The position numbers and the translations under genes were made by a program. From Saliphagus infecundisoli (GTDB lineage Archaea > Halobacteriota > Halobacteria > Halobacteriales > Natrialbaceae), in contig NZ_JAIWHV010000030.1 in NCBI RefSeq assembly GCF_020177375.1, positions 1 to 35,777 of the forward strand: DNA of 35,777 nt. Direction: 5' to 3'. This document shows, piece by piece, positions 1 through 35,777 of the stretch. The stretch's first letter is position 1, and each line of letters starts with the position of its first letter. Under the pieces are notes generated by a model. The model was not told where the DNA came from, did not search any database, and saw only the letters and a program-made list of their open reading frames with translations.

Positions 1-24
1 CGAGGAGATCACTAAACTTGAGGT

Positions 25-290
25 TGATTCTATTCTTAGTCAGCGGCAGGCGGGAGGCATCGTATGCGGTAGCTGTCGCTGATGTGGCTCGCGACCCGGC
101 CACTGACTGCCGCCAGTCCGGCACTCAACCTAGTGGGCCATTCACCACCTCTCGGACAGGTATTCGATAGATTGACACTATCAACTTGCGAGCAGTTGCG
201 ACGATCGTTTTCCGTGAGCCTATCTTTTCCACTAACCGTTCGTAGAACCGGCTCAGATACGCGTCTTTGCATGTATGGAATCTGACTGCA
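25..290 (-). pseudogene. Decayed IS110-family transposase 3' end
   Basis: This stretch has no usable reading frame but aligns without large gaps to the 3' end and downstream flank of the better preserved IS110 copy. The stretch near 168-255 matches 837-922, starting from a shared TAGATTGACA and running through a shared GTAGAACCG/ATAGAACCG block. The non-coding flank also matches, including an identical TGCGGTAGCTGTCGCT at 65-80 and 738-753. The two copies differ at roughly a third of positions, so this is an old relic of a related element, oriented on the minus strand. Its own 5' part is not in the window. Confidence 0.7.
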
Positions 291-596
291 CACACTGGAC
301 GAGATCCAACGTAACTAACTATCGTGAGCCGCGCTTCAAGATCCCGCCAGCTTCGTCCATTACTGCCACCTGTGCGTGCTGCTTGTGAATGCCAATTTCA
401 AGACGCATTATTTCTCACCGATGACAATCGAACGTGATGGCGACCTCGTATTCGACGATACGACCTCGATGTCAAAGATAGTGCGGACGTGCGAGGAACT
501 AACGTCGTATCTTACTCGTTGCAACGCGGTTTCGGAGGTGGCCGTCCTGCTGACCGGAACCGGTCTCGTGCCGCCCGAGGAGTTCACGCTTCACGT

Positions 597-615
597 ATGG
601 GAAAATCTGCTACCT
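597..615. repeat. Left 19-bp inverted repeat of the IS110 element
   Basis: ATGGGAAAATCTGCTACCT is the exact reverse complement of 2278-2296. It starts about five bases inside the break in the FAH-family gene. Confidence 0.85.
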
Positions 616-784
616 AAACGAAGCCAACCAGGACGCTTGATTCTTTCGCCCACCCAATCGATCGGCTTCTCTCAGTAGAAACCAACCGACAGCGAACCGA
701 TTTTCTCTTCACCACCGCTAGGCGGAAGGTATCTTATTGCGGTAGCTGTCGCTCAGACCGCCACCAACCGGCGGAGTCAGCTGA

Positions 785-1693
785 TTAGGCTGTCACACCG
801 GGTGGATCGTACACTTCTCCACGATCGAGCATATGGTAGATTGACACCAGCAGCTTCCGAGCGGTCGCCACCGCCGCCTTCTGTTTGTTCTTTCGGCGCT
901 CAATCCGGTGATAGAACCGACTCAGGTACTCGTCACCGACCGTATGAACCGCTGAGTGGACTGCTTGGACCAGCAGCCACCGTACCTTCCCAGGACCCTT
1001 CTTCGAGATGCTTCCCTCGAACCGCGAGTCGCCAGACTCGCGGATCACTGGATTCAATCCCACGTACCGCACTACCTCCTTGGCTCTGTCGAACCGCTCA
1101 ATCTCGCCGATCTCCGCGTAGACCACCAGCGCCGAGTACTGCGCGATACCCGGAATTGTCATCAGCAGCTGGGTCTCCTCCAGAGACCCAGCGCGTTCTT
1201 GGATCTGATCGTCGAGCTGCTCGATCTCCTCGGTCAACGTATCGATCACCGCAAGATACGACGACAACAGCTCGTCCCACGGTGCCGGAAGCGACAGCTC
1301 AGCAAGGAACTCACAACCCCTCACGTTCAACGGCTTCACCTCGTCGGTGATGCCATTATCCAGCAGGACCGAATGGATCTTATTGACGAAGCTTGTTCGC
1401 TCTTCGAGCAGGCTGATCCGGCCGCGCACAAGTGCGCGGCACTCCCGGATCTCGTTGGGTGGAACGTAGCTCTCGGGAACTGAACCCAACCAAAGCAGTC
1501 GAGACAGTTCCTTGGCGTCGATCCGATCGGTCTTCTTGTCGGTCTGAGCGATCGCCTTCAGCTTCGGCGGGTGTCCGACAACCACGTCCAGATACTCAGA
1601 CAGCATATCGTAGATGTAGAAGTAATTCGTCGTGGCTTCCAGCAAGGCTTTGCCGCCAGCGTATTGCTGGGCAATCTCTTCGAGGTCCGTGTT
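785..1693 (-). pseudogene. IS110-family transposase, main part lacking its N-terminus
   Basis: This is the body of a DEDD-type transposase/recombinase. It begins with NTDLEEIAQQYAGG at 1693 and ends with a YDPPGVTA tail. The KTDRIDAKELSR segment carries later acidic residues of the RuvC-like fold. The C-terminal Transposase_20 region includes LLMTIPGIAQYSALV and GLNPVIRESGDSRFEG. The first 29 residues, with the first catalytic Asp, lie 300 bases upstream at 1993-2079, and an in-frame TAG precedes this piece. Translation could start internally (TTG at 1645), but such a protein would lack the first catalytic Asp. Family assignment is secure. Confidence 0.85.
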
Positions 1694-1992
1694 CTAATGA
1701 TTCAGACACGCTCTGAAAGCTCGCTCAGAGATATATGGTTAGAAGACCGTTGCTGGCGGTCCTCAGGAAGCGTGAAACCGGTGGACCGGGGTTTATATGA
1801 TAAGGATCAAAACAGCCGTATTCAGGTGTGTAATGGGTGAATTCAGTAATCACTGATTCAACGAACGAAATTACGGTAATTATTACAGTAAACAGTAGAC
1901 TTGCTTAAATCGCCGTGCACTCGGTGTACGGCTCTCTTAGAGTGTGATTTCTCTTCCGCGAATTAACTTTCAAATCTTCTCTCGTCCATTAT
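1694..1992. mobile_element. 299-bp non-coding insert inside the IS110 transposase gene
   Basis: The transposase reads EEVRV up to 1993 and resumes with NTDLEE at 1693, so these 299 bases are foreign. The insert has no coding capacity and is AT-richer than the gene. Its ends are weakly inverted (CTAATG at the left, ATAATGG on the reverse complement at the right). It sits at the centre of a natural near-palindrome of the gene, GAGGTCCGTGT facing ACACGGACCTC. It looks like a MITE, but I see no clear target duplication and cannot name a parent element. Confidence 0.5.
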
Positions 1993-2079
1993 GACACGGA
2001 CCTCTTCAATCACGTCTCCGTCGTCGTTGCGGACGGCTACCTGAGCCTCCCGCTTGTGGATGTCGATTCCTAAGAACAT
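1993..2079 (-). pseudogene. N-terminal piece of the IS110 transposase
   Basis: From ATG at 2079 it encodes 29 residues starting MFLGIDIHKREAQVAV and ending EEVRV. The GIDIHK motif holds the first catalytic aspartate of the DEDD (RuvC-like) domain. It is separated from the body of the protein by the 299-bp insert and runs into stop codons inside it. Confidence 0.85.
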
Positions 2080-2083
2080 CTGC

Positions 2084-2277
2084 TCTCACTCCGGGGCACC
2101 GGTGCGTTGGATGAGATTCACGTATTCGGGCTTTCCTGGCTGGCGCCGCGAGCGCCAGCCAGGCTGGGACGCCCCACTCTCGGCTTCCTTCGCACTTGGA
2201 CCAGTCAGTTTCGCGCGGTCGAAACCACCGAAGCGTGCTCGGTCTCTCGTGCCCCATGCTTTGCCTTCACCCGGCTA
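2084..2277 (-). ncRNA. Candidate bridge-RNA region of the IS110 element (perfect hairpin at 2135-2163)
   Basis: The non-coding end upstream of the transposase holds a perfect 11-bp stem, CCTGGCTGGCG at 2135-2145 with CGCCAGCCAGG at 2153-2163, closed by a 7-base loop. IS110-family elements of the IS110 group express a structured bridge RNA from the end upstream of the transposase gene; in the IS1111 group it lies downstream. The hairpin and its place are seen directly; the RNA and its target and donor loops are inferred. The downstream end (597-784) is the alternative site. Confidence 0.35.
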
Positions 2278-2296
2278 AGGTAGCAGATTTTCCCAT
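2278..2296. repeat. Right 19-bp inverted repeat of the IS110 element
   Basis: AGGTAGCAGATTTTCCCAT is the exact reverse complement of 597-615. The FAH-family coding sequence resumes five bases further on, at 2302. Confidence 0.85.
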
Positions 2297-2474
2297 CGAG
2301 TCAGGATGGAGACCGAACGGTGATCGAAATCGAGGACATCGGAACGCTCACGAACGACGTCGAAACGGTGCTAACGTAGGACGCAGAGGCGGATACACTA
2401 CCTATCCTGCCGTGATGGAGCACGGTCATCAGAAATCGATGTGACGCTCCGAGCCCATTCATGTGCGGACATAG

Positions 2475-3347
2475 CTACAACTGGATCGTCTCGACCTCGT
2501 CCTCGATCCCGATGTATATCTTGTCGACTAAGTCGACGAATAGCCCGTGCTCCTGAGCGCCAGGAATCCTTGCCAGCGCTTCGGCACGCTCGACCGGTTC
2601 GTCGATGTTCCCGAAGTCGCAATCCAATATGAGGTTGCCGTTGGCCGTGAACAGCGGGCCGTCCTTCGTCTCCGCGTAGCGCAGCGATGGCTCACCGCCT
2701 TGGTCCATGACCCACTGTTTCGCCACCGTCCGGGATTCGGGCAGCACCGAGAGCGGAATCGGATGGTCAAGTGGATCAGCAGCCTTGTTCTCGTCGGTCG
2801 CGATGACGAGCCGCTCGGCTGCAGTGTCGATAACTTTCTCGCGGGCGTGGGATGCGCCGCCGCCTTTCACGACGTGAGGTGCATACGGGTTGTACTGGTC
2901 GGCCCCGTCGATCGCCACGTCGAGTGTTGTGATCTCGTCGAGGTTGACGAGCGGAATGTCCACCTCCTTCGCGAGTTCGTGTGACTGGAGGGACGTCGCG
3001 ACACCACGGACGTTCTCGAGCTCTCCCGTGTTGAGTTTCCAACCGATTGCGGCAATGGCCCAGGCGGTCGTACTGCCGGTGCCGAGTCCGACGTCCATTC
3101 CGGACTCGACAACATCAGCGGCCGCGTTGCCGCCTCGCCGTCGCGTGTCCATGAGCACGTCCTCCATAGAACTCTTGATCCGTTGCGGAGACGGAATCAC
3201 CCGAACGTGATCCCTGATTTCATCCTCGCTGAGCGAGATGTTGTGCTCCGCGAGTTCGTTCGTCGCTTTCTCAACGACGTCGTTCTCGTCTTCTGCCCAC
3301 ACACTGATGTCGTGGTCGCCGTCAATGTACTGGAACTGTTTGGCCAT
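2475..3347 (-). CDS. rpiA: Ribose-5-phosphate isomerase A with an N-terminal DUF1059-like domain
   Basis: This protein interconverts ribulose-5-phosphate and ribose-5-phosphate. Residues 60-290 form a complete RpiA with GLGTGST (87-93), the DGAD active-site motif (147-150), KGGGASHAREK (161-171, catalytic Glu170) and ATDENK. The canonical DGADE reads DGADQ here. Residues 1-52 are an extra domain resembling the small DUF1059 family, which raises the length from about 230 to 290 residues. The ATG at 3347 lies 17 bases after gndA, so the two are probably co-transcribed. RpiA function is well supported; the role of the extension is unknown. Confidence 0.9.
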   Translation of the reverse strand: MAKQFQYIDGDHDISVWAEDENDVVEKATNELAEHNISLSEDEIRDHVRVIPSPQRIKSSMEDVLMDTRRRGGNAAADVVESGMDVGLGTGSTTAWAIAAIGWKLNTGELENVRGVATSLQSHELAKEVDIPLVNLDEITTLDVAIDGADQYNPYAPHVVKGGGASHAREKVIDTAAERLVIATDENKAADPLDHPIPLSVLPESRTVAKQWVMDQGGEPSLRYAETKDGPLFTANGNLILDCDFGNIDEPVERAEALARIPGAQEHGLFVDLVDKIYIGIEDEVETIQL

Positions 3348-3364
3348 AGTCGTCTCGTATGATG

Positions 3365-4381
3365 TCAGTCTTCGTCATCCACGGACCCGACTGTGTCCAT
3401 GTGGTCGTCTTCCCGTTCGAGCGTCCGTCTCGATTCGTTCGTTACCCGGCCGGTTCTGCGCTCTTCTCGGATATGTTCGTCCTCACCAAAGGGATGGGTT
3501 CCGAAGCCGTGGCGCATGGCCGCGATGGCTTTGTAGGCGTGTTGCTGATTTCCTCTGGATTTGAACAACTCGATCACTGACTGCGAGATTACCGGGATAG
3601 GTGTTTCACCCTTGAACGCCTCCTGGACCAACCAGTTGACCTCGCCGGTGTCCTCGATGTAATTGGGAATCCCCTCGAAGTCCTGCTCATGTAACTGGTC
3701 GCGCATCAGCTCGACGAGCCAGCTCCGGATGACCGTCCCGTTCGACCAGTTGGTGAACACGTCGCCGAGGTCGAGTTCGAAGTCGCCCGCCTCCAAGAGT
3801 TCGACGCCCTCGGCGATCGACTGGAGCATCCCGAACTCGACGCCGTTGTGCACCAGCTTCACGAAGTGACCGCTTCCCGGCGGCCCCGTATGGAGGAGTC
3901 CGTCGTCGACAGAAAGTTCATCAAGTATCGGTTCGGCGGTCTCGAAGCCGTCGTTTCGCCCGCCAACCATAAACGCAGCACCGTCTCGCGCACCGGGGGG
4001 GCCGCCACTGGTTCCGGTATCGAGGAAGTAAATCCCCTCCTCCCACAGCCGCTCCTCGCGGCGCATCGAGTCTCGCCAGAAGGAGTTGCCGCCGTCCATA
4101 ACGACATCGCCCTCGTCGAGGTGGTCTTTCAGGTTTGCCAGTTCGTCATCGATGAGAGAGCCCGCGGGGAGTGAGAGGTAAATCACCCGTGGCGGGTCGA
4201 GCTTTGCTGCGAGGGTTTCGTATGCGCCGCCATCCAGGACGGTCACCCCCATTTCCGCTAGTTCCGGGCGGTCGCTCCGGTTCACCCCGACAACCTCGAT
4301 GTCCTTTTCGACGGCCTGTTTCGCCAGATTGCCGCCGATCGATCCAAGTCCGATGATGCCGAGTTCTGAGTTCATAGTCAT
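3365..4381 (-). CDS. gndA: 6-phosphogluconate dehydrogenase, decarboxylating
   Basis: It oxidises 6-phosphogluconate to ribulose-5-phosphate and CO2. The N-terminal Rossmann motif is GLGSIGGN (11-18). DGGNSFWRDS, TSGGPPGARDGAAFMVGG (substrate loop) and KLVHNGVEFGMLQ (catalytic Lys and Asn) follow in the expected order. At 338 residues it belongs to the short GndA class found in haloarchaea, here with a charged C-terminal tail. The start could be ATG 4381 or, two codons in, ATG 4375; the second gives the more usual N-terminus. It heads an operon with rpiA, and a broken azf lies upstream, which together define an oxidative pentose phosphate cluster. Confidence 0.93.
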   Translation of the reverse strand: MTMNSELGIIGLGSIGGNLAKQAVEKDIEVVGVNRSDRPELAEMGVTVLDGGAYETLAAKLDPPRVIYLSLPAGSLIDDELANLKDHLDEGDVVMDGGNSFWRDSMRREERLWEEGIYFLDTGTSGGPPGARDGAAFMVGGRNDGFETAEPILDELSVDDGLLHTGPPGSGHFVKLVHNGVEFGMLQSIAEGVELLEAGDFELDLGDVFTNWSNGTVIRSWLVELMRDQLHEQDFEGIPNYIEDTGEVNWLVQEAFKGETPIPVISQSVIELFKSRGNQQHAYKAIAAMRHGFGTHPFGEDEHIREERRTGRVTNESRRTLEREDDHMDTVGSVDDED

Positions 4382-4657
4382 GTTCGTGTTCCAGATGCAA
4401 TTGCTGTTGTGCCGCGGCCCGTCCGGTGGGTTTACCCTCTCACCACCGGCATAGTTCGTATATCAACGTCACAGCCAATAAGTCCCACTGCCCGATTCCA
4501 CACACTCGATAGGTCGCGGACGGGCACTATGGAGGTTGATCCCTCATCGCGCGGAGTCGCGTGTTCGAACCGGCGGCACTGATTCATTGGTCTCAGCTGG
4601 CTCTATCTCAGTTACGTGGCCGTTGTTGTGAGATGGGACAAGGTTTTGTAAAGTGGA

Positions 4658-5872
4658 CTACTCAGCGAGCGTCTCCGCCGCGTTATCGCGTGGTTCGTAG
4701 CCAATCGCTCGCATCGTCTCGGTTATCGAATAAAACTGTTCGTCGTTTCGCGATACCGCGTTAACCGTCACTGAGGATTCCGATAGGTCGACTGTCGCCG
4801 CTTTCCGATGGATATCCTGGCAGTTGCGGGGGCTCAGCCATGTCGATCGAGCGAACCGGCTTTACTCGGCTCGACATCCTCTCCTGTGTTGTCACGGAGA
4901 TCGTTCTCGTCCATGTACCAGCCGATTGCGGACGTTGAAGACTTCGAGGCTGTGGACGTCAGCTTGACATCCTCATCGTCGTGAACGACGAGAATTCCTT
5001 CGTGGGGCGTCGGGCCGATCCCGACGTCCTCGAAGGCAACGTCCCGCCCGGCGGTCGGACGGTACCGGGTTTGTGCGTGATACGTCGGGCCTCTGAGAGG
5101 CGTTAGATGCATGGGTATCCGCTTGCACCGCACAGGCCGTGCCATCGACCCGACTCGGACGCCAATCCGAGTCTCGCATCGGGCAGGCTCGCGTTTGTGA
5201 TGACGGAGGAACGCCGAATCTCCTCCACGTTTCCCGAACGAGGGAGACTCATAACCGAGACTAGAAGGCCTCCGTGCGGTTGCGACACGAAGCGTACGCG
5301 ATTCACGCCCGTGAGCAAATCTTCGATTTGCAATGCCCATCAGAACGCACGCGTTCTGAGGACGGCCGTGAACGGCGAGACTCTCTCGCTGATTAAAGAT
5401 AGTAGTTCGCCAGTCCTTCACAGGCGATCTTACTGACGCCGTAGAAGGAGTCCGGTCGCGTCGGATCATCGGGATCGACCGTACGAGCGTCACCGATGGT
5501 CATACTCTTGGGATTGGTTGGATCGGCAGCGTTGTACGTGCCGACTGCATGGTTCGAACTTACGAACACGACGCGGTCGATTCCATTCTCGACTGCCGCG
5601 TCGAGAACGTTCTTCGTTCCCTGGACGGTGAGATCGACGACGGTGTCCCAGTCGGTGTCTGGCGAGGACGCACCGGCGAGGTGAATGACCGTATCGACGT
5701 TGTCGAGTTTTTCTCGCACTTCGTCGGGATCCGTGACGTCGAGGGTCTCACTGTCCACATCCTCGTGCTCCGAGTGGGTGAATAGAACGATATCGTGCTC
5801 TTCATCATCGAACGCGCCCAATAGCTCTCGACCGACGTTCCCCGCTGCGCCCGTCAGTCCGATTCGTGCCAT
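4658..5872 (-). pseudogene. azf: Glucose-6-phosphate dehydrogenase (Azf type), interrupted and frameshifted
   Basis: The intact gene would encode the NAD-dependent, SDR-family glucose-6-phosphate dehydrogenase known from Haloferax. The first part (5872 down to about 5398) has TGAAGNVG, the VVFVSSNHAVG strand and the catalytic SFYGVSK. A 437-bp insert follows. The gene resumes with ADVHSLEVFNVR, shifts frame by one base near 4930 (IGWYMDENDLRD), shifts again near 4865, and ends with NDEQFYSITETMRAIGYEPRD and TAG at 4658. At least two frameshifts plus an insertion make it non-functional. It probably formed one pathway unit with gndA and rpiA. Confidence 0.8.
4961..5397 (-). mobile_element. Non-autonomous IS200/IS605 (TnpB-type) element in azf
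   Basis: It interrupts azf exactly between the codons for ANYY and ADVHS. The end at 4961 reads, on the minus strand, GAGGATGTCAA behind a small hairpin (TCGTC/GACGA near 4978-4994), which resembles the right end of haloarchaeal IS1341/TnpB-type elements. The insert has no intact tnpA or tnpB. Such internally deleted derivatives have been called PATEs in haloarchaea. There is no target duplication, as expected for this superfamily. Confidence 0.6.
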
Positions 5873-5901
5873 CAATAGCACCAACGACTGTGAAGGGTAT
5901 A

Positions 5902-6340
5902 TTAGTCGCCCCCGTTTCGATACATTCCCTTGTGGAGCGTCCAATCGTACTGCTCGTACCGGACGCGTAGATGGTCCCTTTCGTCAATGACGTCGTACAG
6001 TTCGAGGAACTTGTAGATGCCACGTCGCCTGCCGAAGTCCCCACGAGAGGAAAGAAAGAGCCGCGTGATCCAGACCTCGCCGGCGTCACGGTCGTACGTC
6101 GATGATTGTTGGAGAAACGATCGCTTGTACTCGTGTCGAGTTCACTGCCGAGACTACTCGCTGTGTATGCAGTAATCGGCGGACAGCTCTCGGCACCACG
6201 GTTAGCGCGAAGTGGATGCGCGGGTCGACCTCAGGCACACAATGTTCGCGTTCGAAGGCCCTCGGGAACGGGCGAGGAACGTATCCGAGCTCGTACTTCC
6301 ACTTTGACGACCGGAGAATCCTGTGTTCGACCCCCTTTCA
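5902..6340 (-). pseudogene. DUF547-family protein, frameshifted
   Basis: Reading across frames gives a DUF547 protein. HRILRSSKWKYELGYVPRPF leads to EVDPRIHFAL, then a shift gives NRGAESCPPITAYTASSLGS (the family's conserved Cys-Pro segment). Another shift gives EVWITRLFLSSRGDFGRRRG and a C-terminus YEQYDWTLHKGMYRNGGD ending at 5902. At least two frameshifts are present and the N-terminal end fades out near 6340. It lies 29 bases upstream of azf on the same strand and may once have been in the same operon. The biochemical role of DUF547 is not known. Confidence 0.7.
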
Positions 6341-6614
6341 GTATCTCAAGTCGACGGATCAATCGATTTTCCGTCTGGCGATTTCTTCATTCATCATCAA
6401 TCAAGTTAGTAGACGATGCGTAGACTGTCACGCATGGAGAGGATATCAAACCGAATTCCACCAGTATCAGTCGTGGGGGCCAGGGTTATACTGCTTTGGC
6501 TACGGTGGCCAAGCTCCTACCAAAGGCGAATTTCCTCTGTGAGGCCCCGAAATCAAAATGTGTGAAAAACTATTATCTAATGAAAAACGCCAGACAGGAA
6601 AATAATGAGATTGA

Positions 6615-6845
6615 GTTGAGCAGGTACTGAAAGTAGGGTCCAATGAAACCGGCTATCTCCACCATAAGGTCCGCTATTCGTTGCGTATCTTAGAAGAGGA
6701 AGATCCGATCGAACCGTCAAGCCAGGGTGCAATTACAACCGATCGTACTATGACATCTGTCACCGATCTCGATGAGAAATTCATTGGCATCGTGGAGATA
6801 CTTCAAGAGATGAAGATTGACAGTATCACCGAGACCACCGAATAG
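6615..6845 (+). pseudogene. C-terminal fragment of an unrecognised winged-helix-like protein
   Basis: A 76-codon open frame without a start, beginning VEQVLKVGSNETGYLHHKVR and ending KIDSITETTE at TAG. The first half looks like the recognition part of a winged helix, and the second half could form a coiled coil. The upstream half is missing. I cannot name the family. The MITE at 6878-7076 follows 25 bases after its stop. Confidence 0.45.
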
Positions 6846-6869
6846 GTCGCGAAGAAAGGTCCTCCATTG

Positions 6870-7084
6870 GTCTGATCTGCTCTATTGAATAGACTTTTTT
6901 CAGGGATTAGGATGAAGTAAATTGTAGCGTAGGAGGATTTCTGAAATTCCTTTGATAGTGTACTAATCTACTGCGCGGGACAGATGGAAGAGTGATTGGA
7001 AAGAGTCTGCCGTACAACTCCTCGGAAGTGTTCTTAGCACACCTATCCCAACGCCCTACCCCTATTCAACAGAGCAGTCTGATC
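6870..7084. mobile_element. 199-bp MITE with 15-bp inverted ends and 8-bp target duplication
   Basis: The ends TGCTCTATTGAATAG (6878-6892) and CTATTCAACAGAGCA (7062-7076) are inverted repeats with one mismatch. They are flanked by a perfect 8-bp direct repeat GTCTGATC at 6870-6877 and 7077-7084. The 199-bp body has no coding capacity. The same end sequence, TGCTCTATTGAA, recurs at 11591 and 13187 in this window, so a mobilising transposase of that family is probably present elsewhere in the cell. Confidence 0.85.
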
Positions 7085-7373
7085 GTCATTTTCAGGACAC
7101 CACTGACCGATTCCGCGGCTGGTTCCATTACCATAAGGTATGTTTTAAGAGATAAATATTATCATCCTGCATGCAATAGTCTGGATTGCGATGACTGATT
7201 CAGAGTCAGTACGCCAGGACACTCATCCCAGTGGGACATGGGATGATATCAAAGAACTACCGCCGAGTGCGAAACTGGTCGCGAAAGTTCTCGACCATAA
7301 TGAGACGATGACTCAACAAACGATTGCAGAGGAGACGCTCTTACCCGATCGGACTGTCAGATATGCTCTAAGC

Positions 7374-8776
7374 CATCCGTCTTTAGTTAGACCTCACACC
7401 TCGGTTGCGTAGCGGTAGCGAGCGTCTCTTGAAGGATCGGTCGTTGCTGGTGAATTTTCTGTGCGTCTTCGATCAATCGCTCCAACAGCGGCGGTGGCGA
7501 ATAGCCGAGGTGTTCGCCGAGTTCGTGGAGGATGAGCTGGGCGTGCGACCGGAAGGTCGCCGCCCAGCGCTCGGGCGGGAACACGATCTCATCGTCAGCC
7601 TCCTCGGTGACCAGATCCAGCAGATCACGGCTCACCAGCAGTGACAGCAACGCTGCGTACAGCAGAATCTCGACAACCTCCGGGTTGCTCGTGTCGAACT
7701 CGTCGAGTTCGTACTGCGTCTTCAGCTCCCGGAACAGCAACTCCACCTCCCACCGACACCGGTACAGCGTTGCAAGATCAGTCGGGAGGAACTCCTCTCT
7801 GGGTAGATTCGTGATGTAGAGATGGTAGTCGTCGGCATCCTCGTTGCGGACGCCGACGACGCGGAACCGCTTCGTATCCAGCGACCGCGTTCCATCGTAC
7901 GGCCCTCGATTGAATTCCGCTTCGACCTCCACGTCGATGTACTCGCGGTGAAGATCGTCCACGATATCGTGGATCTGCTCGCCCTCCAGGGGGATGGCGC
8001 GACCGCGCCATCCCCGTAATTCCGCCGTTATCACCGGGTTTGCGCTTTTCTTCAACCGACTCACGAAGTAGCCATCGTTCTCATCGATCAACGCGAAGCG
8101 GCGGTACTTGAAGTACGCCAGGTCGAGGAGAACGAGCCGTCCGTGCAACCACGAACCCGTGTTGAACAACGTGCTGTCGTGCGTTTTCTCGTCAGTCACG
8201 TCGAGCCGTTCGATCGTCTGATCGGTGGCATTGTGGAGCAGGTGGAGCGTCGCTCCAGCCTGCTCCTCGTGGCGGGCCTGGTATTCATCGGAGAGAAATT
8301 CGTGCAACCGCAGAACTGTTCCATCCGCGATCATCACATCTCTGAACCGGTCGATATCTGCGTCGACAGCGTCGGGAACAGCGACCTCGTCGAGACCGCG
8401 CTCGACGAGGTCGCGGAGGTACTCCGCGAGCGAGGGCGTCAACCGGTGATAGAAGCCACCAGGCGAGATCGGTTCGTCGGCTGTGGAGTTGTAGCTGCGT
8501 CGGAAGCCAGCGAGTGTTCGGCTCTCGCCTGCGGCGAAGCCGAACACGAACGCCCAGACGAAGGCGGGAATCTGGAGCTTGCGATTGCGTTCGACCACGC
8601 CGAGTTCCTCGGCGCGCTCTTCGAGGAACTCGGAGGGAAACAATGTAGTGAGCCGACGCATAATTCTCGATGAGGAGGCTTCTGTGTGCACAGCGGATGC
8701 CTCCTCACTCCTCTCGAAAAGTAGCCTCGATGAGCCGCCGCTGTCACGCGGTTCGTCTCTTAGCTAAAGACGGATG
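7374..8776 (-). mobile_element. ISH8-type (IS4 family) insertion sequence, 1403 bp
   Basis: The ends CATCCGTCTTTAG (from 7374) and its inverted copy CTAAAGACGGATG (to 8776) form imperfect terminal inverted repeats of about 16 bp. A perfect 10-bp direct repeat TGCTCTAAGC flanks the element (7364-7373 and 8777-8786). Size, duplication length and transposase all fit the ISH8 group. The element appears complete and may be active. Confidence 0.92.
7387..8661 (-). CDS. IS4-family transposase (ISH8 group)
   Basis: A DDE transposase of 424 residues starting MRRLTTLFPSEFLEE at 8661; an upstream in-frame ATG at 8691 would add ten residues of element end and is less likely. The first catalytic Asp is in MIADGTVLRLHEFL and the second in LVLLDLAYFKYRRF. 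The glutamate lies in the YREK-like signature YRCRWEVELLFRELK. The frame is intact through the whole DDE core, and the stop lies a few bases inside the left terminal repeat. It is the only clearly intact transposase in the window. Confidence 0.93.
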   Translation of the reverse strand: MRRLTTLFPSEFLEERAEELGVVERNRKLQIPAFVWAFVFGFAAGESRTLAGFRRSYNSTADEPISPGGFYHRLTPSLAEYLRDLVERGLDEVAVPDAVDADIDRFRDVMIADGTVLRLHEFLSDEYQARHEEQAGATLHLLHNATDQTIERLDVTDEKTHDSTLFNTGSWLHGRLVLLDLAYFKYRRFALIDENDGYFVSRLKKSANPVITAELRGWRGRAIPLEGEQIHDIVDDLHREYIDVEVEAEFNRGPYDGTRSLDTKRFRVVGVRNEDADDYHLYITNLPREEFLPTDLATLYRCRWEVELLFRELKTQYELDEFDTSNPEVVEILLYAALLSLLVSRDLLDLVTEEADDEIVFPPERWAATFRSHAQLILHELGEHLGYSPPPLLERLIEDAQKIHQQRPILQETLATATQPRCEV

Positions 8777-8873
8777 TGCTCTAAGCCGACTCGATGAGGA
8801 GAACACCATCTCGTCCAGATTTTCGGTCATGGATGCCCGCCGGCAGCTGTACACACTCGATATCGATTCCTAA

Positions 8874-9196
8874 GCCGGTCAGGCTTATCAGCAATGAAAA
8901 GAATCTCCAACTCTAATCACGCTTCCGGATTATTTGAGTTATTCAGCATGCTATGAAAGAACTCTTTTTATCGCATTATGACGAGAGGGCAAACGCCGAA
9001 TGTAAAATATGGAACTATCACAATAGCAGTGTTGTTTCTTCGCTGGACGAAATATGCTGAGACTATGGGACTGTATCACCCGGGAACAGATAGAACTGGA
9101 CCACACTTCTCTCATATCTTTACTTTGTCGCCAGAGACACTTAAAAGGAAATAGGACCGAGACCTTGTGCAACATTCCTTTGGACAAGAGGCCCGG
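8874..9196. other. Gene-free stretch with a solitary transposon end
   Basis: I see no credible gene here. The segment is AT-richer than its surroundings. CCTTGTGCAACA at 9163-9174 is identical to the right end of the element at 9197-9620, so it may be the end of a second, otherwise unrecognisable copy. Confidence 0.5.
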
Positions 9197-9620
9197 TGTT
9201 GCACAAGGCTCAGATTGAATTAGCTCTCTCCGGCACTTTCCCTCGGGGATTCGCGCCCGGAGAATATCCTTCTACTCGTGGAGTTCCCCATTCTACTCGT
9301 CGGCGAGTCGCGAACAACTCAACAAATTTAAATCAAATATCACTTACCGGAAAGAACGACAAAAATCCGACCGTAATAGGGGCCATTAACTATATCTACT
9401 GATCGAGGACAGTATATCTGGCTCCCACTGCCTCCCCACGCACCCTATGTGCATCAGGCGGTGGGAGCCGCTACTCACCCGCTGCATGCTCCCTACATAA
9501 TTGAGGGTCCCTCATTGGGTTGCGTCGAATCGGGCGGGCCATTCCTATTTCCAGAATTGGCGAACAGGCTCGAGCTCACTGGGCGCCCAGCGGAGACGTG
9601 CGTCCAAACCTTGTGCAACA
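9197..9620. mobile_element. 424-bp non-autonomous element with 12-bp inverted ends
   Basis: TGTTGCACAAGG (9197-9208) and CCTTGTGCAACA (9609-9620) are perfect inverted repeats. A third copy of the end lies only 22 bases upstream (9163-9174). The interior lacks a credible gene but contains a long hairpin. I see no target duplication. A MITE or an internally deleted IS is the simplest reading. Confidence 0.55.
9420..9469. other. Strong 13-bp stem-loop
   Basis: GGCTCCCACTGCC (9420-9432) pairs with GGCGGTGGGAGCC (9457-9469) with a single T-G wobble. The 24-base loop contains a smaller GCAC/GTGC stem. It could be a terminator, a structured RNA or part of the surrounding 424-bp element. It is seen directly; the function is unknown. 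Confidence 0.6.
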
Positions 9621-9722
9621 GTTGGCTTTACACAGACTCGCCAAGCTGCTGGCTGCGGAGTTTTACTTCCATTGTGCTTTCCGGAGATTAACTAGGCTTC
9701 AACACGCCATTCGACCTATACT

Positions 9723-10748
9723 ATGAGCTACTACGACGACGACCGCTGGGATTTCAATCTCGAAGGCGAAGGACGAATTGAGCCCGATCCAACCGATTCG
9801 ACCGCTATCGATGATGGCAGCTACGAACGTGGCGAAGACTCGCTCGAGGACGACCACATGGGCTATCCGGATAAACCTGGACCGGACTCATATGGGGGTG
9901 ACGAACGGGCTGAGCACCACTGTGAGTGTGGTGTCCCGCTCGATCCCGGCAGATCGAAGTGCGACTTCTGCCTCACGAACGACCTCGACTACGACGACAC
10001 CCCTGACAAATCCGATACGAACCGCGAAGTCACGGGCCTGATTCACGTCCTCGTCGACGCGACGAGCGAAGCCAACGCCGTGTGCGCCGCCCAAACCGTC
10101 TTCGACGGGCTGACTGGTGATCCACCCACCTCGTCGGTCGACGGGATCGACGAGTGCGAACTCGTTGCCACGCTCGAGGATGATCTCGTGGATCGGTTCG
10201 CCCGAGAGTGGGGCCAACTGCCCGGTGCCACCCCGGTTGATTCGACTGCCGGCCAGCGCCAGCTCGACACGATCCGACAGAACGCCGGCCACGACTACCT
10301 CGTCGCGAAGGACAACAGTACCGACACTGCTGCGGATAACCGTCCGACGCTCGATCCCGTGCTGTTCGACGCCGACGGCGAGCCCATCACCGATATCGAA
10401 GCGATCGGCCAGCTCATCGCTGGAGGCACGCTCAAGCGAACCCGCCCCGAGTGGGATACGAGCGACTCCGGTGACGAGCCAACTCGGACCTGGATCGTCC
10501 CTGCGATTGCCCTCGAACACGAGTCTGTGTCCGACTCTACTTACGATCAGTCCCGTGACAGCCTGACGCACTGCTTCCTCGAATGTTGCGAGTGTACCGA
10601 GGAAACCCGACACCGCTTCGATGGTTTCAACGCAGTTCCAAATCCAGCATGGGAGGACGACCCTGTCTGGAAGTGCACACGATGTGGGACAGCTCGACAC
10701 GGTCCCGTTCCAAGCGCCCTCACAGCAAAGTCTCACTCCCAGCACTGA
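9723..10748 (+). CDS. Acidic protein with two zinc-binding Cys clusters, unrecognised function
   Basis: A 341-residue acidic protein. An N-terminal knuckle CECGVPLDPGRSKCDFC lies near residues 67-83, and a C-terminal CCEC plus WKCTRCGTARHG resembles a zinc ribbon. The middle part (about 105-280) is soluble, with no membrane segment. The ATG at 9723 is preceded by a transposon-rich region, so the promoter may come from the element end at 9609-9620. Proteins of this build are common on haloarchaeal plasmids. A nucleic-acid-binding role is plausible from the zinc fingers, but nothing in the sequence shows it. Confidence 0.8.
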   Translation: MSYYDDDRWDFNLEGEGRIEPDPTDSTAIDDGSYERGEDSLEDDHMGYPDKPGPDSYGGDERAEHHCECGVPLDPGRSKCDFCLTNDLDYDDTPDKSDTNREVTGLIHVLVDATSEANAVCAAQTVFDGLTGDPPTSSVDGIDECELVATLEDDLVDRFAREWGQLPGATPVDSTAGQRQLDTIRQNAGHDYLVAKDNSTDTAADNRPTLDPVLFDADGEPITDIEAIGQLIAGGTLKRTRPEWDTSDSGDEPTRTWIVPAIALEHESVSDSTYDQSRDSLTHCFLECCECTEETRHRFDGFNAVPNPAWEDDPVWKCTRCGTARHGPVPSALTAKSHSQH

Positions 10749-10755
10749 GAGGGCT

Positions 10756-11145
10756 ATAGTGAACTACCCCGACCTACCGCGCTCGGGCCTGCCCGACCCT
10801 CGCTTGTTGAGGACGGGGCTTCCTGTTTCTGTGTCGGAACATATAGGAACAGAACCCACAGCGGTTCCAGACTTCGCAGGCGATTTCCCTTTACGGGCGG
10901 TTCGGAGTGTCCCGTTCCTACCGAATCGACACTCGACCACAACCGGCGATGCACGCTTTTTGTCGCGTTTGAACAACGCCGGAAGCGCGGTGAGTATCTT
11001 ACTACCCCCTTCGTCCACGGAGGTAGTAAGAGTTCCGATTTGCCCGAAAGCGAGACGTACGGGCGCTGTATCCCCTCTCTGCTCGCGTCTTCGCCGCTCG
11101 CTGAGGAAGGGGTCTTAGCGCCCTTGATTAAAGATAATACGGTAG
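10756..11145 (-). mobile_element. Remnant of an IS200/IS605 (TnpB-type) element
   Basis: The minus-strand end reads CGGGGTAGTTCACT at 10756, typical of haloarchaeal TnpB-element right ends, behind an imperfect hairpin. The minus-strand frame just inside has a tail containing ETGSPVLNKRGSGRPERGR that resembles the C-terminus of haloarchaeal TnpB proteins. No tnpA and no catalytic part of TnpB survive. The other end is uncertain, near GATTAAAGATA at 11126-11136, a sequence also present at the end of the element in azf (5384-5394). Confidence 0.55.
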
Positions 11146-11155
11146 CCTCCCGCTT

Positions 11156-11188
11156 GTGGTGTTGTTTTGCCCCGAGAGGGGTGCAGGG
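11156..11188 (+). promoter_or_regulatory. Leader shared with the ArdC gene
   Basis: GTGGTGTTG followed by a short hairpin CCCCGAGAGGGG precedes the start at 11220 by about 30 bases. Nearly the same leader precedes ardC at 17953-17985. This suggests a common expression signal for two accessory genes. Confidence 0.5.
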
Positions 11189-11219
11189 CAAACGAGAACA
11201 GTTGGCGAGTGAAGAATCA

Positions 11220-11590
11220 ATGTCCAAAGTGACACCAATGAATCAACCAGACACGAGTGCGATCTTCGCCGGCCTCAATGGCCGGTCAGACGCACAGCTT
11301 CCCGATTGGTACGCGAGCAGCCACGACATCAGTAACAACCTCACCATCGTTTGTCGAAGCCATCCGCGAACTTCCTCGAGCGATCGACACCTAGGTCGCC
11401 TACAATAACCCAGTGACTGGCGAGTGGGTTGAAACCGCTCGATTCAATGCCATCGTCGAACCATCGCGACTCCGTGACCATACACGGTCTGACGGTGGCT
11501 CCGTGGACACCCCCACCGAGGAGCCAGTCGATCCACTTTCCACGTTCCTTCGGACTCGTACACGATCCTCAACCCACAGACCGTCTATAG
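11220..11590 (+). pseudogene. N-terminal piece of a scattered plasmid gene
   Basis: From ATG 11220 it reads MSKVTPMNQPDTSAIFAGLN, then needs a frame change after NNLT to continue with FVEAIRELPRAID. An in-frame TAG precedes VAYNNPVTGEWVETARFNAI, and another shift gives DSYTILNPQTVYS. It breaks at the transposon end at 11591. The rest of the gene lies at 12538-13186 on the other strand and at 14304-14492. I do not recognise the family; it looks like a soluble conserved plasmid protein of about 400 residues. Confidence 0.7.
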
Positions 11591-11606
11591 TGCTCTATTG
11601 AAAATG
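11591..11606. repeat. Solo end of the TGCTCTATTGAA transposon family
   Basis: TGCTCTATTGAAAATG matches the left end of the MITE at 13187 exactly. It abuts GTCTATAG of the broken gene, and the partner fragment carries CTATAG next to the other copy. This marks the breakpoint of an inversion. Confidence 0.7.
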
Positions 11607-11835
11607 AACGATGGTATAATAATTCAGCAAATTCTATATTTCTGTTAGTAAAATACACTCTATTATAACCAGAATATACTCGTGGAGGGGCAATTACATT
11701 AAGCACAATCGGAAATAGTGGGAACGTTACGCCCCTCCTCGGTCGAAATGCGTGGTCTCTCGGCTCAAAATCCACTCATCCCGCCACCGCACCTCATTTT
11801 CAAGAGAGGAGAATTCATGAAGATATGATGTGGTG

Positions 11836-12453
11836 TCACTTCGCCTCTATTTCGTGGAAGATGCCCAGAAACGTTCGTCTCGTAGCGATCGGGCACAATC
11901 CGGCCTGCTCTACGAGTTCGAGGGGTTCCCGATTCCAGTGACAGCCGAGCTGTTTCGCGTGCGCTTGCTCTCGAACGTCCTGGAAACGCCCGACTAACCG
12001 ATTGTCGCTCCGGCCGTGTTCTAACAGGAGGACCCGGCCACCCTCCCGACAGACCCGTTCCATCTCACAGAGTGCTGCGATGGGATCAGGGTAGGTGCAC
12101 ACCGTCAATGTCGACACCACCGTGTCGAAGTGCTCGTCGGGAAACGCGAGCGTTTCTGCGTCCATAAGCTGAAAATCGATATCCAACCCCAGTTTCTCGG
12201 CCCGCTGTTTAGCGATATCCATCATCTCCGGACTCACGTCGACGGCAGTAATCTCACACCCGTCTGGATAGTAGGGGAAGTTCGCGCCTGTCCCACATGC
12301 AACCTCCAGCACTGTCCCCGACACCCGCCGCAACAGCCGCCGCCTGAGCCGCCTCACGCCGATAAATTCCTGCACACGCTCCATGAGAGCGTATTTGCTG
12401 GCGGATTCATCGTATTTCTGCTTGATTTCCTCGGTCGTGAAGTCAGTGCTCAT
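11836..12453 (-). CDS. Class I SAM-dependent methyltransferase (UbiE/COQ5-like)
   Basis: A 205-residue methyltransferase starting MSTDFTTEEIKQKYDESASK at 12453; a longer in-frame extension upstream is less likely. Motif I is VLEVACGTGANFPYYP, motif II AVDVSPEMMDIA, then the LMDAETLAFPDEHFDTVVS segment and a motif-III-like EGGRVLLLEHGRS. It transfers a methyl group from S-adenosylmethionine; the acceptor cannot be told from sequence, with a small lipid or quinone-like molecule being usual for this subfamily. It is a cargo gene lying inside the breakpoints of a scattered plasmid gene. Confidence 0.88.
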   Translation of the reverse strand: MSTDFTTEEIKQKYDESASKYALMERVQEFIGVRRLRRRLLRRVSGTVLEVACGTGANFPYYPDGCEITAVDVSPEMMDIAKQRAEKLGLDIDFQLMDAETLAFPDEHFDTVVSTLTVCTYPDPIAALCEMERVCREGGRVLLLEHGRSDNRLVGRFQDVREQAHAKQLGCHWNREPLELVEQAGLCPIATRRTFLGIFHEIEAK

Positions 12454-12537
12454 ATGCGTTGAATGCCTGACCGAGGGTAAACAGCAGTGCAAGGTATCTA
12501 TGATGGTTTAAGGCATGGATTCTGGGAAGAGGGAGTG

Positions 12538-13186
12538 TCCTCGGGATTGAACAGGATATCATTCGCTGTCCGCACGTAGCCATCGAGGGAGCCGCCCTCT
12601 CCGCCACGGAAGAAGTGCGTGAGCGCGTAGGTCGCTCCCGAGTGCAGTGTCCATAGGTCGATGAGGCACGGATCGTCAGCGTTGGCCAGCGCATCGTCAG
12701 CTGCTCGCTCGGCGAGATAGTCGGGGAACTCCAGCAGCGTGTAGAACTCCTCGATCGTGAGCGAGAGGTTTGTGAAGCCGAGGTTGATCTTCTGGACGTC
12801 CTCGATGAAGCCCACGAGGTCATCGTCAACCAGTTCGAGCTGGGTGAGGATCTGTTTCCATCACTCCTGGAAGTCGCGGACACCGCCGACGTGTTTGACA
12901 ATCTGCTTGTCCGTCAACGATCGCATCGAGTTCGAACACGTGCCGTCCTGAGCGAAACCTTCGACGTACACCGCGTGACCACCGAATAAATCGCACCCCG
13001 AAGTGACGGCCATCGTGATTGGCTCGCGATCGGCCCCAGGCAGCGTTGCTTCGAGGCCGTCGAATATGATGTCCCTGTGGACTTCGCCGCCGGCTCGGTA
13101 CTGGCGGATCTCGCCGAACACGATGTCCGCGAACGGCATCCCGTTGAGCGTCGAATCCCTGAGGAGTGTTTCGAGAGGGCTATAGA
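12538..13186 (-). pseudogene. Middle piece of the scattered plasmid gene, inverted
   Basis: Read on the minus strand from 13186, it continues the N-terminal piece (YSPLETLLRDSTLNGMPFAD) through FGEIRQYRAGGEVH, GGHAVYVEGFAQDGTCSNSM and EFYTLLEFPDYLAERAADDA to ANDILFNPED near 12538. A TGA replaces a Trp codon after DFQE (12859-12861), so this piece is also dead. Its start lies against CTATAG and a transposon end. The next residues of the gene (TIEQVERAYEAQ) are found at 14304 on the plus strand. Confidence 0.75.
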
Positions 13187-13460
13187 TGCTCTATTGAAAA
13201 TGTGGTACAGCATCGGGATCGAGGGTTCGAGGTCGGGGAGAATGGATGTCTTCCGATGTTTTGGTGATAGCATTCTTTGAAGGCTGCTCTGGCTGATGAG
13301 TTGCCAGTCAGTGTGTGCATAGCGTAGCCGTAGTTCCTGGAGTGAGACAAGATTACGGTAAAATAGACAAATTGTCCTGACATTCAGATTGGAAATATCC
13401 TCCATTGCCTCTTCCGATTAGGATCAATCGCTGCGCAATCGCCCATTTTCAATAGAGTGA
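13187..13460. mobile_element. MITE with CTCTATTGAAAATG inverted ends
   Basis: The left end TGCTCTATTGAAAATG (13187-13202) and the right end CATTTTCAATAGAG (13444-13457) are inverted over 14 bases. The roughly 270-bp body has no intact gene. CTATAG at its left edge matches CTATAG at the edge of the N-terminal gene piece (11585-11590), consistent with a target duplication later separated by an inversion. Confidence 0.75.
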
Positions 13461-13474
13461 AAATCGGCTAGACT

Positions 13475-13549
13475 GTGACCGATCTCGAAAAACACGGGTT
13501 GCTCTACCGGGAAAGCGTACGGCCGGACATCCCGTGTCTACCCAGATGA
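13475..13549 (+). pseudogene. Short HTH-regulator remnant
   Basis: A 24-codon frame VTDLEKHGLLYRESVRPDIP ending at TGA resembles the end of an ArsR/MarR-type winged helix. It directly follows the MITE and has no start of its own. This is a tentative reading of a small fragment. Confidence 0.3.
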
Positions 13550-13638
13550 AACACTTTCTGGTGCGGGCGAGCGTCGTTCGGATTCCGAGTGAACCATTAC
13601 CGCATCCATTCATAACCAACTGTATCGTTCTCCTAGTC

Positions 13639-14277
13639 ATGAAATATCTCCGTATGACCGTCTCGCAGGAGATCATCGCTCCTGCTTCACTAGTAACCGA
13701 AGGGCGCCTCCTCAACATCCAGCTCCTGCCTGATGAAACGATACTTGAGTTGGCGCTTGTTCGTGCGGATCCTGAGGAGCTTCTCAGTGAGATAGAAACA
13801 ACCACCAGTACGGAACGGTTTGCTTACGAAGCGGTGGAGGCCCAAGAGGATCACTGGTACGTCTACCAACACTGTCAGCCAACCGGACAGGCGTGGGAAC
13901 TCTTTCAACTGTTAAACAACTATCGGCTGATGATTATGTTCCCGATTCTCTTTGATGACACTGGCTGCACGATCGAGATCATCGGCCGTGAATCGGACGT
14001 CCAACACGGATTCGACGCGCTGCCCGATGATATTCGTCGACAGACCTCGATCGAACGAGTGAGCGAGTATTCACCACAGGCAACAACACCGAGTTCGAAA
14101 CTGACCGAGCGCCAGCGTGATATCCTCGACGCGGCAGCCACTGTGGGCTACTACGACGTTCCTCGCCGTGGGACTGCTGACGATGTCGCTGCAGCCGTTG
14201 GGTGTGCGCCAAGCACGGCTTCCGAACATCTCCGAAAGATCGAAGCCCGAATCCTCTCCGCTATCGCCGAAGACTAA
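13639..14277 (+). CDS. Bacterio-opsin-activator-like HTH regulator
   Basis: A 212-residue protein starting MKYLRMTVSQEIIAPASLV at 13639; an in-frame extension to 13534 overlaps the previous remnant and is unlikely. The N-terminal 150 residues form the alpha/beta sensor-like domain usual for these proteins. The C-terminus (about 157-212) is the bat-type HTH: LTERQRDILDAAATVGYYDV, PRRGTADDVAAAVGCAPSTA, SEHLRKIEARIL. It is likely a DNA-binding transcription regulator. It lies between two pieces of another gene, so it arrived as cargo with the methyltransferase or nearby. Confidence 0.88.
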   Translation: MKYLRMTVSQEIIAPASLVTEGRLLNIQLLPDETILELALVRADPEELLSEIETTTSTERFAYEAVEAQEDHWYVYQHCQPTGQAWELFQLLNNYRLMIMFPILFDDTGCTIEIIGRESDVQHGFDALPDDIRRQTSIERVSEYSPQATTPSSKLTERQRDILDAAATVGYYDVPRRGTADDVAAAVGCAPSTASEHLRKIEARILSAIAED

Positions 14278-14303
14278 CCTACTGTCCCACCGGTGCGAGC
14301 AGA

Positions 14304-14492
14304 ACGATCGAGCAGGTCGAGCGGGCCTACGAAGCGCAGATGGCGGCAGACGACAGCGTGCAGGAAACCCTTGAGGGAGAGGGCGGGGTAGCGCGAATCG
14401 AGCAGGTCAGCGACGACCTCCAGGCAACTGTCCAGCAGTTCGAGAGCCATGAAGAAGCACTGCGAGAGCGATTCCAGGCTCCTCTAGAGTGA
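14304..14492 (+). pseudogene. C-terminal piece of the scattered plasmid gene
   Basis: It begins TIEQVERAYEAQMAADDSV, continues IEQVSDDLQATVQQFESHEE and ends LRERFQAPLE at 14492. It follows directly from NPED at the end of the middle piece (12538, opposite strand). It looks coiled-coil and has no start of its own. Confidence 0.7.
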
Positions 14493-14560
14493 GTACGACT
14501 GGTCGGAGACTGAAGCTTAGAGCGCAAGACTGCCGAGTGAGTACGGCCCAGTCGTGGAAT

Positions 14561-14570
14561 CACATATATA
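14561..14570 (+). promoter_or_regulatory. TATA box of the TBP gene
   Basis: CACATATATA lies about 30 bases upstream of the ATG at 14598. That spacing predicts a leaderless or nearly leaderless transcript, as is common in haloarchaea. Confidence 0.6.
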
Positions 14571-14597
14571 GATGGCTCTCTGATGTGCTAGAAAGGA

Positions 14598-15158
14598 ATG
14601 GTAATCCCCAGAGAGACGCTTTCGATCGAAAACGTCGTCGGGTCAGCAAACCTTGAACAAGAGATCGATCTCGACGCTCTCGCAGACGATCTCGATGATG
14701 TCTCATACGATCCGGAACGATTTCCAGGGCTCATCTTCCGAACGCAGGATCCGAAGGCAGCAGCACTGATCTTTCGGTCGGGCAAACTCGTCTGTACGGG
14801 TGCATCATCGATTGCAGACATGACCACTGCGGTTGAGATGGCGTTCGAGAAACTTCGAACATTGGGACTCGATATTCCTCCTGAGCCAGACGTAACGGTC
14901 CAGAATATCGTTACAAGTGGCGATCTGGGTACTGAACTTAACCTCACTGCAATCGCAATCGGGCTTGGGTTAGAAGCCGTCGAGTACGAACCCGAACAGT
15001 TCCCCGGATTGGTCTACCGAGCGGACGAGCTGAGTGTCGTTGTGTTATTATTCGGGACCGGCAAATTCGTTATTACTGGCGGGGAACGTCCGTCAGATGC
15101 TGAAGACGCTACTGAAGCTGTTCAGACAGAATTAACCGAGCTCGGACTCCTCGAGTAA
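14598..15158 (+). CDS. tbp: TATA-box-binding protein paralogue
   Basis: A general transcription factor of 186 residues, the full length for an archaeal TBP. The two imperfect repeats are clear: IENVVGSANLEQEIDLDALA, YDPERFPGLIFRTQDPKAAA and LIFRSGKLVCTGA in the first lobe; VQNIVTSGDLGTELNLTAIA, YEPEQFPGLVYRADEL and LLFGTGKFVITGG in the second. The second lobe reads FVITGG where the first has the common VCTGA. Haloarchaea often carry extra TBPs on plasmids that direct gene subsets. It has its own TATA box and converges on a small histone-fold gene. Confidence 0.95.
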   Translation: MVIPRETLSIENVVGSANLEQEIDLDALADDLDDVSYDPERFPGLIFRTQDPKAAALIFRSGKLVCTGASSIADMTTAVEMAFEKLRTLGLDIPPEPDVTVQNIVTSGDLGTELNLTAIAIGLGLEAVEYEPEQFPGLVYRADELSVVVLLFGTGKFVITGGERPSDAEDATEAVQTELTELGLLE

Positions 15159-15226
15159 CCAGCTCAGTTCTATCGGTTGGCGAGTGTTTTCCTCGATCGC
15201 TCCCGAAGAGGACGAGATTCGGCAGG

Positions 15227-15394
15227 TTACAGGTCGCGAGGCTGGACAGTCTTCCGGTCGTTGTCTTCGGCTCGCTCGGCAGCATCGGCGAGCAACTCGG
15301 TGACTTCGTCGTCAAGTGCGTCGTAGAAATCACCCGAAACGTTGTACTCGTCGAGGGAGTCCTTCACGCCCGCTTTGACAATCAGATCTGCCAT
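15227..15394 (-). CDS. DUF1931 histone-fold small protein
   Basis: An intact 55-residue gene from ATG 15394 to TAA at 15227. It starts MADLIVKAGVKDSLDEYNVS and ends RAEDNDRKTVQPRDL. It matches the conserved haloarchaeal DUF1931 proteins, thought to adopt a histone-like fold; binding to DNA is an inference. A TATA-like AATTAAAG lies about 30 bases upstream, suggesting a leaderless transcript. It is convergent with tbp. A second, frameshifted copy of this gene lies at 25389-25557. Confidence 0.85.
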   Translation of the reverse strand: MADLIVKAGVKDSLDEYNVSGDFYDALDDEVTELLADAAERAEDNDRKTVQPRDL

Positions 15395-15479
15395 ACTATG
15401 GAGAACAGACGGAGTCAGCTTTAATTTTTCTCTTGAGGGTGTCGAGGCCAGTCTGCGTTGTCGTTTCCATCCGTTCCTA

Positions 15480-15915
15480 GTTTACGATTCCATCTTCGCG
15501 AGGTTGCGTTCACACGACGACTCGGCTACTCGAGTGTGTTCACTCTTCGAAGCCGCGAGTAGGGAGGAGAGGAGCGCGTGGCGAAGCTGGACCGCCCGGC
15601 TCGTCGTCCTACGTAGTCCTGCGGCGGGCTTCAGACAACCCTGCGAAGGGTGCCGAACACTGTTGCGGGCGGGGAAGGTTTGGTTCCCTCGCCGAGGACG
15701 GGCCGCCGTCAACCGGCCCCGAAGAACGGACCGACGACGCGACCGCTCCGAGCAAGCTCGTCTTGCCACGAAGTTGCCGAGGCACGTCCAATTAAATTGC
15801 CTCTGCCGACTGACCGCACCGGCACATAAGTCGGCCCGGGACCACAACACCCGACCGATGCCACGCAAGCCCCCTCCTCAGAGCGACGAAGGCGCTCAGG
15901 ACGGGGTAGTTGACT
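15480..15915 (+). mobile_element. GC-rich block ending in an IS200/IS605-type right end
   Basis: The segment is unusually GC-rich and I see no credible protein in it. Its end, CAGGACGGGGTAGTTGAC at about 15899-15916 behind an imperfect CCCCCTCCT/AGGACGGGG hairpin, is the plus-strand counterpart of the end at 10756. This suggests a degenerate TnpB-type element whose left end I cannot place. It cuts off the gene fragment that follows. Confidence 0.4.
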
Positions 15916-15928
15916 GGAGAATCCTCGT

Positions 15929-16009
15929 GAATGGTTCACGCCAGCACTCTGCAAATTCCTCCAAGAGGCCCTCAAAGTCGTGCTTGAGGACTACGAAGAC
16001 CAACGATGA
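15929..16009 (+). pseudogene. C-terminal gene fragment
   Basis: A 26-residue tail, EWFTPALCKFLQEALKVVLE followed by DYEDQR and TGA, with haloarchaeal codon use and no start. It abuts the TnpB-type end at 15916. The family is not recognised. Confidence 0.4.
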
Positions 16010-16021
16010 TATTATTGGTGT

Positions 16022-16855
16022 TCAGACCCGTCGTGTGAGTGAATCAATCACTACCGATTGCGCTGTCTTCACCTGGGTCGCCACTCGTGCACAATCTTCG
16101 AGGACCGGCTGGGTTGTTGATAACGAGTGATAGAGATATTCGGACAGCGCCGAGTGATCAGTGAACCGAGTACCAGTGGCAATCGATCGAATAGCTGCTT
16201 GCCGGTCCGCAAGCACGGCTTCAATCCGGTCTTCGAGGCCTCGCGACTGCTGCCACATTGTCTCCAAGTCGGTGTACGACTGATCCGGGAAAGACCGGTC
16301 AGTAAGGTGGTCGAGATCCGAGAGAATCGAGGTAAGGTCCCGATCTGCTGTTTTAAGTGACTGTTCTTCCTCAGAGATGATCTCAGCGAACTGGTTTCGA
16401 TTTTCGCGCGATTCACATGCTTGGGTGATAATGGCACGTTGTACCGGAGGGGTCAACTGCCCGCCATCCGTCAGAACTGTTGCTATCTCAGAGCTGAATT
16501 CCTCACTGACATTATCCACAAGTGACTCACCATAATCTTCCTCATAGTGAGGTACGGCCATCACCGTGTCACGGTACGCCTCCCGAATCTCGTCCAGCCC
16601 ACTCTCCATCGGTGAGGCTACGACCGGAGCCGTAGCATGGCCGGTAGTAGTTTGGGGTGGTGCAGTTGAGACCGGAGCGGTCTCTATGTTCTTCACCCGG
16701 TTCACGAAGCGATCGAATGCTTGAGTCTCTCTCGAAGTACGAGTCGATTCTTCTGCGCAAATATCGCGAACCTGAGGAAGAAAGAATAATGCCCCTAACA
16801 CCATCACGAATCCACTAATAACAATAAAGAGAGCCACGTCAGTGATTCCACTCAT
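16022..16855 (-). CDS. DUF7260-like membrane-anchored protein
   Basis: A 277-residue protein starting MSGITDVALFIVISGFVMVL at 16855; an earlier in-frame start at 16930 would add 25 residues ahead of the membrane segment and overlap the palindrome's flank. One transmembrane helix covers residues 5-27. A linker and a large helical domain follow, beginning DEIREAYRDTVMAVPHYEED, a pattern shared by haloarchaeal DUF7260 proteins. The domain is predicted mainly helical with coiled-coil character. Function is unknown. A perfect 7-bp palindrome lies 78 bases upstream of the start. Confidence 0.75.
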   Translation of the reverse strand: MSGITDVALFIVISGFVMVLGALFFLPQVRDICAEESTRTSRETQAFDRFVNRVKNIETAPVSTAPPQTTTGHATAPVVASPMESGLDEIREAYRDTVMAVPHYEEDYGESLVDNVSEEFSSEIATVLTDGGQLTPPVQRAIITQACESRENRNQFAEIISEEEQSLKTADRDLTSILSDLDHLTDRSFPDQSYTDLETMWQQSRGLEDRIEAVLADRQAAIRSIATGTRFTDHSALSEYLYHSLSTTQPVLEDCARVATQVKTAQSVVIDSLTRRV

Positions 16856-17247
16856 AATCGTACACTCAATCGCAGAACAGCTCGTTTCTGGCTCTATTCT
16901 GGAGGAACGTCGTGCGTAATAGACGGTCATATATGCTATGATATAGCATGCTATTCGAGCTAATAACCCTTTCCGATGGGTGTATGACGAGTCGAATCGC
17001 TATAGGGTCACTGTTAAATCGAGAAAACCAGAAGAAGGAAGAGGGTTTCTTTCTGTCACTATTTATAGGATTAAATCAATTATTCAAGTGGCTAGAATCG
17101 GCTCTTTGAACGGAAATATAATATCATTATCGTGTTATGAGGTACATCAATAGCGACAGTTACAACCTTCTATCTTACTGCTGTGGTGCGATTTTCGCTG
17201 GATTTGAAGTATTATAGTAGGATGATGATTGTATTACTTGTCTTGGT
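16856..17247. other. AT-rich intergenic region with a palindrome and a solo IS6-like end
   Basis: No gene is visible. The region holds the palindrome at 16933-16949 and, at about 17006-17023, GGTCACTGTTAAATCGAG. This nearly matches the left end of the IS6-like MITE at 23502. No partner end is seen, so the rest of that element is lost. Confidence 0.5.
16933..16949. promoter_or_regulatory. Palindromic operator candidate
   Basis: ATGCTAT-GAT-ATAGCAT is a perfect 7-bp inverted repeat with a 3-base spacer, upstream of the DUF7260-like gene. Its half-site GCTATGAT is shared with the copper ATPase operator at 22057-22082. Confidence 0.5.
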
Positions 17248-17916
17248 ATGGATGATACTGTTTCACCACCTGGGCAGAAGTCTGTCGAGAAGCAGTTCTG
17301 TCTAAAAGATGTCATCTCTGAAGATATCACCCTTGGTTACTCGTGTGGGGCCGCAGACCTCCTCGCTCACGAGTTCTCCGATCCCGCAGACTGGCGCGGG
17401 CGGCGCGTCCACATCCTCGGCGGCAGTCCACGTAAACAACTTCACGCGATCGAGCAGCTCACTTGGCCCACGCTCGCCGGAGACCCACCGGCACAGATCG
17501 TCGGCATTGATTGGAACGGCCTCCATCGTGGTGCACAGTTCGGCGAGTTCTGGACCGCCGACGGCTGGGACGCCAGCGGACGCGACGCCGATCACGTCAC
17601 CGTCCGAAAATTGGTGCGTCACAGCTTGGGCCAGATCAAAGCCTTCTGGCAAGCACACGGCATCTGGCCTGAGACCGAACCCCACGACCAAAGTGTACCC
17701 CTTCAGTACGAGGGACCAACGCCGAGCGACCTCGAGAGCGCGGCGTGTGCAGTCTGCGAAGCGAACGTTTGGACAACCAATCGTGGCCCGGCCGTTGCCG
17801 AGTATGATACGGGTGAGGTCTGTGGCTACTGCTCACACGACTGTTACTTCGAGCACCGGACGCAGAACCGCCTTGAGGAAGCCGTCGACGAACGCAGCGT
17901 CTTCATCCCACCGTGA
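17248..17916 (+). CDS. DUF6610-like protein, N-terminally truncated
   Basis: A 222-residue protein whose central block (DWRGRRVHILGGSPRKQLHA, then IVGIDWNGLHRGAQFGEFWT) resembles haloarchaeal DUF6610 proteins. Those are distantly related to the TIM-barrel tRNA-guanine transglycosylase superfamily; this link is from memory and moderate. The C-terminus has a treble-clef-like CAVCEANVWT and CGYCSHDC. The usual N-terminal half is absent, and the first 28 residues look unlike the family, so the gene was probably recut upstream, where an IS6-like end lies at 17006. ardC follows on the same strand after 108 bases. Confidence 0.55.
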   Translation: MDDTVSPPGQKSVEKQFCLKDVISEDITLGYSCGAADLLAHEFSDPADWRGRRVHILGGSPRKQLHAIEQLTWPTLAGDPPAQIVGIDWNGLHRGAQFGEFWTADGWDASGRDADHVTVRKLVRHSLGQIKAFWQAHGIWPETEPHDQSVPLQYEGPTPSDLESAACAVCEANVWTTNRGPAVAEYDTGEVCGYCSHDCYFEHRTQNRLEEAVDERSVFIPP

Positions 17917-17952
17917 GCCGGTTTTTCACTCGAAATCCGGTGTGTTCCGATC

Positions 17953-17985
17953 GTGGTGTTGGTGTGCCCCTGAGAGGGGTGAGGC
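17953..17985 (+). promoter_or_regulatory. Leader shared with the gene at 11220
   Basis: GTGGTGTTG and the hairpin CCCCTGAGAGGGG lie about 40 bases upstream of ardC. The arrangement copies that at 11156-11188, although the two genes encode unrelated proteins. Confidence 0.5.
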
Positions 17986-18024
17986 GCTTTCGAGCAGGCG
18001 AGAGCGTCGACACGAGTGATTCCA

Positions 18025-18984
18025 ATGTCTGTGACCACAGAGCAAGCAGTCTCGTTCGACGACACCGAGACGCGCAGCGACCAGATGAACAGCACCATTG
18101 AAGAATGGGTCAAAGACCTTGCCACCGACGTCGACGAGGCGGTGTCCAGTGCGGAATTCCAAGAGTGGCTCGACGTCCAGAGTCGCTTCCACGACTACTC
18201 CCATCGAAATACCCTACTCATCAAACTCCAGTGCCCGGAAGCGAGCCGCGTTGCGGGCTACAACACATGGCGAAACGAGTTCGACCGCCACGTCCAGGAA
18301 GGCGAGAGCGCTATCTGGATCTGGGCGCCGATCATCACCAAGCAGTGTCCCGAGTGCGAAAACTCTCCGTCATATCACGAGAACAGCGACTGTGAGTACG
18401 ACGAGACGCCACCCGAAGAGTGGCCGAAAGGGCTCGTTGGGTTCAAGCCCGCTTCCGTCTTCGACATCTCCCAGACCGAAGGAGAACCCCTGCCCGACCT
18501 CGAGACCGAAGCAACCGGCGATCTCGGTGAGCTGGTCCCGGCCCTCCTCGAGAGTGCAGACCAGTTGGATATCGAGCCTCAGATCGTCCCTCCTGAGAAG
18601 TGGAGCTACGGGGAAGCGAAGGGCGTCTGCAAACAGCGGTGTCCGATGACGATGCATCCCAGGGTCGAAGTGAAAGACAGAGAGAATCAGGCCGATCTTG
18701 CAGGGACATTCATTCACGAGTACGCTCATGCGCTGCTTCATTTCGACGTCGAGGATGAGACCGAGCGCTCGAAACGAGAACTCGAGGCTGAAGCCGTCGC
18801 CTACGTCGTCGGGCGATATTTCGAGTTGGATATGAGCGGGTCGGTGTTCTACCTCGCCGCATGGACCGACGACGATGCCGACGTGATCACAGAGCGGCTG
18901 GGTCGGATTAGCAACACGGCTCAAGAGCTGATCGACACGCTCGACCAGGAACTCGAGCGGCTTCCGAAGGCGAAGGCAGACTAA
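18025..18984 (+). CDS. ArdC-type antirestriction protein with zincin domain
   Basis: A 319-residue protein starting MSVTTEQAVSFDDTETRSDQ at 18025; the frame extends three codons upstream to a GTG. The N-terminal ArdC domain (ssDNA-binding in characterised members) contains FHDYSHRNTLLIKLQCPEAS and GYNTWRNEF. A Cys/His insertion CPECENSPSYHENSDCEYD sits at about residues 111-130. The metallopeptidase-like domain has HEYAHALLH near residue 231 and a downstream ELEAEAVAYVVG glutamate helix. ArdC proteins protect incoming plasmid DNA from restriction during transfer. Its place on a mobile replicon fits this role; activity here is inferred. Confidence 0.85.
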   Translation: MSVTTEQAVSFDDTETRSDQMNSTIEEWVKDLATDVDEAVSSAEFQEWLDVQSRFHDYSHRNTLLIKLQCPEASRVAGYNTWRNEFDRHVQEGESAIWIWAPIITKQCPECENSPSYHENSDCEYDETPPEEWPKGLVGFKPASVFDISQTEGEPLPDLETEATGDLGELVPALLESADQLDIEPQIVPPEKWSYGEAKGVCKQRCPMTMHPRVEVKDRENQADLAGTFIHEYAHALLHFDVEDETERSKRELEAEAVAYVVGRYFELDMSGSVFYLAAWTDDDADVITERLGRISNTAQELIDTLDQELERLPKAKAD

Positions 18985-19027
18985 AATGCAGGTGAGACTG
19001 CCTGAGTGACGCCATGGTCGAACTTGA

Positions 19028-19270
19028 GTGTTGAGCTGGGGCCGGGACGCTGCCTACGCTCGCGTGTTCACGAAACTTGAGGAGGAGATGGCAGACGAAC
19101 TCTACGAGCATTTGTTTACGACGGCACGCGAGTTGTGCAACGAGCGCGATCTTGCGCCTGAGTGTTGCTTCAACCGTGGACGTGCGAGTACATCGCCCCC
19201 CGGTCAAACTGCCAAACTAAACTCATTTTCTGCAGTCGTGCGAGATATACAGCGCATATCGGTCACGTAA
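19028..19270 (+). pseudogene. Fragment of a small plasmid protein
   Basis: The frame includes VFTKLEEEMADELYEHLFTT and ARELCNERDLAPECCF, a helical segment that looks genuinely coding, but the end (CFNRGRASTSPPGQTAKLNS) looks like random sequence. A complete gene would probably end near 19180. No family name is possible. Confidence 0.4.
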
Positions 19271-19380
19271 AATCCATTCAGACAGAGAGATAACTAAGAT
19301 CGTGTGGCCGGCTTCATTCACCCACATACGCTATGATATCCATCGTAACGGCCATTGACGTTGAGCGATAACCAACCAAT

Positions 19381-19587
19381 GTGAAACGTGAAATCCTCTC
19401 CGTCACCGGTATGTCCTGTAACGGCTGCGAGCAGAACGTCGAGAACGCGCTGCAACACATTGACGGGGTGACTCGCGTTGACGCCGACCATGAGGGCGAC
19501 ACCGTCGAGATAATTGTTGAGGACGACGTGGCCGACGACGATCTTCACACCGCCATTGAGCGGGCCGGATACGACGTGGCGGTCTAA
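19381..19587 (+). CDS. copZ: Heavy-metal-associated (CopZ-like) chaperone
   Basis: A 68-residue single HMA domain with the metal site GMSCNGC (Cys13, Cys16) and the usual beta-alpha-beta-beta-alpha-beta length. It likely carries Cu(I) in the cytoplasm to the neighbouring ATPase. GTG at 19381 is the only in-frame start near the domain. Its stop overlaps the convergent end of the ATPase gene by four bases. A half-site ACGCTATGATA at about 19328, like that in the ATPase promoter, suggests shared control. Confidence 0.88.
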   Translation: MKREILSVTGMSCNGCEQNVENALQHIDGVTRVDADHEGDTVEIIVEDDVADDDLHTAIERAGYDVAV

Positions 19588-22025
19588 TCCGGGGTCGCAG
19601 GTCCTCTCCCGGCTCCACCTCCGTCGCCCTTCTCAACGGTGAACTCGGTGTTGACTCGCTCACCGGAGAGAAGTTGGCCGGCGAAACTGTTGGCGAGGAC
19701 AACCGAGACGGATAGGACCATCGCAATCATCGCGAACACTGGATGAACGAGCCCGGTTGTCGCGACGGTGACACCAATTCCGTTGAATGAGAAGGCGGCG
19801 ACGAGGTTCTGGCGCGTTTTCCGGTAGCTCTCTTGGCCAATCTCGTAGGCATCCATCACGCCACCCAGCCGGTCACCCATTAGGACGATATCGGCAGATT
19901 CGATGGCGATGTCGGTGCCAGCGCTGATGGCGATGCCGATGTCGGCCTGTGTGAGAGCGGGAGCGTCGTTGATGCCGTCTCCGACCATTGCAACACGGTG
20001 GCTTTCATCCTGCAATCGGCCAATCTCCTCGCGCTTCTCATCAGGGAGTACATCGGCCATCACACGATTGATGTCGACCTGGTCGGCGACCGCGTGGGCC
20101 GTTCGCTCGTTGTCCCCGGTGATTATCACAGGCGTGATGCCCGCGTCCGTCATCCGCCGGACGGTCGCGGCGGCGTCGTCCTTGATCTCGTCGCCGATGC
20201 CGATCAGGCCGATGAGGTCGCCGTCACGGACCACCCCGGAGACGGTGAGACCGCGGTGCTGGAGCCGCTCGATGTCGTCGCCGGCTTCTGAGAGGTTGAC
20301 CCCCTCGTCGGCGAGCCAGTCCGGTTTGCCGACGGACACGTCGTCACCGTCGATGGTCGCCCGGACGCCCTTGCCGGTCACCGAATCGAACGTCTCGGGG
20401 TCGGCGTACTCCACGCCCCGCTCGTCGGCACATTCGAGGATCGCGTCGGCGAGCGGGTGTTCGGAGAACGACTCCGCGCTTGCCGCTGTCGCCAGCACGC
20501 CGCTTTTCTCGTCGTCTCGCGGGTCGCTTTGCTCACCGTCGTCTCGCGGCTTCGCCGCTCGACTCTCCGCGGAACGGAGTTCCGCGCTACTTAATTCTCC
20601 CGAGGCGCGTTTCGTCTCGCTGTCCAACCCAACGACCTCGCTGACGGTGGGTTCGCCAACGGTGATCGTTCCAGTCTTGTCGAGGACGATGTGGTCGACA
20701 TCGGGGAAGATCTGGAAGGCGTCCCCAGAGCGCATCAGGATGCCGCGGTTCGCCGCCTTCCCGCCGCCCCGGATCAGGGCCAGTGGCGTCGCCATCCCCA
20801 GCGCACAGGGATACCCGAGGACGAGGACGGCAAGTGCCGCAAACGCTCCGCGCTGGACGTTCGGGTCGCGGCCCCACGCGAGCGGCGCGACCAGCCAGAA
20901 CGCGAAGGCCAGCGCCGCGATGGTCAGGACGGCCGGGACGAAGTACTTGAGGACGCGGTCGGCGAGCTGGATGATGCCGGGCTTCATCGCCCGCGCTTCC
21001 TCGATCTCGCGGGCGACCTGATTCAGGAACGCGTCCTCGTCCGTGGCGGTCACTTCGACGAGGAGCGTGCCGGTCTCGTTGACGCTGCCGCCAATCACGT
21101 CGTCGCCTTCGGCCTTCCCTTCGGGGATGGACTCGCCGGTGGCGACCGACCGGTCGACCGTCGACTCGCCTTCGATAACTTTGCCGTCGACAGGGATGTT
21201 CTCGCCGGGCTTGACGCGAACACGGTCACCGACTTCGAGGTCATCTACCGGTACTTCCTCGATACCACCGTCGTCTCGCGGGTCGCTCCGTTCTCCGCTC
21301 GCCCGTTCCGAGGCGCTTCGCGCCTCGCCGTCGGTGACGCGGCGTGCCGTGTCGGGTTGGAGGTCCAGGAGGCTCTGGACGGCCTGCGAGGCCCGCGTGC
21401 GGACGACGAGGCTGGTGTACTCCGAGAGGATGTGGTAGGTGGTGATGAACACGGAGACGGCGAAGAAGTGGACGGTCGGGAAACGCGGGAAGACGAACAT
21501 TCCGAGGAAGCCACCGAGTAGACCGGCGAACGCGCCCGCCTCCAACAGGACGTGCTGGTTGAAGATGCCGCGCTGGAAACTCTGGAAGGCCTTCTCCTTG
21601 ATGTAGCGGCCGGGGGCGAGCATCGTCCCGAGTGCCAGCGCGAGCGTGACGAGATCCATCGCCAGCGACTCCGACTCGAAGCTCCCCACCCCGAAGATCA
21701 TCCAGCCCATTAGCGCGGCAACGATGACGGACGCGCTCCCCGCGAGAACGAGGCGGCGCTTGCCCTCGGCGAGTTCGGCCTGCTGTTCCTCGTACCGCTT
21801 CTCCTTGTCCGGATCACGGATGGTGTAACCGAGGTCGCGGAGGGTATCTTTCACTTCGACCTCGCTGATTCGGTCGTCGTTGTACTGGACGAGCACCTCC
21901 TCGTGGGCGAGACTCACGTCCACGTCCTCGACACCGCCAGTCCTGTCGTAGGCCTTCTCGATGCTCTCGGCGCAGAACGAGCAGGACATCCCGCCGACGT
22001 TGAACTGTTTCTGTGTTGTCCCCAT
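19584..22025 (-). CDS. copA: P1B-type heavy-metal (copper) ATPase with a YPC ion motif
   Basis: An 813-residue membrane pump starting MGTTQKQFNVGGMSCSFCAE at 22025. In order: one HMA domain with CSFC, membrane helices, an actuator domain, the membrane ion motif GYPCALGMATP, the phosphorylation site DKTGT, a SEHPLADA nucleotide-binding motif and GDGINDAPAL. The ion motif is YPC where classic copper pumps have CPC. Two charged in-frame insertions share the stretch SDPRDD, one before the actuator and one in the nucleotide domain. It probably exports Cu(I) or a similar ion. Confidence 0.92.
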   Translation of the reverse strand: MGTTQKQFNVGGMSCSFCAESIEKAYDRTGGVEDVDVSLAHEEVLVQYNDDRISEVEVKDTLRDLGYTIRDPDKEKRYEEQQAELAEGKRRLVLAGSASVIVAALMGWMIFGVGSFESESLAMDLVTLALALGTMLAPGRYIKEKAFQSFQRGIFNQHVLLEAGAFAGLLGGFLGMFVFPRFPTVHFFAVSVFITTYHILSEYTSLVVRTRASQAVQSLLDLQPDTARRVTDGEARSASERASGERSDPRDDGGIEEVPVDDLEVGDRVRVKPGENIPVDGKVIEGESTVDRSVATGESIPEGKAEGDDVIGGSVNETGTLLVEVTATDEDAFLNQVAREIEEARAMKPGIIQLADRVLKYFVPAVLTIAALAFAFWLVAPLAWGRDPNVQRGAFAALAVLVLGYPCALGMATPLALIRGGGKAANRGILMRSGDAFQIFPDVDHIVLDKTGTITVGEPTVSEVVGLDSETKRASGELSSAELRSAESRAAKPRDDGEQSDPRDDEKSGVLATAASAESFSEHPLADAILECADERGVEYADPETFDSVTGKGVRATIDGDDVSVGKPDWLADEGVNLSEAGDDIERLQHRGLTVSGVVRDGDLIGLIGIGDEIKDDAAATVRRMTDAGITPVIITGDNERTAHAVADQVDINRVMADVLPDEKREEIGRLQDESHRVAMVGDGINDAPALTQADIGIAISAGTDIAIESADIVLMGDRLGGVMDAYEIGQESYRKTRQNLVAAFSFNGIGVTVATTGLVHPVFAMIAMVLSVSVVLANSFAGQLLSGERVNTEFTVEKGDGGGAGRGPATPD

Positions 22026-22056
22026 CGTGGTTCGTTCTTGCCGCGTGAGGCCTATA

Positions 22057-22082
22057 ACCGCTATGATGAGTATTATAGCGGT
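22057..22082. promoter_or_regulatory. Operator palindrome between copA and its regulator
   Basis: ACCGCTAT (22057-22064) and ATAGCGGT (22075-22082) are perfect inverted repeats ten bases apart in the divergent promoter region. The position and dimer-like spacing fit binding by the adjacent HTH protein. Confidence 0.7.
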
Positions 22083-22157
22083 ATCAAACATTTCACACCG
22101 AAGTCGGATGCGTGGCGTTACTCTTACCGTCATTGTCCCCTAACCGGCGGCAAGGAA

Positions 22158-22712
22158 ATGGCCCTGCTCGAATCCGACGTTCCGATCCGCGAGGTCGTCA
22201 CGACTGATCCCGAGAAGGCGAAGGCTCTCGAGAACGACGTGCGAGCGAAGATCCTAGATATGCTTGCCGAGGTGGAGATGACGATTGAGGGGATTCACGA
22301 GGAACTACAGCGGCGCGGCGAGGAGAAGGCCGAGACGACTGTCCGCCACCACGTGAACGTCTTGAAGGACGCCGACATGGTCGAACTCGCCCGGCTCGAA
22401 GAGGCCGACGGCGGCACGCGGAAGTACTACAAGTCGAACACGCGCGTCTTCTCGTATGACCTCCCGGAGGGGGCCGACGAGACACTCGCGGGGATGCAGG
22501 CGACCGCGACTGGAGAGCTGGAGTCGCTGGTCGAGACGCTGTACGAGGAGCATGGCAACGAGATCGAAAGGGTCGCCCGCGAGATGAAGCCCTGCGAGTA
22601 CTGCGAAACCCAACATTACGAGGAGTTCGTCCTCCGCGAACTGTTGAATCGCGCCCTCATCGACCTGAGCGAAACCGAACGGCTCGACAGACTCCTGACA
22701 AACGGGGAATAG
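22158..22712 (+). CDS. ArsR-type HTH regulator of the copper genes
   Basis: A 184-residue regulator starting MALLESDVPIREVVTTDPEK at 22158; the longer frame upstream runs into the operator and the copA promoter. The winged helix spans about residues 20-90 (LENDVRAKILDMLAEVEMTI, TTVRHHVNVLKDADMVELAR, GGTRKYYKS). A helical dimerisation part follows. Near residue 140 a CEYCETQHYEEF segment offers Cys and His ligands for metal sensing. It is divergent from copA with a palindrome between them, so it most likely represses copA and perhaps copZ until metal binds. Confidence 0.85.
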   Translation: MALLESDVPIREVVTTDPEKAKALENDVRAKILDMLAEVEMTIEGIHEELQRRGEEKAETTVRHHVNVLKDADMVELARLEEADGGTRKYYKSNTRVFSYDLPEGADETLAGMQATATGELESLVETLYEEHGNEIERVAREMKPCEYCETQHYEEFVLRELLNRALIDLSETERLDRLLTNGE

Positions 22713-22803
22713 TCGCCTCAGTGCAATCAGGGGTTTGCTGACTACACCCTCTAAGTCTTGCACGCCGTTACTGTCGGTTCACAGTTCTATCGCCATTACA
22801 CGG

Positions 22804-23047
22804 ATGACAACACTCACAAATCGAGGGCTGAAGCACCACTGAGCAGCTGCGGCGAACGACCGGGCGGCATGTTCAACTGGCTGACGTCCTTGACTGGTAC
22901 GTCGAGGAGGGATTGTTGACAGCGGTCGAACTCGATGGAAAGGTTGTCTTCCGACCTCACCACACAGTGCAAGCACAGTGGGATCGTCCGAGAGCTGCGT
23001 CTTATCTCGTCACAGTTCGAGGTGTGTCAGTGAGCGTGAATCGGTGA
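22804..23047 (+). pseudogene. Broken small plasmid gene
   Basis: ATG 22804 starts MTTLTNRGLKHH followed by TGA. After a further one-base shift the frame gives HVQLADVLDWYVEEGLLTAV and VVFRPHHTVQAQWDRPRAAS to a TGA at 23045-23047. The segment looks like a real, dead gene of about 80 codons. The family is not recognised. Confidence 0.5.
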
Positions 23048-23175
23048 GTGCACGATACGTATTGCCCTGAGGCGGAATCGCCATTACACATATTTGGTTT
23101 TGGATAAGAGCATGAGAGAGGAGGGAAGATGACAAATGGTAACACGAAAGCGAATACAATACTGGACGCGCCGAC

Positions 23176-23436
23176 GTGGTGTCCTCAACTGGCGACAGAA
23201 TCCAGACCCATCCACAACCACATCCAGATCCACAGAGTAGGGGAGACGATGCCCTGAAAGCACTGGTGAGGCCACGAGAGAACGTCCAAGACGCAGACTG
23301 GCTCCATCTTACCGAGGGTGAGCGAGTGCAATGGTCCGGGCGGCCGTCTCGATACACGATCGTGCTCGCAATCGCCAGTGGCGTGTTCTTCGCGATAGGT
23401 CGGAACATCGCGCAGCATCAGAAACCTACAATCTAG
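23176..23436 (+). pseudogene. N-terminal remnant of a PH-domain membrane protein
   Basis: RPRENVQDADWLHLTEGERV and QWSGRPSRYTIVLAIASGVFF are typical of the start and first membrane helix of haloarchaeal bacterial-PH-like membrane proteins. The frame ends shortly after this helix, before the PH domains. A further WRSQYRSRT piece near 23440 may be residual. The start upstream of residue 30 is uncertain. Confidence 0.5.
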
Positions 23437-23493
23437 ACTGGCGTTCTCAGTACCGCTCTCGGACGATCATCTGATTGACGAGATTGGCCATTA

Positions 23494-23723
23494 GTCGTGT
23501 CGGCACTGTTAAACCGAGAAAAATCGCATGACTGCGTATAGGTTTCCCAGAGTGCCAAAGCAGTAACTTTGCTAACGGTTTTTCTCAACCAGCCGATTTC
23601 GGCTGAATGATCGGTTCACCTGTGTCAGTATCAGAACAATCATTGCTGCGTTTTCCGTAAGAAGTACCACTCAAGTCGCTTCCTTACCCCGATTCTCGTT
23701 CGATTTAACAGTGCCGTCGTGTC
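23494..23723. mobile_element. 214-bp IS6-like MITE with 8-bp target duplication
   Basis: GGCACTGTTAAACCGA (from 23502) and TCGATTTAACAGTGCC (to 23715) are inverted with one mismatch. The perfect 8-bp direct repeat GTCGTGTC flanks them at 23494-23501 and 23716-23723. The GGCACTGTT end and the 8-bp duplication both fit the IS6 family. There is no gene inside. It separates the PH-domain remnant from the parA region. Confidence 0.85.
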
Positions 23724-23764
23724 TGATCTATCGAGATGAGCAAACACTATTGTCCACCAGCCAT

Positions 23765-23942
23765 GCTAACTATTCTATCCATACATTATAGAAAGTACTA
23801 ACTCTAATGAATGTATAGGGCCTACTGGAGTGCATCGTGCCCTATCGTTTACCCGTGCTATCTATTCTATCTGTACATTATAGAAAGTCCAGACTTTAAT
23901 GCACGTATAGACCGTGTTGAAGTGCATCACATCCTATAGTTT
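23765..23942. repeat. Two 86-bp direct repeats upstream of parA
   Basis: Units 23765-23850 and 23857-23942 are equal in length, align without gaps at about three quarters identity, and are separated by six bases. The best conserved core is TACATTATAGAAAGT; each unit also has CTATTCTATC, TAATG, GTATAG and AGTGCATC. Inside each unit TTCTAT and ATAGAA form an inverted pair. Position and form suggest a partition centromere or iteron-like site bound by the parA partner or a Rep protein. Confidence 0.7.
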
Positions 23943-23958
23943 CTCGAACGTTGGCACA

Positions 23959-23966
23959 TTTTATAG
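23959..23966 (+). promoter_or_regulatory. TATA box of parA
   Basis: TTTTATAG lies 24-31 bases upstream of the ATG at 23990. This supports that start and a leaderless message. Confidence 0.5.
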
Positions 23967-23989
23967 TGTAGTAGAGTGTGGAGGGACCT

Positions 23990-24862
23990 ATGGGAAGCGC
24001 ATCCAACAGGACACCACGGGCGGTTGCAGTCAATGTTTTAAAAGGAGGATTCGGCAAATCAACGACGGGGATTAATCTCGCGCGCGAACTTGCAGAGCGC
24101 AACGGTCAGGCACTTCTCGTTGATCTTGATGATAACGGTCACACGACGTTTAACCTTGGATATCGGGATCGGTACGAGGGTGAAAACCACGTTCAGGACG
24201 TCCTCCTTAATGGTGCAGATCCGCAAAATTACATCGTTTCAGTCACTGATGGGCTTGATCTCTTTCCATCGCACGAGGCACTTGAGGAGGTTGAGACGAA
24301 TCTGAAGTCGGCAATGGCGTCAAGCCAACGTCTCTCCCGAAACGTTGTGGACCCTCTTCTCGGCGATGTATACGACTATATTGTCGTCGATACGCCGGCG
24401 AACAGGGGAAAAATCAATGACAATGCATTGTTCGCGACGAAGAACCTGATTGTCCCACTCCGACCCGAGAGTGGCTGGGAGTCAGGGATCACACAGACGA
24501 ACAAGCGCCTGATTCAGGAGGCACGACAGTACTTTGAGTTGGAACTCCTTGCACTCGTTCCGACTGATCTGAGCGAACGCTTAGACCAGAGCACACGTGA
24601 CCGGAACCTGCTGCGAGCCATTAACAGTCGCAAGGAACTTGAACCGTATGTCCCGAACTTTGCACATCTCTCCGAATCTGACTGGGAGGCTATCGATACC
24701 AACGAGTACGACGGTGATTTACCGGGCATCCGCCATCGGGGGAGTATCGACAAGGCCCATCGAGCGCGGAAACCACTCCGGGACTTCGACTCGGAGTGTG
24801 ATCAACTCAAGTGCTACGAGGAACTCGCACAAATCGTCGAGCAAGGGAGGGTTGTTCGATAA
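23990..24862 (+). CDS. parA: ParA-family partition ATPase
   Basis: A 290-residue ATPase starting MGSASNRTPRAVAVNVLKGG at 23990; the frame reaches four codons further to a GTG. The deviant Walker A motif is KGGFGKST, motif A' LLVDLDDNGHTTFNLG, Walker B YDYIVVDTPAN. It drives plasmid segregation by ATP-dependent DNA binding and pairs with a centromere-binding partner. The 86-bp repeats lie directly upstream. The following gene overlaps its stop by one base (TAATG), suggesting translational coupling. Confidence 0.93.
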   Translation: MGSASNRTPRAVAVNVLKGGFGKSTTGINLARELAERNGQALLVDLDDNGHTTFNLGYRDRYEGENHVQDVLLNGADPQNYIVSVTDGLDLFPSHEALEEVETNLKSAMASSQRLSRNVVDPLLGDVYDYIVVDTPANRGKINDNALFATKNLIVPLRPESGWESGITQTNKRLIQEARQYFELELLALVPTDLSERLDQSTRDRNLLRAINSRKELEPYVPNFAHLSESDWEAIDTNEYDGDLPGIRHRGSIDKAHRARKPLRDFDSECDQLKCYEELAQIVEQGRVVR

Positions 24863-25305
24863 TGCCGTTTGAAGACCTTTCCAACGACCAGGAAGACCAG
24901 CCTGACTCGGACAATAAGGCTCTTGATGAACTCGCTGGGACACTCTCCGAGGAATCACCGTCTGGCGATGGTTCCGGGTCGTCATCCGACACAGCAGAGA
25001 CAAACAACGGGTCACCAGAGTACGATCCACAGACAGAACCCGCGTTCCCAACCGCAAAGGCACAAACACAACACTCTGTGTACTGTCTACCAGACACGTG
25101 GGACTCTATCGACGGCGCGTCCAGCCTGCTCTTCGAGGCTGAAATATCCCTCCGTCGCGACGGTTACGAGGCGGTCCAGAAGCGCGAATTACATAACGCT
25201 CTCCTCTGCGCAGCCGCTGAGATGCTGACAGCTGAGGATGTCGCTGAAGCGTTTATTACAACCCGTAATGATCGGGCGGGTGCTTCACTGCTGAAGGAAG
25301 AATAG
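24862..25305 (+). CDS. Partition partner, putative centromere-binding protein
   Basis: A 147-residue protein overlapping the parA stop. Residues 1-70 are acidic and Ser/Gly-rich and probably disordered. Residues 70-147 are compact: HSVYCLPDTWDSIDGASSLL, FEAEISLRRDGYEAVQKREL and HNALLCAAAEML resemble the small helical DNA-binding proteins that follow haloarchaeal parA genes. It lacks the classic ParB nuclease-like domain. The partner role is inferred from gene order and overlap. Confidence 0.75.
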   Translation: MPFEDLSNDQEDQPDSDNKALDELAGTLSEESPSGDGSGSSSDTAETNNGSPEYDPQTEPAFPTAKAQTQHSVYCLPDTWDSIDGASSLLFEAEISLRRDGYEAVQKRELHNALLCAAAEMLTAEDVAEAFITTRNDRAGASLLKEE

Positions 25306-25329
25306 AAGCTCTACTATAGATGTGACGCA

Positions 25330-25388
25330 TTGACATCCTCCAAGCTGTGACCCAGCTGGTGCTCGTGGCCCTGACGAGACCTCCAGGC
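25330..25388 (-). mobile_element. Solo TnpB-type element end
   Basis: On the minus strand GGAGGATGTCAATG preceded by a small AGCTG/CAGCT hairpin resembles the end of the element in azf (4961). No other part of an element can be placed here. Confidence 0.4.
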
Positions 25389-25557
25389 TTACAAATCTCG
25401 TGCTTGGACGGTTTTGCGATCGTTGTCCTCGGCTCGTTGTGCGGCAGTCTCCAGCAGATCTGCCACGTTTTCGTTGAGCGCATCGTAGAAGTCTGCGGCA
25501 ACGTTCTGGTCCTCAAGCTGTTCTTTCACCGCCGATTTGACGATCAAATCCGACATA
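25389..25557 (-). pseudogene. Frameshifted DUF1931 histone-fold gene
   Basis: From ATG 25557 it reads MSDLIVKSAVKEQLEDQNV, then an extra T (a run GTTTGCC where the intact copy needs GTTGCC) shifts the frame. After the shift, AADFYDALNENVADLLETAA and DNDRKTVQARDL follow to TAA at 25389. It is a second copy, not identical, of the gene at 15227-15394. A single-base error in sequencing could also explain it. Confidence 0.7.
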
Positions 25558-25630
25558 CACGTCGTTCATCACCGGAAACTCACTTGAACGTATCCATCTC
25601 CCAGTGGCACGCTACCGGGTGTTGCCAGAG

Positions 25631-25850
25631 TCACGCATCTCTCGCCGCGAGGTGTGGGCGGAGAGCAGGAAGCTCTCGAAGGTGCTCGTCGGAGCAGCGG
25701 TCGCGAAGCACTGCTATTGCACCCTCAATTGTCACCGGGTTTGTACGCTCCACCCCGACGTTCGATAGTGTAGATGTCCAAGAGCTGCTCGTCGTAGTTG
25801 CAGTCAGCAACAAACGGAACTGGCCGATCCGGAGCTTTGAGTGAGGAGCC
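25631..25850 (-). pseudogene. Unrecognised coding remnant
   Basis: Two short frames, APDRPVPFVADCNYDEQLLD and then, shifted, NPVTIEGAIAVLRDRCSDEH to a stop at 25631, look like pieces of one protein with haloarchaeal codon use. I cannot name the family. The sequence on to 26029 holds no visible gene. Confidence 0.35.
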
Positions 25851-26029
25851 CTATCGGCAGGCCGGCCCGAGGACGGTAGGCAGTAAAGGTAGCTGCTGGC
25901 CGTACCACCCACATCCGACGGCAGATGGTTACCCCTCACGGCATCTCTTGGCACCGACATCGACGAGGAGTAGAATTCCGGGGCACATCGAAGAATAGAG
26001 TTTTACAGTAGGCCTTCTAACATACAGTT

Positions 26030-26353
26030 ATGGCACAGGCGTCTCGTCGAATCGTGACTGAACTCCATGATGAGCCCCATATTGAAGGCCGGCGTGTGAC
26101 CGTCCGACGTATTCAGGGCCTTGTTGAGGGTGCGGGTACGCCTGCTACCGAAGTTGCCAAACAGCTTGAGCTTGATGTGGCGGATATCTATGCTGCACTC
26201 CAGTACTATCATACTCACTCGGAAGAAATTGACCAAGCAGAACAGAAGCAGCGGAAGCGAGAAAAGAAGGCCCGAGAAGCAGATGGCAAGACAGTAAACG
26301 AGATACGGCAGGAGCGAAACGAGGGGTCGGATGGGGTACCGGATTCTGGTTGA
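26030..26353 (+). CDS. DUF433 antitoxin
   Basis: A 107-residue protein whose first 75 residues form a DUF433 domain (IVTELHDEPHIEGRRVTVRR, LELDVADIYAALQYYHTHSE), a helix-turn-helix fold. The tail is a charged helix that may bind the toxin. It probably neutralises the following PIN-like protein and represses the pair. The genes overlap by 23 bases, a typical arrangement for this toxin-antitoxin type. Confidence 0.88.
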   Translation: MAQASRRIVTELHDEPHIEGRRVTVRRIQGLVEGAGTPATEVAKQLELDVADIYAALQYYHTHSEEIDQAEQKQRKREKKAREADGKTVNEIRQERNEGSDGVPDSG

Positions 26354-26669
26354 TGAAAATACGAGCCCTCGAGTTGCTGAGACACTTCGTGGCAGAGGTC
26401 ATGACGCAATCCACATACATGACGCTCTAAAAGAGGGAGCTGATGACAGATCTATTTCAAAGTATGCCCATGAACATAGGTACGTCATCCTTACGCATGA
26501 TGATGATTTTCTACTCCCCGAATACAGGAAGGACATCGCTATCTTCTACTACTCGGATGATACCCTCACCAGCTATGAAATTGCTGACCGTGTAGATCAA
26601 GTGACTCAATACGTTCCTGATCCAAGTAACCTCCCAGCAATCACGAACCTTGGAGAGTGGGAAGGCTAG
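26331..26669 (+). CDS. DUF5615 PIN-like toxin
   Basis: A 112-residue PIN-like protein starting MGYRILVDENTSPRVAETLR. The first acidic residue is in LVDEN, the second group in THDDDFL, in the order seen in DUF5615 proteins. GHDAIHIHDAL and KYAHEHRYVILTHD are typical. Members are expected to be ribonucleases held in check by DUF433 partners. The pair would stabilise the replicon or act against phage; which of these applies is not shown. Confidence 0.88.
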   Translation: MGYRILVDENTSPRVAETLRGRGHDAIHIHDALKEGADDRSISKYAHEHRYVILTHDDDFLLPEYRKDIAIFYYSDDTLTSYEIADRVDQVTQYVPDPSNLPAITNLGEWEG

Positions 26670-26726
26670 GAAAGCTATCTTCGCCTTCAACTATCCAGAA
26701 TTCTGAATATCGGTAAAAAAGAATAA

Positions 26727-27974
26727 TCAACATAAACACTCCTCGTTGCTATCGAAGGCAGCCGCCAAGCGGTTGCGCATGAACTCACGCCGATATTGGC
26801 GTCGCTCTTCTTCTGACAGGTAGTTTTTCAATACGACGCTGGGATCGGAACTCCCCTGATCGGCCGCGATCGCATCCAGATTCTCGAGGAGATCTGTTTG
26901 GGACTCAAGATACGTCGTGTACCAGAATCGGCGCCCCATCTTCGATGTGGGCGTCTTCCCGCGAACATAGACGTCGGCATGCTCTGCAAGCCGCTGAAAC
27001 CGGGATTGAACAGTTTCACCGACGATATGGCCGCTTGCGGCCGCCGTCGATGGGAACAAGTACCCATTCCACTCTCGATCGGACGCTCCTAACACATCGA
27101 GACGATCGACGAGTGTCTTGCGGCCGTAGATCAGTGCGACCGTCCCCGGTCCGTTCTTGCGCTCCTCGAAGTGGATATGCGGGTCTTCGCTTTCAAGAAC
27201 GAGTTGAGAGACGTGCAATGCGGCAACCTCGTTCCGACGGAGCCCCCATGCACACAGTGCAAGGATGAGAAGTTCGTCACTCGATTCGTCGACGGCGTCG
27301 TAGATCTGCCGCACTTGGTCGCTCGAGAGGGCTGCGTTATCAGGTTCAGGGCGTTGCCAGCCGTATTCCATCTCGATGGTCGCTGCCGGGTTGTATGCAG
27401 CCTTCCCTCGCCGCTGGAGGTGTTCATAAAACTGCGAGACGTCGCCGAGGTACCGGAGCTTCGAGGCGTCACTTTCGAGGTCGCGATCGAGTTCGTCAAA
27501 GACTGCGAGTATCCGTTCGATCTCGTCAGGTTGGGACTCGAGATCGGTGAGTCGGCTGACGAGATCAGCGCTGCCGTGGATATCGTGATACAGGCGCGCG
27601 TAGGTCGCGAGCCGAGACCGCTTGGTGGTGATCGTTGACTCGGCAAGGTTCCGTCGCTGGTCGAGTGTTCGAATATACGCGTTCAGTTCGTTGATGGTGG
27701 TTTCGTCGTCGATATCCCAGGGATTGGAATCCGAAGACGGATCTTCATCGTAGCCGACTCTTGCGAGGAACTCCAAGAGTGTGAGCTCGTGATGTTCGCG
27801 AAGCGTGTAACAGATACCACCATATCCGACGTCGAGCAGCTGCTGGTAGGTCGGTCGCGAATCGAGATCATAGCCCGCGCGTTCGAGTGCTGGTTCAATA
27901 TCGACGGTCCAGACATGTTGCAGTTCGTCGAGTGATTTCTGTGACCAGTTGATGTGCTCAGGCACGCCAATCAC
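26727..27974 (-). CDS. Tyrosine recombinase/integrase-like protein
   Basis: A 415-residue protein starting MIGVPEHINWSQKSLDELQH. Residues about 90-200 form a core-binding domain (ELNAYIRTLDQRRNLAESTI, LRYLGDVSQFYEHLQRRGKA). The catalytic domain has the box I arginine in CAWGLRRNEVAALHV, a box II-like SKMGRRFWYTTYL, and a late Tyr in VVLKNYLSEEERR. The usual HxxR is altered (Met in place of His), so activity may be reduced or follow a divergent family. No attachment site could be identified. Confidence 0.8.
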   Translation of the reverse strand: MIGVPEHINWSQKSLDELQHVWTVDIEPALERAGYDLDSRPTYQQLLDVGYGGICYTLREHHELTLLEFLARVGYDEDPSSDSNPWDIDDETTINELNAYIRTLDQRRNLAESTITTKRSRLATYARLYHDIHGSADLVSRLTDLESQPDEIERILAVFDELDRDLESDASKLRYLGDVSQFYEHLQRRGKAAYNPAATIEMEYGWQRPEPDNAALSSDQVRQIYDAVDESSDELLILALCAWGLRRNEVAALHVSQLVLESEDPHIHFEERKNGPGTVALIYGRKTLVDRLDVLGASDREWNGYLFPSTAAASGHIVGETVQSRFQRLAEHADVYVRGKTPTSKMGRRFWYTTYLESQTDLLENLDAIAADQGSSDPSVVLKNYLSEEERRQYRREFMRNRLAAAFDSNEECLC

Positions 27975-28300
27975 CGCTGAGAAGGTCGAGAAGGAGGATT
28001 GATCTGGTCTGGGTGGATTCTAAGAGTTGCATCACTGGCTGGTTCAGCAGTCGTGTTCATTTGCCTAATATTTTGTGTAGTCGTTTGTCCGCCGTGGACA
28101 ACTAATATATACAACAATCACGTTCTTATCGTTAGGAACCGTAATAAACCATATGTTGCTGTATGTTTTCGCTGGGCCAGCAAAAATTCGGATCGGTAGA
28201 GCACCCGTGAATTTATTGGGTACATTCGGTAGTTCACATCGAATCAGAACGTAGTCAGGACTGATGAAATTAGATTCTCAGAGAGCGTCTGGATGGGTGT
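27975..28300. other. AT-rich gene-free stretch
   Basis: No gene is visible between the recombinase gene and the ISH3-type element. The AT-rich segment CTAATATATACAACAATC near 28099-28116 could be a promoter or an old transposon end. Confidence 0.4.
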
Positions 28301-29471
28301 ATGGAATTTCTCTATCATCCAGACACCGTTCTTACGGCCTCTGAGCTTGAAACGTTAGCGCTGGGTCTGCTCGCAGAGGTACCGATCCCCGGAGTCGAAG
28401 GCTGCGGCTTCGACTCTGGGATCGTCCGAGAGACGCTCCTCCAAGCCGCTGTCGATCAGAAGTCGATCAAAGCTGTACCGACACTACCCGGAAAACGTAC
28501 TCCGACGACTACACGCTTACACAGCTTCACACCGTTTCGCCTGCTGAACTGGAAGCACTCGTCAATGATCTCTTTGTCCAGCAGGCGGCGATGATCCTCG
28601 GCCCCGGTCCGAAGATCATTTGCCTCGACTTCGTCGATATCCACTACCACGGCTGTCCACACGCTGAGGCTGGCGAACTCTGCCATACAAAACCCCGCGA
28701 TGTCACCTCCCAGTGCCTTCGCTACCTCGCTGGATTCGTCCTCTGTCGAGCGAAGCCGTTGATCGTCGCCGTGACGCCTGTCCCTGGTGATGAACCAAAG
28801 AGCGACGCGGTCGAGCGATTGCTCGACCACGTCGCGGCCCTTCCGTTTGATGTCGCCGGGCTCCTCGCCGACCATGGGTTCTACAACGGTGCGTCAATCG
28901 AGCGACTGGGCGCCCTGGCACCAGTCGCTCTCCCGATCATCCGCCGTGGGAAACAGATGGCCGCGAAACTGGACACGACGACCCCTACTGGACGGAGTAC
29001 GTGATGTACGAGGGGAGCGAGCGGGAACTGCGCTTCCCGCTCGCGGTCTGTGTCTCCTACCAACAGGGTAACCGAGGCAAACACGGCTTGCTTGTCCGGG
29101 CGTACGTGGCGTGCGATCCGCCAGATCGCACGCCGAAAGAAGTCGAAGCCCTCTACCAGAAACGCTCAGCCATCGAGACAGCGTTCCGGACGATGCGCGA
29201 AGCGCGTGCGCGGACAAGCACGACTGATCCAACCGTTCGGTTGTTGTTCGTCCTCGTGAGCTTCCTGCTGCGGAATCTCTGGCTGATCGTTCGCTGGGGC
29301 GTGCTCGCCACACCGCGGCGCGGCGGGCGAGCACTGCCTGTCTGGTTTCGCTTCGAGGTGTTCCGTGAATGGATTGATCACGTACTCGACGACACGTTGT
29401 GCCGGAAGTGGGAAGCACCGACCAACGGTGTCGGCATCCCGGCGACCTACAGCCAGCTGGACGCGGGCTGA
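28301..29471 (+). pseudogene. ISH3-type (IS4-related) transposase with two frameshifts
   Basis: Three frames together make one ISH3-group transposase. The first (to about 28475) has LTASELETLALGLLAEVPIP and QAAVDQKSIKAV. A shift gives TYSDDYTLTQLHTVSPAELE, then LDFVDIHYHGCPH with a catalytic Asp and LLADHGFYNGASIERL. A second shift near 28980 gives YWTEYVMYEGSERELRFPLA and the glutamate helix YQKRSAIETAFRTMREARAR, ending at 29471. Each part is well preserved, so inactivation is recent. I could not define the terminal repeats. Confidence 0.85.
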
Positions 29472-29485
29472 GCCCGCCCGCGTCC
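29459..29485 (+). terminator. Hairpin at the end of the ISH3-type transposase gene
   Basis: GGACGCGGGC and GCCCGCGTCC form a perfect 10-bp stem with a 7-base loop, overlapping the stop codon. There is no T-run after it, so it may serve as an element-end structure rather than a terminator. Confidence 0.45.
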
Positions 29486-29736
29486 AGCGCCAGTCCTGTG
29501 AATGAGCGACCGCTGTGGATTATCTCTCGGGTGACGGCGGTCTCACGCCAGTGAGAGCGCCGTCTTTGCTCGACTCAATGAATCGGTTACTCTGATCTCG
29601 TTCGTTTTGCTCTAGAAATCAAGTCAACAATCAGGATTGATGGGAACTACCGTATTTGTGAGAGTGTGTGTTTTGGCGGTGCCGGTAGATCCAAGGGTCC
29701 GGCCAGTAGTGTTCGCGGATATGAGGTATTCAGTTG

Positions 29737-30183
29737 ATGGCGGGTACTGATGGGTTGTTGTGCCTGTTTTCTGGCCGGGTTGAACAGCGGGATGGATCGT
29801 ATGTGGTTGAGGTACCGGAACGGGAGGTACAGATCGGTGACGTTGAAGAGACGGGGACATACCGGGTGGCGTTGTTATCGACGAGTTCCGGACCGGATGA
29901 TGCGGCGGTAGAGACCGGAGGCCGTGGGACTGTGGACGAAGCGGGTGGTGGTGAGGAACGTGATGGCAGTGGTGAGGAGCCGCCTGTGGAGGAGGGTGAG
30001 GTGCGGACGGTGGAGATCGAGGGAGTGGGTGAGCAAGGTGATGGGATTGCTCGGGTGGAGCGCGGGTTCGTTGTGATCGTGCCGGATACGGAGAAGGGTG
30101 AGCGTGTGGAGGTGGAGATTGAGACGGTGCGGCCGACCGTTGCGTTTGCGGAGGTGACTGAGCGGTTGAGCTACTACGACTAG
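29737..30183 (+). CDS. TRAM-domain protein
   Basis: A 148-residue protein starting MAGTDGLLCLFSGRVEQRDG. The C-terminal 60 residues are a TRAM domain (VEIEGVGEQGDGIARVERGF, VVIVPDTEKGERVEVEIETV), a small beta-barrel that binds RNA. An acidic, Gly-rich linker (about 50-85) joins it to an N-terminal segment containing VEVPEREVQIGDVEETGTYR. Haloarchaea have several such proteins, sometimes likened to cold-shock RNA chaperones. It converges on the PIN-like gene 29 bases away. Confidence 0.85.
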   Translation: MAGTDGLLCLFSGRVEQRDGSYVVEVPEREVQIGDVEETGTYRVALLSTSSGPDDAAVETGGRGTVDEAGGGEERDGSGEEPPVEEGEVRTVEIEGVGEQGDGIARVERGFVVIVPDTEKGERVEVEIETVRPTVAFAEVTERLSYYD

Positions 30184-30212
30184 CTGCTGGGTGGATCGGT
30201 GAATAGAGGGAG

Positions 30213-31247
30213 TTACTGTTTGGGGAGGCGGTCACTAAGGTCGGTGATGCCGGTGAGGATCTGGGTGTCGAAGCGTTCGTGGAGGTCGTGTTTGTAGGCG
30301 ACTCCCGCGAAGAATTGTTCGGTGACGACGATGTCGCTGTAGGGGATGGCGACGGCGAGAGACATGATGTCGAGGAGGTCGTTGGCTTCGATTTTACGGT
30401 CCCAGTGGAAGTCGCGGCCGTGGGAGAGCACGATCTGGCAGTAGTAGGTAGGGAACTGAGTGAGGAATTCCTCGATGTTGAAGTCGTGGTTCTGGAGGTC
30501 GTTGTGGATATGGGGCTGGATATTGAAATTGACTCCTTGGGCATGCTGGGTGAGGAGGGGGAGGAGGTGTTGGGCGAGGTCTCTGGCGAGCAGGATATCC
30601 CACCGCTCTTCGTCGGTGTCGGCGAGTTCTCGGGATCGTTGCCGGGCGTTCTCGCGTTTCTGGAGGTCTATGTGATCTGTTTGCTGTTGGTATTCTGCGG
30701 CCTCTGCGAGGTAGTCGTCGTCTTGGATTAGCATCCGAGCGAAGCGTTCGGATCGGAAAAATCGGCGGATTTTCTGGTTGTCCTTGCTGGAAAAACCTGG
30801 GAAGCTCGGCATGCCGAGTGGCGCGATGAGTCCGTGGTCGAATACTTCGTTGATTGGGCCCGGTTCAGTGTGGCCGGGGAAGCAGTTTTTGAGGTAGGCG
30901 ATGCGTTCGGCTTTGGTGACGAGGAAGAAGTTTTTGAAGCAGATGTTGTGTGAGAGGTCGAGCATCAGTTCGTAGAGTTGACGACGGAAGGTGAGGTCGG
31001 AGTGTTCGTCGGTTTCTAATTGTCGTGGCAGGCTGAATGGGTAGGTGGCGGACCCGTTGTTGGCAGAGCTGAGGATAGTTTCGTAGCTGTCTTGATGAGG
31101 AGATTCTGGGTTGTGGCGTGCGTTGTGGAGGGTTCCCCATTTGTTCTGGTCGAGGAAGACGACAGTGGTGGATTCTGGGTTGAATTCAGGAGGTGGATTA
31201 GCCATGATTTCCTCGGCTGTCTCCTTAGTGAGGTCACTGAGGAACAC
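30213..31247 (-). CDS. PIN-like domain protein, possible RNase
   Basis: A 344-residue protein. The N-terminal strand TTVVFLDQNKWGTLHNAR carries a conserved-looking Asp33. The end carries KIEANDLLDIMSLAVAIPYS and DIVVTEQFFAGVAYK, a pattern of acidic residues and hydrophobic strands typical of PIN-like nucleases. The middle 200 residues are helical, with a long charged stretch near 190-215. It may cut RNA when triggered, but metal ligands are inferred, not proven. The gene opens a block of several unrecognised genes with predicted nucleases. Confidence 0.6.
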   Translation of the reverse strand: MFLSDLTKETAEEIMANPPPEFNPESTTVVFLDQNKWGTLHNARHNPESPHQDSYETILSSANNGSATYPFSLPRQLETDEHSDLTFRRQLYELMLDLSHNICFKNFFLVTKAERIAYLKNCFPGHTEPGPINEVFDHGLIAPLGMPSFPGFSSKDNQKIRRFFRSERFARMLIQDDDYLAEAAEYQQQTDHIDLQKRENARQRSRELADTDEERWDILLARDLAQHLLPLLTQHAQGVNFNIQPHIHNDLQNHDFNIEEFLTQFPTYYCQIVLSHGRDFHWDRKIEANDLLDIMSLAVAIPYSDIVVTEQFFAGVAYKHDLHERFDTQILTGITDLSDRLPKQ

Positions 31248-31408
31248 GGTCGTCCCACGTTAAGCGTTCGATTAGTATGAATTATATGGATGTTTGAATG
31301 GTGGGCACGTCCTCCCGGCCTGTCGGCCGCGAGCTTGCTGCGATAAGGAAGTCGGTCGGTGGTTTCTGACTACACCCTGGAGATCGAGATCGTGGGCGGT
31401 GATCCGCG

Positions 31409-31636
31409 GTGAAGGATGGCCGGGAACTGTGCATCTACTGCGGCTACTACCACCATCCGGACGAGGAGTGTAGAGAGGTGGTCTAGATCCAGCAGTCGTT
31501 CGCAGAGACGATGTACGTCTACGAGTGCCGGAACTGTGGGAACCGGTGCTGGGATACGGAGGACCTCGAGGAAAAGGAAGGCGGCCTCCGGTATTTTTGC
31601 CCCTATGTGCGACGCCGGAGGGCAGCGAGTTCGTGA
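31409..31636 (+). pseudogene. Zinc-ribbon small protein with an in-frame TAG
   Basis: From GTG 31409 the frame encodes LCIYCGYYHHPDEECREVV, then TAG at 31484-31486, and continues without a shift as SFAETMYVYECRNCGNRCWD and GGLRYFCPYVRRRR to TGA at 31634. The Cys pairs on both sides of the stop look like one metal-binding protein of 75 residues. It is either a nonsense-mutated gene or, less likely, read through. A second tiny frame starts in the overlapping ATG at 31636. Confidence 0.5.
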
Positions 31637-31863
31637 TGCAGGTCGAGGATAATTTCACGTTCAACCCGTTCAGCTTCGAGCCGCCCCGCCGGTTACCGGT
31701 CTAGATCAGCGAAAGCGGCAGCCGGTCACCGTCTCACGTAGGCGAGTTTACCGTTTTCCTGGAGGACGCCAAAGGTTTTCCCGAGGCCTTGGAAGAACAC
31801 TGCGAGATCATCGTAGTCAGCAGTCTCTAACTTGAATCGAACAGCTGTCCCCTTCTGGATGAT

Positions 31864-32244
31864 CTATGAATCTAGGTATTCAGCGTGGAAATCCTGTTCC
31901 TCGAACAGTACGTCTACGGCGTCCCACAGGTCTTCACCGATACTGATGTCGTGGATGATGACTGTGAGGTAGGTAGTGCCGTCTATCGGCCGGAGTGCGT
32001 ATCGTTTCAATCGGTATGCTGTGTCACTAGATTCACGGAATTCGATTGTATGTGCTTCAGTAACGAACTCGCCCTCTCTGACGGCCTTGCCCTCGAGATC
32101 GCGGAGGCGTTGTTCGCGGTCGTGTTCGAAATCCAGTTTCCCGACTTTGTACCTGTATAGACCGAGAAAGAGGAGGCCGAGGGTGCCGAGGGAACCGACT
32201 GCTACCCAGTTGATGGAGGGAAGTGTCAGGAGTGAGAACGACAT
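31864..32244 (-). CDS. Membrane-anchored small protein, unrecognised
   Basis: A 126-residue protein starting MSFSLLTLPSINWVAVGSLG. One transmembrane helix covers about residues 10-30, followed by a charged linker (KLDFEHDREQRLRDLEGKAV) and a soluble beta-rich domain ending FEEQDFHAEYLDS. The stop is TAG, and the same frame stays open for a further 45 codons (QKGTAVRFKLETADYDDLAV, FFQGLGKTFGVLQENGKLAY) to TGA at 31726. The longer 172-residue version may be the original protein. Function is unknown. Confidence 0.65.
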   Translation of the reverse strand: MSFSLLTLPSINWVAVGSLGTLGLLFLGLYRYKVGKLDFEHDREQRLRDLEGKAVREGEFVTEAHTIEFRESSDTAYRLKRYALRPIDGTTYLTVIIHDISIGEDLWDAVDVLFEEQDFHAEYLDS

Positions 32245-32368
32245 TGGATGTTGTTCGTTACCGATATGATAACAATGTTTTATTCAATTCAGGGAGAGTT
32301 TCGGTGAGAGGGTACTGGGGAGGTGATTATGTTGTCTGTTGAAGTATGTCCACGTCGTAGAGGGTGGT

Positions 32369-32590
32369 ATGGATCCGGAAGATTTTCAGCGTATCCAGGA
32401 GGCGATGCCGAACATAGGTACGGTACGGTCGTTCAACGTGGTGGAAGGGGCTGAGCTGTCAGGGGATGAGCTGATCATCTATATCGAGGGGGATAACGGT
32501 GGGTTCCGGTTCCCAATGGACGCCGTCCGTGCGGAGGATATGGCTGCGTTCTTCGACGATTTGGCTGATGAACTCGCCGTCGAGTCCTGA
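32369..32590 (+). CDS. Small acidic protein, unrecognised
   Basis: A 73-residue acidic protein from ATG 32369 (MDPEDFQRIQEAMPNIGTVR), with GAGGGTGGT just upstream as a possible ribosome site. A TTG start ten codons earlier is the alternative. It contains IIYIEGDNGGFRFPMDAVRA and a C-terminal amphipathic helix AAFFDDLADELA. No family is recognised. It is divergent from the membrane protein at 31864-32244. Confidence 0.65.
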   Translation: MDPEDFQRIQEAMPNIGTVRSFNVVEGAELSGDELIIYIEGDNGGFRFPMDAVRAEDMAAFFDDLADELAVES

Positions 32591-32667
32591 GAACATCTAT
32601 TGATCTGTAAAGAGGATAGTTGGAAGGAATCAGAGACTAAATAGAGAAGATTGAGTGCTTGGAAGAA

Positions 32668-33375
32668 TTAGCGTTCAGATTCATCCATCTGGTGTACGTC
32701 TGAGTTGATGGATATATTTGCGTCCTCCATCGCACGAACTCCGAAATATACACAGGTAAGGTAATGGGTTGCTCCTGATAGCACATCTCCTTGGACCCCC
32801 TCGTTGATGGCTTCTCGTATCACTCCTGTAACTGTTGTTCCAATGAGAAAGGCAAGCGGCGCTGGATGGTGATAGTCCATATAGTCATCGGGGGAAGGGC
32901 AGAGATTATCTGCAACTTCGAGGATTTGGTCGCGATTCTGAGAGTAAACGGTGTCCATCTCTCCAAGAATTTCCGGGGGGATGAGAAACGTGACCAGTGT
33001 TTCCATGCTCTCAAGCGGGTCCTCGCGCTGTGAGAACTTGTCGATCATTTCCGCCATGTCTTCCTGATTGGGTTTGTCCTCTAACTCATTCTGAATAGAT
33101 TTGAATTGTTCTGTAGGCTGGTTTCTCCTGCGGAAAAAGGTGAATATTGTAATGAGCCCCGCGATAGGTCCGATAACCAATCCAGTCAACCGAAGTCCGT
33201 TCTGGATATTGTATGGTGTTAGAGTGATCGTCGGAAGATAGGTTGTGAGGATGCCAGAGTGCGAAATTACTGCGGTTAGGAGAGATACTGCAAATACAAG
33301 AAACCAAGTACTCCACTCTAGATTCTGAATCCTCAATAGTATGGAGAAGCCGTCTTGGGAGTCTGTGGGAATCAT
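32668..33375 (-). CDS. Membrane protein with two N-terminal helices, unrecognised
   Basis: A 235-residue protein. Two transmembrane helices cover about residues 21-42 (WFLVFAVSLLTAVISHSGIL) and 62-82 (LRLTGLVIGPIAGLITIFTF), followed by a positively charged RRRNQ stop-transfer signal. The remaining 150 residues are cytoplasmic and include a helical region rich in Glu and Gln, then LAFLIGTTVTGVIREAINEG. Codon use is less GC-biased than in the first half of the window. It could be a membrane effector or anchor in the neighbouring block, but that is inference. Confidence 0.65.
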   Translation of the reverse strand: MIPTDSQDGFSILLRIQNLEWSTWFLVFAVSLLTAVISHSGILTTYLPTITLTPYNIQNGLRLTGLVIGPIAGLITIFTFFRRRNQPTEQFKSIQNELEDKPNQEDMAEMIDKFSQREDPLESMETLVTFLIPPEILGEMDTVYSQNRDQILEVADNLCPSPDDYMDYHHPAPLAFLIGTTVTGVIREAINEGVQGDVLSGATHYLTCVYFGVRAMEDANISINSDVHQMDESER

Positions 33376-33530
33376 CCCGATATCGCGTATTTGAAGGTTC
33401 TCACCTAGTTAGTACTTGTGGCAACGGATCAGTGGTAGAAAGGTGATCCGCCGTGATCACGGTACCAGGTCATCGAACCCTGGGGACAGGGATACAGTTA
33501 CGGAGATACTGGTGAAAAACGCATAGGACA

Positions 33531-34940
33531 TCAGTTGCCTGCTTTTACGAAAAGCGGATCATCGTCCTCGTCTAATTCCTCGCATAGCATATCAATCAGG
33601 ACACGTGTTTTCCGCTTATTCGTTTTCAGCTGCTCCTTTTTGGACTCCAGTTGCTTATCGTGGTGCTTCAGATACGTCTGGAAATCTCCTGTATTGTATT
33701 CTTGGTAATGATCGAAGTGGAGTTGGATGAGTTTGTCCAGCATCCGTTTTGTAATCGTCCGGTATGGTTCGTCAATCCGTACATGAGAACCGATATGGGC
33801 AATGTCATTCCGTTTACTCCATAATTCATCAATGGCTTCCCGCTCTTCACGCGTAATATACTCTCCTTTTGACCGTTTTTCGAAGACTACTCGCGCTCGC
33901 TTTAACGCCACTTTTGAAGGCTGGTCACGTTCTACGTGTGTGAGACTATCTATCCCTCGCCAAAAGCTGAAGAACGATTGCTGAGGGGTCGCAGCAGTTA
34001 TTCCATCTTGATAGGCCAGCAACGCATCTTCCAGTATTTTGTCGAGTCGATCCCGGTTGTCTTCTTCATCCTCATTAGGCGTTGCTTCACCGTGAGGGGT
34101 TGCCGGCAGATCTGGTAACGCAAGATAGTCGTCTACAAGCTCATCGATATTGTTGGGCGGGAAATAGGCTCTCCGACGATAATCGAAATTCATCGGATGA
34201 AAGTCAACGTACTCTGCACCGTCGAAAATAAAGTAGAAGAACGGTTGCCGTAACGGAGACCATCGAACATTTGACGGTCGAGTCTTGTTAGCTGGCTGTG
34301 AACGGGCGCGTTGCTGCTTATGAAGTGCGTAGTTCAGCTTTGAAATAAATAGTCTGACGATGTCTTGCATCTGGAACAGTGCGTAGTAGCCGTCCCGCGC
34401 GTCAAAATCAGCGGTCCAGAACGTGAATTTCGAATTACCAAAGTTATCCTTTTCAAGCGAATTGGGTGACTCTCTCTGTAGAAACCGTTCGAACGACTCA
34501 TCGTCCCAGGCTACAGATTCGTACTCGTTCTTCCAGGTGTCTCGGGATATATTTTTGATCGTTGTTTCTGGGACAGAGAAAGAAGAAGGGAAATGCCTGA
34601 TGCGCTGAATATTGAGCGGGAACGCTATCGTATACGTAGTGAGGTCTTTACCAAGTGTTTCTCGAAGCATCTGGGCCTTCAATCCCTCAAAGATCGATAT
34701 TGGGTCTTTGTTCGGGTTTTCGTGTGTCTCTTCTTTAACCTCAATAAGTAATTCGTGGGTAGCGATTAGCAGCGTTTGTTTTGTTAGCCGATCTTCATGG
34801 CCATCATAGCTTGTTTCAGAATCAATGATATTTAAGACGTGGCGGCGGAATTCTTTTTGACGACCGTGGTCCACATGCGTTGCCCCTTCATAGGACCAAT
34901 ATCGTATGCAGTCGAGTGCTGCCTTAACTTCCTCTGTCAT
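33531..34940 (-). CDS. Large protein with C-terminal HEPN (Apea-like) domain
   Basis: A 469-residue protein starting MTEEVKAALDCIRYWSYEGA at 34940; a longer frame to 35045 begins in a low-complexity leader. The N-terminal 280 residues are unrecognised. The C-terminal part has SFFSFWRGIDSLTH and, near residue 390, ELWSKRNDIAH, where RNDIAH is the Rx4H motif of HEPN ribonuclease or nucleotide-binding domains. A charged coiled-coil tail (KQLESKKEQLKTNKRKTRVL) ends the protein. HEPN proteins are common RNA-targeting effectors in defence. It is divergent from the nuclease gene at 35114. Confidence 0.75.
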   Translation of the reverse strand: MTEEVKAALDCIRYWSYEGATHVDHGRQKEFRRHVLNIIDSETSYDGHEDRLTKQTLLIATHELLIEVKEETHENPNKDPISIFEGLKAQMLRETLGKDLTTYTIAFPLNIQRIRHFPSSFSVPETTIKNISRDTWKNEYESVAWDDESFERFLQRESPNSLEKDNFGNSKFTFWTADFDARDGYYALFQMQDIVRLFISKLNYALHKQQRARSQPANKTRPSNVRWSPLRQPFFYFIFDGAEYVDFHPMNFDYRRRAYFPPNNIDELVDDYLALPDLPATPHGEATPNEDEEDNRDRLDKILEDALLAYQDGITAATPQQSFFSFWRGIDSLTHVERDQPSKVALKRARVVFEKRSKGEYITREEREAIDELWSKRNDIAHIGSHVRIDEPYRTITKRMLDKLIQLHFDHYQEYNTGDFQTYLKHHDKQLESKKEQLKTNKRKTRVLIDMLCEELDEDDDPLFVKAGN

Positions 34941-35113
34941 TTCACTACAGGTGGAACGTATCGTACCCTCTTGAGAGGAAGGGGTAGGAACCAGTAAAGG
35001 ACAGCCGCTAACTCTGCCTGTACTAGTGTCGGTGACATGATCCAACAGAACGGTGGTGGAACGAGTTCCTGGTCAGTAATTTAAGGTCGGTGGCTGTCCT
35101 CTTGCCCAACAGT

Positions 35114-35777
35114 ATGGATTTAGATAACGTGTATTGGGATGATTTTGACTGGAAGTCGTATCAGGAATTGGTGGCAGGGATTTTCGCTAATGAAGAGAAC
35201 AGAGTAGAGGTTGAGTATGACTATTCCCTTCCTGGTGCTGGTGAGAAGGAGATTGATGTTGTGGTCTGGGATGAGAGTGAGTTATTCAATTCTATTCATC
35301 TTATCGAGTGCAAATTCGAGAACACACCGATCTCTGCCGGGGTTGTGGATGAGGTTAGTAATCAGGTTATCAGGAGCGATGCGGAAAGAGGCTTAGTTGT
35401 TTCAAGAAGCGGTTTTCGGTCCGGTGCGGTTAAGCGCGCGGAGGGCACAGGAATTAAATTGATTACTCTTCGTCAGATTGATCCTGACACCGATTTTGCT
35501 GATGATGCTGTCCACAGTTTGAAGGGAACTCAGAGAATTTTCATCCGGGATATCGAGATCCTTGATATGGATGTTGAACGGTTAGACGACAGTCCGGACG
35601 GTGAAATACAGGAAATATATCTTTCCTTTGATAGGTTGAACAGTCGTCTATTCACGACCGATCGGGAGTTTCTTGGGGAGACTTTGATTGATCGAGTGAA
35701 TTATCTTAAGCGCACTAAGAGTGTTGGAGAGCATACTGAGGAGTTTGATGATACAGTTATGTTAATACGTGGTGAGT
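35114..35777 (+). CDS. Mrr-like PD-(D/E)XK nuclease, partial at window end
   Basis: From ATG 35114 the frame stays open to the window end (221 codons). The first 120 residues form an Mrr/restriction-endonuclease-type domain: SYQELVAGIFA helix, EKEIDVVVWDE (catalytic Asp), IHLIECKFENTPI (E-x-K), and VVSRSGFRSGAVKRAEGTGI. That order matches type IV and related nucleases. The later part may be a second domain. It probably cuts DNA, perhaps modified or foreign. It shares a 173-base divergent promoter region with the HEPN gene. Confidence 0.85.
   Translation, partial: MDLDNVYWDDFDWKSYQELVAGIFANEENRVEVEYDYSLPGAGEKEIDVVVWDESELFNSIHLIECKFENTPISAGVVDEVSNQVIRSDAERGLVVSRSGFRSGAVKRAEGTGIKLITLRQIDPDTDFADDAVHSLKGTQRIFIRDIEILDMDVERLDDSPDGEIQEIYLSFDRLNSRLFTTDREFLGETLIDRVNYLKRTKSVGEHTEEFDDTVMLIRGE

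Follow-up and report, generated by a model that had tools for sequence, protein, structure and literature searches.

The stretch of DNA that was analysed, referred to here as the window, comprised the 35,777 nucleotides of contig NZ_JAIWHV010000030.1 of Saliphagus infecundisoli. Between the gene of an MSYYDDDRW protein and a gene for a TATA-box-binding protein we found three pieces of coding sequence, the middle one inverted, together with two MITEs (X and Y), a methyltransferase gene, a fragment of a MarR-type regulator gene and a gene for a bat-type regulator (Table 1). The same genome carries two intact paralogues, C36 and C46, which match the middle piece at 85% and 83% DNA identity and whose frames are open through both junctions (QTVYNPLETLL and NPHGTIEQVER in C36; QTVYSPLETLL and NPHGTINQVER in C46). 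In the DNA alignment with L005, the C36 locus, window positions 11145-11587, 12543-13186 and 14302-15159 corresponded to 3272-3715, 4355-3712 (reversed) and 4360-5202, respectively, and the pieces covered all of the C36 gene, overlapping by 4 bases at the first junction and leaving a gap of 4 bases at the second. At the protein level, the middle piece was 85% identical to L005 over 214 aa (E 1e-126), the N-terminal piece 70% over 67 aa, its first ~32 aa matching in another frame, and the C-terminal piece 68% over 62 aa. End-to-end alignment with C36, C46 and four plasmid homologues showed, as an earlier note on this DNA had proposed, that the three pieces come from one gene of about 390 codons, representing its N-terminal, middle and C-terminal parts, and do not belong to different proteins. 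The start given there, 11220, has to be moved, because homology to the gene start points to the ATG at 11238.

Table 1. Features of the interrupted gene and its surroundings in the window
Feature	Position	Strand	Remarks
Upstream neighbour, MSYYDDDRW protein gene	9723..10748	+	Aligns to L005 2181-3253; common to the C36 locus
N-terminal piece (pseudogene)	11238..11590	+	Aligns to L005 3272-3715; homology extends upstream to 11145
Target copy 1, GTCTATAG	11583..11590	+	Adjoins MITE X at its A-type end
MITE X, 220 bp, A end to B end	11591..11810	+	TIRs TGCTCTATTGAAAATG / TCCTCTCTTGAAAATG; haloarchaeal 220-222 bp MITE family
Class I SAM-dependent methyltransferase (Methyltransf_11), inserted DNA	11836..12438	-	
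Left edge of inserted DNA	12439..12542	.	Junction with the middle piece at ~12538-12542
Middle piece, inverted	12543..13186	-	85% identical to L005 4355-3712
Target copy 2, TCTATAG on the gene strand	13180..13186	-	Touches the B-type end of MITE Y; one base less than the family's 8 bp
MITE Y, 273 bp, B end 13187, A end 13459	13187..13459	-	TIRs TGCTCTATTGAAAATG / CACTCTATTGAAAATG
MarR-type winged-helix regulator gene fragment	13460..13545	+	78-86% DNA identity to intact genes in L078, L081 and L085
Bat-type regulator (HVO_0513_N + HTH_10), inserted DNA	13639..14277	+	70% protein identity to a Haladaptatus halobius plasmid gene
C-terminal piece	14302..14492	+	Starts at L005 4360, four bases past the end of the middle piece (4355)
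Downstream neighbour, TATA-box-binding protein gene	14598..15158	+	Common to both intact loci (C36, C46)

The middle part of the gene was present in 44 haloarchaeal plasmid records, and the gene was intact in four of those that were read, with an annotated or translated length of 352-386 aa. The intact paralogue L005 matched the profile of PHROG 13083, a plasmid/virus protein family of unknown function, from position 74 to 419 of 420 (E 1.3e-126), and the three pieces, which align to L005, belong with it to this family. No match to the gene was found in Pfam or NCBIfam, and a weak PDB match was judged to be due to chance.

The window copy carries two frameshifts and two stop codons. The N-terminal piece has a +1 shift near 11335, a TAG at 11392-11394 and a -1 shift near 11538, and the middle piece has a TGA at 12863-12861 (minus strand). 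Because of these lesions the frame is not open across the pieces, so the protein described in the earlier note as reading continuously over both junctions is continuous by homology. Judged from its reading frame, the window copy is a pseudogene and dead. Elsewhere on the contig, at window 5393-5944, the start of a sugar/NAD-epimerase-like gene was recognised by eye; it ends abruptly and is possibly another broken gene.

A single MITE had been placed at the inversion, and we found two. Both X and Y possess the two TIRs of an IS family with the TIR TGCTCTATTGAAAATG, together with its subterminal sequences, which differ between the A end (roughly GNNGACNGCG) and the B end (roughly CGGTACGGCGGC); X runs from A to B and Y from B to A. 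The same TIR bounds, in related genomes, IS copies of ~930 bp with a 274-aa DDE transposase as well as 222-bp MITEs, and wherever copies of this family retain a target duplication it is exactly 8 bp. The transposase of the family scored 131 bits (E 5.7e-38) with NCBIfam transpos_IS5_2, below the cut-off of 140, and matched Pfam DDE_Tnp_1 (E 3e-13); on these comparisons, X and Y appear to carry the ends of an IS5-like element of ~930 bp. The interior of Y is unlike that of other family members, only its ends being common with the 220-222 bp MITEs. X is 76% identical over 98 bp to a 221-bp MITE of Natronococcus jeotgali, its best match, and was not found elsewhere in its own genome. When the whole 4.5-Mb assembly was searched for the TIR with up to two mismatches, four of the five occurrences were the ends of X and Y. 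The assembly lacked a full copy of this IS and any close transposase, the intact transposases showing at most 40% identity. In the window's own genome, G000 C20:21651-22008 holds a broken relative of the cognate transposase, 60% identical over 70 aa and with internal stops. The A end of Y (13444-13459) was also considered as mere regulator-gene sequence, a reading that was rejected because its inner bases match the A end of the IS. A third MITE, of a related type (199 bp, TIR TGCTCTATTGAATAGA), lies at window 6878-7076 within a perfect 8-bp target duplication, GTCTGATC. In another genome, a 2.4-kb stretch between IS ends (L099 8001-10445, G048 C38) has an 8-bp duplication, GTTTCTTC, and two more internal ends, and may be either a composite or a nested element.

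The target GTCTATAG occurs once in the intact genes (GGTCTACAGCCC in C46) and twice, in inverse orientation, in the window. The N-terminal piece ends with ACCGTCTATAG and the middle piece, read on the gene strand, begins with TCTATAGCCCTC; each target copy adjoins a perfect 16-bp TIR, TGCTCTATTGAAAATG, belonging to a different MITE, and the outer ends of X and Y have two mismatches each. CTATAG had been reported to abut an element end at both breakpoints. At 11590|11591 it lies directly against the TIR; an A separates the two at the second breakpoint (CTATAGA|TGCTC), so that the shared target is 7 bp, TCTATAG, and this second copy is one base short of the 8-bp duplication of the family. Neither X nor Y is now flanked on both sides by an 8-bp target duplication. 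The sole matching pair (7 bp) is shared between the two MITEs, and the outer flanks, ATGAATTC of X and CCGATTTT of Y, do not pair (ATGAATTC and AAAATCGG differ). The reversed middle piece and the target present twice inversely, each copy at a MITE tip, identify the first breakpoint as a MITE-bounded inversion, in agreement with the earlier reading, and turning 11591-13460 round does put a single MITE, Y, between two copies of the target.

The breakpoint between the middle and C-terminal parts proved to be a separate insertion of 1.76 kb with the methyltransferase gene, the MarR-type fragment and the HTH_10 regulator gene. Once the inversion is undone, the order from the middle to the C-terminal part is methyltransferase, X, MarR-type fragment and HTH_10 regulator. 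The cut in the MarR-type gene falls precisely at Y's outer end (13460), and the remainder of the gene is missing. No target duplication longer than 2 bp was found at the edges of the insertion, an Rfam search of the region gave no match, and no source or mechanism for the 1.76 kb was found. The methyltransferase and the bat-type regulator had been regarded as cargo, and one separate insertion does hold both of them; it entered at the junction between the middle and C-terminal parts with no recognisable target duplication, and the two genes are not cargo of a MITE. Relatives of both genes lie ~1-3 kb apart in three other genomes, suggesting that the methyltransferase and the HTH_10 regulator may have arrived as a pair.

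The cut MarR-type gene and the insertion that lacks a duplication imply that other breaks occurred here, and two or more unrelated breaks, by adjacent deletions and end joining, could in principle have given the present order, with the repeated CTATAG a coincidence. We regard this as improbable, because a 7-bp inverted match at the exact tips of both TIRs has a chance of ~6e-5 (4 to the minus 7) and the gene holds no second copy of the target sequence. It is more improbable still that the contig is chimeric at the MITEs: the assembly is a draft of 76 contigs, but X and Y are single-copy and share at most ~30 bp, too little to mislead an assembler, and the decayed reading frame denotes an old lesion.

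Instead, a one-step deletion-inversion mediated by a transposase, together with the independent insertion between the middle and C-terminal parts, probably destroyed this conserved plasmid gene. Before the event, Y would have been located downstream of X in direct orientation, and a transposase supplied in trans would have brought together the A end of X and the B end of Y that faced it. Both tips would have been cleaved, the DNA between them discarded and the tips joined to one target, GTCTATAG, in the upstream gene. As a result, the stretch from the target to X (gene middle, methyltransferase and X) would have been inverted, and the target would have become two inversely oriented copies, one at each MITE. 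The DNA with the methyltransferase, the MarR-type fragment and the HTH_10 regulator would have entered in a separate event. A one-step reaction with one end of each MITE gives the present product and needs no recombination in the 14-20 bp of shared sequence.

The present order of the pieces is also obtained if insertion of Y into the gene, accompanied by a target duplication, came first and the segment reaching from it to an older, inverted X was later turned by recombination between the similar A ends. If 11591-13460 is turned back, Y stands between two copies of the target and has a perfect TIR at each end, and X and Y have 20 bp (90%) of their A ends in common, in inverse orientation; 14-20 bp of shared sequence is, however, little for homologous recombination. 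The CA tip now at the outer end of Y is also found at the A end of the N. jeotgali MITE, the best match of X, but this A end resembles the A end of Y too (85% over 34 bp), so the tip is not decisive. What separates the two routes is the state of the flanks: when inverted copies recombine, both target duplications are exchanged, whereas only one pair still matches after a deletion-inversion. In the window the target is inversely duplicated at the tips of two elements, over 7 of 8 bp, and the second flank pair is mismatched, unlike the two exchanged pairs of the G169 case described below. Non-matching outer flanks are expected under deletion-inversion because the DNA between X and Y would be lost, and the single matching pair thus favours the one-step course. 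Insertion followed by a flip, the route suggested earlier, is therefore not established, as the one-step reaction yields the same product and explains the single flank match; we consider it possible, though rather unlikely.

Some observations weigh against the one-step deletion-inversion. The second target copy has 7 instead of 8 bp, the enzyme is putative, the assembly having neither a full IS copy nor a close transposase, and X looks old, with a decayed interior, so that an outer target duplication may have eroded, which weakens the flank test. It is because of the age of X and the missing target base that we call the one-step route probable and keep the two-step route as a lesser possibility. 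A search for a sister plasmid without the inversion found none. Two further candidates were rejected: replicative adjacent inversion by one element, in which X and Y would be copies, yet they share only their ends; and a composite transposon running from X to Y with the methyltransferase, since the gene middle lies inside the pair, inverted.

Two cases in related genomes served for comparison. In plasmid CP100757.1 of Natrinema gelatinilyticum (L089 6913-8073), the terminal 127 bp of the IS (nt 1-127) are inverted, and IS nt 120-127 are present twice inversely, 8 of 8 bp, with the IS tip at one copy and the tip of a 222-bp MITE at the other. The breakpoint is at most 4 bp from the tip. As the TIRs diverge from their fifth base onward, a crossover would be confined to the first four, and cleavage of the tips by a transposase is far more likely. 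This is a second event resembling a deletion-inversion, and the window fits the same pattern. In G169, two inverted full IS copies lie 1 Mb apart (L271 and L272; C2 1313737-1314669 and 2323063-2323995) with both 8-bp target duplications exchanged, a positive control for recombination; the pair points either to recombination that inverted 1 Mb of the chromosome or to an assembly join.

Whether haloarchaeal IS5-like transposases can, in a single reaction, link ends from two dissimilar non-autonomous MITEs and so invert adjacent DNA, that is, whether deletion-inversion or reversed-ends transposition operates in archaea, is a proposal on which we place about even weight. If it is true, orphan MITEs need not move as units to reshape plasmids. 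The locus offers a base-level view of an archaeal plasmid gene scrambled by short transposon remnants, and the count of matching flank pairs, one or two, is a sequence test, usable in finished genomes, for telling an inversion made by a transposase from one made by recombination. The finding is silent on the function of the broken gene.

For Tn10 the term for such events is deletion-inversion (PMC2723962), and for maize it is reversed-ends transposition (PMC4270019). As in the inside-end deletion-inversions of Tn10/IS10, the ends of two separate copies would have been joined to one target, the segment from the target to one copy inverted and the DNA between the copies lost (PMC2723962); the window differs in that the family is archaeal and IS5-like, the ends come from two unlike non-autonomous MITEs, and the elements would have been in direct, not inverted, order before the event. 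In the transposition of reversed Ac ends of maize, facing ends of neighbouring elements, one of them broken, move jointly into a nearby site with an 8-bp duplication, and inversions are among the products (PMC4270019), whereas the window concerns a prokaryotic plasmid and another transposase family, with no sister chromatid. Ectopic recombination of the Galileo type, in the available part of its description (PMC2775673), likewise gives an inversion bounded by two inverted element copies, but with both target duplications exchanged, while the window has one matching pair; on that description, the IS pair of G169 is the true example of it in these data. The haloarchaeal MITEs of the Haloquadratum catalogue (PMC3119063) are, like X and Y, short and without transposase and have the TIR and duplication length of a full transposon, although no inversion was reported there between the two strains compared. 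The broken gene is a well-preserved fossil of a known type of transposon accident and not a new genetic system, an event of an ordinary kind seen in unusually clear detail.
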